64,000 bases of DNA. It comes from Actinacidiphila yeochonensis CN732. GTDB lineage: Bacteria > Actinomycetota > Actinomycetes > Streptomycetales > Streptomycetaceae. Positions 1 through 64,000 of the stretch are shown here, in pieces (positions within the stretch are counted from its first letter, which is position 1; the number at the start of each line of letters is the position of its first letter). The notes under the pieces were generated by a model. The model saw only the letters and a program-made list of their open reading frames with translations, was not told the DNA's origin and ran no database searches. The DNA is taken from contig NZ_JQNR01000005.1 of assembly GCF_000745345.1 (NCBI RefSeq), positions 1,240,001-1,304,000 on the forward strand, given 5' to 3'. Position numbers and translations under genes: made by a program.

Positions 1-399
1 GATGGTCTCGTCTTCCAGGTCGACCGAGCGCAGCGTGTGCGGCATCACGCGGGCGGCGTCGGCGATGACGAAGGCGTCGCGGGCGTCGGTCTTGGCCTCG
101 CCGGGATACAGGTCGGCGATCCGCCGCATCGTCAGGCCGGGCAGGTAGGCGACCGGGCAGCCCATGTCCCGGGCTACTGCGAGCGGCAGGGCGCCGATGG
201 AGGCGGGCTGGTCGACCACCACCAGCACGGTCCCGTGCTTGGCCTGGAGTTTGCCGAAGACTTCGCGGAGCTTGGGCTCGCTGTTGGGCAGCCGCTTGTC
301 GAACGCCTTCTTCCCGGCCGGGGTGACGGCGGTGGCGTGGTGTTCGCCCTTGCCGACGTCCAGGCCGAGGAAGGCTCCGATGTCGCTGGTGTCGATCAC
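1..399 (-). CDS. IS110-family transposase, N-terminal part
   Basis: The 133 visible codons begin with a GTG at 399 preceded by AGAGGA. The protein opens with FLGLDVGKGEHHATAV, the DEDD (RuvC-like) catalytic start of IS110 transposases, where the Asp of LDVGK is the first acidic residue. It continues through VVVDQPASIGALPLAVA and reaches AKTDARDAFVIADAAR, the conserved block holding a later catalytic Asp. The C-terminal Tnp_20 domain with its serine is outside the window. IS110 recombinases move DNA by site-specific strand exchange guided by an element-encoded RNA. Whether this copy is intact cannot be judged from here. Confidence 0.9.
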   Translation of the reverse strand, partial: MIDTSDIGAFLGLDVGKGEHHATAVTPAGKKAFDKRLPNSEPKLREVFGKLQAKHGTVLVVVDQPASIGALPLAVARDMGCPVAYLPGLTMRRIADLYPGEAKTDARDAFVIADAARVMPHTLRSVDLEDETI

Positions 400-620
400 G
401 TGCGTCCTCTGGTTGGTCCCGCCCGGCCGTCCCACGGCACCGATCGCCACATCCACATTACGAAGAGCCTCCCGACCTGCGGACAAGCCGGTGGTCATGC
501 CCCTAATCAGCGGTCTGTCGATGCCTCCGGGACCGGTGACACCACCCCCCAGGCCATGCATTCAACAGGGGGGAGCAGTCATGCCGGTCCCGGAGGCCGG
601 GAGCCCCGTTGCGGGGCCAC
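400..620 (-). ncRNA. candidate IS110 bridge-RNA region
   Basis: This is the noncoding end of the IS, upstream of the transposase start. In IS110-type elements such as IS621 this region encodes the bridge RNA that pairs with donor and target DNA. It holds a long perfect stem (523-536 with 584-597), two inner pairings (TGAC with GTCA, and a C-run with a G-run) and a second 6-bp hairpin at 603-617. Strand and RNA ends are inferred from the transposase orientation; no promoter was identified. Confidence 0.35.
523..597. repeat. 14-bp perfect inverted repeat within the IS end
   Basis: GCCTCCGGGACCGG at 523-536 is the exact reverse complement of 584-597. The arms are 47 bases apart, and inner segments (TGAC 537-540 with GTCA 578-581; C-run 545-550 with G-run 568-573) can extend the pairing. 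A second hairpin, GCCCCG-TTG-CGGGGC, follows at 603-617. Confidence 0.85.
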
Positions 621-724
621 CAAAAAGGTAATGGGGGTGCGGCGGGGCGCTGAGGGCGAGCCGTGAGCGGCGGGCGCGGCTCGTCACCACACGTGACGGA
701 CCGTCATCAACCCGCTCCCGCAGG

Positions 725-2242
725 TCAGTCGACCTCGACCCAGTCCAGGGTGCGGTCCACGGCCTTCTTCCAGCCGGCGTACCCGCTCGTCCGCTGCTCG
801 TCGTTCCACTGGGGATCCCAGCGCTTCGACTCGTGCCAGTGGGCGCGCAGTTCGTCGGTGTCCCGCCAGAAGCCGGTGGCCAGGCCGGCCGCGTAGGCCG
901 CGCCGAGCGCGGTGGTCTCGGCGACGACGGGACGGCTGACGGGGACGCCGAGGATGTCCGCCTGGGTCTGCATGCACAGGTCGTTGGCGGTCACCCCGCC
1001 GTCCACCTTGAGCACGTCCAGGTGGACGCCGGAGTCCTGCTCCATCGCCTCGACCACGTCGCGGCTCTGGTAGCACATCGACTCCAGCGTGGCCCGGGCC
1101 AGGTGCCCGTCGTTGTGGTAGCGGGCCAGGCCGACGATCGCGCCGCGCGCGTCGGAGCGCCAGTAGGGCGCGAACAGGCCCGAGAAGGCCGGCACGAAGT
1201 AGATGCCGTCGCTGCCCTCGACCGTCCTGGCCAACCGCTCGCTCTCGGACGCGTCGGAGATCACGTGCAGCTGGTCGCGCAGCCACTGCACCGCCGAGCC
1301 GGTGACCGCGATGGAGCCCTCCAGCGCGTAGACGGCCGGGGCGTCGCCGAACTTGTAGGCGACGGTGGTGATCAGGCCGTGCTCGGAGCGCACCGCCTCG
1401 GTGCCGGTGTTCAGCAGCAGGAAGTTGCCCGTGCCGTAGGTGTTCTTGGCCTCGCCCGGCGCGAAGCAGACCTGGCCGACGGTGGCCGCCTGCTGGTCCC
1501 CGAGGACGCCGGCGATCGGCACCTCGTGGCTGGTCGGCCGGGAGGTGCGGGTGCCGCCGTACGCGTTCGCGTCCGAGGACGGGTTGATCTTCGGCAGCAT
1601 GGAGCGGGGGATGCCGAAGATGCCCAGCAGCTCGTCGTCCCAGTCCAGCGTCTCCAGGTCCATCAGCATGGTGCGGCTGGCGTTGGTGACGTCGGTGGCG
1701 TGGATGCCGCCCTTCGGGCCGCCGGTGAGGTTCCACAGCACCCACGAGTCGGTGGTGCCGAAGACCGCGTGGCCCTGCTCGGCCGCCTCGCGGACCCCGT
1801 CGACGTTCTCCAGGATCCACTTGATCTTGCCGCCGGAGAAGTACGTGGCCGGCGGCAGCCCGGCCCGGCGGCGGATCAGGTCGCCGTGGCCGTCGCGCTC
1901 CAGCGCCTTCGCGATGGAGTCGGTGCGGGTGTCCTGCCAGACGATCGCGTTGCCGTACGGGCGCCCGTTGCGCGGGTCCCACACCACTGTGGTCTCGCGC
2001 TGGTTGGTGATCCCGATGGCGGCCAGGTCGGCCGCGGAGATGCCGGCGTTGCGCACCGCCGTCTGGATGACGACGTTGGTCCGCTCCCAGATCTCGGTGG
2101 GGTCGTGCTCCACCCAGCCCGGTCGCGGCAGGTACTGGGTGTGCTCCAACTGGTGCCGGGCCACCTCGTTGCCGTCGTGGTCGAAGATCATGAAGCGGGT
2201 GCTGGTGGTCCCCTGGTCCACTGCTCCGACGAAGTCCGCCAT
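725..2242 (-). CDS. glpK: glycerol kinase
   Basis: This 505-aa cytoplasmic enzyme phosphorylates glycerol to sn-glycerol 3-phosphate using ATP. It has the FGGY-kinase architecture at the usual GlpK length: N-terminal phosphate-binding segment [16 protein letters not shown] (about residues 6-21), the glycerol-site stretch around [12 protein letters not shown], a second domain with [20 protein letters not shown] near residue 400, and a late ALGAAYAAG. The ATG at 2242 is the first plausible start, 57 bases downstream of the glpF stop, so the two genes form one operon. No glpD follows; an IS110 element occupies the DNA beyond the stop. Identity is clear from the whole-length motifs. Confidence 0.97.
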
Positions 2243-2299
2243 GGATCTGCTGCCTCTCGTGGGTCGAAGAACGCGGTCGGCCGGTCTGTCGCGGCTGCC

Positions 2300-3148
2300 T
2301 CAGTCCTCGTCGGGGATGGGGGCTCGTCCTGCGGGCTGGGCCTCGGCGCTCGGCAGCCAGAAGCCGACGAAGAGCTTGTAGATGACGCCGCCGATGAGGC
2401 CGCCGACCAGCGGGCCGACGATCGGCACCCAGAAGTAGAGGTTCCCCCACTGGTCGCGCCAGGCCGTCTTGTAGCCGGTGATGTAACTCGCCAGCCGCGG
2501 GCCGAGGTCACGCGCCGGGTTGATCGCGTAGCCCGCGTCCGCGCCGTACGCCATGCCGATGGCGACGACCACCAGGCCGATGATGAACGGGCCCATGTTC
2601 GCCCGCGGCGGGTTGTTGAGCACGTCGGTGATGGCCAGGATCAGGATCAGCAGGATCGCGGTGCCGATGACCTGGTCGCGGAAGGCGCCCCACTCGTGCA
2701 CGCCGGCCGTGAGCGAGCCGTTGCCGGGCAGGGTGGAGAAGACGGTCTGCGTCTTGATGGTGTGTCCGGGATCGGCGTGCGCCAGGATCTCGGTGTAGTT
2801 CCACCGCACCAGCAGGGCCGCCACGAAGGCGCCCAGGACCTGTGCGATCCAGTAGGGCACGACCTTCTTCCAGGAGAAGCCCTTGAAGGCCGCCAGCGCC
2901 AGGGTGACCGCGGGGTTGAGGTGGGCGCCGCTGAGCCGGGCCGCGAGGTAGACGCCCAGCGTCACGCCCAGCCCCCAGGCCCAGGCGATGCTGTCGTGGC
3001 CGCCCAGCCCGCCCTTGGGGTCGGTCAGCGCGCCGCCGGCGGCCACCTGGGCCACCACCGCGATCCCGAAGAGGAGAAGGATCATGGTGCCGGCGAACTC
3101 CGCGGACAACTCGCCGAGCAATCCCGTCTCGCGTTGACGTTTCGCCAT
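2300..3148 (-). CDS. glpF: glycerol uptake facilitator / aquaglyceroporin
   Basis: This 282-aa MIP-family channel passes glycerol across the cytoplasmic membrane by facilitated diffusion; the downstream kinase traps it. Both half-helix signature loops are present: GAHLNPAVTL in the first half and AINPARDLGPR in the second. The Asp after NPAR is typical of glycerol facilitators rather than water-only aquaporins. Six hydrophobic spans are readable. The ATG at 3148 (MAKRQRETG) is preceded by GCAGG five bases away. An in-frame ATG at 3196 with a more distant GGAG is an alternative that would add 16 residues of poor-looking sequence. It is transcribed with glpK. Confidence 0.93.
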   Translation of the reverse strand: MAKRQRETGLLGELSAEFAGTMILLLFGIAVVAQVAAGGALTDPKGGLGGHDSIAWAWGLGVTLGVYLAARLSGAHLNPAVTLALAAFKGFSWKKVVPYWIAQVLGAFVAALLVRWNYTEILAHADPGHTIKTQTVFSTLPGNGSLTAGVHEWGAFRDQVIGTAILLILILAITDVLNNPPRANMGPFIIGLVVVAIGMAYGADAGYAINPARDLGPRLASYITGYKTAWRDQWGNLYFWVPIVGPLVGGLIGGVIYKLFVGFWLPSAEAQPAGRAPIPDED

Positions 3149-3778
3149 CGATGCCTGCTTCCCGCCGGCCCGCTGAGGCGGCCGGCTGTGGCTCATCACG
3201 CATGTGTGCTCCACTCACGGAAGCACGACAAAAAGGGCGCGGCGCGCACGAGTGGGCCGTCCGGTGGAACTCTCGGAGGTCGACGGCGTGTCATGTGCCC
3301 CGGGCATGTATGAGGCTGCTCCCGAGGGCCGCGCGTACGGTCCGGGGGCGCTTCGGGAGCCGGTTCAAGGGGTGGTTCGGGGACAGGTCGGGGCCGGTTT
3401 CGGGGCCGGGCCGGGAACCGATGGTGCACCGGTGCCGTGTGCGGAACCGGAATGGTGCACCGGTGCCGTGGTGCCGGGTCCACGCGGTCCGTAGCGTGGT
3501 GATCGAGCGGTCATGGGGGGCGAAAACCCGGGGTGGGGCCGCTCGGACGTCCGGGCCGGACGTCCGCGTCACGCGGTCTCGGGGGAGGCCGAGCGGACGT
3601 CCGGTCCGGCCTCGGAACGGCCCGGCGCCGGTGGCCCCGCGCGGGGGAAGGGGCCACCGGCGCGGGCTTTCACGGGAGCGGGCTTTCACGGGAGCGGGCT
3701 TTCACGGGAGCGGGCTTTCACGGGCACGGGCTTTCACGGGCGCGGGCTCTCCGCCGCTCGGAAGTACGGCCCGCGGCG
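3149..3778. other. gene-free region upstream of glpF
   Basis: About 630 bases between glpF and the next minus-strand gene. No convincing gene is present; the open frames here are GC artefacts. It holds three copies of the palindrome CGGACGTCCG (3544-3553, 3557-3566, 3594-3603) and a 16-bp tandem repeat (3662-3749). The glycerol-operon promoter should lie near 3150-3300, but no clear -10/-35 pair was found. Confidence 0.7.
3662..3749. repeat. 16-bp tandem repeat, five copies plus a partial
   Basis: The unit GCGGGCTTTCACGGGA starts at 3662, 3678, 3694, 3710 and 3726 with one or two substitutions in the later copies, and decays in a sixth at 3742. It lies just 3' of the lipoprotein stop at 3779. 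It is noncoding minisatellite-like sequence of unknown role. Confidence 0.9.
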
Positions 3779-4297
3779 TCACATGTCCCGGCAGCCTTCG
3801 GCTTCGAAGGTCGCCATGGGGACGGTCCTCGGCGTGTCGCTCGCGCTGTCGTACCGGACGTCTCCGGGGGTGAGCCGGTCCCGGCCGGCCGGGGTGAAGG
3901 AGACGCTGCCCGCCGACCAGGAGTTGTCCTCGGTCCAGCCGTAGAGGGCGTATCTGGTCCCGGGGGTGAGCCGGCGCGGGGGGACGGTCGCCGGCCAGCC
4001 CGGGGAGGGCGAGTCCAGGGGCCAGGTGGCGAGGCCCGCCGAGAGACGGTGGACCGCGGTCCATGAGCCGGCGTCCGTCTGTCCGCGGGCGTCGTCGCTG
4101 TCCACGGAGAGCGTGGCGCCGTCGACGTGGTGGCCGCAGACCAGCATGACGCCGAGGAGGTGGCCGTCGGCGGAGACGGAGATCCCGGCGACGGCGTCGA
4201 TCGGGACCGTGCACCCGGAGAGCGATGCCATGGCCAGACCTGCCGCGACCAGGCCCGCGAACCACCGGAACACCGGCCGTGGAACGGTCACCCGCAT
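3779..4297 (-). CDS. hypothetical lipoprotein
   Basis: The 172-aa protein starts at ATG 4297, after an AGGGGAC Shine-Dalgarno. A basic, hydrophobic signal peptide ends in the lipobox LSGC, giving lipid-modified Cys29, so the mature protein should be anchored on the outer face of the membrane. The rest is a single small domain with DGHLLGVMLVCGHHVDGATL and TPGTRYALYGWTEDNSWSAG, which reads like a beta-sandwich. I recognise no catalytic motif and name no function. It is monocistronic, divergent from the PucR-like gene. Confidence 0.8.
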   Translation of the reverse strand: MRVTVPRPVFRWFAGLVAAGLAMASLSGCTVPIDAVAGISVSADGHLLGVMLVCGHHVDGATLSVDSDDARGQTDAGSWTAVHRLSAGLATWPLDSPSPGWPATVPPRRLTPGTRYALYGWTEDNSWSAGSVSFTPAGRDRLTPGDVRYDSASDTPRTVPMATFEAEGCRDM

Positions 4298-4717
4298 GTG
4301 TCCCCTGTCCCCGTCCCCGCGACGTCCCTGCCCCGTCCCCGCGACGTCCCCGTCCTCGCGACGTCCACGACGGTAGGGGAGCGGCCGCGCCCTGACGGGC
4401 ACCGCCGCCGCACCGCCGTCCCTCCGTTGCACGGCCGTTGCGGCCCGGTGATCGCGCCCGGCCCCGGAGCGCGGGGCGCGAAGCCTGCCCGGAAGCGCCC
4501 AGGGCCCGCTGTCACCGGACCTCCACATCGGACCTGCCGTGCGAGGGCGGCCCGCACGTACCATCACTGGCGTGTTCCCTTCAGCGGTTCGGTCCCCCAC
4601 CCGTTCCGCCGGCCCCGCGGTGGTGGCGCCGGCTCCGTGCCGCGGCGTGCCCCGGCTCCGCACCGGCGGCGTGACGCCCCCGCCGGCCGGCCCGCGCGGT
4701 ACGGACGGGGCGGGCCC
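4298..4717. other. gene-free divergent promoter region
   Basis: About 420 bases between the divergent lipoprotein and PucR-like genes. A 15-bp block, GTCCCCGCGACGTCC, is repeated at 4313, 4335 and (one mismatch) 4352, directly upstream of the lipoprotein ribosome-binding site. No gene was supported here. Confidence 0.6.
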
Positions 4718-6906
4718 GTGCTGACGGTCCGGCAGGTGGCGGACGACCCCGCCTACGCGGCGGTCCTGCTGGTCGACGGCGGGGCCGCCCGCGAGGTCGG
4801 GCGGCTGCTGGTGCTGCCGGACGCCGCCCCGCCCCCGGAGCGCGCGGCGGGCGCGCTCGTCGTCGTCGGACCGGGCCGCGACCGCCCCGAACTGCTGCCG
4901 CCCGCGCTGGCCGCGGCCGGCGCCGCCGGCCTGGTGCTGGCCGGGGCGGCCCCGCGGCGCCGCTGCCCGCCCGGGTGCGCGGGCCCGCCCGGGAGTACGG
5001 CCTGCCGCTGCTGGCCTCGGAGCGCGACCACAGCGAATGGGAGGCGCTCGCCCCGCGCCTGGCCCGGGCCGGGGAGGAGCCGGCCCAGCGCCACCCGGTC
5101 CGGCACCAGCCGGTCCAGCGCCACCCCGTCCAGGAGTCGCCGGTCCGGCGTCACCCCGTCCAGGAGCCGCCGGTCCAGCACCAGCCTGTCCAGGAGTCGC
5201 CGGTCCAGCACCGCGACGGCCGGCTGGCCGGGCTGCTGGAACGGCTGCCCGCGCCGGGCGGCGACCTCCGCACGGCCGTGGGCCGGCTGACCGCGTTCCT
5301 CGCCGACCAGCTCGACGCCGAGGTGGCCGTCGGCACCGGCGAGGGCGTGCTCGCCGCCGCGCCCGCCACCGCCCGCGCCGCGCTCGCCCCCTTCCTGGCT
5401 CGGCCTTCCCGGACGTCGGCCGCGTCGGAGGCCGCGCCAACGTCCCCGCCGTCGCCCGCGCCGTGGCCAGCGCCAGAGGGCGCCGCCGGTCCGGGCGGCC
5501 CCGTGCGGGGGCCGGACCAGCGCCGCACCCAGGAGGGCCGGTTCGCACGGACCATCCCGCTCACCGGCGACGGCGACGCCGTCCTCGTCGTGGCCACGCA
5601 GGCCCCCGCCCCGCCGCCCGACCGGGGGTTCGCCGACTACACCGCGCGGGCCCTCACCCTCACGCTGTCCGGGCTGCGGGAGCAGCGCGCCCGGCGGGTG
5701 ATGGACGAGACGCTGCGGGAGGTGCGGCTGTCGGCGTTCCAGCTGCTGATGACCGGCAACACCGTCTCCGCCCAGCGGGTGATGGCCGGCCTCGCGCACC
5801 GGCTGCTCGACTGCGAGCGGGCCCGGGTGTTCATCCTCGACTGCGCCCGGGCCGGCCGGGACGCCGTGCTGGCCGAGGCCGAACTCGTCCTCGGCGACCG
5901 GGCCATGGCGGTGCGCTGCCCCGCCTTCCAGCGCCACGTCATCGTGGTCGCCCCCTGCCACCACGGCACCGACCCGGAGGCGCGTCTGCGCGGACTGCTC
6001 GACACCTTCGCCGGACAGCGGGTGCTGCTCGGCGGCAGCCTCGACCACGCGCTGGAGGCCGTCGCCGACGCGTACGGCGAGGCGCTCGACGCGCTGACCC
6101 GTTCCCCGCACAGCCCCGACCGGGCGGTGATGGCCGCCCGCGCCACCGGCGTACTCGACGTGCTGCCGCCCGGCCCCGCCCGGAGCTGGGCCGCCACGCT
6201 GCTGCGGCCGGTGCTGCTGCTGCCGCGCGGCGGCGGCCCGGCACTGGAGACGGCCGCGGCGGCGCTGGAGTTCGAGGCGGCGGCCGCCGCCAAGGTGACC
6301 GGCGTGCACCGCAACACCGTCACCCGCCGCACCCGGCAGGTCTTCGACGCGGTCGGCCTGGACCAGGAGGAGGTGCTGGACCGGGTGGTGCTGTCGCTCG
6401 CCGCCCAGCTGCTGGCCCGGCACGGCACCGCGCCCGCCGAGGACGGCGACCCGGGCCTGCACGCTCTGCTGACCGGGTCCGCCGTCCGCTCCTGGGGCGA
6501 GCGGACGCTGCGCCCGCTGGCCGCCGACCGGCGGGACCTGCTGCGCACCGTGCGGGCGTGGGTGGGGTGCGGCTGCCGGGTCGGCCCGGCAGCCGAGGAG
6601 CTGGGGCTCGCCGCCAAGACCGTCCGCGCCCACATCCGCGCCGCCGAACGGCTGCTCGACCGGGACCTGCTGCCGGGCCTGCCCGAGGACCCGGTGTCGG
6701 GCACCGGCTACCGGCTGGCCAGCATCCGCCCGCTGGCCGTCGCGCTGTACGCCGCGGCCGGGCCGGACGGACGCCGCCCACCGCTGCCGCTGCGGCCCGT
6801 CCCCCGCCCGGCGCCGGGCCCCGGGGCCGCTGCTGCCGCCGCGCCGGGACCCGGAACCGGAACCGGAGGTTCGCGCATATCCGCTGCCGGACCTTCACCT
6901 TCGTAG
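4718..6906 (+). CDS. PucR-like transcriptional regulator (apparent frameshift near 4945-4965)
   Basis: The N-terminal part begins at GTG 4718 in one frame: VLTVRQVADDPAYAAVLLVDGG, then VGRLLVLPDAA and ALVVVGPGRD, the pattern of the PucR N-terminal ligand domain. The matching end of that domain, GPAREYGLPLLASERDHSEW, continues in another frame open from 4975 to 6906 (643 aa). One base appears missing in the GC run around 4945-4965. The C-terminal part carries two helix-turn-helix units: AAAKVTGVHRNTVTRRTRQV near 5.9 kb into the region's second half, and VGPAAEELGLAAKTVRAHI towards the end. A linker of HPVQ/QPVQ/ESPVQ repeats (5085-5215) interrupts the N-terminal region. Members of this family usually control degradation or morphological genes; no target is evident. 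It is either a consensus error or a pseudogene. Confidence 0.75.
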
Positions 6907-6966
6907 GGCACACTCTGCTTTCACGGAATCCGTCACAGGGGCGGGGATTCGGACGGAAGGTCACTC

Positions 6967-7305
6967 ATGCTCATCCTCTTCGGTACGCGGAGCTACGTGT
7001 ACCAGCTGGCGATGCTGACGCTGGTGTGCGGCCGCTGCGGCAACCCGGCCGCCCACGCGCTGCGCAAGCGCGTCACGAAGTTCACGCTGTTCTTCATCCC
7101 GCTCTTCCCGATCAGCACCAAGTTCTCCACGCAGTGCACGTTCTGCGGCGCGCAGAGCCAGGTCGAGAAGGCGCAGGCGGAGTCGCTGCTCGCGCAGATC
7201 GGAGCGGCGGCGCCGGCCCCGCAGCCGCAGGTCGCGGGCCAGCCCGCCGGGCAGGGCCAGCCTGCCGCGGGGCAGGGCCAGGACGCCAACCCGCAGCAGG
7301 GCTGA
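6967..7305 (+). CDS. zinc-ribbon domain protein
   Basis: The 112-aa protein has two CxxC pairs, CGRC (about residue 21) and CTFC (about residue 57), spaced to bind one zinc ion as a zinc ribbon. Between them lies the hydrophobic segment FTLFFIPLFPIST, which may be a short membrane-associated hairpin. The tail after residue 80 is low-complexity Pro/Gln/Ala/Gly. The ATG at 6967 follows GGAAGG with good spacing. Small zinc-ribbon proteins of this layout are common in streptomycetes and have no established function. It lies 60 bases after the PucR-like gene on the same strand, so co-transcription is possible. Confidence 0.85.
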   Translation: MLILFGTRSYVYQLAMLTLVCGRCGNPAAHALRKRVTKFTLFFIPLFPISTKFSTQCTFCGAQSQVEKAQAESLLAQIGAAAPAPQPQVAGQPAGQGQPAAGQGQDANPQQG

Positions 7306-7335
7306 CCGCCCGCGAACCCGGCCCGTCGGACGGTC

Positions 7336-7389
7336 CGCGGACACCCCCGGGCCCGGTCGCAGTGGCGACCGGGCCCGGGGGTGTCCGCG
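7336..7389. terminator. 25-bp perfect hairpin after the zinc-ribbon gene
   Basis: Arms 7336-7360 and 7365-7389 are perfectly complementary over 25 bp around the loop AGTG. There is no T-tract, as is usual for high-GC actinomycete terminators. It lies between convergent genes and could act in both directions. Confidence 0.85.
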
Positions 7390-7432
7390 TTCGGGGGAGG
7401 CACCGCGTGAGGGGAGGCGCGGCGGGCGGCAG

Positions 7433-7466
7433 AGAGCCCCGCACCCCTTTCGGGGCGCGGGGCTCT
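7433..7466 (-). terminator. hairpin after the cell-wall-binding protein gene
   Basis: AGAGCCCCGC (7433-7442) pairs with 7457-7466, with an inner CCCC/GGGG stem around TTTC. It lies 42 bases beyond the stop of the minus-strand gene ending at 7508. Confidence 0.8.
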
Positions 7467-7507
7467 GTGCCGGGCGGCCGGAGGGCCGCCGTCGCCGGGC
7501 GGTGGGG

Positions 7508-9601
7508 TTACCGCTGGCTGACGCGCGCGCCGGTGCGCGCCGGGTGGGCGTCGATCAGGGACCGGGAGGCGCTCCCGGCGGCCGGGGCCGCGGGGGACGC
7601 CGGAGCCGCCGGGACGGCCGTGCGCGCGGTCGTCAGCGGCGAGGCCGCGGACTTCGCGGTGGTGGCGGCGGGGGCGGGGAGGTTCCCGCCGGCCGCCCAG
7701 ACCGTGGACAGGTACGTGCTGCTGATACCGATCGCGTTCCCGATGTCCGCGCGGTTCTGGACCGAGTACGCGTCGTTGCCGCCGAAGGTCTGCACGTTCT
7801 GGACGGAGGCCGACTCCTGGGCGAGGTACGCGGCGGAGTTCGAGGACAGCACGTCGACCGTGGACCACAGGGCCGGACCGTACGTGGCGGTGACCGCGTT
7901 GCCGGCGACGGCGTTCTGCCAGGTCCAGGTGTCCTGGACGGTGGCCACGTTGGGCGCCGCCCACCAGAACTTCGCCAGGTTCACGGCGGTGATCTCGTTG
8001 GAGCTGCCGCTGACGTCCCAGAAGCTCCACTGCTTGCTCAGCGGGGTGGTCTCCATCGCCGTGAGGGCGTTGGTGCCGACCGTGACGAGGTTCGTCGTGG
8101 CCGGGTCGAGGGAGTTGAGGTAGTTCTGCACCGAGCTCTCGATGGTGGTGCCCCGGGTGAGCAGCACCACGCCCAGGCCGCGGTAGCCGAGCGCGCCGGC
8201 CGCGGTGGAGGCGGCGATCGGGTCGTGGTAGTCGCTGCCGTCCGCGACGAAGACCCACTTCGGGGCCGCGGTGATCTGCGTGGCCACCCGCGCGGAGACG
8301 GCGGCCAGGTCGGTGCCGTCCAGGCGCAGCGCCTTGTAGCCGAGGGCGGTGATCTGGTCGGCGACGCCCGTGCCGAGCAGGTTGGTGCCGCCGACCAGGT
8401 AGACGGTGCTGCCCTTGGGCAGGGACCGGGTGAGCTCGGCGCTGACCGAGGCGTCCACCGCGTTGGTGGACGTCATCAGCACCGGGGCCTGCTTCTCGGC
8501 CGCCAGCGAGACGGCGGGGGCGGCGTAGGTGGCGTTGTCCTTGTTGACCAGGACGGCGGACCGCGCGGCGATCAGCCCGTCCTGGTGGGCCGCGCCGGCG
8601 GTGTCGAAGGTCCAGCGGGAGGCGGCGTCGTCGATGCCGATCGCACCGGTGCCGTAGACCCGGTCCAGGGTGTTGTCGCGTACCGGCTGCCAGGACGGCT
8701 TCTCGCCGGTGCTGCTGATGGTGCTGGTCGAGCCGTCCGCGAGGTTCTCGACCCGCACGGTGGTGGCGCCGGTCGCGGTGTCGCGCGAGTCGTAGGCGAT
8801 CCGGCCGCCGGCCGGGTCCCACGACGGGTGCAGGTGGTCGGCGGCGTCCGAGCTGACCTGCTTGACGCCGCTGCCGTCGGCCTGCGCGGTGAACAGCTGG
8901 CTGACGCCGTCCACGGCGCGCGTGAAGACCAGCTGGGTGCCGTCCGCCGAGTACTCCGCGTCGGCGGCGTTGGCGATGAGCTGCGTGACGGTGTCGGCGG
9001 TCGGGTCGTACGTCCAGATGGCCGACGTGGCGGCGCCGCAGGGCGCGGTGCGGGTGAAGGCGACCGTGCCGTAGGGGCTCGTCGTCGGCTGCGTGTCGCA
9101 GTCGGCCGCCGGCTCCTGGACGGACGTCAGCAGCGGCTGCGGGTCGTACGAGTTGTCGGAGGGCCCGTACAGCAGCTCCGACCCCGTGCTGCTGAGCAGG
9201 TAGCTGCCGTCCGACCAGTACACCGCGTCCTGGTAGGTCGAGCCGCGGGTGCTGCCCTGCGGCCAGCCCACGGTGACGGGGGAGGACGCGCCGGTGACCC
9301 GAGCTGTCGCCAGCTGGTCGGTGGCCTGTCCTCCGCTCACCACCCGGCTGCCGTCGGGGGCCCAGGCGGTGCTGATCCCGCCGCTGTTCGGGATGCCGGC
9401 GACGGTCGTCGCGCCGGACCCGTCCGGCTGGACGGTCTGCACGCCCGAGCCGCTGTTCAGTGCGATCGACCCGGTCGTCGCCGAGATGCTGAGCGCCTGC
9501 GCGCCGGGCACGGCGAAGCAGGCGGTTCCCACCGCCATGCAGGCAGCGGTCGTCATCGCCGCGAGGGTGCGGCGAGTTCGAATCCTCAAAGTCCCCCCCA
9601 A
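7508..9601 (-). CDS. secreted beta-propeller protein with cell-wall-binding repeats
   Basis: The 697-aa exported protein has an Arg-rich signal peptide (RIRTRRTLAAMTTAACM..., likely cleavage after AQA). The N-terminal half shows TolB/WD40-like (PD40) repeats such as SADGTQLVFTRAVDG and HPSWDPAGGRIAYDSRD, predicting a beta-propeller. The C-terminal half resembles cell-wall-binding repeat 2: VYLVGGTNLLGTGVADQI, WVFVADGSDYHDPIAAS, and later VQTFGGNDAYSVQNRADIG, which would hold the protein on the wall. No catalytic motif was seen, so a binding or scaffold role is inferred. The start is a TTG at 9601 next to a G-run; other TTG codons nearby are possible. It is monocistronic with its own terminator. 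Confidence 0.88.
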   Translation of the reverse strand: MGGTLRIRTRRTLAAMTTAACMAVGTACFAVPGAQALSISATTGSIALNSGSGVQTVQPDGSGATTVAGIPNSGGISTAWAPDGSRVVSGGQATDQLATARVTGASSPVTVGWPQGSTRGSTYQDAVYWSDGSYLLSSTGSELLYGPSDNSYDPQPLLTSVQEPAADCDTQPTTSPYGTVAFTRTAPCGAATSAIWTYDPTADTVTQLIANAADAEYSADGTQLVFTRAVDGVSQLFTAQADGSGVKQVSSDAADHLHPSWDPAGGRIAYDSRDTATGATTVRVENLADGSTSTISSTGEKPSWQPVRDNTLDRVYGTGAIGIDDAASRWTFDTAGAAHQDGLIAARSAVLVNKDNATYAAPAVSLAAEKQAPVLMTSTNAVDASVSAELTRSLPKGSTVYLVGGTNLLGTGVADQITALGYKALRLDGTDLAAVSARVATQITAAPKWVFVADGSDYHDPIAASTAAGALGYRGLGVVLLTRGTTIESSVQNYLNSLDPATTNLVTVGTNALTAMETTPLSKQWSFWDVSGSSNEITAVNLAKFWWAAPNVATVQDTWTWQNAVAGNAVTATYGPALWSTVDVLSSNSAAYLAQESASVQNVQTFGGNDAYSVQNRADIGNAIGISSTYLSTVWAAGGNLPAPAATTAKSAASPLTTARTAVPAAPASPAAPAAGSASRSLIDAHPARTGARVSQR

Positions 9602-9683
9602 TGGGTGTGTGGTGCCGCTGAGACCAGCTCACCGGCTGGAGGAATCTAGCCCCGTGAAGATCGTCTTAAAGGTTCGTTCACTC

Positions 9684-9713
9684 AAACATCTGATGAACGA
9701 TCATCTTCGTTTG
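9684..9713. promoter_or_regulatory. inverted repeat upstream of the propeller gene
   Basis: GATGA-ACGA-TCATC (9692-9705) is flanked by CAAAC (9684-9688) and GTTTG (9709-9713), giving a nested near-palindrome about 85 bases upstream of the TTG start at 9601. It is an operator candidate. The rest of the 9602-9941 gap holds only GGCGGTG-rich sequence and no gene. Confidence 0.45.
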
Positions 9714-9941
9714 GGCGTCGCGTACTTGACGGTTTCGTGATCGGCGGTGGCGGTGGCGGTGATCGTGGCTGTGACGGCGGCGGTGTCGGTGCCGGCGGTG
9801 GTCCGGCGGGCGGCTCGTACCGAGAGGTCCTGGACGGAGCGATGAGTTTCCGGGTGCGCCGCGGTCCTGTTCTGTGAGCGGGGCCGGTGCGGCTCCGGAG
9901 GCGCGCGGCGGGACGGGTTCGGGAGAGAGGCGGCGGCAGCC

Positions 9942-10559
9942 ATGGCGGACACGGCGGGGAAGGCCCCGGGCGGGGGCGGTCAGGTGGATCTGGGCGGGGC
10001 GGCGCGCAGGGTCGCGGAGCTGGCCGCGGGCGTGGGGGAGGGGCGGCTGGCGGACCCGACACCCAGTCCGGGGATGGCGGTGCGCAACCTGCTTGGGCAC
10101 CTGGTCGGCCTCAGCCAGGGGTTCCAGTACGCGGCCCGCAAGGAGCGGACCGAGCACACGGGACGCAGCCCCGCGGCCACCGTGCCGGACGTGGACGACG
10201 ACGGCGCCTGGCGGGACGAACTCCCGCTGCTGCTCGACGGGCTGGCGGAGGCCTGGCGGGATCCGGCGGCCTGGGAGGGGATGACGCAGATCGGCGGGGT
10301 GGAGCTGCCCGGCGGGCAGGCCGGGCTGGTGGCGCTGAACGAACTGGTCGTCCACGGCTGGGACCTGGCCCGGTCCACCGGCCAGCCCTACGACGCGGAG
10401 CCGGCGGAGCTGGACCTCTGCCGGGAGCTGCTGGCGGCCTCGGTGGAGCAGCGGCCGATCCCCGGGCTGTTCGACGTCGCCGTCGAAGTGCCGCCGGACG
10501 CGCCGCTGCTGGACCGGGTGATCGGACTCAGCGGCCGCGACCCGTCCTGGCGCCCCTGA
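9942..10559 (+). CDS. maleylpyruvate isomerase / TIGR03086-like metal-binding protein
   Basis: The 205-aa cytoplasmic protein resembles the DinB/MDMPI four-helix superfamily. It begins with a helix typical of these proteins, then VRNLLGHLVGLSQGF with a metal-ligand candidate His, and later LVALNELVVHGWDLARSTGQPY with the conserved HxWDLA signature. Characterised relatives are thiol-dependent (often mycothiol-dependent) isomerases or transferases; the substrate here is unknown. The ATG at 9942 follows a purine-rich GGGAGAGAGG. It stands alone and converges on the S53 peptidase gene, with a strong hairpin between them. Confidence 0.85.
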   Translation: MADTAGKAPGGGGQVDLGGAARRVAELAAGVGEGRLADPTPSPGMAVRNLLGHLVGLSQGFQYAARKERTEHTGRSPAATVPDVDDDGAWRDELPLLLDGLAEAWRDPAAWEGMTQIGGVELPGGQAGLVALNELVVHGWDLARSTGQPYDAEPAELDLCRELLAASVEQRPIPGLFDVAVEVPPDAPLLDRVIGLSGRDPSWRP

Positions 10560-10643
10560 GCCGTACCCGAGCGGGGTCCGTCCGCGTCCGGTCCTGGCCG
10601 CCCCCGGGGAAGCCGGCACCTGGTCAGGGCCGTCCCGGGAAAG

Positions 10644-10689
10644 CCCGCGGGCCCCGGGCGCGGAGTGCTCCGCGCCCGGGGCCCGCGGG
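10644..10689. terminator. 22-bp hairpin between convergent genes
   Basis: Arms 10644-10665 and 10668-10689 are fully complementary around a two-base loop. It lies between the stop at 10559 (plus) and the stop at 10707 (minus) and probably serves both. Confidence 0.85.
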
Positions 10690-10706
10690 GTGCGGACGGC
10701 TCCCGG

Positions 10707-12749
10707 TTACCGCTGGGAGGTTGAGAAGGACCGCAGGTAGGACAGGTTCGGCGAGCCGACGCCGGTGGCGACGTCGTAGCCGCGGACCGCGTTGAGCGAG
10801 GTGTCCTGGCCGAAGGCCACGAGCTTGGCGTTCAGCACACCGTTGCTGAGGCCGAAGTCCGCCACGCTGCTCAGCGGGGTCTTGCTGACCTGCGCCTGGT
10901 GGTCGACGACGTCGGTGAAGACGTTCGAGCGGGCGTAGATCGCCGGGTTGGCGAAGCCGAGCGCGTGGTGCGCCGCCTGGATGGCGTCGGCCTGGACGGC
11001 GGCGAACTCCGGGGAGGAGACGCTGGTGCCGCCGTAGCCGCCCTCGCTGTACGCCGCACCGTCGGAGAGGCCCACGGAGACCGAGGTGTAGAGGTCGCCG
11101 ACCATCGACACGTCAGGGGTGACGCGCTGGGCGGTGCGGCTCTTCGCGCCGGTCATCAGGGTGTGCGAGACCGAGCTGGGCACGACGCCGCGCTGGTAGG
11201 ACGGCTGCGCGAAGTCCTCGCTGGTGCCGCCGCCACCGCCGAAGTAGAACGGCGCCGGGACGGACGGGGTCCAGCTCTTGCCGTCGGCCGACAGCAGGGA
11301 CCGCAGGGTGCCCATGTCGGTCTCGAAGCCGTAGGAGCCGCTCTTGTCGGCGATGCCGAGCGCGGTGCCGCCGACCGAGGTCACCCACGGGTCGGAGTCC
11401 GGCCAGTTGGCCTGGGCGCGGGAGGTGTTGGCCTGGCAGTTGGCACCGGTGGCGGCCGCCAGCGGGCTGCTGTCACCGCAGTCGCCGGCTGAGAAGCCGA
11501 CGGTGATGCCCTCGACCGCGGCCTGCTTGAAGACCTGCTCGTACGCGGCGATCTCCGACGCGGTCACGTCGGTGTCGTCGGTGGTGTGCATCACCTCGCC
11601 CCACGAGTTGGAGATCACGTCGGCGAGGTGGTGGTCGACGATCGTGCTGATCGCGTCCAGCAGGTCGGTGTCCTCGCAGGAGTTCGCACCCACGTAGACG
11701 ACGTTGGCGTCAGGGGCGAGCCCGTGCGCCATCTCGACGTCCAGCGCCTCCTCGGGCGCCCAGCCCTCGGGGCCGCCGCACGCGTCCTGGCTGTTCCACT
11801 GCGAGGAGTCCACGACCTCCTTGTACTGGCCCGCCTTGAACGCCTTGTCACCGTGGTTGACCGCGTACTGGTTCGCGTCGGCCTGCATGGTGGAGCTGGC
11901 GTAGGCGTCCACGATGGCGATGGTGGCGCCCTTGCCGGTCAGCTTGGAGGTGTCGATCCCGTACGCCTTGCGCAGCTGCGAGGGGACGAGCGAGCACTGG
12001 TCGTACGACACCGGCTTGTCGGTGTAGCCCTGCGGCGCGCCCGTGGCGGTCTTCTGGCCCCAATAGTCGGAGCAGGTCGCCGTGGTGGACAGGCCGCCGC
12101 CGCTCTTGGCGCCGGTCGGGGCCGTCGTGTCGACGCGCTGCGAGTCCGGCTTGACAACGTTATCTCCGGCCGAGGTGAAGCCGACCACGCCGAGGATGTC
12201 GGCGGCGATCGAGCCGGGGACGACGACGTCGTGGGCCGGCGCGTGACGCAGCTTGCCGCTCACGGTGTAGTTGTGCACCGAGGTGCCGAACGCCTTGGTG
12301 ACGGCGGCGTTGGTGCCCTTGACGGTGATGGCGTGCTGCGTGGTCCCCGTGATCGTCAGGCCGGCGTCCCGCAGCCACTTCTGGACCGCGGAGATCTGCG
12401 CCTGCGTGGTGCCGTACCGCGCGTCGTACTGGGCGGGGGTCAGGAACGTGCCGTAGTCGGCGCTGCCGGGGTCGGAGACCGAGGTGGCGTAGGCGGTCAG
12501 GCCCGCCGCGTCCTGGCCGGCCAGGTAGACCGTGCCGGTCAGCTCGGTGCCCGAGGACAGCGTGCCGGCGTCGGCCGAGGCGGTGGCCCAGGAGGGGTGG
12601 CTGCCCGAGATCGTCCTGGCGGACGGGGTGGGCGCCGCCGCCTGGGAGGGGCCGGCGAGGACCAGCGAGCCGGCGAGGGTGGCAAGCGATGCCACCGCGA
12701 CGGCGCCGGCCCGCACGCGGAGCGTCCGGGGGGTGCGTATGTCGGTGAT
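10707..12749 (-). CDS. S53 family peptidase (sedolisin / pro-kumamolisin type)
   Basis: This is a secreted serine-carboxyl peptidase of about 680 aa. The Arg-rich signal region RTPRTLRVRAGAVAVASLATLAG ends near SQAAA. A pro-kumamolisin activation domain follows (SAVQKWLRDAGLTI, HNYTVSGKLRHAP). The catalytic Glu/Asp lie in EEALDVEMAHGLAP, the oxyanion Asp in SAGDCGDSS, and the Ser in GGTSVSSPEFAAV; the tail FTDVVDH...YDVATGVG supplies the usual calcium site. Sedolisins work at acidic pH. The start is uncertain: a good GGAG (12755-12758) stands five bases before an in-frame ATC (12749) with no ATG/GTG/TTG at that spot, and the next in-frame GTG is 12716. A remote upstream GTG is unlikely. Confidence 0.9.
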   Translation of the reverse strand: MTDIRTPRTLRVRAGAVAVASLATLAGSLVLAGPSQAAAPTPSARTISGSHPSWATASADAGTLSSGTELTGTVYLAGQDAAGLTAYATSVSDPGSADYGTFLTPAQYDARYGTTQAQISAVQKWLRDAGLTITGTTQHAITVKGTNAAVTKAFGTSVHNYTVSGKLRHAPAHDVVVPGSIAADILGVVGFTSAGDNVVKPDSQRVDTTAPTGAKSGGGLSTTATCSDYWGQKTATGAPQGYTDKPVSYDQCSLVPSQLRKAYGIDTSKLTGKGATIAIVDAYASSTMQADANQYAVNHGDKAFKAGQYKEVVDSSQWNSQDACGGPEGWAPEEALDVEMAHGLAPDANVVYVGANSCEDTDLLDAISTIVDHHLADVISNSWGEVMHTTDDTDVTASEIAAYEQVFKQAAVEGITVGFSAGDCGDSSPLAAATGANCQANTSRAQANWPDSDPWVTSVGGTALGIADKSGSYGFETDMGTLRSLLSADGKSWTPSVPAPFYFGGGGGTSEDFAQPSYQRGVVPSSVSHTLMTGAKSRTAQRVTPDVSMVGDLYTSVSVGLSDGAAYSEGGYGGTSVSSPEFAAVQADAIQAAHHALGFANPAIYARSNVFTDVVDHQAQVSKTPLSSVADFGLSNGVLNAKLVAFGQDTSLNAVRGYDVATGVGSPNLSYLRSFSTSQR

Positions 12750-13435
12750 GACGACTCCAACAAATAGGTGCGAAAGGGAAGTGCTTCGGCCGTGTGCGCG
12801 GTGCCCGCGTACACGGCCGATACAGCGTGTAGTGTGCACGCCATTCACCGAGTGTGGGAATAGTGAACAGCCAGGAAAGAGCGGGCTTTTACCGGATCGA
12901 AAGAAACCCTCGGCTTTACATGCCCGCAGATGGGGGCGTAAGGGCTGATCTGCCCCTGATTGCCTGCGAGTCCGTGCTGGCGGTGGCTCGCCGGGCGGTG
13001 GGCGGTATTCCGCCACCGCGAGAATTGACGGTGGCGGGAGGGGGTTCGGAGGCGGCCCGGCATTCGGTGGCCGGAGCTGAATGCGTTCGCTATCCGCAAT
13101 TGGGTGAATGGGTCGTGCGGTGGCAATTCGGGGCGGCCGGTGCGGTCGATTTCCAGTAATCGCGGACAACCACCGACAATCATCGACAACGGCCGTAACC
13201 GCCGACAACCGATGGCAACCGCCGACAACCGCGTACAAGGTCGGTACCGTCCCGCACCCGCCTCGTGCGAACCTTCCGGCGCGGTGGACCCGTGGGCACC
13301 TCCCGGCCCGCGGAACCCGCGCTCACCAGGCGGCCGGGCGGGAACGCGCGCGGGGCCGGCCCCGCGCGTCGAGCGCGCCGGCCGGCCCCGCGGGTGGGGG
13401 TGGGACCTCCCCGGGTGCCTGCTCCTCGGGTGGTG
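12750..13435. other. gene-free region between S53 peptidase and lysozyme
   Basis: About 690 bases with no supported gene. It contains the 10-bp phased repeat (13161-13240) and a self-complementary 22-bp block at 13347-13368 (CGCGCGGGGCC with its complement), which may end the lysozyme transcript. The S53 promoter should lie near 12760-12900. Confidence 0.65.
13161..13240. repeat. 10-bp phased repeat, about eight units
   Basis: The motif CGACAAC recurs at almost exactly 10-bp intervals: ACAA-type steps near 13166, 13176, 13186, 13205, 13225 and 13235, with degenerate GTAAC and GGCAAC units filling the register at 13195 and 13215. Spacing equals about one helical turn. It is noncoding, between two minus-strand secreted-enzyme genes. 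Confidence 0.85.
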
Positions 13436-14733
13436 TCAGGTGTTGTCCGCGAGGTTGCGGAGGCCGGTGAGCGGCCCGTTGAAGTAGTCCTGGTCACCGG
13501 GGAAGGTGCCCGAGTCGTCGTGCTGCCAGAAGGTGTAGTACGGCCAGCCGGCCGGCAGCGTTCCCGGGGTCGAGGCGTACCGCGCGATGAAGAGCGGGTC
13601 GTTCGAGGCGAACTGCGAGGTGTTGCCGGTGCAGGTGGTCCACCAGTCGGTGGTGGTGTAGATGGCGGCCCACCGGGCGGTCTTGGCGTGCACCTCGTCG
13701 ACGAAGGCCGCGATCCAGGAGCGCATCGCGCTCTGGCTCAGCCCGTAGCAGGTGGGGCCGTCGCCGTACTCGATGTCGAGCAGCGGCGGCAGCGTCTTGC
13801 CGTCCTTGGACCAGGAGCCGCCGTGCGAGGTGAAGTAGTCCGCCTGGGCCTTGCCGCCGGAGGTGTCCGGGGTGGCGAAGTGGTAGGCGCCGCGGATGAA
13901 GCCCGCGTAGTAGGAGTTGGTGTAGTTCGCGTCGAACTGGGGGTCGTGGAAGGAGGTGCCCTCGGTGGCCTTGATGTAGGCGAAGCGGGCGCCCTTGCTG
14001 TAGGCGGCCGGCCAGTCCACCGTGCCCTGCCAGTTGCTGACGTCGAATCCCTGAGTCCGCGGCACGGTCGTGGTGGCCGTCGCGGTGTCGGGGGTCGCGG
14101 CCCGTCCGGTGGCGCGGCCCTCGTGGGCGGGGACGCTGGAGCCCATCCAGTGCTGGCCCGGGAGTTCGCGGCCCTGCTGCGTGGTGGTGGGCGCTGTGGG
14201 CGTGCCCGTGGGGCTCGGCGTGGGACCGGGGGTGGCGGGCGTGGCGGGGCTGGGCGTGGCGGGGCTGGGCGTGGGGTGGAGGGGCTGGGCGTGGCGGTGG
14301 CCGTGCCGGTGGGGCTGGGCATGCCGGGCAGGCTGGGCATGTTCGGCATGCTGGGCATGCTGGGCGCGCTGGGCATGCTGGGCATGCGGCCCTCGTGGGC
14401 GGGGATGCTGGAGCCCAGCCAGTGCTGGCCGGGCACCCCGCGGCCCTGCTGGGGGGCGGTGGTCGTGCCGGTGGGGCCGGCAGGGCTCGTCATGCCGGTG
14501 GAGCTGGTGGTGGTGCGGCCCTCGTGCGCGGGGATGCTGGAGCCCATCCAGTGGTGGGGCTGGGACCGGCGGATCGTCTCGGGGCCGGCCCGGCCCGGGG
14601 CGGCGGTGGCGCTGCCGGCCAGCATGGTGGCGCCGGCCAGCAGCGCGGCCAGGGCCGCGACGGTGCCGCCCACCCGCTGGAGCGGGTGGCGCCTGGCTGA
14701 TCGGAGTCGTGGACCGGGTGCTGCGGGATGCAT
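13436..14733 (-). CDS. secreted GH25 lysozyme-like muramidase (apparent frameshift near 14273)
   Basis: The reading starts at ATG 14733 behind GGAGGG and encodes a signal peptide (TVAALAALLAGATMLAGSATA). The motif HWMGSS(I/V)PAHEGR then occurs three times, separated by Ser/Thr/Pro linkers. The third copy and the catalytic domain lie in another frame (open from 14146 to 13436). Adding one C to the CCCC run at plus positions 14273-14276 would join the frames through a continuous TPSPATP linker. The GH25 domain shows GFDVSNWQGTVDW, FAYIKATEGTSF, RGAYHFA and the acidic LDIEYG, the usual active-site Asp/Glu set. It should cut the MurNAc-GlcNAc bond of peptidoglycan outside the cell. It is either a sequence error in a G-run or a recent pseudogene. 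Confidence 0.85.
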
Positions 14734-15235
14734 GGGTGCCCTCCAGGGGACGGGTGCTTCCTCAGGCGTGGCCGTGACTGCCCGGGGTGACGAGGGCGTA
14801 CGGCCCCACCCCGGCGGAAGAACAGCTGGTAGGCGTTATTGGACCAGAGGGTCCGCGCGCAGCCCGGCGTGGACGCGCACCCCCGCCCGTAATGGGCGTT
14901 CGGTTGCGGCGACGGCGACCCCAATGGATTACCCGGTGGGATGTCACGCCACCCGGGCGGCGTAGTCGGCGGTGTTGCGACCCCACCCGTCCACCCGTTC
15001 CCTCGTCACGTGCCGCTGCTGCGGCGGCGTACGGGCGGGGGACGGGCGAGGGGGCGGTGAAGGGACAGGGGCCGCGGGTCCTCGGTGACGCGAAGTCAGG
15101 CTCCGGGCTGGGCATCCGGGTCGGAAGCCGCAGCGCGCTGCCGGACCGCAGCCGGCCGGCAGCGCGGACGCACCGCCTGTTCGTTCACTGCACGGGCTGG
15201 GCCGTGGGCAGGACGGTCGGCTCGCGAAGGGTGGA
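14734..15235. other. gene-free region upstream of the lysozyme gene
   Basis: About 500 bases between two minus-strand genes. It includes small hairpins (GGACC-AGA-GGGTCC-type symmetry near 14840; CGCCC-GTAAT-GGGCG near 14887) but no supported gene. It should contain the lysozyme promoter. Confidence 0.55.
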
Positions 15236-16075
15236 TCAGGCGGCGTCGTCGCAGGCCGTGGCGGCGGACCTGTCCCGCCAGGCCGCGAGGTCGTCCTGGA
15301 GGCCGCGGATCTTGACCAGCCGGCGTTCGACCGCGTCCCGGCCCAGGGCGAGGTGCCCGGGGAGCCTGTCCCCGCTGGTGACCTCGTGGATCAGGGCGGC
15401 GCCCTTGACCGGGTCGCCGAGCTGGGTGTGGTTGGCGGTGTCGATCCAGTCCAGGGTGGCGCGGGCGGGCGTGCCGGCGTAGGCGGGCAGGCGCTCGGCC
15501 GCGGTCGACAGCGAGGTGGTGTCGAGGAAGTCGGTGCGGAAGACGCCGGGCTCCACGACCATGCTCTGGATCCCGAACGGCTCCAGCTCCGCCGCGAGCG
15601 CCTCGCTGATGCCGGCCACCGCGAACTTCGAGGCGCTGTACACGCTCACCCCGGGCTCCCCCTCGAAGCCGGAGCGGGAGCCGATGTGCACGAGCTTCCC
15701 CGCTCCGGCCGCCCGCATGACAGGCAGGACGGCGCGGGTCATGTTGATCAGCCCGAAGACGTTGAGGTCGAACAGCGAGCGCGCCTCGGCTTCGGTGATC
15801 TCCTCCAGCGCACCGAGCAGGCCGCGGCCCGCGTTGTTGACGAGGACGTCGATCCGGCCGAAACGCCCCACGGCCGTCTCGACGGCCGCGGTGATCTCGC
15901 CGCTCCGGGTGACGTCGAGGGTGACGCCGAGGACCCGGTCGGAGCGCCGCAGGTCGTCCGGCAGCCGCTCCGGGTTCCGGGCGGCGGCCACGACCGTGTC
16001 ACCGCCCCGGAGGGCGGCCCGGGCGATCTCCAGACCCAGCCCGCGGGACGCGCCGGTGATGAACCACGTGGACAT
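15236..16075 (-). CDS. SDR family NAD(P)-dependent oxidoreductase
   Basis: The 279-aa classical short-chain dehydrogenase has the cofactor motif TGASRGLGLEIA near the N-terminus, DVT for the adenine ring, NNAGRG, and the catalytic Ser and YSASK at mid-protein. The substrate is unknown. The ATG at 16075 is backed by GGAGG seven bases upstream, which discounts the longer open frame. It is divergent from an XRE regulator gene 377 bases away, a common arrangement for a regulator and its target. A dispersed repeat (16116-16228) occupies the shared intergenic region. Confidence 0.93.
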   Translation of the reverse strand: MSTWFITGASRGLGLEIARAALRGGDTVVAAARNPERLPDDLRRSDRVLGVTLDVTRSGEITAAVETAVGRFGRIDVLVNNAGRGLLGALEEITEAEARSLFDLNVFGLINMTRAVLPVMRAAGAGKLVHIGSRSGFEGEPGVSVYSASKFAVAGISEALAAELEPFGIQSMVVEPGVFRTDFLDTTSLSTAAERLPAYAGTPARATLDWIDTANHTQLGDPVKGAALIHEVTSGDRLPGHLALGRDAVERRLVKIRGLQDDLAAWRDRSAATACDDAA

Positions 16076-16115
16076 GAAATGCCTCCATACCGTCTGCATG
16101 TCGTTGAGACGTCCA

Positions 16116-16228
16116 GCGCCGTGACCGGCGAGGTCTGCCCAATGGCGAGGTGTCCTGGCGCGGGCGGACGGCCGCCAGGCGGCCGGAGGCCCTCGCAGTG
16201 GGCTGCTCGGGTCTCGGCCGACGCGGCG
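16116..16228 (+). repeat. dispersed repeat, copy A
   Basis: This element of about 113 bases has an inverted second copy at 46540-46647. Shared blocks include GCGCCGTGACCGG, GCGAGGTGTCCTGG and GGCGGCCGGAGGCCCTCGC followed by GTGGGCTGCTCGGGT. By eye the copies agree at more than four of five positions with one short gap. It starts 40 bases upstream of the SDR start codon. Function is unknown. Confidence 0.8.
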
Positions 16229-16452
16229 CGTGCCCGTGCCAGGGCGGCGAGCGGGGCGGACCTTGCCCGGAAGCGCACTGGGTCGTCTGTTCGGAACAGG
16301 GCCCCGGCCGCCACTCCCGGCGGCGGGCCCGGCTTCCACTGAACCAGCTCCGAGCAGCCAGAAGAGGCCGCAGAAGGGCCCGCCCGATCGGGGGACGAAG
16401 TGGGCCACCCTCGCCGTCGTCGAACCCCCGGCGAGCGCGCGATGCTGGACCG

Positions 16453-17367
16453 ATGGACTGTGAGCGCCCCAGCAGCACGCCGATGGCGGAGTTCCTCCGC
16501 TCCGCCCGCGCGCGCCTCACCCCGCGGGAAGCCGGGATCGACGATTACGGCCCGGGGCGGCGCCGGGTGTCGGGCCTGCGCCGGGAGGAACTCGCCCGGC
16601 TGGCCGGGGTCAGCGTGGACTACTACACGCGCCTGGAGCAGGGCCGCAGCCGCAGCGCCTCCGCCGAGGTCCTCGACGCGCTCGCCGCCGCGCTGCGCCT
16701 GGACGACGCCGAGCGCAGCCACCTGCACACCCTCGCCCGGCCGCGCCCGACCCGGCGCCGCCGGCCCCGCCCGCAGCGCGTCCACCCCGCCACCTGGGAC
16801 CTGCTGGACACCCTCCAGCAGGCGGGCCGCCCCGGCTTCGTGCTCGGGCGGCGCCTCGACGTGCTGGCCCACAACCAGCTCGCCGGACGGCTGATCACCG
16901 ACTTCCGCGCGCTCCCCGCCGCCGAGCGGAACCAGGCCCGCTTCGTCTTCCTCGACCCGCACGCGCGCGAGCTGTACCGGGACTGGCCCCGCGTCGCCGC
17001 GGACACCGCCGCCATGCTCCGCCTCGACGCGGGCCGCCACCCGGACGACCCGGCGCTGGGCGCCCTGGTCGGTGACCTGTCCATCCGCAGCGCGGAGTTC
17101 CGCCGCTTCTGGTCGGACAACAAGGTGCACCGGCGTACGACCGGCACCAAGGACTACCACCACCCGCTCGTCGGCGACCTCACCGTCACCTACCAGGCCC
17201 TCACCCCCGGAGACGACCCGGACCAGATCCTCTTCGTCTACGGCGCCGAACCCGGCGGCCCGTCCGAGACCTCGCTGCGCCTGCTGGCCCAGTGGAGCGG
17301 CGCGGCGGCCGGTACCGGCGGCGTCACCGAGCCGGCCCCAGGAGGGCTGGGCGGCGCCGGCCGCTGA
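16453..17367 (+). CDS. XRE family regulator with MmyB-like ligand domain
   Basis: The 304-aa DNA-binding protein carries an N-terminal helix-turn-helix, ...VSGLRREELARLAGVSVDYYTRLEQGRS, about residues 30-75. The C-terminal domain resembles the MmyB transcription-regulator ligand-binding domain (VLAHNQLAGRLI, FVFLDPHARELYRDW, FRRFWSDNKV, DLTVTYQAL). Relatives often sit divergent to a short-chain dehydrogenase, as here, and are thought to repress it. The ATG at 16453 has only a weak ribosome site; an in-frame ATG at 16483 is a credible alternative. The open frame extends further upstream, but that part lacks homology-like sequence and contains the dispersed repeat. Confidence 0.9.
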   Translation: MDCERPSSTPMAEFLRSARARLTPREAGIDDYGPGRRRVSGLRREELARLAGVSVDYYTRLEQGRSRSASAEVLDALAAALRLDDAERSHLHTLARPRPTRRRRPRPQRVHPATWDLLDTLQQAGRPGFVLGRRLDVLAHNQLAGRLITDFRALPAAERNQARFVFLDPHARELYRDWPRVAADTAAMLRLDAGRHPDDPALGALVGDLSIRSAEFRRFWSDNKVHRRTTGTKDYHHPLVGDLTVTYQALTPGDDPDQILFVYGAEPGGPSETSLRLLAQWSGAAAGTGGVTEPAPGGLGGAGR

Positions 17368-17587
17368 CCCGTCTCGGCGCGGGATCGGGGAGCGTTCCTC
17401 GGACCAGGCTCCGGCGGGGTGGGGCGGCGGGCCGGATCCAGCGCTCCGGCCGCTGGATCCTTTCGATCTTCTGCTGGACGGCCCGCCGGGCCGGGCCCGA
17501 TGCTGGAGGCCGCCGGGAGGCGGCCCGTCGGGCGCGCCTCCGCCGCCACGGGGCACCGCCCCGTCAGGACCACAGGAGAAGAGTGCC

Positions 17588-18553
17588 GTGCGCTACCGCG
17601 AGCTGGGCCGCAGCGGGCTGCGGGTGTCCGAGATCGGCTACGGAGCATGGGGGATCGGCGGTGGGGCGTGGGTCGGCGCGACGGACGACGAGTCGGTGCG
17701 GGCCCTGCACCACGCGATCGACTCGGGCGTCAACCTGATCGACACCGCCCGCGGCTACGCCGAGAGCGAGCGGATCGTCGGGCAGGTCGTCCGCGAGCGG
17801 GCCGGCGACGAGGTGCTGGTCGCCACGAAGGTCCCGCCGAAGAACGGCCGCTGGCCCGCACCCGAGGGGGTCGGGCCGCAGGACGCGTTCCCCGGCGAGC
17901 ACATCCGCGAGAGCCTCCGCACCAGCCTGCGGGCCAGCGGGCTGGACCACTTCGACGTGCTCCAGTTCCACGTGTGGAGCGACGAGTGGGTGGGCCGCGG
18001 GGACTGGCTGGAGGCCGTCCAGGACCTCAAGGAGCAGGGGCTCGTCCGGCTCTTCGGCGTCTCGATCAACGACCACGAGCCGGACAGCGCGCTGGAGCTG
18101 GTGCGCAGCGGCGTCGTGGACACCGTCCAGGTCATCTACAACGTCTTCGACCAGGCCCCGGCCGAGTCGCTGCTGCCGGCCTGCGCGGAGCACGGGGTGG
18201 GCGTCATCGTCCGCGTCGCGCTCGACGAGGGCGGCCTGACCGGCGCCGTCCGGGAGGGCGCCACGTTCCCCGAGGGCGACTTCCGCAACCGCTACTTCCG
18301 CGGCGACCGGCCCGCCGAGGTGGGGCGCCGGGTGGACGCCATCGCCGCCGACCTGGACATCCCGGTCGACGCCCTGGCCGAGACCGCGCTGCGCTTCGTG
18401 CTCAGCGCCCCGTCCGTCTCCACCGTGATCCCGGGCATGCGCTCGGTGCGCAACGTCGACCGCAACACCGCCGTCAGCGACGGCCGCACGCTGGACGCCG
18501 ACCAGCTCGCGACCCTGGCCAAGCACCGCTGGCAGCGCAACTACTACGCCTGA
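17588..18553 (+). CDS. aldo/keto reductase
   Basis: The 321-aa NADPH-type oxidoreductase has the (alpha/beta)8 pattern of the AKR superfamily. It begins YRELGRSGLRVSEIGYGAWGIGG and keeps the catalytic tetrad in order: Asp in LIDTARGY, Tyr of GYAES, Lys in VLVATKVPP and His in LQFHVWSD. The cofactor end is STVIPGMRSVRNVDRN. The GTG at 17588 follows AGGAGAAG. It is 220 bases downstream of the XRE regulator on the same strand, with its own ribosome site. The substrate cannot be told from sequence; related general-stress or sugar-ketone reductases are the likely class. Confidence 0.93.
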   Translation: MRYRELGRSGLRVSEIGYGAWGIGGGAWVGATDDESVRALHHAIDSGVNLIDTARGYAESERIVGQVVRERAGDEVLVATKVPPKNGRWPAPEGVGPQDAFPGEHIRESLRTSLRASGLDHFDVLQFHVWSDEWVGRGDWLEAVQDLKEQGLVRLFGVSINDHEPDSALELVRSGVVDTVQVIYNVFDQAPAESLLPACAEHGVGVIVRVALDEGGLTGAVREGATFPEGDFRNRYFRGDRPAEVGRRVDAIAADLDIPVDALAETALRFVLSAPSVSTVIPGMRSVRNVDRNTAVSDGRTLDADQLATLAKHRWQRNYYA

Positions 18554-18720
18554 GCGCTTCCGGGGTGCCGGGCGGACGGGCGGCGCGCGGGGCGGCCTTT
18601 GACCTGGGTGGCCGGGTTCGGCCCGGCCGCCGGTCGGCCCCGCGGTCCGAGGCCCCGCGGCCCCGCGGTCCGGTGGCCGTCACCTGATCGCCGGGCACCC
18701 GCTGGCGAGTCGAGCCGGAT

Positions 18721-18751
18721 ACACAGAGTAACACAAGCGCATACTCTGTGT
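18721..18751. promoter_or_regulatory. 10-bp perfect inverted repeat upstream of the small secreted protein
   Basis: ACACAGAGTA (18721-18730) and TACTCTGTGT (18742-18751) are exact reverse complements 11 bases apart, about 50 bases upstream of the ATG at 18804. The location fits an operator overlapping a promoter or a leader hairpin. The bound factor is unknown. Confidence 0.6.
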
Positions 18752-18803
18752 CACCAACGCGGACGGTATCCGTCCGCCCGCACCGACTCACAGGAGGAAC
18801 GGC

Positions 18804-19094
18804 ATGCGACGTGTCGCAACCGTGCTGGGCGGCCTGGCGATGGCCGGGTCGCTGGCGCTGAGCCTGTCCGGCTCGGCCTGGGCCGCCCAGGGCACGCTGG
18901 TCGTCAACGGCACGACCTACCAGGACCCGAGCGGCTGTTACAACGCGCAGGTATGGCCACTGTCCGTCACCAACAACACCGACCAACTGGTCACCGTCTA
19001 CGCCGGCCTCAACTGCACCGGAGGGGTGCTGGCCCTGCTGGCCCCGGGGAGTTCCGAGGTCGACGAGTTCGGCGCCAGCGTCTCCGTCAACTGA
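18804..19094 (+). CDS. small secreted protein, unknown function
   Basis: The 96-aa protein has a strong AGGAGG (18792-18797) and a clear signal peptide (RRVATVLGGLAMAGSLALSL...), with cleavage likely after AWA. The mature part is about 67 residues with two cysteines, in PSGCYNAQ and LNCTGG, able to form one disulfide. It resembles small actinomycete exported proteins of beta-sandwich type. No enzyme motif is present. It is monocistronic, with a palindrome upstream and a hairpin terminator downstream. Confidence 0.85.
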   Translation: MRRVATVLGGLAMAGSLALSLSGSAWAAQGTLVVNGTTYQDPSGCYNAQVWPLSVTNNTDQLVTVYAGLNCTGGVLALLAPGSSEVDEFGASVSVN

Positions 19095-19111
19095 TCGCAC
19101 CGGCGGGCACC

Positions 19112-19140
19112 GGTGGTGCCGGGGAGGCCCCGGCGCCACC
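19112..19140 (+). terminator. hairpin after the small secreted protein gene
   Basis: GGTGGTGCCGGGG (19112-19124) pairs with CCCCGGCGCCACC (19128-19140) around a three-base loop with one non-Watson-Crick pair, 18 bases after the stop. Confidence 0.75.
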
Positions 19141-19232
19141 GAAGCGCCGACGCCCGTCCTGAATCGGACATTCGGCGCATCGGGCGGTGTGTCGGACGGG
19201 GCCGCCGCCGCCCGCGCTGCCAGGTTGGCGGC

Positions 19233-20840
19233 ATGGCGGAACCGGTGAAGGTCCCGGCCGCGGCGCCCGTCACGGGGAGCCGCGCGCCGGGCGGCAGGGA
19301 CGGGGCGGCGGCGCGGCCGCGGTCCGGGCGGCGCGGCGCGGTCCGCGACCGGGCCTGGCCGGGGGCGGTCGCGACGGCGTACGGCCTCGCCCAGCTGGCC
19401 CTGGTGGTGCCCGGTACCGGCCTCGGCTGGGACGAGACGGTGTACACCAGCCAGGTCAGCGGCTCGGTGCCGGCCGCGGTCTTCAGCGCCCCCCGGGCCC
19501 GGGGCATCAGCCTGCTCGCCGCGCCCGTCGCCTCCTGGAGCGACTCGACGCCGCTGCTGCGGGTGTGGATGGCGGTGCTCTCCTCACTCGGCCTGTACCT
19601 GGCGCTGCGCGCCTGGCGCACCCTGCTGCCCGCGCCGGTGCTCGCCCTCGCCGGCGCCCTCTTCGCCACCTTGTGGATCTCGCTCTTCTACGGCCCCCAG
19701 GTGATGCCCAACCTGTACAGCGCCTACGGGGCGATGGCCGCCGTCGGCTGCTTCCTGCGGGCGGCCCGCGACCCCGCCGACCGGTGGGCACCCGTGGGCC
19801 TGTGCGTGGGCGTCGCCGTCACCGGGCTGATGCGGCCGCCGGACGCGGCCTGGCTGCTGGCCCCGCTCGCGGTCGCCGCGCTGCTGACGCCCGGCGCGCG
19901 CCGGCCGGCGGTGTGGGCGGCGCTGGCCGGGGGTGCGGTGCTGGGCTGCGGCGAGTGGGTCGTCGAGGCGTACACCGCCTACGGCGGCCTGCCCGAGCGA
20001 CTGCGCCGGGCCAGTGCCGTCCAAGGCGGCACCGGGCTGAACCTCGCGGTCGACGACCAGGTCAGGGCGCTGGACGGGCGGGCGCTGTGCCGGCCGTGCA
20101 CCGTGCCGTGGCGGCACCCGGTCACCGCCGTGTGGTTCTTCGCGCTGCCCGTGGCCACCGCCGCCGGCGTGGCCGCGGGGGTCCGCGCCGGGCGGCGGGC
20201 CGCGGTGTGGCTGCCGACCGCGGTCGCCGCGTCCATGGCCGTGCCGTACCTCTTCCTGCTCGGCTACGCGGCGCCGCGCTTCCTGCTGCCCACGTACCTG
20301 CTGCTGGCCGTCCCCGTCGCCTGCTGCGGACACCCGCTGCTGGCCCGCGCCCGGCGACCGGCCGCCGACCGCCGGCGGCGGATCGTGAACGCGCTGCCCG
20401 CCGCCCTGGCGGTGGTCGCGCTGTGCGCCCACCTCGCGGTGCAGGGCGCGGTCGCCCGCGGTGCCGTGGACGGCAACCGTGCCATGCGCCGCGCCTACGA
20501 CACCGTGGCGGCCCGGCTGCACGCCGCCGGGGTACGCCCGCCGTGCGTGCTCAGCGGTGACCACGCCGTGCCCATGGCCTACTACGCCCGCTGCGCCTCC
20601 CGGCAGATCGGCGGCCCCGACGCCGCCACCACCCCGGCCGGGCTGCGGGCCGACGCCCGGACCCGGCCGGTGGCGCTGCTGGTCCGCTACGGCCGGGTCC
20701 CCGCCTACGCCGCCGGCTGGCGCCGCCTCACCCTTCCCGACCTGCCGGCCCTGCACGGCTACTCCGCCTACCTGGCACCCGGCCCGGCCGGCGCCGCGGG
20801 CAACGGTCCGGACGACGGCCCGGCCGGCGCCGCGCCGTAG
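19233..20840 (+). CDS. polytopic membrane protein, GT-C glycosyltransferase-like
   Basis: The 535-aa protein has about 10 hydrophobic spans from residue 50 to 420. The first external loop contains GLGWDETVYTSQV; an acidic DE just after the first span is characteristic of GT-C glycosyltransferases (PMT/ArnT-like), which use polyprenyl-phosphate sugars. A large Arg-rich loop (RARRPAADRRRR) and a C-terminal soluble region follow. The assignment is by layout only; family membership needs a profile search. It is followed 65 bases later by a flavoprotein gene on the same strand, possibly one transcript. The ATG at 19233 was chosen because the stretch upstream is not protein-like. Confidence 0.75.
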   Translation: MAEPVKVPAAAPVTGSRAPGGRDGAAARPRSGRRGAVRDRAWPGAVATAYGLAQLALVVPGTGLGWDETVYTSQVSGSVPAAVFSAPRARGISLLAAPVASWSDSTPLLRVWMAVLSSLGLYLALRAWRTLLPAPVLALAGALFATLWISLFYGPQVMPNLYSAYGAMAAVGCFLRAARDPADRWAPVGLCVGVAVTGLMRPPDAAWLLAPLAVAALLTPGARRPAVWAALAGGAVLGCGEWVVEAYTAYGGLPERLRRASAVQGGTGLNLAVDDQVRALDGRALCRPCTVPWRHPVTAVWFFALPVATAAGVAAGVRAGRRAAVWLPTAVAASMAVPYLFLLGYAAPRFLLPTYLLLAVPVACCGHPLLARARRPAADRRRRIVNALPAALAVVALCAHLAVQGAVARGAVDGNRAMRRAYDTVAARLHAAGVRPPCVLSGDHAVPMAYYARCASRQIGGPDAATTPAGLRADARTRPVALLVRYGRVPAYAAGWRRLTLPDLPALHGYSAYLAPGPAGAAGNGPDDGPAGAAP

Positions 20841-20905
20841 GAGTCGGCATCCTTCGGCGTGGCACCGTCCGGATACGGCGGCCCGGGCTGGGCCGAGGTG
20901 CTGGA

Positions 20906-21928
20906 ATGGGCGGCATGGCAGCTGAACCCGAACCCGTGCGGCCGGGCGGCCCGGCCGCCGAGGGCGCGTTCCCGTCGGGACCGGGGCCGGGTCCCGCACG
21001 AGGGCCCGAGGTCCCGGCCCCGGGCGGGACGCCGGAGGGCGTCGAGCTGATCGTCGTCGGGGGCGGGCCGGCCGGGTGCGCCGCCGCGCTCATGGCGGCG
21101 AGCGTCGGGCTGCGCTCGGTGGTGGTCGAGGAGGCCGGCCGGCTGTGCGGCAAGCTGCGCGGGATACCGGCCGTGGACAACGTGGCGGGCGGCCACCGCG
21201 GCGGCCCGGAGCTGGCCGACGCCATCGCCGCCGACCTGGCCCGGACCCCGCTGTGCCGGGTCGAGCTGGGTGTCCGGGCGGTCCGGGTGCGCGCCCACGG
21301 CGACCGCGCCTCCGTCACCCTGGACGACGGGCGCCGGCTGCACGCCCCCTACGCGGTGGTGGCCACCGGCACCGGGCCGCTCGGCCCGCGGGTGGCGGGC
21401 TGGCTCACCGTACGGCCGGGTGCGCGGACGGCCGGGTTGTGGGGCGCCGAACCGCCGCCGCGGGCCCGGACCCTGCTGGTGCTGGGCGCCGACCGCCCGC
21501 TCGGCACCTTCCTGCGCGCCCACCCCGGCCTGGACGCGCGGGTCCTGGTGGCCCACCCGCCGGAGGACGACTACAAGGCCGACGAGGTGCGGGACGACCC
21601 GCGCGTGGAGCTGCTGCCGGTGGCCGGGCTCACCCTGCTGCCGCCCGGCTCCGGGCCCGTGGCGCGGTGGACGGCCCGGGACGGGCGGAGCGGCGCCAGC
21701 GAGGCCGACGCGGTCCTGCTCAACCTCGGCAGCGCGCCCGCCCCGCCACCCGGGGACCTGGTCCGCGACAGTGCCGGGTACTGCCCGCCCCGTTCCCAGC
21801 CGCCGCGCCTGTTCACCGCTGGGGACCTGCGGTCGGCCCGCTTCCAGCGGATCATGGCCGCGACCGGCTCGGGCGGCGAGGCCGCGCTGCGGGCGTACTA
21901 CGAGCTGAGCGGCGTGCCGACCGGGTGA
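20906..21928 (+). CDS. FAD-dependent NAD(P)/thioredoxin-reductase-like oxidoreductase
   Basis: The 340-aa protein begins with a 45-residue Pro/Gly-rich tail, then the FAD-binding ELIVVGGGPAGCAAALMA and a VVVEEAG strand end. It closes with FTAGDLRSARFQRIMAATGSGGEAAL, which matches the second FAD motif of thioredoxin-reductase-like proteins. The redox CxxC of true thioredoxin reductases is absent, and the middle NAD(P) domain is poorly marked (LLVLGADRPLG replaces GxGxxG). It is therefore a divergent member, perhaps acting with a separate partner or no longer reducing a thiol. Function is unassigned. Confidence 0.8.
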   Translation: MGGMAAEPEPVRPGGPAAEGAFPSGPGPGPARGPEVPAPGGTPEGVELIVVGGGPAGCAAALMAASVGLRSVVVEEAGRLCGKLRGIPAVDNVAGGHRGGPELADAIAADLARTPLCRVELGVRAVRVRAHGDRASVTLDDGRRLHAPYAVVATGTGPLGPRVAGWLTVRPGARTAGLWGAEPPPRARTLLVLGADRPLGTFLRAHPGLDARVLVAHPPEDDYKADEVRDDPRVELLPVAGLTLLPPGSGPVARWTARDGRSGASEADAVLLNLGSAPAPPPGDLVRDSAGYCPPRSQPPRLFTAGDLRSARFQRIMAATGSGGEAALRAYYELSGVPTG

Positions 21929-21962
21929 CGCCGGCCGCGCGGGACCGGATGCCCGGAAGGGG

Positions 21963-22769
21963 TCACCCCAGCGGGGCCCACCGGCTGCTCCTGGGCACGG
22001 CCTCGGACGTGCTCCGGGGCTGGGGGCGCGGCGCGTACGTCGCCTTCCGGCGGAGCGCCGCCGCGGTGCGCCGTATCCACGGGAGCTGGTCGTAGAGGGC
22101 GTCGCCGGGGCAGTCTGTCTGGTAGGCGTCGCGGTGGCCGGAGATGGCGTGCAGCTCGGCGGCGGTGCCCTTGGCGAAGCGGCTGCGGCTGTCGGTGGAG
22201 ACCAGCCGCACCTCGCCGTTCGGGTCGACGCCGGGGGCGAGCTTCCAGGCGGCTATGGCCGCGATGGACTCCAGCATGGGCCGGGGGACCTTCTGGCCGG
22301 GCCCGAAGTTGCCCAGGGCCGCTATGCCGACGCTCTCCACGTTGAAGCCCTCGGTGTGCGCGCCGCGCACCGCCGCGTCGACGCCGCCGGCCCGGCCCTC
22401 GTAGATGGTGCCGCAGCGGTCGACGACGAAGTTGTAGCCGAGGTCGTCCCAGCCGAGGGCGACGTGGCTCTCCTCGATGCCGCGCAGCATCGCCGGGACG
22501 TCCCGGCGGCAGTCGTAGTCGTTCGGGTTGTCCGTGTGGTGGATGAAGACCGCTTTGACCTCGGTGTCGTAGAGCGGCGGCCCGGACACCGCGCGGGGTT
22601 CGGCGTGCCACGCCGTCCGGCTGACGACGGCCGGGCGGAGCTGCGCCACGTGGAGGAACGGGCGGACCCGCGGCGGTACCTGCGCGTGGTGCTGCGGCGT
22701 GGAGCAGGAGGCCAGGAACACCAGTGACAGTACGGCCGCGACCTGGGTGGATCGGGGAAGCGGCCGCAT
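21963..22769 (-). CDS. peptidoglycan-recognition (amidase_2 type) N-acetylmuramoyl-L-alanine amidase lipoprotein
   Basis: The 268-aa lipoprotein has a signal ending in the lipobox LASC, so it should sit on the outer membrane face. The catalytic domain shows the PGRP/amidase_2 zinc set: His in VFIHHTDNPNDYDC, His in HAISGHRDAYQ and Cys in TDCPGD, with LGYNFVVDRCGTIYEGR between them. It should cleave the bond between MurNAc and L-Ala. The ATG at 22769 directly follows GAGGGC; an ATG 36 bases upstream is possible but would bury the signal peptide. It converges on the flavoprotein gene. Confidence 0.92.
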   Translation of the reverse strand: MRPLPRSTQVAAVLSLVFLASCSTPQHHAQVPPRVRPFLHVAQLRPAVVSRTAWHAEPRAVSGPPLYDTEVKAVFIHHTDNPNDYDCRRDVPAMLRGIEESHVALGWDDLGYNFVVDRCGTIYEGRAGGVDAAVRGAHTEGFNVESVGIAALGNFGPGQKVPRPMLESIAAIAAWKLAPGVDPNGEVRLVSTDSRSRFAKGTAAELHAISGHRDAYQTDCPGDALYDQLPWIRRTAAALRRKATYAPRPQPRSTSEAVPRSSRWAPLG

Positions 22770-22938
22770 GCCCTCAGGGTGCGGCGGGTCGTCGCGGTGG
22801 GACATTCGGCCCAGCCGTTCGGGTGAATTCCGGAGCGGTGCCGTGTGCGGGGCCGGGTACCACGGGAAAGGCCGGGACCCACGGAAACGGCCTTCCCGCC
22901 TGGCCCGGCGGGTGCGGGGCCGTCGCCACGGCCACCGC

Positions 22939-22973
22939 CGGGTCAGGGCGCGGGCAGAACGCGCCCTGACCCG
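22939..22973 (-). terminator. 14-bp hairpin after the SDR gene
   Basis: CGGGTCAGGGCGCG (22939-22952) pairs perfectly with 22960-22973 around a seven-base loop, 59 bases beyond the SDR stop at 23032. Confidence 0.8.
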
Positions 22974-23031
22974 CCGGACCGGGCGGGGCGGCCGTTCAGG
23001 GGTCGCCCCAGTGCTCGTCTCGGCGGTCGCC

Positions 23032-23904
23032 TCAGTGGTCGCCGCGCCCCAGCGGGTCCAGCTGCTCCGGGGTCGCGTCGTCGAACGCGGTGGACCGGCT
23101 GAGTTCGGCCCACCGCTCGTCCTCGGCGAGCAGTTCCCGCCCGGCGGCGGTGGCGTAGGCGTAGGCGTCGGGGCCCACGAGCAGCCGCAGCGGCGGCTCC
23201 TCCATGGCCGCCACGTCCAGCACCAGCCGGGCCACCTTCGCCGGGTCGCTGGCGGAGGTGGCCGCGCCGGAGTCGTGCATCGCGGCCATCCGGCCGACGG
23301 TCGCCTCGTACTCCGGCCGGATGTCGGCGATCCGCATCGAGGAGCCGGCCCAGTCCGTGGCCATGCCGCCCGGCTCCAGCACGGTGACCTTGACGCCCAG
23401 CGGCCCGACCTCCCGCGCCAGCACCGAGGAGAAGCCGCCGACGGCCCACTTGGCCGACTGGTAGGCGGACAGCCCCGGCGTGGCCAGCCGGCCGCCGACC
23501 GAGGAGACCTGCACGATGTGACCGGAACCCTGCTCGCGCAGCACCGGCAGCGCGGCCTGGGTGAGCCGCACCACGCCGAGGAGGTTGGTGTCGATCTGGG
23601 CGCGGAAGTCGTCGAAGTCGACGTCCTCCACGGGGGCCACATTGGCGTACCCGGCGTTGTTGACCAGCACGTCGAGGCGGCCGAAGCGGTCCACGGCGGT
23701 GCGGACGGCGGCCCGGACCTGGACCTGGTCGGTCACGTCGAGCGGGACGACGGCGACCTGGTCGCCGTACTCGGCCACCACCTCGTCCAGCGCCTTGGGG
23801 GACCGCACACCCGCCACCACCTGGTGCCCGGCACGCGCGGCGGCGCGGACGATCTCGCGGCCCAGGCCCCGGGAGGCGCCGCTGACGAGGAAGACGGAAG
23901 GCAT
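23032..23904 (-). CDS. SDR family oxidoreductase, divergent from TetR
   Basis: The 290-aa classical SDR has SGASRGLGREIV as the nucleotide-binding motif, LDVTDQ, NNAGYANVAP, and catalytic Ser plus YQSAK. The C-terminal part contains an ELDPLGRGDH tail. The ATG at 23904 follows GGAG. It shares a 112-base intergenic region holding two CTAACCGG-type half-site palindromes with a TetR gene, so it is very likely the regulated target. The natural substrate is unknown. It is about 35-40% alike by eye to the SDR at 15236, so the two are paralogues of one broad subgroup, not recent duplicates. Confidence 0.93.
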   Translation of the reverse strand: MPSVFLVSGASRGLGREIVRAAARAGHQVVAGVRSPKALDEVVAEYGDQVAVVPLDVTDQVQVRAAVRTAVDRFGRLDVLVNNAGYANVAPVEDVDFDDFRAQIDTNLLGVVRLTQAALPVLREQGSGHIVQVSSVGGRLATPGLSAYQSAKWAVGGFSSVLAREVGPLGVKVTVLEPGGMATDWAGSSMRIADIRPEYEATVGRMAAMHDSGAATSASDPAKVARLVLDVAAMEEPPLRLLVGPDAYAYATAAGRELLAEDERWAELSRSTAFDDATPEQLDPLGRGDH

Positions 23905-23932
23905 GGGAGGCTCCGTTCGGCGAGGTTGCTGA

Positions 23933-23999
23933 CTAACCGGTTGATTAGCAACGCCCCCATAGGACCTCCTCCGCGAGCCTTTGTCAACTATCCGGTTAG
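23933..23999. promoter_or_regulatory. paired TetR operators
   Basis: CTAACCGG-TTGATTAG (23933-23948) and CTATCC-GGTTAG (23988-23999) are near-palindromes sharing the half-site CTAACCGG. They lie in the divergent SDR/TetR promoter region, the second ending 18 bases before the TetR start. The arrangement suggests autorepression and repression of the SDR. Confidence 0.75.
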
Positions 24000-24016
24000 T
24001 AGATAAGCTGGTCGGT

Positions 24017-24607
24017 ATGAGCCCTGCCTCCGCCACCTCCCCCACCGGCCGCGACGCCGAAGCCACCCGCCGCAGGCTGCTGGCCGCCGCGACGGAGGAG
24101 TTCGCCGCGTACGGCATCGCGGGGGCGCGGGTGGACCGCATCGCGACGGCGGCGCGGAGCAACAAGGCGCAGATCTACCACTACTTCGGCAGCAAGGACG
24201 GGCTGTTCGACGCCGTCTTCGACGCCATGTGCCGGGAGACCCTGGACGCCGTGCCGATCGACCCCGACGACCTGCCCGAGTACGCCGGCCGCCTCCACGA
24301 CTCCTACCGCGCCCGGCCCTGGGTGCAGCGGCTGGCCACCTGGTACCGGCTGGAGCGGGCCGGCTCAGGCGAGCAGCTGGCGGTGGTGCGGGACAGCTAC
24401 GCGGCCAAGATCGAGGCGGTCGCCGCCGCCCAGCGCGCCGGCCGGCTCACCGACCGCTTCGAGGCGGCGGAGCTGCTCGGCCTGGTCCTGCACCTGTCCG
24501 GCTTCTGGAGCACCCAGACCCCCGAGCTGGACGCCCGCCTCGACACCGTCAACGACGCGCACCGCCGCCTGCTGGTGGTGGACGCGGTGGCCGCGCTCAT
24601 CGCCTGA
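24017..24607 (+). CDS. TetR/AcrR family transcriptional regulator
   Basis: The 196-aa repressor has a classical N-terminal TetR domain: RRRLLAAATEEFAAYGIAGARVDRIA followed by the recognition region NKAQIYHYFGSKDGLFDAVF. The C-terminal all-helical part, which would bind the ligand, has ELLGLVLHLSGFWSTQTPEL. The ATG at 24017 is preferred over one at 23981 because the latter would lie inside the second operator. It is divergent from the SDR at 23032. The ligand is unknown. Confidence 0.93.
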   Translation: MSPASATSPTGRDAEATRRRLLAAATEEFAAYGIAGARVDRIATAARSNKAQIYHYFGSKDGLFDAVFDAMCRETLDAVPIDPDDLPEYAGRLHDSYRARPWVQRLATWYRLERAGSGEQLAVVRDSYAAKIEAVAAAQRAGRLTDRFEAAELLGLVLHLSGFWSTQTPELDARLDTVNDAHRRLLVVDAVAALIA

Positions 24608-24631
24608 GCCTCGGCCCCGCCGGCCCCCACC

Positions 24632-24718
24632 GGACCGCCGGCCCCCACGGGACCGCCGGCCCCACGGGACCGCCGGCCCCACGGGACCGCCGGCCCCCAC
24701 GGGACCGCCGGCCCCGTC
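24632..24718. repeat. 17/18-bp tandem repeat, five copies
   Basis: Units of the form GGACCGCCGGCCCC(C)ACG start at 24632, 24650, 24667, 24684 and 24702. Copies differ by the number of Cs in one run. It lies 3' of the tetR stop in noncoding DNA. Confidence 0.9.
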
Positions 24719-24809
24719 CGCGTACCCGGAGCCGGCCCCGCCGCGTCCCGGCCGGGTCCCCGGTCCACGGGCCTACGCTGGCCGGGAGGACCGGGCCGCG
24801 GGTGGACGG

Positions 24810-27800
24810 GTGCCGGGCGGAACCGCCGCCGGGCGGCGCGCGGTCGGACGGCGGCTCCGGGAGGCACCGTGGCAGCGGACAAGGCAGCCGGGACAGCCAG
24901 GACGGACGGGACGGGCGGGACGGTCGCCGGGCGCGGGGCCGGGCGCGGGGCCGGCGGACGACCGGGGGCGGGAGCTGGCCGCCGAGCTGGCGCGGGCTGG
25001 GGTGGCCGAGGTGGACACCTCGGTGCGGCGCCGGGCCGAGTACTCCTCGGACGCCTCCAACTACCGCGTGGTCCCCGCCGCCGTGGTCTTCCCGCGCGAC
25101 GCCGCCGAGGCCGAGGCGGTGCTCGACGTGTGCCGCCGCACCGGGGTGCCGCTGACCCCGCGCGGCGCCGGCACGTCGATCGCCGGGAACGCCGTGGGCG
25201 CGGGCGTCGTCATGGACTTCTCCCGGCACATGGGCCGGGTGCTCGCCGTCGACCCCGAGGCGCGCACCGCCGTGGCGGAGCCGGGCGCGGTGCTGGACGC
25301 GGTGAGCGCCGCGGCGGCCCCGTACGGCCTGCGGTTCGGCCCGGACCCGTCCACGCACGCCCGGGCCACCGTCGGCGGAGCCCTGGGCAACAACGCCTGC
25401 GGCGCGCGGGCACTGGCGTACGGGCGGGCCGCCGACAACGTGGTGGAGCTGGACGTGCTGGCCGGCACCGGCAGCCGGCTGACGGCGGCCCGCGGCGCCC
25501 TCGACGGCCCGGGCGGTCCGGGTGGCACGGACGGTCCCCTCGGCGCCCTGGCCGGCCTCGTCCGCGACCGACTCGCCCTCGTCCGGACCGAGTTCGGCCG
25601 CTTCCCGCGCCAGGTGTCGGGCTACTCGCTGGAGCACCTGCTGCCGGAGAACGGCGCCGACCCGGCGCGCTTCCTGGTCGGCACCGAGGGCACCCTCGCG
25701 GTGCTGCTGCGCGCCACCGTGCGGCTGGTGGCGCCGCCCGCGCACACCGCGCTCGCCGTGCTCGGCTACCCCGACATGGCCGCGGCCGCCGACGACACGC
25801 CCGCCCTGCTGCCGCACCACCCCGTCGCCCTGGAGGGCATGGACGCCCGTCTGGTGGAGGTGGTGCGGACCCGGCGCGGCCCGGCCGCCGTGCCCGACGT
25901 GCTGCCGCGCGGCGGCGGCTGGCTCTTCGCCGAGACCGGCGGCACCACCCCGGCCGAGGCCGCCGACGCGGCCCGGCGGCTCGCCGCCGCCGCGGACTGC
26001 GTGGACAGCGCGGTGGTGACCGGCCCCGCGGCCACCGCCCTGTGGCGCATCCGGGAGTCCGGCGCGGGCCTGGGCGGCCGCACCCCGGCCGGGGAGCCGG
26101 CCTGGCCCGGCTGGGAGGACTCCGCGGTGCCGCCCGAACGCCTCGGCGGCTACCTGCGCGAACTCTCCGCCCTGATGCGGCAGCACGGCCTCGACGGCCT
26201 GATGTACGGGCACTTCGGCGACGGCTGCCTGCACTGCCGCATCGACTTCCCGCTCGCCGAACGGCCGCGCGTGCTGAGGGAGTTCCTGCTGGACGCGGCG
26301 GCGCTGGCCCGGCGGCACGGCGGCTCGCTGTCGGGTGAGCACGGCGACGGGCGGGCCCGCTCCGAGCTGCTGCCGTCGATGTACTCCCCGGAGGCGCTGG
26401 CCGCGATGGCCGCCGTCAAGCACGCCTTCGACCCCGGCGACCTGCTCAACCCCGGGGTGGTGGTGCGGCCCCGGCCGCTCGACGCCGACCTGCGGCTGCC
26501 CGCCGCCGGCCGCGTGCCCGGCCGTACCACCCTCGCGCCCGGCCGTACCACCCTTGCGCCCGGCCGTACCACCCTTGCCTACCCGCACGACCGGGGCGAT
26601 TTCGCCGCCGCTGTGCACCGCTGCGTCGGCGTCGGCGCCTGCCGTGCCGACACCACCGGCGCGGGCGGTGTGATGTGCCCCTCCTACCTCGCCACCCGGG
26701 ACGAGAAGGACTCCACCCGGGGCCGGGCCCGGGTGCTCCAGGAGCTCGTCAACGGCACGCTGGTGAAGCCCGACTGGCGGGCGCCGGAGGTCGCCGAGTC
26801 GCTCGACCTGTGCCTGTCGTGCAAGGGCTGCGCGAGCGACTGCCCGGCCGGGGTGGACATGGCGACGTACAAGGCGGAGGCGCTGTACCAGCGCTACCGG
26901 GGGCGGCCGCGCCCCGTCGCGCACTACGCGCTGGGCCGACTGCCGCGCTGGCTGCGGCTGGTGGCGCCGCTCTCCCGTCCGGCCGGGGTGCTGCTGGGCG
27001 TGCCGGGGGTGGCCGCGCTGGTCCGCCGGGCCGCCGGGGTCGACCCGCGCCGGCCGCTGCCGCGCCCGGCCCGCACCCCGTTCCGGCGCTGGTGGGCGGC
27101 GCGCCACCGCGCGGGCGCGGGGACGCCGGTGCTGCTGTGGGCGGACACCTTCACCGACTACCTGGCACCCGGCCCCGGCCACGCAGCCGTCCGCGTCCTG
27201 GAGGCCGCCGGATACCAGGTGCACCTCACGCCCCGGCCGGTGTGCTGCGGGCTGACCTGGCTCACCACCGGCCAACTGGACGGAGCGCGAAGCCAGTTGC
27301 GGCGCACGCTCGACGCACTGGAGGAGGCGCTGGCGGCGGGCTGGCCGATCGTCGGCCTGGAGCCCTCGTGCACGGCGGTGCTGCGGTCCGACGCCGCCGC
27401 CCTGCTGCCCGGCGACCCGCGGGTCGCCCGCGCGGCGGCGGCCACCCGCACCCTCGCCGAGCTGCTGACGGCCACCCCGGGGTGGACCCCGCCGGACCTG
27501 CGCGGGGTCCACGCGGTGGCCCAGCCGCACTGCCACCAGCACGCGGTGCTGGGCTGGGAGGCCGACGCCGAACTGCTGCGCCGGGCCGGGGCGGAGGTGG
27601 TGGCGGTGGGCGGCTGCTGCGGGCTGGCTGGCGACTTCGGCATGGCCAAGGGCCACTACGAGGTGTCGGCGGCGGTGGCCGAGACGGCCCTGCTGCCCGC
27701 CGTCCGGGCCGCCGGGCCGGACGCGGTCCTGCTGGCCGACGGCTTCTCCTGCCGTACCCAACTCGACCACCTGGCCGGACGGAAGGCCCTCCACCTCGCG

Positions 27801-27827
27801 GAACTCCTCGCCTCCCGGCTGCCGTAG
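24810..27827 (+). CDS. fused FAD-linked oxidase / iron-sulfur protein (D-lactate or glycolate dehydrogenase type)
   Basis: The protein of about 1000 aa joins a GlcD-like flavin subunit to a GlcF-like Fe-S subunit. The FAD_binding_4 domain (about 70-290) has VPLTPRGAGTSIAGNAVG and PSTHARATVGGALGNNACG. The FAD-oxidase C-domain ends at HAFDPGDLLNPGVVV. A ferredoxin-like segment then has DLCLSCKGCASDCPAGVDMATYK, and two CCG-type motifs occur, RPVCCGLTWLTTGQ and VGGCCGLAGDFGMAKGHYE. It should oxidise a 2-hydroxy acid at the membrane and pass electrons to quinones. The start is doubtful: the best ribosome site (GGGAGG before GTG 24869) is in a different frame, so an indel within the GC repeats near 24930-24965 is suspected. 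Confidence 0.9.
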   Translation: MPGGTAAGRRAVGRRLREAPWQRTRQPGQPGRTGRAGRSPGAGPGAGPADDRGRELAAELARAGVAEVDTSVRRRAEYSSDASNYRVVPAAVVFPRDAAEAEAVLDVCRRTGVPLTPRGAGTSIAGNAVGAGVVMDFSRHMGRVLAVDPEARTAVAEPGAVLDAVSAAAAPYGLRFGPDPSTHARATVGGALGNNACGARALAYGRAADNVVELDVLAGTGSRLTAARGALDGPGGPGGTDGPLGALAGLVRDRLALVRTEFGRFPRQVSGYSLEHLLPENGADPARFLVGTEGTLAVLLRATVRLVAPPAHTALAVLGYPDMAAAADDTPALLPHHPVALEGMDARLVEVVRTRRGPAAVPDVLPRGGGWLFAETGGTTPAEAADAARRLAAAADCVDSAVVTGPAATALWRIRESGAGLGGRTPAGEPAWPGWEDSAVPPERLGGYLRELSALMRQHGLDGLMYGHFGDGCLHCRIDFPLAERPRVLREFLLDAAALARRHGGSLSGEHGDGRARSELLPSMYSPEALAAMAAVKHAFDPGDLLNPGVVVRPRPLDADLRLPAAGRVPGRTTLAPGRTTLAPGRTTLAYPHDRGDFAAAVHRCVGVGACRADTTGAGGVMCPSYLATRDEKDSTRGRARVLQELVNGTLVKPDWRAPEVAESLDLCLSCKGCASDCPAGVDMATYKAEALYQRYRGRPRPVAHYALGRLPRWLRLVAPLSRPAGVLLGVPGVAALVRRAAGVDPRRPLPRPARTPFRRWWAARHRAGAGTPVLLWADTFTDYLAPGPGHAAVRVLEAAGYQVHLTPRPVCCGLTWLTTGQLDGARSQLRRTLDALEEALAAGWPIVGLEPSCTAVLRSDAAALLPGDPRVARAAAATRTLAELLTATPGWTPPDLRGVHAVAQPHCHQHAVLGWEADAELLRRAGAEVVAVGGCCGLAGDFGMAKGHYEVSAAVAETALLPAVRAAGPDAVLLADGFSCRTQLDHLAGRKALHLAELLASRLP

Positions 27828-27906
27828 CGGTGCCTGGGGCCCGGCACCGGGCGCGGCCGGGCCGCAGCGGAGGCCGGAGGGTGGTCAGCCGACGGCCGGA
27901 GAGCGG

Positions 27907-28539
27907 TCAGCGGACGTCCGGGAGGGTGAACTCCCAGCCCTGGGAGCGCAGTCGGGGGATCAGCTGTTCGACGGCGTCGACGGTCTGGCTGCGGTCGCCG
28001 CCCGCGTCGTGCAGCAGCACCACCGCGCCGGGGTCGACGCCGTCCTCCAGCCGGCGCAGCAGTTCGTCGGCGCCCGGCGGCACCCAGTCCTCCACCGACA
28101 GCCGCCAGCCCAGCGGGACCATGCCCAGCTCGCGGGCGACCCCCGGGGTGCGGCCCCAGTTGCCGTAGGGGGCGCGGAAGTAGGGCACGGGCGTGCCGGG
28201 GACGGCGGCGGAGATCGCGGAGGAGGTCGCCACGAGGTCGGCGCGGACCCGGTCCGCCGACCAGCCGGACATGTCGTCGTGGTGCATGCCGTGGTTGCCC
28301 AGGACGTGGCCGTCGGCGACGATCCGCCGCACCACGTCCGGGTGCCGCAGGACGTGCGCCCCCCACAGGCAGAAGACCGCCGTGACCTCGTGGGCGCGCA
28401 GCACCGACAGCAGCCGCGGGGTGTGGACCGGATGGGGACCGTCGTCGAAGGTCAGGGCCACGGACAGCCCCGGCGCGGTGGTGGAGTCGACGACGGCGGG
28501 CACCTGGTCCGGTAGCCCGTGCGCGCTTGCGGTGGTCAC
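27907..28539 (-). CDS. polysaccharide deacetylase (NodB domain)
   Basis: The 210-aa carbohydrate esterase 4 protein has the canonical NodB motifs in order: TFDDGPH with catalytic and metal Asp, HVLGNHGMHHDDMS with the metal-binding His pair, RAPYGNWG, and the closing LLHD with the catalytic His. It would remove N- or O-acetyl groups from a polysaccharide such as chitin oligomers, xylan or peptidoglycan. No signal peptide is visible from the GTG at 28539 (behind AGGAG), so a cytoplasmic substrate or non-classical export must be considered. It lies 32 bases after the CE1-CBM2 esterase gene on the same strand and is probably co-transcribed with it. Confidence 0.92.
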   Translation of the reverse strand: MTTASAHGLPDQVPAVVDSTTAPGLSVALTFDDGPHPVHTPRLLSVLRAHEVTAVFCLWGAHVLRHPDVVRRIVADGHVLGNHGMHHDDMSGWSADRVRADLVATSSAISAAVPGTPVPYFRAPYGNWGRTPGVARELGMVPLGWRLSVEDWVPPGADELLRRLEDGVDPGAVVLLHDAGGDRSQTVDAVEQLIPRLRSQGWEFTLPDVR

Positions 28540-28571
28540 GGCGGTCTCCTGCGTTCTGGGGGTGGTGCGGG

Positions 28572-30011
28572 TCAGTGGGCCTGGCAGGTGACGGCCAGGC
28601 CGGCGGGGGGCTGGCCGGCGCCGCTGACGGTGTAGCCGAAGGCGGTGCCGGCCCCGGCGGCCACGGTGCCGTTGTAGCTCGCGTTGGTCACGGTGACCTG
28701 GCTTCCGGAGGTGGTCTGGGTGCCGTTCCACAGGCTGGTGATCGTCTGGCCCGAGGGTTGCGTCCACGAGACCGTCCACCCGGACAACGCCGACGTCCCG
28801 GTGTCCGTCACCGTCACCTGTGCCTGGTATCCACCGGTCCACGCGCTCACCGTCTGGTACACCGCCGAACACCCGGCGCTCGGCGGAGTCGTGCCACCGG
28901 TCGTACCTGAGGACGACCCGGCCGTCGTTCCCGACGAGGTTCCGGCGGTCGTTCCGGCGGTCGTGCCGGCGGAGGTTCCGGCCGTCGTGCCGGAGGAGGT
29001 TCCGGCCGTCGTGCCCGCCGTCGTTCCGGCCGTCGTGCCGCCGGTCGTCGTACCGCCGCTGCCGTCGAGGCCGAAGAACGCGATGGCCGCTGCCGCCATG
29101 CCGCTGGTCGGCAGGGTGTGCCCGGCGCCCTGGACGCTGACGCCCTCGACCGGGGCCTGGGTGCCGGCGGAGCCGTAGCGGGTGCGGGTCCAGGTGGACT
29201 GCGGGTGGTCGGTGAGGACCGGGGTCTGGCTCACCCCGAGCACGTTGGTCCACTGCTTGATCTCCTCACCGAAGTTCGGGTAGGAGAGCGTGGTGTCCGC
29301 GGTGCCGTGCCACAGCTGCATGCGCGGCCGGGCGCCGGTGTAGCCCGGGTCGCCGGAGCGGGCCAGATCGCCCCACTCCTGCGCGGTCTTGATCGACTGC
29401 CCGCTGGAGCAGGTGCTGTTCCAGGAGGAGCCGTCGGTGGTGGCGAAGCAGCCGAAGGGCACGCCCATGAAGGCGGCGCCCGCCTTGAAGACGTCCGGGT
29501 AGTCGCCGGCCAGCACGTTGGTCATCATCGCGCCGGAGGAGGCGCCGGTGACGTACACCCGGTCGGCGTCGCCGCCGTAGTGCTGCTCGGTGTAGGTGAC
29601 CATCGACATGATGCCGACCGGGTCGCTGCCGCCGCCGCGGGTGAGGGCCTGCGGTGAGGAGACGTCGAAGCAGCTGCCGCTGCGGGTCGCCGACGGGTAG
29701 ACCACGATGAACCCGTACCGGTCGGCGAGCGAGGCGAACTCGGTGCCGGAGTAGAAGCCGGGGCCGGAGCCGGTGCACTGGTGGACGGCGACGAGGACCG
29801 CCGGGTGCGCGGGCGCGCTGTTCGGGACGTACACGTACATGCGCAGGCCGCTCGGGTTGGCGCCGAAGCCGGTGACCTCGGTCAGTGAGGCGGCGTGCGC
29901 GGTCGTGGGCGAGGTGGCGGTCAGCAGGAACGCGGCCAGCAGCGGCGCGATTCCCGTCAGCAGGACGGCCAGCAGCCGTCCTGCTGGGCTCTTCCCGTTC
30001 TTCCGGAGCAT
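28572..30011 (-). CDS. secreted CE1/PHB-depolymerase-type esterase with CBM2
   Basis: The 479-aa exported enzyme has a signal peptide (LLAVLLTGIAPLLAAFLLTATS...). The esterase domain (about 45-330) has the nucleophile motif VTGASSGAMMTN, an upstream VAVHQCTGSG oxyanion region, and a late QGAGHTLP with the catalytic His. A Thr/Gly/Ser linker of TTAGT(S)SGTTAGT repeats leads to a C-terminal family 2 carbohydrate-binding module (CSAVYQTVSAW..., SGWTVSWTQPSGQ, LWNG). This is the layout of acetylxylan or feruloyl esterases acting on plant cell wall. The ATG at 30011 is preceded by AAGGA. Two CGAA/TTCG palindromes lie upstream. Confidence 0.93.
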   Translation of the reverse strand: MLRKNGKSPAGRLLAVLLTGIAPLLAAFLLTATSPTTAHAASLTEVTGFGANPSGLRMYVYVPNSAPAHPAVLVAVHQCTGSGPGFYSGTEFASLADRYGFIVVYPSATRSGSCFDVSSPQALTRGGGSDPVGIMSMVTYTEQHYGGDADRVYVTGASSGAMMTNVLAGDYPDVFKAGAAFMGVPFGCFATTDGSSWNSTCSSGQSIKTAQEWGDLARSGDPGYTGARPRMQLWHGTADTTLSYPNFGEEIKQWTNVLGVSQTPVLTDHPQSTWTRTRYGSAGTQAPVEGVSVQGAGHTLPTSGMAAAAIAFFGLDGSGGTTTGGTTAGTTAGTTAGTSSGTTAGTSAGTTAGTTAGTSSGTTAGSSSGTTGGTTPPSAGCSAVYQTVSAWTGGYQAQVTVTDTGTSALSGWTVSWTQPSGQTITSLWNGTQTTSGSQVTVTNASYNGTVAAGAGTAFGYTVSGAGQPPAGLAVTCQAH

Positions 30012-30527
30012 GGGTGTCCTTCCGGTCCGCACCTCGTGCCGGGACCCCCGTCGTCCCGGCGCGCGGGCGGTTCTGGGTGGGGGGAACGGCCCGGAGGCCG
30101 TCGAAAGGTTTCGACACCTTCTCGAATGTTTCGGGAACGATAAGCCCGGTGGCGGAGCGCGTCAAGGTTCCTGACGGCCTCGCGTGACCCGCCGGGCGGG
30201 GCGGTGGCCGGGGGCTGCGGGAAGAGTTCGGGAAGGTCGCCCGGAAGACCGCCGGAGCCGGGTGCGGAAAGGGCTGCTCGCGAGGGTGGCGGGCGGCGGC
30301 GGGGCGGCCGGCGGGCTCGCGCACCCGGCGGCGGACGCGCGCCGGACGGCTGCGCGGGTCGCGAATTTTCGCCGCGCTTTCGTTAAGTTCCGGCGCCGGT
30401 AGGGAACGTGGTATCAGCAGTCAGCGGCCCGACCGTGAACCCGCGCTGGGGAAAAGGGCGTTCGGCCGACTGCTCCCGGGTGCGCCTCGGGCCGCGGCGC
30501 TGCGGCCAGGGGCGCACCCGGGATGCT
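30012..30527. other. upstream region of the esterase operon
   Basis: About 515 bases with no gene. Besides the palindromes at 30100-30133 it contains GCGAA-TT-TTCGC at 30361-30372, another CGAA/TTCG element. AT content is locally raised there, consistent with regulatory DNA. Confidence 0.6.
30100..30133. promoter_or_regulatory. CGAAA/TTTCG palindromes upstream of the esterase
   Basis: GTCGAAA-GG-TTTCGAC (30100-30115) is a perfect 7-2-7 inverted repeat, followed by CGAA-TGT-TTCG (30123-30133). Such palindromes are known, from memory, upstream of Streptomyces xylan- and cellulose-degradation genes, where LacI-type repressors bind. The position, about 90-120 bases before the ATG, fits a promoter operator. 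Confidence 0.7.
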
Positions 30528-32108
30528 TCAGCGGGAGCCGGTCAGGAGAGCGGTGGCCGCGCGGGCGGTGGGCCAGGAGTCGCCGTAGGTGAAGACCGCG
30601 CGGCGGGCCGCCGGGATGTCGTCCGGGCCGCTGGGCCAGCCGAGGCACAGCACGACGGCGTCCGGGTGCAGGGCCAGTTGGCGGTCCAGCTCGGCCGCCT
30701 CCAGCGGGTCGGTCCGGGGGGTGCCGGTGACCAGCACGTCCACCGGGAGGTCGTCACCCGGGCGGGGTCCGGCGGCCGGGGGAGCGGTGGCGGCCGCGAG
30801 GTCGGCGGCGTCGGCGCGGCCCTCGGAGCCGGTGGTGGGTGCGAACACCGCGTCCACCACCGTGCCCGGCAGTGCCTCGGCCAGCGCCCGCAGGGTCAGC
30901 CCGGACAGCCGCCCGGAGGCGATGTTCCGGCGCCGCCGCACGTCCACGACACGGACCTCGCCGCGCAGCGTCCCCGCGACCTCGCCGCGCACCCGCAGTG
31001 CCTGCCGGGCGGCGGCGTACTCCGCCCAGTCGGGCTCGCGCCGCTGGGCGCACCACGTGGTCAGCCGGCGCACCCGCGCCGCCGCCTCCGCCAGCCGCCG
31101 CCGCGGCAGCCGGCCGTCGGCGACGGCCGCCACGACCTCGTCGGCCGTGGTCCGGAAGATCTCCTCGTCCGTGCCCGTGGCGCCCGCGCCCGGCCCCGGG
31201 TTGCCCAGGCACACCAGGTCGACGCCGGCGGCCAGGGCCGCGACCGTGCCGCCGGCCAGGCCGAGCGTCTCGGTGACCGCCCGCATGTCCATGGCGTCGG
31301 AGACGATGACGCCGTCGAAGCCCAGGTCCTCGCGGAGCAGCCCCAGCACGGCCGGGCTCACCGTCGCCATCCGGTCGTCCAGCGCCGGGAAGACGATGTG
31401 CGAGGTCATCACCGCGTGCACGCCCGCGGCCACGGCGGCGGCGAACGGCGGCAGGTCCCGGGCCCGCAGGGTCGGCAGGTCCACGGTGACGACCGGCAGG
31501 CCGACGTGCGAGTCCACCGAGGTGTCGCCGTGCCCGGGGAAGTGCTTGGCGCAGGCCGCCACGCCCTCGTCCTGGAACGCCCTGACGAACTCCACCGAGT
31601 GCGTCGCGACCACGTCCGGGTCCGAGCCGAAGGAGCGCACCCCGATGACCGGGTTGGCCGGGTTGGAGTTGACGTCCAGCACCGGGGCCAGCGCCATGTC
31701 GACGCCCGCGGCCCGTACGTCGCGGGCGATGTTGCGGGCCACCGCCCGGGTCAGCTCGGGGTCGCCGGCGCTGCCGAGCACCGCCGCGCCGACGTGCGGG
31801 GAGCCCGCGCGCACGTGCAGGCGGGAGACGGCGCCGCCCTCCTCGTCCATCGCGATCAGCACCTCGCCGGCCGCGTGGACGGCCTCCGACAGCCGCGCGG
31901 TCTGCTCCGCGGATTCGAGGTTGTGCCCGAAGTAGCAGACGCTGCCGAGGCCCCCGGCCAGCGCGTCGAGCAGCCATCGCGGCGGCTCCGTGCCGTCGAA
32001 CCCCGGCATGAGTACGGCGTACGCCAGCCGGCGCAGCTCCCGCGCCTCCTCGTCCATGCTCTCGACACCCTCCGGGTCCACCGGGGCCTCCGGGTCCACC
32101 GGGTTCAT
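30528..32108 (-). CDS. nagZ: GH3 beta-N-acetylglucosaminidase, NagZ type
   Basis: The 526-aa cytoplasmic glycosidase has no signal peptide. It has the bacterial NagZ signature KHFPGHGDTSVDSH, whose Asp/His pair is the acid/base dyad, and a nucleophile Asp in GVIVSDAMDM. A C-terminal domain of about 170 residues, longer than in Gram-negative NagZ, carries PRRRLAEAAARV and VVLCLGWPSGPDD. It removes GlcNAc from GlcNAc-(anhydro)MurNAc or muropeptides imported by the adjacent ABC transporter. The ATG at 32108 follows GGAGGG; a GTG 24 bases upstream is possible. It is the last gene after the three transporter genes on the same strand, separated by about 250 bases. Confidence 0.9.
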   Translation of the reverse strand: MNPVDPEAPVDPEGVESMDEEARELRRLAYAVLMPGFDGTEPPRWLLDALAGGLGSVCYFGHNLESAEQTARLSEAVHAAGEVLIAMDEEGGAVSRLHVRAGSPHVGAAVLGSAGDPELTRAVARNIARDVRAAGVDMALAPVLDVNSNPANPVIGVRSFGSDPDVVATHSVEFVRAFQDEGVAACAKHFPGHGDTSVDSHVGLPVVTVDLPTLRARDLPPFAAAVAAGVHAVMTSHIVFPALDDRMATVSPAVLGLLREDLGFDGVIVSDAMDMRAVTETLGLAGGTVAALAAGVDLVCLGNPGPGAGATGTDEEIFRTTADEVVAAVADGRLPRRRLAEAAARVRRLTTWCAQRREPDWAEYAAARQALRVRGEVAGTLRGEVRVVDVRRRRNIASGRLSGLTLRALAEALPGTVVDAVFAPTTGSEGRADAADLAAATAPPAAGPRPGDDLPVDVLVTGTPRTDPLEAAELDRQLALHPDAVVLCLGWPSGPDDIPAARRAVFTYGDSWPTARAATALLTGSR

Positions 32109-32357
32109 CAGGCCCTCCGCCTCGACCGCCACGTCCCGCGTCCTTTGCTGTCTGCCGCTGTCTTCGTTGTTCGCTGTTCGCGTTCGCTGTCCGCGTGCTG
32201 TCCGCCGACCGCCGGCCGGACGGTACCGCGCCGTCCGACCGGGACGCCGCAGCCGCGGTCCTGACGGGTACTCCGCCGATCCGGCGCCGGACCGGGGCAC
32301 GGCCCCGCGGCGGTGCCCCTGCCGGGGACCCGCCGCGGGGCCGTGGCGCCTGTGCCG

Positions 32358-33197
32358 CTACTTCACCGCGCCCGCCACCAGGCCGACGGTGAGCTTGCGC
32401 TGGGCCAGTACGAAGACCACCACGACCGGCAGCGTGACCAGGGTGGACGCCGCCATCAGGCCGCCCCAGTCGTTGGTGTTCTGGCCGAGGAACTCCGCCA
32501 GGCCGACGCCCACCGTCATCTGGCTCTGGTCGGAGAGGAAGGTCAGCGCGAAGGTGAACTCCTCCCACGCCAGCACGAAGGCGAACGCGGCGGTGGCCAC
32601 CAGCCCGGGCACCACCAGCGGAAGCAGCACCGAGCGGAACATCCGGAACCACGAGCAGCCGTCCAGGTACGCGGCCTCCTCCAGCTCCACCGGCACGGCG
32701 GCCACGAACCCGCGCAGGTTCCAGATCGCGAACGGCAGCGAGAACGCGGTGTAGACGATCGCCAGCCCCAGCAGCGAGTTGAGCATCCGCATGTCCTTCA
32801 TCTGCAGGAACAGCGGGATGACCAGCGCCTCGGCCGGCAGCATCTGCACGACCAGGATCAGCACCAGCACCGTGGTGCGCAGCCGGAACCGGAACCGGGC
32901 CATGGCCACCGCGCCCAGCAGCGCCAGCAGGCAGGTGGCGACGACCACGATCACCGTGACGATCGCGGAGTTGAGCATGTAGTGGCCGAAGCCGCCGGAG
33001 GCACCCGGCTTCAGCGCCTTCGTGAAGTGGCTGAACGTGAAGTGCGTCGGGAACAGGCTGTCGGTGCCCGAGGCGGCCCGGCCGTTGAAGGCCGTGGACA
33101 GCATGAACCACACCGGGAACAGCGTGAAGAGCAGGACGGCGGCCGCACCGGTGTACTTGCCGACGACACCGGCGGTCGAGGAGCGTCGTGCGCTCAT
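32358..33197 (-). CDS. carbohydrate ABC transporter permease (MalG type)
   Basis: The 279-aa inner-membrane permease has six predicted spans and the coupling-loop signature EEAAYLDGCSWFRMFRSVLLPLV (EAAxxDG), which contacts an ATPase. No ATPase gene is in the operon; streptomycete sugar importers normally borrow the shared MsiK. The ATG at 33197 overlaps the previous gene's stop (ATGA) and follows GAGGAGGAG, so translation is coupled. Confidence 0.94.
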   Translation of the reverse strand: MSARRSSTAGVVGKYTGAAAVLLFTLFPVWFMLSTAFNGRAASGTDSLFPTHFTFSHFTKALKPGASGGFGHYMLNSAIVTVIVVVATCLLALLGAVAMARFRFRLRTTVLVLILVVQMLPAEALVIPLFLQMKDMRMLNSLLGLAIVYTAFSLPFAIWNLRGFVAAVPVELEEAAYLDGCSWFRMFRSVLLPLVVPGLVATAAFAFVLAWEEFTFALTFLSDQSQMTVGVGLAEFLGQNTNDWGGLMAASTLVTLPVVVVFVLAQRKLTVGLVAGAVK

Positions 33198-34171
33198 CCG
33201 ATCTCCTCCTCTCGGAACAGCACCCGCAGGTAGACCGCGGTGATGGCCAGCAGCAGCAGCGTCAGCAGCACGGCGATGGCCGCGCCGAGCCCGTACTGGT
33301 TCTGGTTGATGGCCTTCATGTACGACCACACGCCCAGGTTGAGCACGTCCGGGTTGGTGCCGGAGCCGCCGGGCATCAGGTAGATCTGCGTGAAGACCTT
33401 GAAGTCCCAGATCGTGGAGAGGACCGTCACCACGGCGAAGACCGGGCGCAGCACCGGCACGGTGATCTGCCAGAACCGCTGCCAGGCGGTGGTGCCGTCC
33501 AGCCGGGCCGCCTCGTACAGCTCCTGCGGGACCGTGGTCATGCCCGCGAAGAGGGTGACGGCCACGAACGGGTAGCTGTGGTGGATCACGTTCAGCTCGG
33601 CGATGGCGTAGAACGACAGCCGGTTCGTGAACCAGTTGTAGCCGTCCGGGCCGAGCAGCCCGGCGCCCTGGAGGGCGTGCCGCACCACCCCGGAGTCCGG
33701 GTCGAAGATCCACATCCACACGTAGGTGCCGGTGACGGCGGGCAGCGCCCACGCCACCAGCGCGGCGCCGATGACCGCGGCCCGCATCCGCCGGCCGAGG
33801 TGCTGGAGCAGCAGCGCCACCAGGGTGCCGACGCCGACCGTGCCGGCCACCGCGACCACGGCGAACAGCACCGTGTTGGGCAGCACCGTCTTCCACAGGT
33901 AGTCGCCGGAGACGGCCTCGCGGTAGTTGTCCAGGCCGACGAAGCGCGGGTGGCCGGAGATGATCTCCTTGAGCCCGTACTCCTGGAAGGACAGGTAGAC
34001 CACGCGGATGATCGGGTAGAGCAGCAGCGCGGCGATCACCGCCAGCGGCGCGGCCAGCAGCAGCCAGGGCCGCAGCCGCACGAGCAGCGAGGGGCCGCGC
34101 CGGGCCGGGCGGCGCGCCTCACCCGCGGCTGCGGGGAGAGGGCGCGTGCCGGCCGCGGAGACGTCCTCCAC
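33194..34171 (-). CDS. carbohydrate ABC transporter permease (MalF type)
   Basis: The 325-aa permease has a 25-residue basic N-terminal tail, six spans, and the EAARLDGTTAWQRFWQITVPVL coupling loop. It pairs with the downstream permease to form the channel for the lipoprotein-delivered sugar. The start lies one base after the binding-protein stop, and its own stop overlaps the next start by four bases. Confidence 0.94.
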   Translation of the reverse strand: MEDVSAAGTRPLPAAAGEARRPARRGPSLLVRLRPWLLLAAPLAVIAALLLYPIIRVVYLSFQEYGLKEIISGHPRFVGLDNYREAVSGDYLWKTVLPNTVLFAVVAVAGTVGVGTLVALLLQHLGRRMRAAVIGAALVAWALPAVTGTYVWMWIFDPDSGVVRHALQGAGLLGPDGYNWFTNRLSFYAIAELNVIHHSYPFVAVTLFAGMTTVPQELYEAARLDGTTAWQRFWQITVPVLRPVFAVVTVLSTIWDFKVFTQIYLMPGGSGTNPDVLNLGVWSYMKAINQNQYGLGAAIAVLLTLLLLAITAVYLRVLFREEEIG

Positions 34172-34172
34172 G

Positions 34173-35465
34173 TCAGTTCTCCTGGAGCGTCTTGGTGATG
34201 GCGTTGGACGCGGTCGTGGTGGCCTTGTCCACGGAGGTGCCCGTCAGGATGGACTGGAGCATCTGGGTGATCGTCTGGTCGCCCTCGACGCTGCCCCATC
34301 CGGACGCGCTCGGCACGTTCTTGCCGCCCTTCAGCATGGCCTGGGCGAACGGCGCGACCAGCGGGTCGGAGCTGTCGGCGTAGGACTGCAGGGCGGTGGT
34401 GGTGCTCGGGAAGTACCCGGCCTCGTCGGCCCACTTCTTGCTCAGGTCGCCGGTGGTCATCATCTTGATGAACCTGAAGGCGAGGTCGGGGTTCTTGCTG
34501 GTCTTGAGGACCGCGAGGTTGGAGCCGCCGAGGAAGGCCGGGGCGACGCCGCCGTCCTTGCCGGGGATCGGGAAGGCACCGATCTCGTTCTTCAGCGAGG
34601 GGTTCTGGGCGATCGCGGTCTTCGGGGTCCAGTTGCCCTGGATCACCATCGCGGCCTTGCCCTTGGCGAAGGAGTCGAGCAGGTCGGTCTCCTTCCACGT
34701 GGACGCGCCGACGCTGGAGGAGCCGTCCTTGAGCGCGAGGCTGGTGTAGAAGCTCAGCCCCTCGCGGGCCTGCGCCGAGTCCAGGGAGCCGGTCCACTTG
34801 CCGTTCGCCTGGGTGGCGAAGTCGCCGCCCGCGCCCCAGACGAAGGGGGCGGAGCCGTAGGCGCTCTCGCCGGCGATCGGCATCGCCATCATGCCGGGCT
34901 TCTTGGCCTTGAGCGTCTTGACGGTCTGCTCCAGCTCGGCCCAGTTCGTCGGCACCTTCAGGCCGAGCTGCTGGAAGACGTCCTTGCGGTAGACGATCGC
35001 CCGCACACCGGCGTACCAGCCGACGCCGTACTGCTTGCCGTCGTAGGTCGCGGAGTCCTTCAGCGCCGGGATCAGGTCCTTGCCCATGCCGGACGAGCTG
35101 ATCTCGGAGGTGAGGTCGTCCAGGCCGCCGGCCGCGGCGAACTCCGGCGTCCAGGTGGTGCCGATCTCGGAGACGTCCGGCCCGTCACCGGAGGCGAAGG
35201 CGCGCACCAGCTTGTCGTGCGCGTCGGCCCACTGGACCTCCTGCACCTTCAGGGTGGCGCCGGTCTGGGCCTTGAACTCCTTCTCGGCGGCGGCGTAGAA
35301 GGCCGACGCGTCGGGGTTGGTGCCCTTCATGACCCACCAGGTCAGCGACTTGCCGCCGGCGGAGGAGGACGACGAGGAGGACGAGCCGTCGTTCCCGCAC
35401 GCGGCGACGAGCAGGAAGAGGGACGCGGTGAGTCCGGCGACACCGGCTCTGCGCAGAGGTCTCAT
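34173..35465 (-). CDS. sugar ABC transporter substrate-binding lipoprotein
   Basis: The 430-aa extracytoplasmic solute-binding protein has a basic signal with lipobox VAAC, followed by a poly-Ser linker (GNDGSSSSSSSSAGG). It belongs to the family-1 type: SLTWWVMKGTNPDASAFY at the mature start, GDGPDVSEIGTTWTPEF, and the hinge-region AAMVIQGNWTPKTA and IGAFPIPG. It captures an oligosaccharide outside the cell. Because the operon continues to nagZ and faces a SIS-domain RpiR regulator near anmK, cell-wall amino sugars (GlcNAc-MurNAc, MurNAc or muropeptide) are the inferred ligands. The ATG at 35465 is preceded by AAGGAG. Confidence 0.94.
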   Translation of the reverse strand: MRPLRRAGVAGLTASLFLLVAACGNDGSSSSSSSSAGGKSLTWWVMKGTNPDASAFYAAAEKEFKAQTGATLKVQEVQWADAHDKLVRAFASGDGPDVSEIGTTWTPEFAAAGGLDDLTSEISSSGMGKDLIPALKDSATYDGKQYGVGWYAGVRAIVYRKDVFQQLGLKVPTNWAELEQTVKTLKAKKPGMMAMPIAGESAYGSAPFVWGAGGDFATQANGKWTGSLDSAQAREGLSFYTSLALKDGSSSVGASTWKETDLLDSFAKGKAAMVIQGNWTPKTAIAQNPSLKNEIGAFPIPGKDGGVAPAFLGGSNLAVLKTSKNPDLAFRFIKMMTTGDLSKKWADEAGYFPSTTTALQSYADSSDPLVAPFAQAMLKGGKNVPSASGWGSVEGDQTITQMLQSILTGTSVDKATTTASNAITKTLQEN

Positions 35466-35708
35466 CGGGCTGTTGTCTCCTTCGGTGCGGCGCCGGTGGC
35501 GCACTGTGCGGTGGTGCCGGGGAGGCTTCGACGATCCGGAGGGTGGTCGGCGGCGGGTGCCGCCGACCCCCGCGACGCGCACCGCGACTCCGCAGTCGTG
35601 TGAACACCTGCTGAACGGCCGCTAACGGACCGCCCGTGAGCTGCGGCGATGCGCCAAGTATGGGGACGCCGTTCAGCGCAGTCAATAACTGCCAGGCTTC
35701 GTCTTTCT

Positions 35709-35727
35709 GATGTTGTTTTTTAACATC
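35709..35727. promoter_or_regulatory. candidate RpiR operator
   Basis: GATGTT (35709-35714) and AACATC (35722-35727) form an inverted repeat around a T-rich centre in the divergent region between the importer operon and the RpiR gene. It lies 41 bases before the regulator start in unusually AT-rich DNA. Confidence 0.6.
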
Positions 35728-35768
35728 GACCGACGGATACGCTGTGCCGACGCCACCAGGAGGAAGCC

Positions 35769-36737
35769 ATGACCAAGCGGGCAAGGCCAGGTGCGGCGGG
35801 GGCGGGCGGCCCCGGATCCGAACCGCTCACCGGCGACGTGCTGGTGCGCATCCGCGGTCTCGTCCCGTCACTCCAGCCCGCCGAACAGCGGGTCGCCGCA
35901 GTCGCGCTGAGCGATCCGGCGGCGGCCGCGCGGCTGTCCAGTACGGCGCTGGCCGAGCAGGCGCGGACCTCGGTGACCACGGTGATGCGCTTCTGCCGTG
36001 CGGTCGGCCTCGCCAACTACCCCCAACTACGGCTGGCGTTGGCCGGAGCGGCGGCCCGCGAGGACGCGCACAGCGCGGAACGGCTGCGCGCCAGCGGGGA
36101 CATCAGCGAGCAGGACACCCTCGCGCAGATCGTCGACAAGATCATCTACAACGAGGCGCGGGCGCTGGAGGAGACCGGCGCCGCGCTCGACCTGGACATC
36201 CTGGAACTGGCCGTACGGGCGATAGCGAACGCCCGCCGGATCGATGTCTTCGGCGTCGGTGCCAGCGGGTTCGTCGGGCAGGACCTCCACCAGAAGCTGC
36301 ACCGCATCGGCCTGATGGCCTTCATCTGGACCGACGCGCATGCCGCGTTGACCGCGGCGGCGCTACTCGGCAAGGGCGACGTGGCCGTCGCCATCTCGCA
36401 CTCCGGCGCCACCGTGGACACGGTGGACCCGCTCCAGGCCGCGGCCGAGCGGGGCGCCACCACCATCGCCATCACCAACTTCGCGGGGTCCCTGCTCACC
36501 CGCTACGCCGACCTGGTGCTCACCACCGCGGTCCGCGAGATGCCGCTGCGGTCCGGCTCCACCGCCAGCCGGATCGCCCAACTGGCCGTCATAGACTGCC
36601 TGTTCGTCGGCGTCGCGCAGCGGTCCTACGACCGGGCGAGCGAGGCGCTGGCGCGGACCTTCGGCGTGGTGCACCAGCGCCGGCCGCACTCCCCGAGCCG
36701 GCGGACGGCGGCGAACGAGGCGAACGAGCAGCAGTAG
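35769..36737 (+). CDS. MurR/RpiR family transcriptional regulator
   Basis: The 322-aa regulator has an N-terminal HTH_6 domain (SLQPAEQRVAAVALSDPAA, LSSTALAEQARTSVTTVMRFCRAVGL) and a C-terminal SIS sugar-phosphate-binding domain (IDVFGVGASGFVGQDL, AVAISHSGATVDTV, TIAITNFAGSLLTRYADLVL). MurR relatives bind MurNAc 6-phosphate; here the likely effector is that or GlcNAc 6-phosphate. It is divergent from the importer operon and convergent with anmK. The ATG at 35769 is preceded by AGGAGG. Confidence 0.93.
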   Translation: MTKRARPGAAGAGGPGSEPLTGDVLVRIRGLVPSLQPAEQRVAAVALSDPAAAARLSSTALAEQARTSVTTVMRFCRAVGLANYPQLRLALAGAAAREDAHSAERLRASGDISEQDTLAQIVDKIIYNEARALEETGAALDLDILELAVRAIANARRIDVFGVGASGFVGQDLHQKLHRIGLMAFIWTDAHAALTAAALLGKGDVAVAISHSGATVDTVDPLQAAAERGATTIAITNFAGSLLTRYADLVLTTAVREMPLRSGSTASRIAQLAVIDCLFVGVAQRSYDRASEALARTFGVVHQRRPHSPSRRTAANEANEQQ

Positions 36738-36745
36738 GCGGGCGG

Positions 36746-36790
36746 GCCGGGCGCACGCTCTCGCGCGGGGTGCGCGAGCGGGCGCCCGGC
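36746..36790. terminator. hairpin between rpiR and anmK
   Basis: GCCGGGCGC (36746-36754) pairs with 36782-36790, and an inner CTCGCGC/GCGCGAG stem continues it. It lies between convergent genes, 9 bases after the rpiR stop. Confidence 0.8.
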
Positions 36791-36871
36791 CGCCGGGTCG
36801 GCCGGGTCGGCCGGTGCCGCGGGTACGGCCGGTGTCGCCGGTGCCGCGGGGGCTGCGGGTTCTCCCCCCGG

Positions 36872-38119
36872 TCAGTGCGCGGCGGGCGGCAGGACCGCCA
36901 TCCGCCGCACCGGGCCGGCGGGCTCGGGCAGCCGCAGCGGACCGGAGCCGGGGCTGATCCGGCCCAGCACCCGCGGCACCGCCGACCCGGTGGCGCCCGG
37001 TACCACGCCCGGCAGCTGATGCCAGGTCAGGAAGCCCAGCAGGGCCATGAGGTACGCCTCCTTGTCGCCCGCCGGCAGCCCGTGGTCGTCGCTGGTGGTG
37101 ACGGTGACCGGGTGCAGCCTTGCGCGCAGCGCGGCCAGCAGCGCCGGGTTGCGCACCCCGCCGCCGGAGGCCACCACCTCGGAGAGCCCGAACGGGAGCA
37201 GCGCGTCGGCCACGGTGACGGCGGTCAGCTCGGTCAGGGTGGCCATCAGGTCCGCGTCGGCCACCGGCGGCAGCCCGGCCGCGCGGGCCTGCGCGTAGTC
37301 GGTGGTGAACAGCTCCCGCCCGGTCGACTTCGGTGGCGCGAGCCGGTAGTAGGGCTCGGCCAGCAGCCGCTCCAGCAGGTCGGTCCTGACCGTGCCGGCC
37401 AGGGCCATCCGGCCGTCCACGTCGCTGCCGAGCCGGCCGCCGGTGATCCGTCGGGCCGCCGCGTCCAGCAGGCAGTTGGCGGGGCCGGTGTCGAACGCGG
37501 CCACCGGCTCGCCAGGGGCGCCCACCACGGTCGCGTTGGCGATGCCGCCCAGGTTGAGCGCGGCCCGCCGGGTGGCCCCGGTGCCCGGCGTCGGCCCCTG
37601 CGCCGCACCCGGACCCGGCGTCGGCGTCGGCGGTTCGGCGGCGAGCCACAGCGCGTCCAGGGTGCTGGCCAGCGGGGCGCCCTGGCCGCCGGCGGCGATG
37701 TCCCGGGCCCGCACGTCGGAGACGACGGGCAGGCCGGTGGCCTCGGCGATCCACGCGGGCTGCCCCAGTTGGAGGGTGGCGCGGGCCCGGCCGTCCTCCA
37801 CCCAGTGGAAGACGGTCTGCCCGTGCGAGGCCACCAGGTCGGCGCGGCCCCCGGCGAACCGTGCCACGGCCTCCGCGGCGGCCCGTGCCGAGGCCTGCCC
37901 GACCAGCGTGTCCACCGCGCACACCTCGGCGAGGTCCACCCGGGCCGGGGGCAGCAGCCCCAGCAGCCGCTCCCGGGTCTCCGGCGGCCACGGGTACTCG
38001 GCGGCGCCCAGCGGACGCAGCGTCAGCAGCCCGTCGGCGAGCTCGAACTCCGCCACCGCGACGTCCAGCCCGTCCATCGACGTGCCCGACATCATCCCCA
38101 CCACGATCACGCGCCCCAC
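36872..38119 (-). CDS. anmK: anhydro-N-acetylmuramic acid kinase
   Basis: The 415-aa enzyme opens the 1,6-anhydro ring and phosphorylates anhydroMurNAc to MurNAc 6-phosphate with ATP. It begins VGMMSGTSMDGLDVAV, the family's hallmark phosphate-binding start. It has VASHGQTVFHW, RAALNLGGIANATVV with the phosphate loop, FDTGPANCLLD, and SEVVASGGGVRNPALL. A 20-residue Pro/Gly/Thr insert (PTPTPGPGAAQGPTPGTG) before the NLGGIAN motif is unusual. The GTG at 38119 (GGAAAG upstream) was chosen; GTG 38110 is also possible. MurQ, the next enzyme of the classic pathway, is not in the window. Confidence 0.94.
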   Translation of the reverse strand: MGRVIVVGMMSGTSMDGLDVAVAEFELADGLLTLRPLGAAEYPWPPETRERLLGLLPPARVDLAEVCAVDTLVGQASARAAAEAVARFAGGRADLVASHGQTVFHWVEDGRARATLQLGQPAWIAEATGLPVVSDVRARDIAAGGQGAPLASTLDALWLAAEPPTPTPGPGAAQGPTPGTGATRRAALNLGGIANATVVGAPGEPVAAFDTGPANCLLDAAARRITGGRLGSDVDGRMALAGTVRTDLLERLLAEPYYRLAPPKSTGRELFTTDYAQARAAGLPPVADADLMATLTELTAVTVADALLPFGLSEVVASGGGVRNPALLAALRARLHPVTVTTSDDHGLPAGDKEAYLMALLGFLTWHQLPGVVPGATGSAVPRVLGRISPGSGPLRLPEPAGPVRRMAVLPPAAH

Positions 38120-38266
38120 CTGCTCTTTCCATTCGGCTCCGCCCCTGTGCGGGCCGCCCGCACACCCTACGGACCCGCCGCCCGCGTCGCCGCGCCGCGT
38201 TCCCGCGAGCCGCCCGCCGCCGGGTTCCGTGGGACGGCGGCGGTCGGCGGCGGTCGGTGGCGGGAC

Positions 38267-38299
38267 GGCGGTGGAACGGCGGTGGAACGGCGGTGGAAC
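38267..38299. repeat. 11-bp tandem repeat, three perfect copies
   Basis: GGCGGTGGAAC is repeated exactly at 38267, 38278 and 38289, just 3' of the enoyl-CoA hydratase stop at 38347 and upstream of anmK. Confidence 0.9.
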
Positions 38300-38346
38300 G
38301 GCCGGTTCCGGCATCGTTTCCCGGAGGGGGCGGCGGGACCGCCGGC

Positions 38347-39198
38347 TCATCCGAGCCGGTCGAAGAGGCCTTCGAGGTCGAGCTCGCCCTCGCGGGTCTG
38401 GACTCCGGCGGCGACCGCCCGGCGTATCCGGTCGACGACGGACTGCGGCGCCGGGTAGACCTTCACGTGCGCCTGGGCCTCCTCCAGCAGGTTCGGCACC
38501 GCCCCGCCGGCCTCGGCGGAGTCGACGGCCTGCACGGCCGCCTCGACGACGCCGGACGGGATGGCGGCGATCCGGTGCGCCAGCCGGTCCACGAAACCGT
38601 CCAGCTCCTCCGGGGCGACGGCCCGGTTGATCCAGCCGTACCGCTCGGCCAGCCCGGTGTCGTACAGGTCGGCGCCGAGGATCACCTCAAGGGCCCGGGC
38701 CCGGCCGACAAGGCGCGTGAGGTACTGGGTGCCGCCGCCGCCGGGGAAGATGCCCATGCGCGTCTCGGCCTGGGCGAACCAGGTCTCACCGCGGGCGGCG
38801 AACCGCATGTCGGCGGCCATGGCGAACTCGGCGCCGCCGGCCCGCAGGCGCCCGCGCAGCTTGGCGATGGTGACCTGGGGCAGCGTCCGGAACCGCTCGT
38901 GCAGCTGCTGGAGCGGGTTGAGGTTCGGATCCCCCTCGTCGTCGGCCAGCGCCATCAGGTCGGCGGGGTCGAACATCCAGTTGATGTCCGCGTGGGCCAG
39001 GAAGAACTCCGGGTCCGCCGACTCCACGACGATCACCCGCAGGCTCTCGTCGTCCCTGGCCTCCCGGGCCACCCGGATCAGGTCGGCGGCCAGAGCCCTG
39101 TCGAGGGTGTTGAGCGGCGGGTTGTCCAGCGTGACGGTGGCGACGGCGCCGTCGCGGGTGACGCGCAGGGCGGTGTAGCCGGTTTCGGAGAGAGGCAT
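38347..39198 (-). CDS. enoyl-CoA hydratase/isomerase family protein
   Basis: The 283-aa crotonase-fold protein has the typical opening VATVTLDNPPLNTLDRAL, the CoA-site segment LRAGGAEFAMAADMRFA and GIFPGGGGTQYLTRLVG, which form the oxyanion hole. The first Glu of hydratases is not clearly conserved (ETRMGIFPGGG aligns where a catalytic acid occurs), so the activity may be isomerase or hydrolase rather than hydratase. The ATG at 39198 is divergent from an AraC regulator with 161 bases between. It is transcribed towards anmK with a 227-base gap. Confidence 0.9.
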   Translation of the reverse strand: MPLSETGYTALRVTRDGAVATVTLDNPPLNTLDRALAADLIRVAREARDDESLRVIVVESADPEFFLAHADINWMFDPADLMALADDEGDPNLNPLQQLHERFRTLPQVTIAKLRGRLRAGGAEFAMAADMRFAARGETWFAQAETRMGIFPGGGGTQYLTRLVGRARALEVILGADLYDTGLAERYGWINRAVAPEELDGFVDRLAHRIAAIPSGVVEAAVQAVDSAEAGGAVPNLLEEAQAHVKVYPAPQSVVDRIRRAVAAGVQTREGELDLEGLFDRLG

Positions 39199-39359
39199 GG
39201 TGTTCCCTTGGTCGGTGGCCGAGCGGCGCGGGTCCCGCGCTCCTCCTTGACCGTACGAAGGGCACGCCGGTCGGTTCGATGCCTGAAACGCCGACTTCTT
39301 TGTCCGTCTGCGTCATGGCTCCGGTCAACCCGTGCGCGGCGGCTTGTAGTGTTCCCGGT

Positions 39360-40313
39360 ATGGACCTGTTGGACGACGCGCTCGCGCTCGCGGGCGTACG
39401 CGGAACCGCGGCGCTCCGGATCGAGGCCGGCCGGGGCTGGGGGATCACCTGGGCGCGGAACGCCGACGCGGTGCTCTACGCCGTCGCCGCCGGGAACGCC
39501 TGGGTGACCGCCGAGGGCGCCGACGGCGAACCCCTGTCGGTCGACCTGGGCCCCGGGGACGTGGTCCTGCTGCCCACCGGCGTCGCGCACAGCATCGCCG
39601 ACGACGCGCACCGTACGCCGCGGCCCTGCGACACCGCGGCCACCGACGACCTGCGACGCGTGGGCGAGCCGCTACGGCTGGGGGCCGGCGAGTCCCGGAC
39701 CCGGCTCCTCGGCGCGTCCTACCGGCACGACCGCGTCGTCTCCCTGCACGTGCTCAACCTGCTGCCGCCGGTCGTCCACATCCGGGCCAACCGGGCGGAC
39801 GGCGCGCTCGACGACACGGTGCGCATGATCACCCGGGAGACCGCGTCCCCCCGGCCGGGTACCCAGGTGGTCCTCGACCGGCTGGTCGACATCGTCCTCG
39901 TCCAGGTCCTGCGCGGCTGGCTGGACTCCAACCCCGGTCTCAGCCGCGGGTCCTGGATCGGCGCGCTCGCCGATCCGCTGGTCAGCGACGCGATGGTCCG
40001 GATGCACGAGCGGCCCGCCCGCCCCTGGACCACCGAACGGCTCGCGCAGGAGCTGGCGGTGTCCCGCTCCACCCTGACCCGGCGCTTCCAGGACGCCACC
40101 GGACAGAACCCGGCGGAGTACCTCACCCGGTGGCGGATGGACCTCGCCGCCCGGCAGCTCCGCGACACCGACACCGGCATCGACACGGTCGCCCGGTCCG
40201 TCGGGTACACGTCCGTGCACGCCTTCAACCGGGCCTTCCACCGCACCAGGGGCCTGCCCCCGGCGCGCTTCCGCACCACCTCCCGCGAGACGCCCGTCGC
40301 CGCGGCTACCTGA
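39360..40313 (+). CDS. AraC family transcriptional regulator
   Basis: The 317-aa regulator has an N-terminal cupin-type sensing domain (AVAAGNAWVTAEGADGEPLSVDLGPGDVVLLPTGVAH) of the AraC_binding/cupin_6 class. The C-terminal double helix-turn-helix runs ...WTTERLAQELAVSRSTLTRRF then TGIDTVARSVGYTSVHAFNRAF...GLPPARFR. It is divergent from the enoyl-CoA hydratase gene, its probable target. The ATG at 39360 has only a weak ribosome site, but upstream in-frame sequence is not protein-like. Confidence 0.92.
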   Translation: MDLLDDALALAGVRGTAALRIEAGRGWGITWARNADAVLYAVAAGNAWVTAEGADGEPLSVDLGPGDVVLLPTGVAHSIADDAHRTPRPCDTAATDDLRRVGEPLRLGAGESRTRLLGASYRHDRVVSLHVLNLLPPVVHIRANRADGALDDTVRMITRETASPRPGTQVVLDRLVDIVLVQVLRGWLDSNPGLSRGSWIGALADPLVSDAMVRMHERPARPWTTERLAQELAVSRSTLTRRFQDATGQNPAEYLTRWRMDLAARQLRDTDTGIDTVARSVGYTSVHAFNRAFHRTRGLPPARFRTTSRETPVAAAT

Positions 40314-40414
40314 CCGGCGAGGGCCGCGGGCGCGGGCGCGGGCCGTACGGCGCGGGCCGGGGCCCGCGGCCAGGGGCTCAGCCCGGTGACCGCGGGCCCT
40401 GCGGCCGCCGCGCC

Positions 40415-41974
40415 CTACGCCGCCGGCCTGCGCCGCCGCGCGGGGCGGGCCCGGCCCGCGTCCGCCGGCGCGGCGGCGGGGCGGCCGGAGCCGCCGCCGC
40501 GGCGCCCGCCGCCGGAGCCGCCGCCGGACCGGCGGGAGCCCGCGGGCCGGGCCGCGCCCGTACCCGTACCCGTGGCCGCCCGGCCCGCGGGCGCGGGCGC
40601 GGGGGTGACGACGATGGGCACCCCGGAGGGCTCCCGCGCGCCGGTGAGGCGGGCCAGCTCCGGGTCGTCCGGGGCGGCGAGGCGGGCCGTTTTCGCGGTG
40701 ACCCCGGCCTTGGCCAGCATCTTGGTCACGTCGCTGTTCTGCTCGGGCAGCACCAGCGTCACCACGGTGCCCGAGGCGCCGGCGCGGGCGGTGCGGCCGC
40801 CGCGGTGCAGGTAGTCCTTGTGGTCGGCGGGCGGGTCGACGTTGACCACCAGGTCCAGGTCGTCCACGTGGATGCCGCGCGCGGCGACGTCGGTGGCCAC
40901 GAGGGTGGTCACCTCGCCGCTCTTGAACTGCGCCAGCACCCGGGTGCGCTGCGCCTGCGACTTCCCGCCGTGCAGGGCGGCCGCCCGGACGCCCTGCGCG
41001 AGCAGGGTCTTGACCATCCGGTCGACGGCGCGCTTGCTGGCGATGAAGAGCAGCACCCGGCCCTCGCGGGCGGCGATCCGCACGGTGACGGCGCGCTTGT
41101 CGTCGGTGCTCACCCGCAGCACGTGGTGGTCCATCCTGACCACCGCGCCCGCCGGCGGGTCCACCGAGTGGCGGACCGGGTCGGTGAGGAAGCGGCGGGC
41201 CAGCGGGCCGGCCGCGTCGTCCAGCGTGGCGGAGAAGAGCAGCCGCTGCCCGTCCGGGTCGGTCTGCTCCAGGAGCCTGGTCACCTGCGGCAGGAAGCCG
41301 AGGTCCGCCATCCGGTCCGCCTCGTCGAGCACGGTGGTGCGGACCTGGTCCAGCCGGCAGTCGCCGCGCCCGATCAGGTCGATCAGCCGGCCCGGGGTGG
41401 CGATGAGCACCTCGGCGCCGTTCCGCAGCGCCGTCGCCTGGCGGCCGATGGACATCCCGCCGACGACCGTGGTCATCCGCAGCCGCAGCGCCTTGGCGTA
41501 GGGGGTCAGGGAGTCCTCGACCTGCTGGGCCAGCTCGCGGGTGGGCACCAGGACGAGTCCCAGCGGCCGGCGCGCCTCGGCCCGGCCGCCCGCGGTGCGG
41601 GCCAGCAGCGCCAGGCCGAAGGCCAGGGTCTTGCCCGAGCCGGTGCGGCCGCGGCCGAGGACGTCCCGGCCGGCCAGCGAGCCCGGGAGGGTCGCGGCCT
41701 GGATCGGGAACGGCCTGGTCACGCCCTGCCGGGCGAGTTCGGCGAGCAGCGGCTCCGGCAGGCCCAGCCCGTCGAAGGAGCTGGGCAGCGGCGGCTGTTC
41801 GGCTCCAGCCGGCTCGATCGGCTCGGTCGGCTCCGGGACGGAGACGGCGCTGGTGGCGGGGGCGGCGGAGCGGGGGGCGCGGCGCGGTGCGGGCGCCGAG
41901 GAGCGGCGGGCGGGCGCCGAGGCGGCGCGCCGGGGCCGGTTCTGCCGCGCCTCGCGGGGGCGGTCGGACGTCAA
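40415..41974 (-). CDS. DEAD-box ATP-dependent RNA helicase
   Basis: The 519-aa helicase has the ordered motifs: Q-motif (FPIQAATLPG), I GRGRTGSGKT, Ia PTRELAQQV, Ib TPGRL, II DEAD in LDEADRM, III SAT, V ATDVAARGIHVDDL, VI HRGGRTARAG. Long N- and C-terminal tails rich in Arg, Gly, Ser and Ala (SRRSGGGSGGGRRGGGSG) should bind RNA. Motif I reads GRGRTGSGKT. The start is a TTG at 41974, supported by AGGAGGCC five bases away, with no ATG/GTG as well placed. It is 300 bases downstream of the cold-shock gene; both are typically cold-induced RNA-remodelling factors. Confidence 0.94.
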   Translation of the reverse strand: MTSDRPREARQNRPRRAASAPARRSSAPAPRRAPRSAAPATSAVSVPEPTEPIEPAGAEQPPLPSSFDGLGLPEPLLAELARQGVTRPFPIQAATLPGSLAGRDVLGRGRTGSGKTLAFGLALLARTAGGRAEARRPLGLVLVPTRELAQQVEDSLTPYAKALRLRMTTVVGGMSIGRQATALRNGAEVLIATPGRLIDLIGRGDCRLDQVRTTVLDEADRMADLGFLPQVTRLLEQTDPDGQRLLFSATLDDAAGPLARRFLTDPVRHSVDPPAGAVVRMDHHVLRVSTDDKRAVTVRIAAREGRVLLFIASKRAVDRMVKTLLAQGVRAAALHGGKSQAQRTRVLAQFKSGEVTTLVATDVAARGIHVDDLDLVVNVDPPADHKDYLHRGGRTARAGASGTVVTLVLPEQNSDVTKMLAKAGVTAKTARLAAPDDPELARLTGAREPSGVPIVVTPAPAPAGRAATGTGTGAARPAGSRRSGGGSGGGRRGGGSGRPAAAPADAGRARPARRRRPAA

Positions 41975-42130
41975 GGGGGCCTCCTGGCCGTGGCGCGTAC
42001 CGAAGGAGGTCCGTGCCCGGAGGGGGCGACGCGGAGACCAGCAGGACGAGCCGGTGGGGATCATGGGCGCCGCGCGGGTCAGAGCCCGTGGGCGTGGTCG
42101 TGGGGGCCGTGCGGGCGGCCACGACAAAGG

Positions 42131-42163
42131 CCGGGCCCCGTGTGTGAACATACGGGAGCCCGG
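42131..42163. terminator. hairpin between cold-shock and helicase genes
   Basis: CCGGGC and CCCGT (42131-42141) pair with ACGGG and GCCCGG (42152-42163) around GTGTGAACAT. It is a candidate terminator or leader element for the helicase gene. Confidence 0.55.
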
Positions 42164-42209
42164 CCGTGGCGCCGTGCCCGGGTCACGGGCGGCGCCGGCA
42201 AAGCCGTGC

Positions 42210-42238
42210 GGCCCCGGACGCGCGGAGCGTCCAGGGCC
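42210..42238 (-). terminator. hairpin after the cold-shock gene
   Basis: GGCCC..GACGC (42210-42221) pairs with GCGTC..GGGCC (42227-42238), about 36 bases beyond the csp stop at 42274. A second small GGCCGGC hairpin lies between, near 42247-42268. Confidence 0.7.
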
Positions 42239-42273
42239 GAGGGTGCGGCCGGCTCGGAGGCCGGCCGTACGGG

Positions 42274-42477
42274 TCAGGCCGGGACGATGTTCTCGGCCTG
42301 CGGGCCCTTCTGGCCCTGCGTGACGTCGAAGGTCACCTTCTGGCCCTCGTGGAGCTCGCGAAAGCCCTGAGTGGCGATGTTGGAGTAGTGGGCGAAGACG
42401 TCGGCGCCGCCGCCGTCCTGCTCGATGAAGCCGAAGCCCTTTTCAGCGTTGAACCACTTCACGGTGCCGCTGGCCAT
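42274..42477 (-). CDS. cold-shock protein (CspA family)
   Basis: The 67-aa single-domain OB-fold RNA chaperone has RNP1 ([11 protein letters not shown]) and RNP2 (DVFAHYSNI) and starts [18 protein letters not shown], as in actinobacterial Csp proteins. Length is exact for the family. The ATG at 42477 sits behind GGAGGAG and an A-run. A 5' leader of about 150 bases with a stem-loop precedes it, as is usual for thermosensing csp mRNAs. Confidence 0.97.
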
Positions 42478-42565
42478 TTTTTTCTCCTCCGATAGGGGCA
42501 GTCCGCCGGCACACTGCGCACCGGCTCCGCTGCGTCGACACCATCCGGAGGCCGTACAACAGAAA

Positions 42566-42640
42566 TGCGCCCTAAAGGGGTCACATCCCGTAAGGCGCAC
42601 ACAGAAAACATGGGTACCAAACCGCAACTCTGTCATTGTA
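42566..42640 (-). promoter_or_regulatory. cold-shock gene promoter and structured leader
   Basis: TACAAT (42640 to 42635 on the minus strand) is a near-consensus -10 box with only a weak -35. Downstream, a stem-loop pairs GTGCGCC (42600-42594 region) with GGCGCA (42571-42566), with an inner GGG/CCC pairing around ATGTGA. The leader to the ATG is about 150 bases. Confidence 0.6.
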
Positions 42641-42712
42641 GCACGTCCGCCGTGGCCTGCGGCTTCGGTCAGCACCCGAAGATCCCCGCGCCCGAAGATC
42701 CCCCGCATCCGA

Positions 42713-42744
42713 AGATCCCCCCGGGAGCCGCCCCGGGGGGATCT
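42713..42744 (-). terminator. 13-bp hairpin after the NAGPA/phosphoesterase gene
   Basis: AGATCCCCCCGGG (42713-42725) pairs perfectly with 42732-42744, 13 bases past the stop at 42757. Three copies of a CCGAAGATCCCC motif (about 42676-42720) lead into it. Confidence 0.85.
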
Positions 42745-42756
42745 CCGGACCCCCGC

Positions 42757-45700
42757 TCAGCCCAGTGCGACCGTGGCCGTCCCGGTCAGGCCGCCCGCGG
42801 TGACCGTGACCGTCACCGTGCCGGAGCGGACCGCGGTGAGCGTCGAGGAGCTGAGGTCCAGCACGGCGCGGGTGCCGGGCCGGCGCCGGGCCGCGGCGGC
42901 CTGCGCGGCCGTAGCGGCCAGCTCGACGCCGCTGCCGCCGCCCCACGTGACGCTGGCCGGAAAGCGCAGCGGGAAGCGGAGCCCGAACTCGCTGGTGATC
43001 CCGGTGGCCGCGAGCTGGGCCGAGGAGCCCACCGCGAGCCGGTCCGGGGCCGAGAGCTCGATGCCGTCGATCAGCGGGCGGCTCTCCGCCTGGAGCCACT
43101 CCCGGGTCTCCGGGCTCGGCTGCCCGGCCCGGACCCGGGCCGGGTGCGGGTCCACGGCCACGTGCATCCAGCCGAAGAAGCCGCCCTGGTCGGGGGAGCT
43201 GTACGGGGTCTTGCCCACCGCCGGGGTGTTGACCTCCAGCACGCCGTCGGCCCGGTTCACCGCGGCGGTGTGCGCGTGGCCGTTGAAGAGGGCCACCGGC
43301 TTGCCGGAGGTCTCCCGGAAGTCGGCCAGCCACTGCTTGACGAGCGCGGCCTCCAACTGGTCCGACAGCTGCGAGGCCGCCGCGCCCGTGGGGTCCTGGA
43401 GCGGGTGGTGGAACGAGACGACGACGCCGGTCACCGACCGGTCCTTCGCCGCGTCCGCCAACTGCTGCTGGAGCAGTGGCACCTGGTCCCAGTCGGAGGT
43501 GCGCATGTCGCCGGTGTGGGAGTCCAGCAGGATGAAGCGGGTGCCCTTGTGGTCGAGGACCTGCTTGTTCGGCCGGCCGGTGCTGGCCAGGAACTGGTCG
43601 ATGCCGCCGGTGGCCGACAGGCCCGCCTCGTGGTTGCCGGGCGTCCAGTACACCGGCAGGCCGGCCGGCACGTGGTCCTTGAGCAGCCCGTTGGCGAGGT
43701 CGAAGTCCGCCGGGTTGTCGTCGTCCACGAAGTCGCCGTTGATCAGCACGAAGTCGGGCTTGGCCGCCACCACCTGCTGGAGCGCGTCCACCGCCTGCCG
43801 TCCGGAGAACGAGTCCAGCCCGGCGGCCGCGCTGATGTGCAGGTCGGACAGGACGGCGAAGGTCCAGCGCCGCTCCGGCAGCCCGCTCTGCTCCACCACG
43901 TACGGGTCGGGCTGCGGCACGCCGGTCGCGGCGGGCTCCTGGCCGACCAGCGCTTCGAGCGCGTCGAACTCCAGTGCGCCGGCGTTCTTGTTGGTCTGCG
44001 AGGTCTCGGCGATGTAGACGCGGGAGAGCGTGACCGGGTCGGAGAAGCCGGCCGGCAGGTCGCCGACCACCTGCCGCCAGCCGGTCCAGTCCACCACCGT
44101 CGCGAAGGTGAACGGCACGTTGGTGGTGCCCTGCGAGGACATCATCGCGCGCAGCCAGTGGCCCTGGCCGTCGCCGTTGACCCACAGGGACAGCTTCTTC
44201 GTCCCGGCCGGCAGCGTGAGCGGGGCGCCGGCCACCGCGTACGCGGCCGAGGTGCTGGTCTGGCCGGTGAAGTCGTAGGCCATCCTCAGCGCCTGGTTGC
44301 CGGCCGGCGCGCCGGGGCGGTCCGCCGCCGCGGCGAAGGCCACGGAGGCGGTGCCGCGGGCCGAGGTCACCGTCCACTTCTCCGACGGCTCGAACTCGGC
44401 CAGCGAGACGGCGAGCAGGCCCACCGTCACCGGCAGCTGGGCGGTCACGCCCTGCACGGTCGCGGTGAGGGTCGCGGTGGAGCCGCCGGCGGCCGTGCCG
44501 CCGGTCAGGGTGAACGTCCCGTCGCCGGCGTCCTTCACGGCGACCACGGACGCGTCGTAGGAGAGCTTGACGTCGCGCGGCGCCACGGGGGCGTCGAAGC
44601 CGTCGGCGTCGTAGCCGGTCAGAGAGACGGTCGTGGTGGTGCCGGCGTCCAGGGTGACGGTCCGCTCGGAGAACGCCAGCCGGTGCAGCTCGCCGACCAC
44701 CCGCAGCCCGTACTCGCCGTCGGCCTGCCCGGCGCGGGCCCGCAGCGTGCCCGCGCCGGACCGGTCGGCCCGGAAGACGCCGCCGCTGGTGCGGCCGAGG
44801 GCGCCCGGCTCGGCGCTCCAGTCCACCGGGTGGCGGGTGACGTCCACCGGGGCCCACGTCTCGTCGAAGCCGGCCACGCCGACGTCGAGGGTCAGGCCGG
44901 GCACCACCCGGTCGGCGCGCGGGCGCACGTCCAGGCCGCGCAGCTGCCCGGAGCCCTTCGCCGCGAAGAGGCCGACGCCGTCGGGCACCGGCCGCTCGCT
45001 GCCGTCCGAGGGGGTGTTGACGACGCTGACCGCGCTGTCCCCGGCCCGCCGCGCGACGATCTCGGTGGAGCCGCCGCCGTCGAGCATGAACCCCTCGGTG
45101 GCGCCCAGCCGCACCAGCAGCTCGGCGGTGTCGTCGAAGCTCAGGCCGGCGGAGAAGTTGGCGGAGCCGTCGACGGCGACCAGCAGCAGCCGGTGCCCGC
45201 CGTCCAGCCACGCGATGGCGGTGCGCGGCTTCGGCTCGTCGTTGCCCGTGCTCGGCGGGAAGTCGACGGCCACGCCGCCGCGGACCAGCACCGAGCCGCT
45301 GCCCAGCGCGGTGCGCAGCGCGACCGGCGCGTCCGAGCCGGGCGCGAAGGCGACGGCGACCGCGTCCCCGGCCTTGGCGGTGGCGAGCTCGGCCGCGGCG
45401 GCGCCCCGGCCGAGGACGACGAGGCCGCCGTCGGGTACGGCGGTGGTGGTGAGCTGGGCGTTGACCGCCGTCACCTTGCCGTCGGAGACGACGAGTTCGG
45501 TCCAGGGCCCGGCGTCCTGGATGAGGGTGCGGTTCCCGGTGCCCCACTCGGGGGTGTACGCGGCGACCCCGTCGGCGGGGACGGACGGGGAGTTGAGCGC
45601 GGCGAGCGGGTACGTCGTCCCGGCCACCACGGCGGTGCCGGTGAGCACCAGGTCGGCCAGGCGGGCCACCCGGTCGGCGCCGATCGCGGCGACGGTGGCG

Positions 45701-46233
45701 TGCTGCGAGGTGCCCTTGCGGAGCGTGCCGTCCTGGATCTCGGGGCCCTCGGCGGCGTAGGTCTCGGTGATGTCGAAGTAGTCGCCGTTGACGGCGGCCA
45801 CCGCGTGCTGCGCGTTCGCCGCCTGGGTGAGCGGGCGGGCCTGGCTGACCTCGCCGGCCACCAGGTCCACGCCGACGGACGCCTCGCCGAGGTCGGCGTT
45901 GAGCACGTGCGCGCGGGTCCAGCCGGCCCGGCCGAAGGTGTCGAACGAGGTGAGCACGATGCCCGGCGCCACCGGCCGGTCCACCCGGTCGACCAGCACG
46001 GACTCCCCGGGCACGGTCACCTGGTAGTCGGGCTCGGCGTACGTCGGGAACCGGCTCCCGGCCGAGCCGTCATGGCCGGACCGGCCCTGGGAGCTCGGGG
46101 TGCCGTGCGGGCCCTTGCCGGGTTCCGCCGCCTCGGCCGCCTGCTGGCCCGCCGCGACGAGTCCGGCCGCGACGGCGCCCACGATGAGGCCGCGACGGGA
46201 CAGGCCCGCGCTGTCCTTCTGGTGATCGTTCAT
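42757..46233 (-). CDS. Tat-exported phosphodiester glycosidase (NAGPA) and metallophosphoesterase fusion
   Basis: The 1158-aa protein has a twin-arginine signal (LSRRGLIVGAVAAGLVAAG). The first half contains a NAGPA domain: AVAAVNGDYFD, RTAIAWLDGGHRLLLVAVDG, EGFMLDGGGSTEIVARR. The middle (about 430-740) holds Ig-like/BIG2-like beta domains and a carbohydrate-binding-like domain. A calcineurin-type metallophosphoesterase follows (about 770-990) with the full metal set: SDLHIS, INGDFVDDD, GNHEA, VVSFHHP, NGHAH. A further beta domain ends the protein. It should process phosphodiester-linked sugars or wall polymer phosphates outside the cell. The exact substrate is not inferable. ATG 46233; monocistronic. 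Confidence 0.92.
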   Translation of the reverse strand: MNDHQKDSAGLSRRGLIVGAVAAGLVAAGQQAAEAAEPGKGPHGTPSSQGRSGHDGSAGSRFPTYAEPDYQVTVPGESVLVDRVDRPVAPGIVLTSFDTFGRAGWTRAHVLNADLGEASVGVDLVAGEVSQARPLTQAANAQHAVAAVNGDYFDITETYAAEGPEIQDGTLRKGTSQHATVAAIGADRVARLADLVLTGTAVVAGTTYPLAALNSPSVPADGVAAYTPEWGTGNRTLIQDAGPWTELVVSDGKVTAVNAQLTTTAVPDGGLVVLGRGAAAAELATAKAGDAVAVAFAPGSDAPVALRTALGSGSVLVRGGVAVDFPPSTGNDEPKPRTAIAWLDGGHRLLLVAVDGSANFSAGLSFDDTAELLVRLGATEGFMLDGGGSTEIVARRAGDSAVSVVNTPSDGSERPVPDGVGLFAAKGSGQLRGLDVRPRADRVVPGLTLDVGVAGFDETWAPVDVTRHPVDWSAEPGALGRTSGGVFRADRSGAGTLRARAGQADGEYGLRVVGELHRLAFSERTVTLDAGTTTTVSLTGYDADGFDAPVAPRDVKLSYDASVVAVKDAGDGTFTLTGGTAAGGSTATLTATVQGVTAQLPVTVGLLAVSLAEFEPSEKWTVTSARGTASVAFAAAADRPGAPAGNQALRMAYDFTGQTSTSAAYAVAGAPLTLPAGTKKLSLWVNGDGQGHWLRAMMSSQGTTNVPFTFATVVDWTGWRQVVGDLPAGFSDPVTLSRVYIAETSQTNKNAGALEFDALEALVGQEPAATGVPQPDPYVVEQSGLPERRWTFAVLSDLHISAAAGLDSFSGRQAVDALQQVVAAKPDFVLINGDFVDDDNPADFDLANGLLKDHVPAGLPVYWTPGNHEAGLSATGGIDQFLASTGRPNKQVLDHKGTRFILLDSHTGDMRTSDWDQVPLLQQQLADAAKDRSVTGVVVSFHHPLQDPTGAAASQLSDQLEAALVKQWLADFRETSGKPVALFNGHAHTAAVNRADGVLEVNTPAVGKTPYSSPDQGGFFGWMHVAVDPHPARVRAGQPSPETREWLQAESRPLIDGIELSAPDRLAVGSSAQLAATGITSEFGLRFPLRFPASVTWGGGSGVELAATAAQAAAARRRPGTRAVLDLSSSTLTAVRSGTVTVTVTAGGLTGTATVALG

Positions 46234-46405
46234 GGCGGGCCACGGTAGGCGCCGAGGCCGACGGCGAGATGAACGCCGAGGTCATCGCGGAAGAAGCGGA
46301 GATCCCGCGGTGTCCGGGCGCACGGGAGGGAGCACGTCGCGCGTGGGGCGGGGGTGGCGAGCGGGTACTCCAGGGGCGGCGGGGCCCATCGGCCGGCCAA
46401 CTGCC

Positions 46406-46460
46406 GGTCCTCGGCCGGTCCTCGGCCGGTCCACGGCAGGTCCACTGGCGGTCCGCTGCC
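46406..46460. repeat. 11-bp tandem repeat, five copies
   Basis: Units of the form GGTCCTCGGCC start at 46406, 46417, 46428, 46439 and 46450. The first two are identical and the rest drift. Confidence 0.85.
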
Positions 46461-46539
46461 GGCTCGCTGCCGGCGCCCGCCCGTTCCCCCGGACCCGGCG
46501 GAGGCGTTGACGGCGCCGTCCGCGGTGCCGTCCACGCCT

Positions 46540-46647
46540 CGTCGCGTTGCCCGAAACCCGAGCAGCCCACCGCGAGGGCCTCCGGCCGCCGTGCGATCGC
46601 CCGCACCAGGACACCTCGCGACCGGGCGGACCCTCCGGTCACGGCGC
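46540..46647 (-). repeat. dispersed repeat, copy B
   Basis: This is an inverted copy of 16116-16228. Reading the minus strand, GCGCCGTGACCGG, GCGAGGTGTCCTGG, GGCGGCCGGAGGCCCTCGC and GTGGGCTGCTCGGGT occur in the same order and spacing, apart from a short gap in the middle. It lies about 300 bases upstream of the start of the phosphoesterase gene. Confidence 0.8.
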
Positions 46648-47426
46648 CGGCCGGCGCAGCGGGCCCGGACCGCGTGCCCCGGCCGCTGGAGCGCCTCCTC
46701 GCCCACCTCTGACCTGGGGGAGGGCGGGAGACGGGGGCGGCGGGCGGGGCCGGCGTCAGGGAGGCGTCAAAGCGGACGCCGCGGCCGTCAGGCGGTCGTC
46801 AACACCGCCGCCGGGCCCCGGTTCGGGCGCCATGCTGGTGGGGTGCGGAGGTGGAGAGCCTCCGGCCGGAGGCCCGTTCCCGCGGGACGACTCCGGCGGC
46901 CGGCCCGGTTCCACCGACACCGGGCACGCCGCCGGACCCGTCCCGGGGCCCCGGTCGGAGCTCTTCCTCCGGTCCCGCGGGCGCGGTCGCCTCCTTCCCA
47001 GCGACGGCGCCGCGGGACCCGCGCGCCCGGCTGGGGTCGGGCACGGTTCGGGCGGCGGGTTCCGAGGCCCGCCGCCCGAAGAGGGGTTCCGCGGTGAGCC
47101 GGCGGCACGTCCGCGACGCTTCGGGCCTGAGCGCTCGGCGCCCCGACGGTCCCGACGCCCCCCGACGCTCTCGACGCGCCCCCGACACGGCGGCTCCCGC
47201 CCGGAAGTTCGGCGGGTCGGCGGGTCGGCGGGCCCGTTGTCTGTTGGCTGTCGCGCGCACGCCCCTGTTCCGGAGCGGCCGGCTGACCGCGTGTTGCCGT
47301 CTGGCGCCGCAACGGTGTTGCCGGACGGCACCGGTGTTGCGGGAGTGCAGGCTGGGAACCCCGCCGGGCCGGTCGGCCGCGGTGGTCCAGCGCGGCGGCC
47401 GGTCCGCTGCGGGCGAGAGGCGATCC

Positions 47427-47624
47427 GTGCGCAACCAGCTGTTGTCCGTCAGGGCGGCGCTCGTCCTGACCCTGTCCCTGCTGACGGGGATCGGCGCCGG
47501 GGCCCTGACCGCCGCGGGCGGCACCCCGCCCTCGCAGTCGGTGCTGTACGGAGTCGGCGCGTTCGGCCTCGCCGTGCCGTTCTTCGACCGGCTCATCGCC
47601 GGTACGCGCGATGATGAGCGGTGA
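47427..47624 (+). CDS. small membrane protein
   Basis: The 65-aa protein has two hydrophobic spans, VRAALVLTLSLLTGIGAGAL and VLYGVGAFGLAVPFFDRLI, and a charged tail TRDDER. The GTG at 47427 follows GAGAGG at good spacing. No family is recognised. It lies 76 bases upstream of the HTH/receiver gene on the same strand and may be its partner. Confidence 0.65.
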   Translation: MRNQLLSVRAALVLTLSLLTGIGAGALTAAGGTPPSQSVLYGVGAFGLAVPFFDRLIAGTRDDER

Positions 47625-47700
47625 CGCATGCCCGACCGCACGCAGCGGCCCGAGCCGGAACGGACCCGGACCGGCCGCCCGACCAGGAGGACGACGTCCG

Positions 47701-48969
47701 ATGGGTGAGTTACGACCGCTGGCCGGCGACCTGCAGGACGACTGCCGGGAGTTCGCCCAGGCGCTGCGCGGGCTCTTCGGCGGCCTCGACGTGTCGGTGC
47801 GCCGCTACGCCGCTCGCCGCTACCGGGACGCCGGGACGGTCTCCCGCTACCTCAGCGGGGTGCGGGTGCCGCCGTGGACGTTCGTCGAGGACCTCTGCGC
47901 GGACCTCGCCGCCGACCGCCGCGCGGCCGCCGACCGGGGCGCGGCAGCCGACGGCGGCGTGCCCTCGGGCCTGCCGCTGGACCGGCTGCGCGAGCTGCAC
48001 GGCCGCGCGCTGCGCGCGACCGAGCGGCCGGCGCCGCAGGTGGAGCTGCTCCAGCAGCAGTTGGCGGCGGCCGACCGGGAGGCCCGCCGGGCCACCGCCG
48101 ACGAGGACCTGCTCGGCGGCGCGCTGCTGGAGCGCCAGCACCGGATCGCCGACCTCGAAGCCCGGCTGAAGGCACCGGACACCGGCGCGCTGCCGGGCGC
48201 GACCGCCCCCGGGCTGCCGGTGCCCCGGCGCGAGGGCGGCGCGGGCCTGGTCGCCGAGCGCCGCCGGCTGGCCGGTCAGGTGGCCGCCCTGGAGGCGGAG
48301 TTGGAGGAGGCGCGGCTGCGGGTGATGCTCGCGGAGTCCCGCTGCGACGTGCTGGAGCGCCAGCTCGCCATCGCCGAGGGGCCGTTGCCGGTCCTGGCCG
48401 GCCCGCCTTCCGGTACCGGCCCGGCCTGGGTCCGGGCGTCCGGCCCGGACGGGGCCGGGGAGCCGGAACCGGGCGCCGAACCGCCGTGGGAGCGGTCCGG
48501 CGCGGGCCCGCTGTCCGCCGGGGAGGGCCCACGGCCCGAGGAGGCGCCGACCGGACCGGGGGACGGGCAACCCGCCGCCCGCATCCTGGCCGTCGACGAC
48601 AAGCGGGCCAACCTGCTGGCGCTGGAGGCGGTGCTGTCCGGCCTCGGCCACGAGATCGTCACCGCCGACTCCGGCCAGGCCGCCCTGCGGGCCCTGATGG
48701 ACGCCACCGGGTTCGCGGTCATCCTGCTCGACGTCCAGATGCCCGACATGGACGGCTACGAGACGGCGCTGCACATCAAGCGCCGCCCCCGCACCCGCAA
48801 CATCCCGATCATCTTCCTCACGGCGATGGACGAGGACCCCTCCCACATGTTCCGCGGCTACACGGCGGGCGCGGTCGACTACCTCATCAAGCCCTTCGAA
48901 CCCCGCGTGCTGCGCGCGAAGGTCGAGGCGTTCGTCCAAATGCACCTGGAGGCCCGCTCAGGCCACTGA
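47701..48969 (+). CDS. helix-turn-helix / coiled-coil / receiver-domain protein
   Basis: The 422-aa protein has an unusual order. Residues 1-75 hold an XRE-like helix-turn-helix of the streptomycete type (VSVRRYAARRYRDAGTVSRYLSG). Residues about 105-245 form a Leu/Glu/Ala/Arg-rich coiled coil. A Pro/Gly linker leads to a C-terminal receiver domain (about 295-420). The receiver is complete: acidic pair in ILAVDDKRAN, phospho-acceptor Asp in ILLDVQMPDMDG (about 344), Thr in FLTAMDED and Lys in LIKPFEP. No histidine kinase is adjacent. The ATG at 47701 follows AGGAGG; an in-frame ATG at 47611 would add a disordered tail. It may be a dimeric, phosphorylation-controlled DNA-binding protein. Confidence 0.85.
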   Translation: MGELRPLAGDLQDDCREFAQALRGLFGGLDVSVRRYAARRYRDAGTVSRYLSGVRVPPWTFVEDLCADLAADRRAAADRGAAADGGVPSGLPLDRLRELHGRALRATERPAPQVELLQQQLAAADREARRATADEDLLGGALLERQHRIADLEARLKAPDTGALPGATAPGLPVPRREGGAGLVAERRRLAGQVAALEAELEEARLRVMLAESRCDVLERQLAIAEGPLPVLAGPPSGTGPAWVRASGPDGAGEPEPGAEPPWERSGAGPLSAGEGPRPEEAPTGPGDGQPAARILAVDDKRANLLALEAVLSGLGHEIVTADSGQAALRALMDATGFAVILLDVQMPDMDGYETALHIKRRPRTRNIPIIFLTAMDEDPSHMFRGYTAGAVDYLIKPFEPRVLRAKVEAFVQMHLEARSGH

Positions 48970-49040
48970 CCCCGTGCCGGGAACGCTGCCGGAAGCCGTG
49001 CCAGGAGCCGTGCCGGGGAGCGGGTTCGCCCGGACCGGCC

Positions 49041-50159
49041 CTACTCCGGACCGCCCCGCTGCTCGGGCAGGCCCCGGGCCGGAGCGGCGGTGGACTCGCG
49101 CTCGATCAGGTGCGGCACCGGGACGTCGACGGTGCGCGCGGCCCCGCCGTCGAGGAGGGACATCAGCTCCGCCGCGGCGATCCGGCCGAAGGCCACCGCG
49201 TCGCGGGAGAGTGCCGTCAGCCAGGGCCGGGAGAGCCGGCAGAGCGGGGAGTCCTCCCAGGAGACGATCGAGACGTCGCCCGGAACCGACCGGCCGAGCT
49301 CGGCGGCCACGGCCGAACCGGCCGCCGCCATCACGTCGTTGTCGTAGACCAGCGCGGTCGGCGGGTCGTCCTCCTCCAGCACCCGGCGGGTCACGGCGGC
49401 GCCCTGCGCGTCGGAGTAGTCGGTCGTCTCCGAGCGCACGGCGGTCAGGCCGTGGCCGGCCGCGGTGTCGCGCAGGGTGCGGATGCGGCGCTCGGTGTGG
49501 GCGAGGGTGGGCAGCCCCGCGATGTGGGTGATCCTGCGGTGGCCCAGCTCGTGCAGCCGGCCGACGATCAGGGCCATCGCGGCGGTGTCGTCGGCCTGCG
49601 CCTGGGACAGGGACGCGTGGACGCCGGCGTCGGCCTCGGGGAGCGCGCCGATGACGACGCCGGGCAGGCCCAGGCCGTCCAGCAGTCCCGGGCGCGGGTC
49701 CGCGGTCCTCGGGTCCACCACGAGGACGCCGTCCACCCGGTGTTCGGCCCACCAGCGGCGGTAGACGGCGCACTCGTCGTCCACGTCCTCCACCACCCGG
49801 AAGAGCAGGCCGAGGTGGCGCTCGGCCAGGATCTCCTGGATTCCGGAGACGAGCTGGAGGAAGAAGGAGTCCACGCCGAGGGTCGCCGCGGGTCGGGCCA
49901 GTACCAGGCCGATCGTGGCGGAGCCCTCGCCGGACAGCGCGCGGGCCGCGGTGCTGGGCTGCCAGCCCAACTGCTCGGCCACCCGCCGGACACGGTCCCG
50001 GGTCACCTCCGAGACGCCGGGGCGCCCGTTGAGGGCGAACGACACCGCGCTCTCCGACACGGCCGCCCGCTTGGCGATGTCCTTCATGGTCGGACGGCGG
50101 GCGGGCGTGCGCCTGCCGACGGCCGGACCACGCGCGTCCGATGAACGCTTCTCTGCCAC
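49041..50159 (-). CDS. LacI family transcriptional regulator
   Basis: The 372-aa repressor has a 24-residue basic tail, then a LacI helix-turn-helix and hinge (TMKDIAKRAAVSESAVSFALNGRPGVSEVTRDRV...). The periplasmic-binding-protein-like sensor domain has IGLVLARPA, GVLVVDPR, ALVYDNDVMAAA and VSIVSWEDSPLC. It is divergent from the mannoside importer and glycosidase operon, with two ACTAATGC-type operators between, so it should repress that operon until a mannoside is bound. GTG start at 50159 behind GAAGGGGG. Confidence 0.95.
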   Translation of the reverse strand: MAEKRSSDARGPAVGRRTPARRPTMKDIAKRAAVSESAVSFALNGRPGVSEVTRDRVRRVAEQLGWQPSTAARALSGEGSATIGLVLARPAATLGVDSFFLQLVSGIQEILAERHLGLLFRVVEDVDDECAVYRRWWAEHRVDGVLVVDPRTADPRPGLLDGLGLPGVVIGALPEADAGVHASLSQAQADDTAAMALIVGRLHELGHRRITHIAGLPTLAHTERRIRTLRDTAAGHGLTAVRSETTDYSDAQGAAVTRRVLEEDDPPTALVYDNDVMAAAGSAVAAELGRSVPGDVSIVSWEDSPLCRLSRPWLTALSRDAVAFGRIAAAELMSLLDGGAARTVDVPVPHLIERESTAAPARGLPEQRGGPE

Positions 50160-50236
50160 CCGAAGCCCCCTTCCGCGCCGCCGCCACGCGCATCATACGG
50201 CCGGACCGAGCGGTTGACCACACTGGGCCCCGTGGA

Positions 50237-50276
50237 ACTAATGCGCTTGAGTCATCCGGTACTAATGCGCCTTAGT
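50237..50276. promoter_or_regulatory. double LacI-type operator
   Basis: ACTAATGC-GCTTGAGT (50237-50252) and ACTAATGC-GCCTTAGT (50261-50276) share the half-site ACTAATGC and have a central CG, as LacI-family operators do. Their starts are 24 bases apart. They lie between the divergent repressor and the binding-protein gene. A TTGACT at 50356 may belong to the operon promoter. Confidence 0.85.
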
Positions 50277-50483
50277 TCGACGTTGTCGATCTCCCATACT
50301 ACCCGTCTGACCTGCACAAACGGTGAAGGTGACGAGTCGTTGAGGAATGAATCTATTGACTTTCCCGCACATTGCCATGCAAGGTGCTCCTCGTGCAGCC
50401 GGCGGCACACCCGCCCGGTTGGTTCACCGTGCGCGGGCCGCTGGGCCGACGCGCCCGCTGGTTCCGAGCGAAGGAGCTCCACC

Positions 50484-51776
50484 GTGCGTTTCCCGAGAAG
50501 AGCAGTTCTGGCCGCCGCCTGCGTCGCCGCGGTCGTCCCGCTGGCCGCCTGTGGCGGCGGCTCCGGCTCCAGCAGTGGGTCGTCGAGCGCCTCCGGCCCG
50601 GTGAAGGGCACGATCACCTTCCAGACGTGGAACCTGAAGGCCAACTTCAAGGACTACTTCAACGGGGTCATCGCGGACTTCGAGAAGAAGTACCCGGGCA
50701 CCACCGTCAAGTGGGTCGACCAGCCGGCCGACGGCTACGCCGACAAGCTCAGCGCCGACGCCACCGCCGGCACCCTGCCGGACGTCGTCAACGTGACGCC
50801 CGACCTGCTGGCGCCGCTCGCCAAGGCCGGCATCGCCCTGGACCTGGACCAGTCGGCGTCGAAGTACACCAAGGAGTACCTGCCCGGCGCCTGGGCCGCC
50901 GACCAGGTCCCCGGCCTCAAGGGCACCTACGCCTTCCCCTGGTACCTGAACACCGGCCCGCTCTTCTACAACAAGACGCTCTTCACCAAGGCCGGCCTCG
51001 ACGCCTCCAAGCCGCCGACGACGTACAACGACCTCTTCGACGACGCGCTGAAGATCGCCAAGCAGAGCAAGGGCAAGATCGCCACCCTCGCGAACGTCCC
51101 CACCATCGAGGACTTCGGCCGCTACGGCGCGCAGCTGACCACCTCGGACGGCACCGGCTTCGCCTTCAACGACGCCAAGGGCGTCGAACTGCTCACCCGC
51201 TACAAGCAGCTGTACGACGCCGGCGCGCTCGACTCGCAGGCGCTGACGGCCACCCCCGAGTCGGCCGGCCACAAGTTCCTCACCGAGTCGGTGGCGATGA
51301 ACCCGGGCAGCGCGCTGGACCTGCAGAACTTCAAGACCTCGGCCCCGAGCCTCTACAAGAACATCGGGATCACCAACCAGATCACCAACACCGGCAAGGT
51401 CAACATGTACGTGCAGAGCGTCATGGTGAACGCCGGCACCAAGCAGAAGCCGGCCGCCATCGCCTTCGCGCACTTCGTGACGGACGCCCAGTCGCAGATG
51501 GCCTTCGCCAAGAAGGTGGCGATCTTCCCGAGCACGGCGGGCTCGCTCAAGGACCCGTACTTCACCCAGCAGGACGGCACCGACGTGACCCGGGTACGGG
51601 TCGCGGCCGCCCAGTCGCTGTCGAACGCGGTGAACTACACCCCGGTGCAGTTCAGCGACCAGATGAAGACCGAGCTGGGCAACGAGGTCGCCAAGGCGCT
51701 CCAGGGCAAGGAGTCCCCGAAGCAGGCCCTCGACAACGCCGTGAAGAACTGCGACCAGCTGCTCCAGCAGAGCTGA
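50484..51776 (+). CDS. sugar ABC transporter substrate-binding lipoprotein (mannoside locus)
   Basis: The 430-aa lipoprotein has signal FPRRAVLAAACVAAVVPLAAC, with the modified Cys followed by a Gly/Ser linker. It is a family-1 solute-binding protein: GTITFQTWNLKANFKDYF, GTLPDVVNVTPDLL, TYAFPWYLNTGPLFYNK and SVAMNPGSALDLQNF. It should deliver manno-oligosaccharides to the two permeases that follow. The GTG at 50484 lies behind AAGGAG. First gene of the operon. Confidence 0.95.
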   Translation: MRFPRRAVLAAACVAAVVPLAACGGGSGSSSGSSSASGPVKGTITFQTWNLKANFKDYFNGVIADFEKKYPGTTVKWVDQPADGYADKLSADATAGTLPDVVNVTPDLLAPLAKAGIALDLDQSASKYTKEYLPGAWAADQVPGLKGTYAFPWYLNTGPLFYNKTLFTKAGLDASKPPTTYNDLFDDALKIAKQSKGKIATLANVPTIEDFGRYGAQLTTSDGTGFAFNDAKGVELLTRYKQLYDAGALDSQALTATPESAGHKFLTESVAMNPGSALDLQNFKTSAPSLYKNIGITNQITNTGKVNMYVQSVMVNAGTKQKPAAIAFAHFVTDAQSQMAFAKKVAIFPSTAGSLKDPYFTQQDGTDVTRVRVAAAQSLSNAVNYTPVQFSDQMKTELGNEVAKALQGKESPKQALDNAVKNCDQLLQQS

Positions 51777-51788
51777 GCCGAAGCCGCC

Positions 51789-52766
51789 ATGTCATCTTCC
51801 ACCGCACCCGGCGCGATCGGCGCCGAGACGCGCGGCCGGACGGACGGCCCGGTGCCGCGGGGCGAACGCCCCGCCGGCCGCCGGGCCGGTCGGCGCATCG
51901 GGCGCAACAAGTGGTTCAGCCCCTGGCTGTTCGCCGCGCCCGGTCTGCTGGTCGTCTGCGCGTTCAGCCTCTACCCGTTCCTGAGCACCGTCTACAACTC
52001 CTTCACCGACCGGCGGACGCTGATCCCCGGCCACTGGGTGGGGTTCGCGAACTACCGTGAGCTCTGGCACGACGACGCGTTCTGGACCGGCCTGCGCAAC
52101 AGCGCCCTCTACGTGGTCGTGGTGGTGCCGGCGCTGGTCGTGCTGCCGCTGCTGCTCGCCATGCTGGTCCAGCGCCGGATTCCCGGTATCGGCTTCTTCC
52201 GGGCGGCGTTCTACACCCCCGTGGTCGCCTCGATCGTCGTGGTCGGGCTGATCTGGGTGTGGCTGCTGGACGACCGCGGCCTGATCAACTCGCTCCTGGA
52301 GGCGCTGGGCGCGGGGAAGGTGAACTTCCTCGGCGACCAGTGGCTGCTGCTCTTCTGCGCGATGGCCGTGACGATCTGGAAGGGCCTCGGCTACTACATG
52401 ATCGTCTACCTGGCGGCACTCGCGAACGTGCCCCAGGAGCTCCACGAGGCGGCCGCCATGGACGGAGCCGGCGCCATCCGCCGCTTCGTCAGCGTCACCA
52501 TGCCGGCGGTCCGCTCCACCATGGTGCTGGTCGCGGCGCTGTCCTCGGTCGCCGCCTTCAAGGTGTTCTCCGAGGTCTACCTGATAGCCGGCCCCAACGG
52601 CGGTCCGGCGGGCGAGGACACCACCCTGGTGATGCTGGTCGAGCGCACCGGCACCGGGCTGTCCGGCCGGGTCGGCTACGCCTCCGCGCTGTCGGTGGTC
52701 ATCTTCGTCGTCGTGGTCGTGCTGATGCTGCTGGTGCTGCGCGCCGACCGGAAGGAGGACGCATGA
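51789..52766 (+). CDS. sugar ABC transporter permease (MalF type)
   Basis: The 325-aa permease has a 40-residue basic cytoplasmic tail, six spans and the coupling loop ELHEAAAMDGAGAIRRFVSVTMP. It forms the channel with the next gene. The start is 12 bases after the previous stop, and its end overlaps the next start. Confidence 0.95.
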   Translation: MSSSTAPGAIGAETRGRTDGPVPRGERPAGRRAGRRIGRNKWFSPWLFAAPGLLVVCAFSLYPFLSTVYNSFTDRRTLIPGHWVGFANYRELWHDDAFWTGLRNSALYVVVVVPALVVLPLLLAMLVQRRIPGIGFFRAAFYTPVVASIVVVGLIWVWLLDDRGLINSLLEALGAGKVNFLGDQWLLLFCAMAVTIWKGLGYYMIVYLAALANVPQELHEAAAMDGAGAIRRFVSVTMPAVRSTMVLVAALSSVAAFKVFSEVYLIAGPNGGPAGEDTTLVMLVERTGTGLSGRVGYASALSVVIFVVVVVLMLLVLRADRKEDA

Positions 52767-53686
52767 GCGCCCCGACCGCGTCCGTCACCACCGAGCCGGA
52801 GCGGCGGCCGGAGCCGGCGGGCCGTCGCCGCCGCGGCGGGCTGACCGACGCCGACGGGCGCCGCGTCCCCGTCTGGGCCCTGGTGGTCCGCTACCTGCTG
52901 CTGCTGGTCGTCCTCGTGCTGACCGTCGGCCCGTTCGTCTGGCAGCTGTCCACCTCGCTCAAGGGCTCGCACGAGGACATCTTCAGCTCCCCGCCGAAGT
53001 TCCTGCCCAGCCACCCGACCCTGCACAACTACACCCGGGTCGCCGACACCATCCCGGTGTGGGACTACGCCTGGAACTCGGTCAAGGTCGCCGCCGCGAA
53101 CGTCGTCACCAACTGCGTGGGCTCCGCGCTGGCCGGCTACGCGCTGGCCCGGATGCGGTTCAAGGGACGGAAGGCCGTCAGCCTGGTCTTCGTCCTGGCC
53201 ATGCTGGTCCCCGTCGAGGGCCTGATCATCGCGCAGTTCACCACCATGCGGGAGCTGGGCCTGAACAACACCCTCATCGGGGTGCTGCTGCCCGGCGCGA
53301 TCAGCTCGCTGAACGTCCTGCTGATGCGCAACGCCTTCCTCAGCCTGCCGGCCGAGGTGGAGGAGGCGGCGTTCATGGACGGCGCCAACGTCTGGCAGCG
53401 GTTCCTGCGGATCGCCCTGCCGTCGGTCAAGGGCACCCTCGCCGTCGTCGCGATCTTCGCGTTCATGGGCTCGTGGGACGACTTCCTGTGGCCGCTGATC
53501 GTGCTGAGCGACCCGTCGAAGTTCACCCTGACCATCGGCCTGAACTACCTGCACGGCACCTTCGCCAACGACGAGCGGCTGGTCGCGGCGGGCACGATCA
53601 TCGCCGTCGCCCCGCTGATCGCGCTGTTCGCCTGCCTCCAGCGGTACTTCTTCAGCGGCGTCGGGGAGGGCGCGGTCAAGGGCTGA
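52763..53686 (+). CDS. sugar ABC transporter permease (MalG type)
   Basis: The 307-aa permease starts at ATG 52763 (GAAGGAGG upstream), overlapping the previous stop by four bases. It has six spans and the loop VEEAAFMDGANVWQRFLRIALP. As in the other importer of this window, no ATPase gene is present, which suggests the shared MsiK-type ATPase. Confidence 0.95.
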   Translation: MSAPTASVTTEPERRPEPAGRRRRGGLTDADGRRVPVWALVVRYLLLLVVLVLTVGPFVWQLSTSLKGSHEDIFSSPPKFLPSHPTLHNYTRVADTIPVWDYAWNSVKVAAANVVTNCVGSALAGYALARMRFKGRKAVSLVFVLAMLVPVEGLIIAQFTTMRELGLNNTLIGVLLPGAISSLNVLLMRNAFLSLPAEVEEAAFMDGANVWQRFLRIALPSVKGTLAVVAIFAFMGSWDDFLWPLIVLSDPSKFTLTIGLNYLHGTFANDERLVAAGTIIAVAPLIALFACLQRYFFSGVGEGAVKG

Positions 53687-53852
53687 CCGGCCGATCCGGT
53701 CAGCCGCCGGCCGACTGATCCAGCCGGCCGGCCCCACCCCGCCCCAACCGAGGCCCCCACCCCGCCGCCGACGCGGCACCGGCCGACGACGGCCGGCGCC
53801 GCGTCCGGGCCCCGCGCGGCACCGCTCCACAGAACCAGGACACCCTCATCGC

Positions 53853-55136
53853 ATGAGCCCCTCAGCTCCCCGCTTCGGCGCCAACTACACCCCCAGCCAG
53901 GGCTGGTTCCACCACTGGCTCGACTTCGACCTCGACGCCGTGCGCGCCGACCTGGACTCGATCGCCGCGCTCGGCCTCGACCACATCCGGGTCTTCCCGC
54001 TGTGGCCGGTCTTCCAGCCCAACCGCACGCTGATCCGGCCGCGCGCCGTCGAGCAGCTGGTCCAGCTGGCCGACGCCGCCGCCGAACGCGGCCTGGACGT
54101 CAACGTGGACGGGCTCCAGGGCCACCTGTCCAGCTTCGACTTCCTGCCCGCGTGGACCCAGACCTGGCACCGGCGGAACATCTTCAGCGACCCCGAGGTG
54201 CTGTCCGGGCAGGAGGAGTACCTGCGGACGCTGGCCGCGGCGCTCGCCGACCGCCCGAACTTCATCGGCATGACCGTCGGCAACGAGATCAACCAGTTCT
54301 CCGGGGACCCGCACCCCGACCCGGACCGGATCACCTCCGAGCAGGCCGCCGAGTGGCTGCGCCGGATGCTGGCCGCCTGCGCCGACGGCGCCCCCGGCCG
54401 CACCCACCTGCACGCCGCGTACGACGCCGCCTGGTACCTCGACGGCCACCCCTTCACCCCGGCGCACGCCGCGACCATCGGCGACGTCACCTCCGTCCAC
54501 TCCTGGGTCTTCAACGGCACCGCCCAGCGGCACGGCCGCACCGGCACCGCCACCGAGCACCACGCCGCCTACCTGATCGAGCTCTCCAAGGCGTGGGCCG
54601 ACGACCCGCGCCGCCCGGTGTGGCTCCAGGAGGTCGGCGCCCCCGCCCCGCTGATCCCCGCCGAGCACGCCGCGTCCTTCACCGAGGCCACCGTGGCCAA
54701 CGCGCTGGACTGCCAGGACGTCTGGGGCGTCACCTGGTGGTGCTCGCACGACGTCTCCCGCAAGCTCGCCGACTTCCCGGAGCTGGAGTACTCCCTCGGC
54801 CTGCTCACCAGCGAGCGCGAGGTCAAGCCGGCCGGCGAGACGATCCGCCGCATCGTCGCCGACCGCCGCTCCCGCCCGTACGCGCCGGCCCCGCGCACCA
54901 CCGCCCTGGTCGTCGACGGCGGCGCCGGCGACTCCTTCGACGGCACGTTCAGCGAGACCGACCCCGCCCAGGCCCGCTCGGCGTGCGCGCCCGGCGGCGA
55001 GGTCTTCGAGGCGTTCGCGCGCCTCACCGCGGACGGCGTGCGGCCCGCGGTCGTGCTGGCCGGCCGCACCGAGGACCACGCCTACCTGGCCGCCCGCGGC
55101 ATCACCGAGACCGTCCGCCCCGCCGACGTCAGGTGA
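53853..55136 (+). CDS. GH5-like glycoside hydrolase (mannosidase/mannanase type)
   Basis: The 427-aa protein has a (beta/alpha)8 clan-A layout. The acid/base Glu is in IGMTVGNEINQFSG and the nucleophile Glu in VWLQEVGAPAPL, about 130 residues later, with HSWVFNG between them. No signal peptide is present, so it acts on imported oligosaccharides. Placement between the importer and an alpha-mannosidase suggests a beta-mannosidase or a related exo-glycosidase; substrate specificity cannot be read from sequence. ATG 53853 with only a distant CAGGA. Confidence 0.88.
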   Translation: MSPSAPRFGANYTPSQGWFHHWLDFDLDAVRADLDSIAALGLDHIRVFPLWPVFQPNRTLIRPRAVEQLVQLADAAAERGLDVNVDGLQGHLSSFDFLPAWTQTWHRRNIFSDPEVLSGQEEYLRTLAAALADRPNFIGMTVGNEINQFSGDPHPDPDRITSEQAAEWLRRMLAACADGAPGRTHLHAAYDAAWYLDGHPFTPAHAATIGDVTSVHSWVFNGTAQRHGRTGTATEHHAAYLIELSKAWADDPRRPVWLQEVGAPAPLIPAEHAASFTEATVANALDCQDVWGVTWWCSHDVSRKLADFPELEYSLGLLTSEREVKPAGETIRRIVADRRSRPYAPAPRTTALVVDGGAGDSFDGTFSETDPAQARSACAPGGEVFEAFARLTADGVRPAVVLAGRTEDHAYLAARGITETVRPADVR

Positions 55137-55143
55137 ACCCGGT

Positions 55144-55179
55144 CCTGTCCGGGCGATCTTCGGAAACCGCCCGGACAGG
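55144..55179 (+). terminator. 12-bp hairpin after the GH5-like gene
   Basis: CCTGTCCGGGCG (55144-55155) pairs perfectly with 55168-55179 around a 12-base loop, 7 bases after the stop. It could attenuate read-through into the GH38 gene. Confidence 0.85.
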
Positions 55180-55359
55180 GCACAGGGCCGCCCGGCCCGG
55201 GGAACGGCGTGCCGCCCGTCGTACGGTGACACCCGTCCGTTCCTCCGCACCCCCACCCCGCCCGGCCGCGAACCGGGCACCCGCCGCCACCCGCGGACCG
55301 GCCGCCGGCGCCCGCCGGCCCGCGGAAACCCATCCCTCACCCCTCAGGAGCACCACCCC

Positions 55360-58300
55360 ATGCACGACGACCGCCGCCTGGTAGAGGCCCGCCTCAAGCG
55401 CGTCCTCGACGAACGCATCCGGCCCGCCGTATACCCGGAATCGACCCCCCTCGACGTGGCCGTGTGGGTCGCGCCCGGCGAACCGGTCCCGGTCGAGGAG
55501 GGCCTGGCCGGCGAGGTGTCGCCGGTCGAGGTCGGGACGCGCTGGGGCGCCCCGTGGAGCACCAGCTGGTTCCGCGTCACCGGCACCGTCCCGCAGGAGT
55601 GGGCCGGCAAGCACGTCGAGGCCCTGCTGGACCTCGGCTTCGACGAGAACATGCCCGGCTTCCAGTGCGAGGGCCTGGTCTACCGCCCCGACGGCAGCCC
55701 GGTGAAGGGCCTCAACCCGCGCAACCAGTGGGTGCGCGTCGGCGCCCCCGCCGCCGGCGGCGAAGAGGTCGTCCTGCACGTCGAGGCGGCCTCCAACCCC
55801 GTCATCCTCGACTACCACCCCTTCCTGCCGACCCAGCTGGGCGACAAGGAGACCGCGGGCACCGAGCCGCAGTACACGCTCACCCGCATGGACCTCGTCG
55901 TCTTCGACGAGACCGTGTGGAACCTCGTCCAGGACCTGGAGGTCCTCGGCGAGCTCGTCGCGGAGCTGCCCGAGGACAGCGCCCGCCGCCACGAGATCAC
56001 CCGCGCGATCAGCCGCTCCCTGGACGCCGTCGACCTCCAGGACGTCAACGGCAGCGCCGCCGCCGCCCGCGCCGAACTCGTCGAGGTGCTCTCCACCCCG
56101 GCGCCGGCCACCGCCCACCGGATCAGCGCCGTCGGCCACGCGCACATCGACTCCGCCTGGCTGTGGCCGCTGCGCGAGACCGTCCGCAAGGTCGCCCGCA
56201 CCACCGCCAACATGACCGCCCTGCTGGAGGACGAGCCGGAGTTCATCTTCGCCATGTCCCAGGCCCAGCAGTTCGCCTGGATCAAGGAGCACCGCCCCGA
56301 GGTCTACGCCCGCGTCAAGGCGGCCGTGGCCGAGGGCCGGCTGGTGCCCGCCGGCGGCATGTGGGTCGAGTCCGACACCAACATGCCCGGCTCCGAGGCG
56401 ATGGCCCGGCAGTTCGTCCACGGCAAGCGCTTCTTCATGGACGAGTTCGGCATCGAGAACGACGAGGCGTGGCTGCCCGACACCTTCGGCTTCGCCGCGG
56501 GCCTCCCGCAGATCATCAAGGCGGCCGGCTCCAAGTGGCTGCTGACGCAGAAGATCTCGTGGAGCACGATCAACAAGTTCCCGCACCACACGTTCAACTG
56601 GGAGGGGATCGACGGCACCCGGATCTTCACCCACTTCCCGCCCGTCGACACCTACAACTGCTCCATGAAGGGCAGCGAGATCGCCCACGCGGCTCGCAAC
56701 TTCAAGGAGAAGGGCGTGGCCCGGCGCTCGCTGGCCCCCAGCGGCTTCGGCGACGGCGGCGGCGGCACCACCCGCGAGATCATCGCCAAGGCCGCGCGGA
56801 TGCGCAGCCTCGAAGGCTCCGCGACCGTCCAGTGGGAGACCCCCAAGCAGTTCTTCACCGAGGCGGAGGCGGAGTACCCCGAGCCGCCCGTGTGGGTCGG
56901 CGAGCTCTACCTGGAACTGCACCGCGCCACGCTGACCAGCCAGGCGCAGACCAAGCAGGGCAACCGCCGCAGCGAGCACCTGCTGCGCGAGGCCGAGCTG
57001 TGGGCGGCCACCGCCTCGCTGCGCACCGGCGCGCCCTACCCGTACGAGGACCTGGACCGGATCTGGAAGACGGTGCTGCTGCACCAGTTCCACGACATCC
57101 TGCCCGGCTCCTCCATCGCCTGGGTGCACCGCGAGGCCCGCGCCACCTACGCGCGGATCGCCGGTGAGCTCAACGACATCATCGACGGAGCCCAGCGCGC
57201 GCTGGCCGGCGAGGGCGACCGGGAGCTGGTCTTCAACTCCGCGCCGCACACCCGCGGCGGAGTCCAGGCCGGTGCGGCCACCGCCGCCGTGGCGCAGGCC
57301 GCCGCGAAGCTGTCCGAGCGGGACGGCGGCGGCTTCGTCCTCGACAACGGCCTGCTCCGGGTCGAGATCGACGGCCGCGGCCTGGTCGTCTCCGCGTACG
57401 ACATCGCCGCCGAGCGGGAGACCATCGCCCCCGGACACGCCGCGAACCTGCCGCAGCTGCACGCCGACTTCCCCAACCAGTGGGACGCGTGGGACGTCGA
57501 CGAGTTCTACCGCAACACCGTCACCGACCTCACCGACATCGCCGAGCTGGCCCCGGCCGACCTCGGCGACGGCAGCGCGGCGGTCCGCGTGGTGCGCGCC
57601 TTCGGCACCTCCACGATGACCCAGGTGCTCCAGCTCACGCCGAGTGCCAAGCGGCTCGACGTCACCACCGAGGTCGACTGGCACGAGACCGAGAAGTTCC
57701 TCAAGCTGGCCTTCCCCCTGGACGTGCACGCCGACCGGTACGCCTCCGAGACCCAGTTCGGGCACGTCTACCGCGCCACCCACACCAACACCACGTGGGA
57801 GGCCGCGAAGTTCGAGGCCTGCAACCACCGCTTCGTGCACCTCGCCGAGCCGGACTGGGGCGTCGCCATCGTCAACGACTCCACCTACGGCCACGACGTG
57901 ACCCGCGCGGTCCGCAACGGCGAGGGCGGCGACGGCGGCACGACCACCACGGTCCGCGCCTCCCTGCTGCGCGCCCCGCGCTTCCCGGACCCGGAGACCG
58001 ACCAGGGCGTCCACCGCTTCCACCACGCCCTCGCCCCGGGCGCCACCATCAAGGACGCGGTGGCCGAGGGCCACTGGATCAACCTGCCCGAGCGCCGCGT
58101 CCAGGGTGCCGCCGACGTCGCCCCGCTGGTGGCCGTCGACAACGACGCCGTCGTGGTCAGCGCCCTCAAGCTCGCCGACGACGAGAGCGGCGACCTCGTC
58201 GTCCGCCTCTACGAGTCGACCGGCAGCCGCGCCAAGGCCCGCGTCACCGTCGACGTCCCCGCCGGCGGCGTGGCGTTCACCGACCTCCTGGAGCGCCCCC

Positions 58301-58392
58301 TCGGCGAGACCCGCCCCGCCTTCACCGACGGCACGGTCGAGCTCTCCCTGCGCCCCTTCGAGCTCGTCACCCTCCGCTTCGCCCGCGCGTAA
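55360..58392 (+). CDS. GH38 alpha-mannosidase
   Basis: The 1010-aa cytoplasmic alpha-mannosidase matches the usual length of the bacterial/fungal-type family. The GH38 N-terminal catalytic domain has the zinc ligands in HAHIDSAWLWPLRETV and the nucleophile Asp in EAWLPDTFGFAAGLPQI. Other conserved parts are LVPAGGMWVESDTNMPG and the zinc His in VLLHQFHDILPGSS. The C-terminal beta domains include VNDSTYGHDV and a final LSLRPFELVTLRFAR. It hydrolyses terminal alpha-mannose from imported mannosides. ATG 55360 behind AGGAG; last gene of the LacI-controlled locus. Confidence 0.96.
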   Translation: MHDDRRLVEARLKRVLDERIRPAVYPESTPLDVAVWVAPGEPVPVEEGLAGEVSPVEVGTRWGAPWSTSWFRVTGTVPQEWAGKHVEALLDLGFDENMPGFQCEGLVYRPDGSPVKGLNPRNQWVRVGAPAAGGEEVVLHVEAASNPVILDYHPFLPTQLGDKETAGTEPQYTLTRMDLVVFDETVWNLVQDLEVLGELVAELPEDSARRHEITRAISRSLDAVDLQDVNGSAAAARAELVEVLSTPAPATAHRISAVGHAHIDSAWLWPLRETVRKVARTTANMTALLEDEPEFIFAMSQAQQFAWIKEHRPEVYARVKAAVAEGRLVPAGGMWVESDTNMPGSEAMARQFVHGKRFFMDEFGIENDEAWLPDTFGFAAGLPQIIKAAGSKWLLTQKISWSTINKFPHHTFNWEGIDGTRIFTHFPPVDTYNCSMKGSEIAHAARNFKEKGVARRSLAPSGFGDGGGGTTREIIAKAARMRSLEGSATVQWETPKQFFTEAEAEYPEPPVWVGELYLELHRATLTSQAQTKQGNRRSEHLLREAELWAATASLRTGAPYPYEDLDRIWKTVLLHQFHDILPGSSIAWVHREARATYARIAGELNDIIDGAQRALAGEGDRELVFNSAPHTRGGVQAGAATAAVAQAAAKLSERDGGGFVLDNGLLRVEIDGRGLVVSAYDIAAERETIAPGHAANLPQLHADFPNQWDAWDVDEFYRNTVTDLTDIAELAPADLGDGSAAVRVVRAFGTSTMTQVLQLTPSAKRLDVTTEVDWHETEKFLKLAFPLDVHADRYASETQFGHVYRATHTNTTWEAAKFEACNHRFVHLAEPDWGVAIVNDSTYGHDVTRAVRNGEGGDGGTTTTVRASLLRAPRFPDPETDQGVHRFHHALAPGATIKDAVAEGHWINLPERRVQGAADVAPLVAVDNDAVVVSALKLADDESGDLVVRLYESTGSRAKARVTVDVPAGGVAFTDLLERPLGETRPAFTDGTVELSLRPFELVTLRFARA

Positions 58393-58426
58393 ACCCGCCT
58401 GCGCGTCAGCGCGTAGGTCAGCGCAC

Positions 58427-58456
58427 GGGGGCCGTCCACCCACCTGGACGGCCCCC
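58427..58456 (+). terminator. 12-bp hairpin after the alpha-mannosidase gene
   Basis: GGGGGCCGTCCA (58427-58438) pairs perfectly with 58445-58456 around CCCACC and is followed by TTCC. Confidence 0.9.
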
Positions 58457-58482
58457 TTCCACCCCCGGCCCCGACGGCCGGC

Positions 58483-58516
58483 CCGAGGCCCTTCCCCGCC
58501 AGGGGGAGGGCCTCGG
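58483..58516. terminator. second hairpin before the CRISPR array
   Basis: CCGAGGCCCTTCCCC (58483-58497) pairs with 58502-58516 with one G-T pair around GCCA. It may also end the array transcript, which is read from the right. Confidence 0.8.
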
Positions 58517-58558
58517 CGCGTCGGGGGGGAGTCGGGGGCGCGCCTGGAACAGCAGGGG

Positions 58559-59070
58559 GGAGCATCCCCGGGTGGGCGGGGAGGACATGTCCCTGGGGTT
58601 CGCCGTGCGGATCACGGCGGGAGCATCCCGGCGTGCGCGGGGAGGACCACAGTCCCGGGAAAGCGCCGCAGCGAGCACAGGGAACACCCCCGCGCGGGCG
58701 GGGAGGACCAGGACGAGCGGTTCGCCACCATCGAGACGGAAGGAGCATCCCCGCGCGGGCGGGGAGGACGGCATCAACACCCCCGACGTCAGCCTCGACG
58801 CGGGAGCATCCCCGCGCGGGGAGGAGCCGTGGGGCACCGGCTACAGCGACGAACCCCCGGGAGCATCCCCGCGTGCGCGGGGAGGACAAGATCAGGTCCG
58901 GATCGGAGACCGTGGAACCGGGAGCATCCCCGCGTGCGCGGGGAGGACGGGGTGAGCGGAATTTTCCCCATGATGGTGTCTGGAGCATCCCCGCGTGCGC
59001 GGGGAGGACGCCGTACAAATGGGTCAAGGGCGAGGTGCCCCGGGAGCATCCCCGCGCGGGCGGGGAGGAC
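58559..59070 (-). CRISPR. CRISPR array, 9 repeats and 8 spacers, type I-E-like repeat
   Basis: Repeats of 28 bases begin at 58559, 58620, 58681, 58742, 58803, 58860, 58921, 58982 and 59043. All eight spacers are exactly 33 bases. The consensus on the plus strand is GGAGCATCCCCG-CGTGCG-CGGGGAGGAC; its complement GTCCTCCCCG...CGGGGATGCTCC has the CCCCG/CGGGG stem of type I-E repeats. The repeat at 58803 is only 24 bases (a 4-base loss in the stem centre, last base changed). The first and third repeats also carry substitutions. Degeneracy at the left and the repeat orientation put the leader on the right. No cas gene lies in the window. Confidence 0.96.
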
Positions 59071-59200
59071 TTTGCGACCAGCGGGTTTAGTGCGGGGGGA
59101 GGTGGGTTTTACTTACTTCCCGGGAATCCGACATAGCCTCGTATTCATCTCATTTCGTCGCGGGCGTCTTGGACACCCCAGTCGAGGAGGACGGCTCCGC
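59071..59200 (-). promoter_or_regulatory. probable CRISPR leader
   Basis: This region abuts the right-hand repeat and is clearly less GC-rich than its surroundings, with AAGTAAGTAAAACCC and CTAAACCCGCTGGTCGCAAA read on the minus strand just before the first repeat. This position and composition fit a type I-E leader driving transcription leftwards. The rest of the 59071-59423 gap holds no gene. Confidence 0.65.
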
Positions 59201-59423
59201 TCCCGTCTGTCGGACACGTCTGGTGTACCGCGCGCCATCGGCACATTGTCGCCCTGAGGTTGCGCCGAGGCCCGATGGGCAAGCGTAATCGGCTCGATCC
59301 GACTGAACCCGGTTGGCCGAGGTATCACCCTCCACCGCTCGTGCGGACTTCGGCGCGCCCGCTGGGCCCGCGGGTCACCGTCCGGCGGTCGCCTGGCGAA
59401 CCCGACCTTCGGGACGGCTGGGG

Positions 59424-59699
59424 TCAGCCCTTGCAGGCGGGGTCGGCGAGTATGACGGGAGCGGCCTCGCGGGTGGTGACGAAGGCGCGGAAGCCGGGGG
59501 CGCCGGCGACGCACTTGGTGGCGACGTTGGCGTAGCCGTCGGGGAAGTTGGTCACGTTCGCGGGGGTGTCGTCGCCGCGGTGGTTCGCGACGGGCGCGTC
59601 CGCCGTCCCGCGCTTCTCGCTGGCGCATCCGGACAGGGCGGGCAGGGCGATGAGCGTTACCAGGGCGCCGGTCAGGTACCTCGTCACGTGTCGCTTCAT
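59424..59699 (-). CDS. small hypothetical lipoprotein
   Basis: The 91-aa protein has a basic hydrophobic signal and lipobox LSGC, giving a mature lipoprotein of about 68 residues. The mature part is Ala/Asp/Pro-rich at first, then FPDGYANVATKCVAGAPGFRAFVTTREAAPVILADPACKG with two cysteines. This ending is common among streptomycete exported hypothetical proteins. The ATG at 59699 follows GAGGACGAG. It has no assigned function and is monocistronic. Confidence 0.82.
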   Translation of the reverse strand: MKRHVTRYLTGALVTLIALPALSGCASEKRGTADAPVANHRGDDTPANVTNFPDGYANVATKCVAGAPGFRAFVTTREAAPVILADPACKG

Positions 59700-59806
59700 C
59701 TCGTCCTCGCATCGGCTGGTCCGGCCCACTAGGGGTGGATGCCGTAAAGGACATGCCGCCGACCTGCGGCGGTTCCTGCGGCGGTGCCGGCTTGAGCAAA
59801 ATTGAG

Positions 59807-59848
59807 CCGCCCCTCGGCGTACCCGAAAGCGGGCGTGCCGAGGGGCGG
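59807..59848 (-). terminator. terminator of the second S53-type peptidase gene
   Basis: CCGCCCCTCGGC (59807-59818) pairs perfectly with 59837-59848, with an inner CCCG/CGGG extension. On the minus strand the stem is followed by CAATTTTGC, a rare T-rich tail in this window. It lies 78 bases beyond the stop at 59926. Confidence 0.85.
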
Positions 59849-59925
59849 GGCCCCGCCACCGGGGTGGGGGCTCGGGCCCGGGGGTCCGAGCCCCGAGGGC
59901 TCAGGTGCTCAGCCCGCGAAGGTGC

Positions 59926-61149
59926 TCAGCCCGCGAAGGCGGTCACGCCGTTGGGCGTGCCCAGGCCGGTGGGGCCGTCATAGCCGGCAGCGCCCTTGCA
60001 GAGGTAGTTGCTGCAGGAGCCGTTGGTGCCGCTCGTGACGTCGTTGAGCGACGAGGTGTGGGCGTAGGGGAAGGAGGACGGGGTCGAGCCCGAGGACGGG
60101 GTGCCGGCGAGGGCGTAGACCGCGGCGATGATCGGCGAGGCCACGCTGGTGCCGCCGAAGACCTCCCAGCCCGGGTCGCCGCCGTAGGTGTCGTAGACCG
60201 CGACGCCCGTGGAGGGGTTGGCCACCGCGGAGACGTCGGCCACCGTCCGCTTGGTGCAGCCGGTGTCGGTCTGCCAGGTCGGCTTCGCGTCGTACTTCGA
60301 GCAGCCGGAGCCGGTGCCGGACCAGACGCTCTCGGTCCAACCGCGGGTGGTGCTCGTGGACTTGGTCAGCGAGGTGCCGCCGACCGAGGTGACGTACTTC
60401 GAGGCCGCCGGGTATTCGACGCCGTAGCCGCTGTCGCCCGCGCTGACGGTGATCGCCACGCCCGGGTGGTTGTAGTACGAGGTGTCGTACGAGGTGTCCG
60501 AGGAGGACTCGCTGCCGCCGTAGCTGTTGGAGACGTACTTCGCGCCCAGCGTGACCGCCTCGTTGACCGCGGTGCCCAGGTTCGCGATGGACGAGGACTT
60601 CGCCTCGACCAGCAGGATGTGGCACTGCGGGCAGACCGCGCTGACCATGTCCAGGTCGAGGGAGATCTCCTCGGCCCAGCCCGCGTCGGCGCTCGGGGCG
60701 GCGCCGCCGGTCTGGCCGACCTTCTTGAAGCAGCCGTTGGCCGTGGTGCAGGCCGGCAGGCCGTAGTTCGACCGGTAGGTGGCCAGGTCGGACTCGGCGT
60801 TCGGGTCGTCGTAGGCGTCGACGATGGCGACCGTGGCCGTCGAACCGCCGGTGGTGGGCAGGTTGTAGGCGCTCTGCAGGTCGGTCGGCCCGAAGCCGGA
60901 CGGCGCCGCCGCCGGGTTCACGGAGCCGGAGGACTGGACGAGCGAGCTCATGCCACCGGTGACCTTGAGGGCGTTACAGGCCATGACGTCGGGCCTGCTG
61001 CTCGCCGCGCAGGATCGGGTGGTGGTGATCTGATGGGTCGCCGCGGCTCCGGCGGAGGGGGCCAGTGCGAAGCCGGACAGGACCATCCCGGTCACTGCGG
61101 TGAGGGCCAGTCCGGCGTGCCGGACCGATCCGGAGAGGGTGATGCGCAA
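59926..61149 (-). CDS. secreted S53-type peptidase without a prodomain
   Basis: The 407-aa exported protein has a signal peptide (AGLALTAVTGMVLSGFALAPSAGA). The sedolisin catalytic residues are present: Glu/Asp in WAEEISLDLDMVSAVCP, Asp in TVSAGDSGYG and Ser in FGGTSVASPIIAA. It is much shorter than the peptidase at 10707: the pro-kumamolisin region is missing and replaced by about 60 residues. It contains at least ten cysteines (ACTTANGCFKK, CPQCH, GCSKY, TGCTKR, CSNYLC), suggesting disulfide stabilisation. The TTG at 61149 is supported by AGGAGG. Confidence 0.9.
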   Translation of the reverse strand: MRITLSGSVRHAGLALTAVTGMVLSGFALAPSAGAAATHQITTTRSCAASSRPDVMACNALKVTGGMSSLVQSSGSVNPAAAPSGFGPTDLQSAYNLPTTGGSTATVAIVDAYDDPNAESDLATYRSNYGLPACTTANGCFKKVGQTGGAAPSADAGWAEEISLDLDMVSAVCPQCHILLVEAKSSSIANLGTAVNEAVTLGAKYVSNSYGGSESSSDTSYDTSYYNHPGVAITVSAGDSGYGVEYPAASKYVTSVGGTSLTKSTSTTRGWTESVWSGTGSGCSKYDAKPTWQTDTGCTKRTVADVSAVANPSTGVAVYDTYGGDPGWEVFGGTSVASPIIAAVYALAGTPSSGSTPSSFPYAHTSSLNDVTSGTNGSCSNYLCKGAAGYDGPTGLGTPNGVTAFAG

Positions 61150-61791
61150 GCTACTGCCTCCTGTCGGGTGGGGCGGAGGTGGTGCGTCTCGCGTGGTCGC
61201 CTTGCTACGCGTGGTGGGTAGCGAGGTTGGAGTGACGGTAATCTGACGAGGACACGTCAACAAGGGCTATGGGGAATCTATACGATTGCTTTACCTTCCG
61301 AAGATCGGACCAGGCCAGGACGTGGTAGGGGTACCCCGGCCCGCGCTGGAACGGCCTGTACCGGAACGGCTCGCACCGGAACGGCGTACACCGGAACGAC
61401 CTACGCCGGAACGGCCCAGGTCGCGCCGGGCGGCCCGCGCCAGGCGTCCCGGAACGCCGCCCCCACTCGGCGCGGCGGCACGGCGCGGCGAGCCCGGCGG
61501 TACGGCCTGACGGCACTGACGCGGCCGACGCGGCGGCGCGGCGCGACCCCGGGCCCCCGCGCCACCCGTGGAGGCGGGCGGGTGGCAGGGGGTCCGGGGC
61601 CGGGTAGGAGGGCGCCTGGCGCGGGCGCGGAGGCGGGCGGAGGTGGGCGGAGGAAGGCCGGGTTGCGCCGGACCAGTCGGGATCGGGCCGGATCGGGTCG
61701 GGATCGGTCCGGATCGGATCGGGTTGGGCCGGATCGGCCGGGCCGGGCCGGGATCGGGCCGGGTCGGGTCAGCCGAGGTGTGGGCTGCCCG
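61150..61791. other. gene-free region with repeats
   Basis: About 640 bases upstream of the S53-type gene and 3' of the GH2 gene. It holds the 15-bp repeat (61341-61415) and, near 61675-61770, a degenerate CGGATCGGG(T/C) repeat. No gene was supported. Confidence 0.6.
61341..61415. repeat. 15-bp tandem repeat, five copies
   Basis: Units ending in CCGGAACGGC start at 61341, 61356, 61371, 61386 and 61401. Because the unit is a multiple of three, the minus strand reads as a pentapeptide series (SFRCT-PFRCE-PFRYR-PF), but no credible gene contains it. Confidence 0.88.
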
Positions 61792-63744
61792 TCAGCTCGC
61801 CTCGGGCGCGGGCCTGGAGCCCGTGACGATCTCGTGGATGACGTCCATCGGCAGCTTCGGCGTGCCGTCGTCGAAGAGCAGGCCGTTCGTCTCCTGGGCC
61901 GTGTCCATGAACTGCGTGTAGCAGAACCCGGCCACCAGCGGGCTGTCGCGCAGCGCCGCGAACAACCGGCCCAGCAGCTCCGCGTACTGAGCGTCGGAGC
62001 TGGTGCGGGTGTACGAGAACTCGCCGTCGTCGGCGCGCAGCGACAGCCCGCCGAACTCGGTGACCATCAGCGGCGCGTCGCCGGCCGCGTACCGCTCGTT
62101 CTGCGCGCGGGTGACCGACAGCCGGCGGCCCTGCGGCCCGGGGCCGGCCAGCAGCGCGTCGAAGCCGGCCGGGTCGCCGTAGCGGGCGGTCAGCTCGGCC
62201 GGGTCGCCGCTGTAGTCGTGGACCCCGAGGATGTCGCTGTCGACGTGCTCCCAGCCCTCGTTGGAGACCACCGGCCGGCTCGGGTCGACGGCGCGGGTGA
62301 GGTTGGCCAGCGCCACGGTGTAGTCGCGCTGCGCCGGGTCGCTCGGGATGTCGGAGGCGCCCCAGCTCTCGTTGACCGGCACCCAGGTGACGATCGACGG
62401 GTGGCTGCGGTCCCGTCGTACCAGTTCCAGCCACTCGCGGGTCAGCAGCTCCACCGCGTGGGCGCTGAACTCGTACGCGGCGCCCGTCTCGCCCCACACC
62501 AGCAGGCCGAGCCGGTCCGCCCAGTACAGGAAGCGCGGGTCCTCCGCCTTCTGGTGGATGCGGACGGCGTTGAAGCCCATGGCCTTGATCAGCTCGACCT
62601 CGCGGCGCAGTTCGGCGGCGCCCCGGTTGGCCAGCAGGGTCTCGGGGCGGTAGCCCTGGTTGAGCACCGAACGCACGAAGTAGGGGCGGTCGTTGAGCAG
62701 GAAGGCGCCCTCGCCGACGCCTGCGCTGCGCAGGCCGACGTAGCTGTCCACCGCGTCGAGCACCGTGTCGAGCACCGCGCCGGGAGCCCCGTCGGCCACC
62801 GCCTCGTCCGCCGCGTCGCGCAGGGTGACCCGCGCGTCCAGCAGGGTCGGCGTCTCGGGGCGCCACAGCAGGTCCTCGCGGTCGATGCCGTTGCCCAGGG
62901 CCGGGATCACGACGTCGATCCGGACCCGGGCGGTGGTGGTGACCACCCGGGTGCGGGCGAGCAGCCGCTCGCCGAGGCGGAGCCCGACCTCCACCTCCAC
63001 CGGCCGCTCGGGGGTCCGCGCCAGGGTGACCTCGGCCAGCACGCCGCGCGCCGGGTCCGGCGTCCAGTGCAGCTCGGCGACGTGCTGCGCGGGCACCGTC
63101 TCGGCCCACACGGTCTGCCAGATGCCGGTGGTCCGCTCGTACCAGACGGCGTGCGGGCGGTCCTGCCAGTCCTGCTTGCCGCGCGGCTGCGCGAGGTCGG
63201 CCGGGTCGTCCTCGGCGCGCACCACGAGGACGTGCTCGTCGGCGCCGGGCCGCAGCGCGTCCGTGACGTCGGCGGTGAACGGGGTCTGGCCGCCGACGTG
63301 TTCGGCCACCAGCTGACCGTCGACCCAGACCCGGGCGCGGTGGTCGACGGCGCCGAAGTGGACCAGCGCCCGCTCGCCGGCCCCGGCCGCGAGGACGGTG
63401 TGCGGCACCCGGCGGCGGTACCAGACGACCCGGTGCGGCGCGGTCTCGCCGATACCGGACGCGGGCGCCTCGGGCGGGAACGGGACGGTGATCTGGCGGT
63501 CGAACGCCGTGGACGGGCCGCCGACCGCGCCGGATCGGCCTTCGGCGCCGGATCGGCCTTCGGCGGATGGCCCGCCTTCGGAGCCGGACCGGCCTTCGGC
63601 GGAGGACGGGACGGCGAACCAGGACTCGCGCTCACCGGCGCTGGCGTCGTCGTACCCGAACTCCCAGACGCCGTCGAGGCTGCTCCACCGGTCCCGGCGC
63701 AGCATCGGCCGCGGGTACGTACCGTCCTGCTGGCTCGCGCTCAT
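61792..63744 (-). CDS. glycoside hydrolase family 2 protein
   Basis: The 650-aa protein without signal peptide has the three-part GH2 layout: jelly-roll sugar-binding domain (RWSSLDGVWEFGYDD, WYRRRVPH, VHFGAVDHRARVWVDGQ), Ig-like domain, and TIM-barrel with the acid/base Glu in TWVPVNESWGASD and the nucleophile Glu in LMVTEFGGLSL. The jelly roll is interrupted at about residues 46-82 by an AEGRSG-type repeat insert. Beta-galactosidase, glucuronidase or mannosidase activity are all possible. ATG 63744 behind AGGAGGAGG. A LacI-type operator lies upstream. Confidence 0.93.
   Translation of the reverse strand: MSASQQDGTYPRPMLRRDRWSSLDGVWEFGYDDASAGERESWFAVPSSAEGRSGSEGGPSAEGRSGAEGRSGAVGGPSTAFDRQITVPFPPEAPASGIGETAPHRVVWYRRRVPHTVLAAGAGERALVHFGAVDHRARVWVDGQLVAEHVGGQTPFTADVTDALRPGADEHVLVVRAEDDPADLAQPRGKQDWQDRPHAVWYERTTGIWQTVWAETVPAQHVAELHWTPDPARGVLAEVTLARTPERPVEVEVGLRLGERLLARTRVVTTTARVRIDVVIPALGNGIDREDLLWRPETPTLLDARVTLRDAADEAVADGAPGAVLDTVLDAVDSYVGLRSAGVGEGAFLLNDRPYFVRSVLNQGYRPETLLANRGAAELRREVELIKAMGFNAVRIHQKAEDPRFLYWADRLGLLVWGETGAAYEFSAHAVELLTREWLELVRRDRSHPSIVTWVPVNESWGASDIPSDPAQRDYTVALANLTRAVDPSRPVVSNEGWEHVDSDILGVHDYSGDPAELTARYGDPAGFDALLAGPGPQGRRLSVTRAQNERYAAGDAPLMVTEFGGLSLRADDGEFSYTRTSSDAQYAELLGRLFAALRDSPLVAGFCYTQFMDTAQETNGLLFDDGTPKLPMDVIHEIVTGSRPAPEAS
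63500..63609 (-). repeat. in-frame repeat insert in the GH2 gene
   Basis: Copies of an 18-bp unit (plus-strand GCCGGATCGGCCTTCGGC with variants) encode (S/P)AEGRSG-like hexapeptides, about 35 residues in total, inside the N-terminal sugar-binding domain. Confidence 0.8.
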
Positions 63745-63867
63745 CTGTACCTCCTCCTGCCGTGCCGGCAGCTGCCCTTGGGAAACGGGAAATGGGTCGC
63801 GGCAGCCGTGCTCGGTATAAAATGAGACGCTGCTCGAGATGATCAGGCGTTCATCATGAGTGAATGT

Positions 63868-63881
63868 TTGCAACGATGCAA
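63868..63881. promoter_or_regulatory. LacI-type operator upstream of the GH2 gene
   Basis: TTGCA-ACGA-TGCAA is a perfect 5-4-5 inverted repeat with a central CG, 124 bases upstream of the GH2 start. The regulator is probably beyond the window's right edge. No gene was supported in 63745-64000. Confidence 0.65.
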
Positions 63882-64000
63882 GGGCAGGTTGCACGGCCCG
63901 CCCGACCATGACGGCAGGCGGCCCCAGCAGCGGCGCGGGCACCAGCCGGCGCCTGGGGAACCCGAGAAGTCCAGGAGAGGCGGCGCCGAGTGGCCAGGGT

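Follow-up and report, generated by a model that had tools for sequence, protein, structure and literature searches.

A lone type I-E-like CRISPR array in Actinacidiphila yeochonensis with the leader, repeat and junction base of a second I-E branch

A CRISPR array that lies apart from any cas gene raises the question of which system wrote its spacers and whether it is still of use. Such an array is found in the window, the stretch of 64,000 nucleotides analysed here (C5:1240001-1304000 of the 7.82-Mb genome, which is 97.86% complete in 6 contigs). The initial annotation described an array at 58559-59070 with nine repeats and uniform 33-base spacers, and both coordinates and counts are exact; the nine type I-E-like repeats enclose eight different 33-nt spacers. 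The features of the locus, in window positions, are as follows.

58559..59070, minus strand: CRISPR array, from R1 at the leader end (59043-59070) to R9 (58559-58586)
59071..59135, minus strand: leader, class A (see below), with AGTAAGTAAAA in repeat orientation
58860..59070, minus strand: R1-R4, leader-end repeats (starts 59043, 58982, 58921 and 58860) with full predicted 7-pair hairpins
58827..58859, minus strand: spacer S4, matching the 3' end of ssb in Streptomyces phages, where AA precedes the target
58803..58826, minus strand: R5, 24 nt, four loop bases gone, weaker predicted hairpin (-8.5 kcal/mol)
58559..58647, minus strand: R8 (58620-58647) and R9 (58559-58586) with spacer S8 between them, stem or stem-base substitutions, the decayed far end
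55360..58392, plus strand: GH38 alpha-mannosidase gene, flank, context only
59424..59729, minus strand: 101-aa lipoprotein-like ORF, flank by the leader, context only, without a Pfam or NCBIfam match

The feature is a genuine CRISPR array. Over the 7.8-Mb genome a relaxed repeat pattern gave 39+66 = 105 matches, every array counted, and the reversed pattern gave 0+0, which places the array far beyond chance; an Rfam scan of the window returned 0 matches. On the minus strand R2-R4 are three exact copies of GTCCTCCCCGCGCACGCGGGGATGCTCC, and R1 and R6 differ from these in two loop bases. Four repeats (R5, R7, R8 and R9) are degenerate, with substitutions in R7-R9 and a deletion in R5 that shortens one array step from the usual 61 nt to 57 nt. 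Nine regular 28-base repeats had been reported; the count stands, but the length does not hold for R5 or for the 57-nt step, and the repeats are not identical. The assignment as type I-E-like is borne out by the hairpin and, save for R5, by the 28-29-nt length. Seven predicted pairs are retained in R1-R4, R6 and R7 (-13.0 to -14.3 kcal/mol), and the predicted hairpins of R5 (-8.5), R8 (-8.1) and R9 (-10.3 kcal/mol) are weaker. As the leader lies on the right side of the array, the most damaged repeats sit at its old end. The loop variants alternate, R1 and R6-R7 having one form and R2-R4 and R8 the other, an arrangement that is not given by simple copying of the leader-end repeat.

No Cas proteins are encoded close to the array. 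A search of the window and its flanks (C5:1282000-1315000) with 311 Cas queries, 8 from the resident system described below and 303 segments from relatives, gave chance-level matches only, namely three weak partial ones of 49-68 aa at E 0.002-0.004, of which two fall at one place. The cognate cas3-cse1-cse2-cas7-cas5-cas6e-cas1-cas2 genes are thus absent at the array locus. The flanking genes had been described as sugar metabolism and secretion genes; the GH38 alpha-mannosidase agrees with the first, while secretion remains unconfirmed, the 445-aa ORF past the lipoprotein-like ORF having no match in Pfam or NCBIfam. When the lipoprotein-like gene was compared in 16 loci (35 genomes of the genus) and the mannosidase gene in 29 loci (62 genomes with a match), neither a repeat array nor a co-occurrence of both flank genes was seen within about 1.5 kb per locus. 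From these comparisons the site looks private to this lineage among the loci examined.

Elsewhere in the genome there are further CRISPR loci, given here in contig positions with the array classes that are defined below.

C5:4595020-4605413: resident type I-E set (cas3, cse1, cse2, cas7, cas5, cas6e, cas1, cas2)
C5:2794000-2813999: second CRISPR locus, near 2.80 Mb, with 52 exact copies of a 30-nt repeat
C5:1579577: lone I-E-like array, 9 repeats, class A
C5:1685860: lone I-E-like array, 13 repeats and two more at 1688372, class A
C5:2167603: lone I-E-like array, 5 repeats, class A
C4:238200-239204: lone I-E-like array, 17 repeats, class B

The absence of cas genes noted in the initial annotation is therefore correct locally but not genome-wide, where both an I-E set and a second CRISPR locus are present. 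The search that it had proposed for a I-E operon with the same repeat leads to the resident set, 3.3 Mb away, the arrays of which (34 and 9 repeats, one on each side) do not carry this repeat. Cas genes just outside the array and a duplicate of the array beside cas genes, the two cases named there as counter-evidence, were looked for and neither was encountered. The resident cas5 is split over two frames around C5:4602930-4602960: the Cas5 profile match covers only residues 2-159 of 230, and the single frames of two relatives align across both parts. The cas5 frame is broken in this assembly, which may reflect a true mutation or a sequencing error. The resident cse2 frame of 390 aa (positions 4899-6071 of L005, the stretch that holds the resident set) contains two Cse2 matches, as if doubled, and the close relatives L095 and L099 align to it over about 384 aa. 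At the 2.80-Mb locus 10 ORFs were scanned; one is a Cas1 just above the I-B cut-off and one frame joins Cas5-like and Cas3 domains. In the C4 lone array a two-spacer block is present twice.

The I-E-like arrays of the genome fall into two classes. Class A consists of the window array together with three of the lone arrays (1.58, 1.69 and 2.17 Mb), which share the repeat form (G/C)T(G/C)CTCCCCGC-N4-GCGGGGATG(G/C)(T/C)CC and leaders that have AGTAAGTAAAA in common. Class B consists of the two arrays by the resident operon and the C4 array; its main repeat copies end GGGGT(G/A)G(T/C)CC and its leader is unlike that of class A. The two also differ in the base that follows the repeat, which in type I-E derives from the PAM (PMC4762764, available text). 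This base is C in 29/32 class-A junctions of this genome against 17/57 of class B (Fisher 1.5e-8), and in 6/8 junctions of the window array alone (P 0.011 at the class-B rate).

The same division is seen among relatives, where arrays and genes were compared for 40 of 70 listed Cse1 match rows, namely the 20 best and a further 20 from lower in the list; a single gene may be represented by more than one row. Class A is represented by 20 loci (L069-L088) with C in 723/784 junctions, class B by 11 loci (L090-L101 without L098; L090 shows no array) with C in 396/771 and G in 253, and class C by 7 loci (L102-L108, two of which show no array) with G in 192/219; L089 and L098 lie outside the three sets. 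There are exceptions, as L076 is of class A with a mixed base, C is nearly fixed in the class-B locus L101, and L107 is grouped with class C with repeats that resemble class A. Cas3 and Cse1 lie in one open frame at 14 of the 20 class-A loci, and one such fused protein contains HD, helicase, Cas3_C and Cse1 domains by Pfam. A fused Cas3-Cse1 is known from S. griseus. In a Cas7 tree the resident protein falls within a class-B group of 12 (100/97) and the 20 class-A proteins group together (94/92, rising to 99/99 when L076 is removed), in a topology where L107 has a very long branch and the tool issued a warning on L089 and L098 with the class-C rows. The branch matched by the window array is not that of the resident I-E set. 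A three-class rule of leader, repeat and junction base was not found in the open-access literature searched.

The leader provides a further line of evidence. Profiles were built from 49 class-A, 38 class-B and 10 class-C leaders, all from other genomes and excluding L076 and L107, some entries being false starts inside arrays. The window leader scores 33.5 bits on the class-A profile, -2.0 on class B and 0.9 on class C, and the best of 200 letter shuffles of it reach 0.7, -1.3 and 2.1 bits, respectively. The leaders of the remaining class-A lone arrays score 27.5-31.9 bits on the class-A profile, and those of the class-B arrays of this genome 2.7-11.0 on A and 0.1-9.8 on B. The class-B profile is therefore weak, and for L012, one of these resident-type leaders, the class-A score (11.0) even exceeds the class-B score (6.6). 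By BLAST the window leader matches the 1.58-Mb class-A array of the same genome (E 1.1e-7) and class-A leaders of two other genomes, G022 (2.4e-6) and G006 (2.2e-4), with no class-B leader among the matches listed. Taken together, a class-A leader, a class-A repeat and C after the repeat place the window array with the second I-E branch seen in relatives.

No genes of that branch turned up in the assembly, although at 97.86% completeness and in 6 contigs it may, with a small probability, lack an operon. A whole-genome search for Cse1 found a single place, the resident one, and no class-A Cse1; Cas1 was found only at the 2.80-Mb locus and in the resident set, where two pieces aligned within one frame; and a fused Cas3-Cse1 query matched nothing beyond cas3 and cse1 of the resident set and the 2.80-Mb cas3. 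A class-A-like repeat pattern ending GATGSTCC occurs in 20/100 genomes, this one included. Six of these 20, several of them drafts, contain no Cse1 (G034, G041, G042, G047, G060 and G069), and G042 and G060 have a single copy of the pattern.

The statement that the spacers record past targets could be upheld for one of the eight, S4, which alone has a convincing mobile-element match, with AA before it. S4 matches the 3' end of ssb in Streptomyces phage Vondra at 27/33 positions, with the first 22 bases identical and AA directly before. The phage matches of S4 comprise 16 records (8 Streptomyces phages, each twice) with 21-25 bases in common (BLAST E 0.5-2), and the reverse complement of the target reads PWGTGYSDEPP, like SSB tails that end GYSDEPPF. 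The conserved SSB tail explains part of the likeness. The target is favoured by the match starting exactly at spacer base 1, by the AA, by the hosts being Streptomyces and by the SSB tail, and AA followed by C at the target agrees with the class-A junction. When the whole array was compared with phages, 31 weak records were obtained, among which an exact start at spacer base 1 is confined to the S4 set. IMG/VR was scanned per spacer with the first 21 bases, leaving positions 6, 12 and 18 free; 8 contigs match the S4 seed, 6 with AA and a GYS(D/N)EPPF tail and 2 without.

For S1-S3 and S5-S8 no convincing target was found in phages or IMG/VR, nor in plasmids for S1 and S2. In IMG/VR, S1, S2 and S3 gave 0 stretches each, and the matches of S5 (4), S6 (1), S7 (1) and S8 (2), at 22-27/33 and none with AA, were rejected. 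The plasmid search with S1, S2 and S4 gave one weak match for S1, none for S2 and ten weak ones for S4 (E 0.3-0.9), among them Limosilactobacillus, so matches of this strength arise by chance too. The whole array matched 209 plasmid records, Streptomyces leading, which were taken as repeat matches. In its own genome S4 matches, with up to 3 mismatches, the array itself and nothing else, and for the remaining spacers, compared with that genome at E up to 0.001, no convincing target was found. The spacers of two other arrays of this genome and of one relative's array gave no clear protospacer in phages, only repeat-like DNA.

Such repeat-like DNA is itself of interest. Phage Vondra has six hairpins resembling I-E repeats at 34179-34485 (starts 34179, 34240, 34300, 34358, 34407 and 34458), with differing loops, handles of more than one class and uneven spacing, in the unannotated DNA that separates genes 52 and 53. 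The cluster is 98.7-100% identical in all 16 records of the 8 phages that S4 matches, and against 100 shuffles the region shows the stronger folding (z -4.8). Saccharomonospora phage PIS 136 carries four I-E-like repeats with a period of exactly 61 nt (15680-15892), a phage-borne mini-array partly within an annotated hypothetical gene, and Streptomyces phage ZL12 has three degenerate I-E-like repeats in unannotated DNA (83823-83960). Phage repeat mimics that act as RNA anti-CRISPRs are known, type I-E included (PMC10651486, main text); the word Streptomyces is absent from that main text, and no Streptomyces phage is named there among such mimics. By its sequence features the Vondra cluster looks like a set of repeat mimics, candidate RNA anti-CRISPRs.

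The initial annotation had asked whether the array is served in trans or is an orphan relic, which is the right question, and the relic of a missing branch is favoured. The array is probably (about 0.7) a decaying memory written by a class-A type I-E branch whose genes were not found here. The class-A adaptation complex would have written its spacers, from cas genes that would once have been present in this lineage and were later lost. With spacer addition stopped, the repeats would have drifted, giving the loop deletion of R5 and the stem changes of R8 and R9. The array would now be frozen, a decaying memory that may still be transcribed.

A continued use of the array is possible, though unlikely; its crRNAs would then be processed and used in trans by the class-B Cas6e and Cascade of the resident set, as a second memory that no longer grows. 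The repeats have the same stem as those of the resident arrays, so the resident Cas6e might cut the array transcript; four leader-end repeats are intact and the leader is recognizable. Between the handle AUGCUCC and its resident counterpart GUGGUCC there are two differences, at positions where the two resident arrays also differ from one another. AAN is reported as an effective PAM for the I-E system of S. avermitilis in the text available of PMC12231136, and the S4 target has AA. The junction bases, however, are C-rich, unlike those of resident-type arrays, and the resident adaptation module therefore did not write the array; the broken cas5 frame makes a working resident effector less likely.

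Arrival of the array by horizontal transfer or rearrangement without cas genes, in a lineage that never had class A, is likewise doubtful. The private site would be expected from such an event, and Streptomyces plasmids appear to carry I-E-like arrays in the sequence records searched here. The genome nevertheless holds four class-A lone arrays with different repeats, dispersed on the contig, for which one lost operon is a simpler origin than four arrivals. In a broader proposal, the resident I-E branch would read the class-A lone arrays in trans as a second, frozen memory, and the phages recognized by S4 would answer with six mixed-class mimics, RNA anti-CRISPRs that counter two or more I-E branches at once; as a whole this is quite improbable. 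That the array is kept because its spacers exclude class-A cas genes, as cited for E. coli I-F arrays in the accessible part of PMC12814883, is very unlikely and unsupported: the four lone arrays of class A have 32 spacers, which gave 18 matches of at least 24/33 against 42 loci (best 25/33), one shuffled spacer set gave 7 with the same best, and AA precedes the match in none of the 12 listed among the 18.

The locus shows that the CRISPR branch behind a lone array can be read from its leader, its repeat and the PAM-derived base after the repeat, and that arrays can persist in a genome beside an unrelated I-E set. Whether one I-E branch reads the array of another then becomes a directly testable question.

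Lone arrays are common in Streptomyces, where 46/70 genomes have arrays and 26/70 have cas genes (Zhang et al. 2018, as cited in the available text of PMC12231136), and orphan and multiple arrays are treated in the part of PMC12814883 at hand. In this respect the window array is ordinary, one more of a known sort. Like the lone arrays of PMC12231136 it has no neighbouring cas genes, but in its case a I-E set, belonging to another branch, is present in the genome as well. With the I-E arrays of S. avermitilis, as described in the text available of PMC4762764, it shares the hairpin CCCCGCNNNNGCGGGG, the 61-nt period and a PAM-derived junction base; those arrays adjoin cas genes and have AAG, whereas the window array is alone and its base is C. 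A likeness is also seen to the I-E loci of relatives with Cas3 and Cse1 in one frame, such as L073: the arrays beside such loci match the window array in leader, repeat class and junction base, but the genes present there were not found in this genome.
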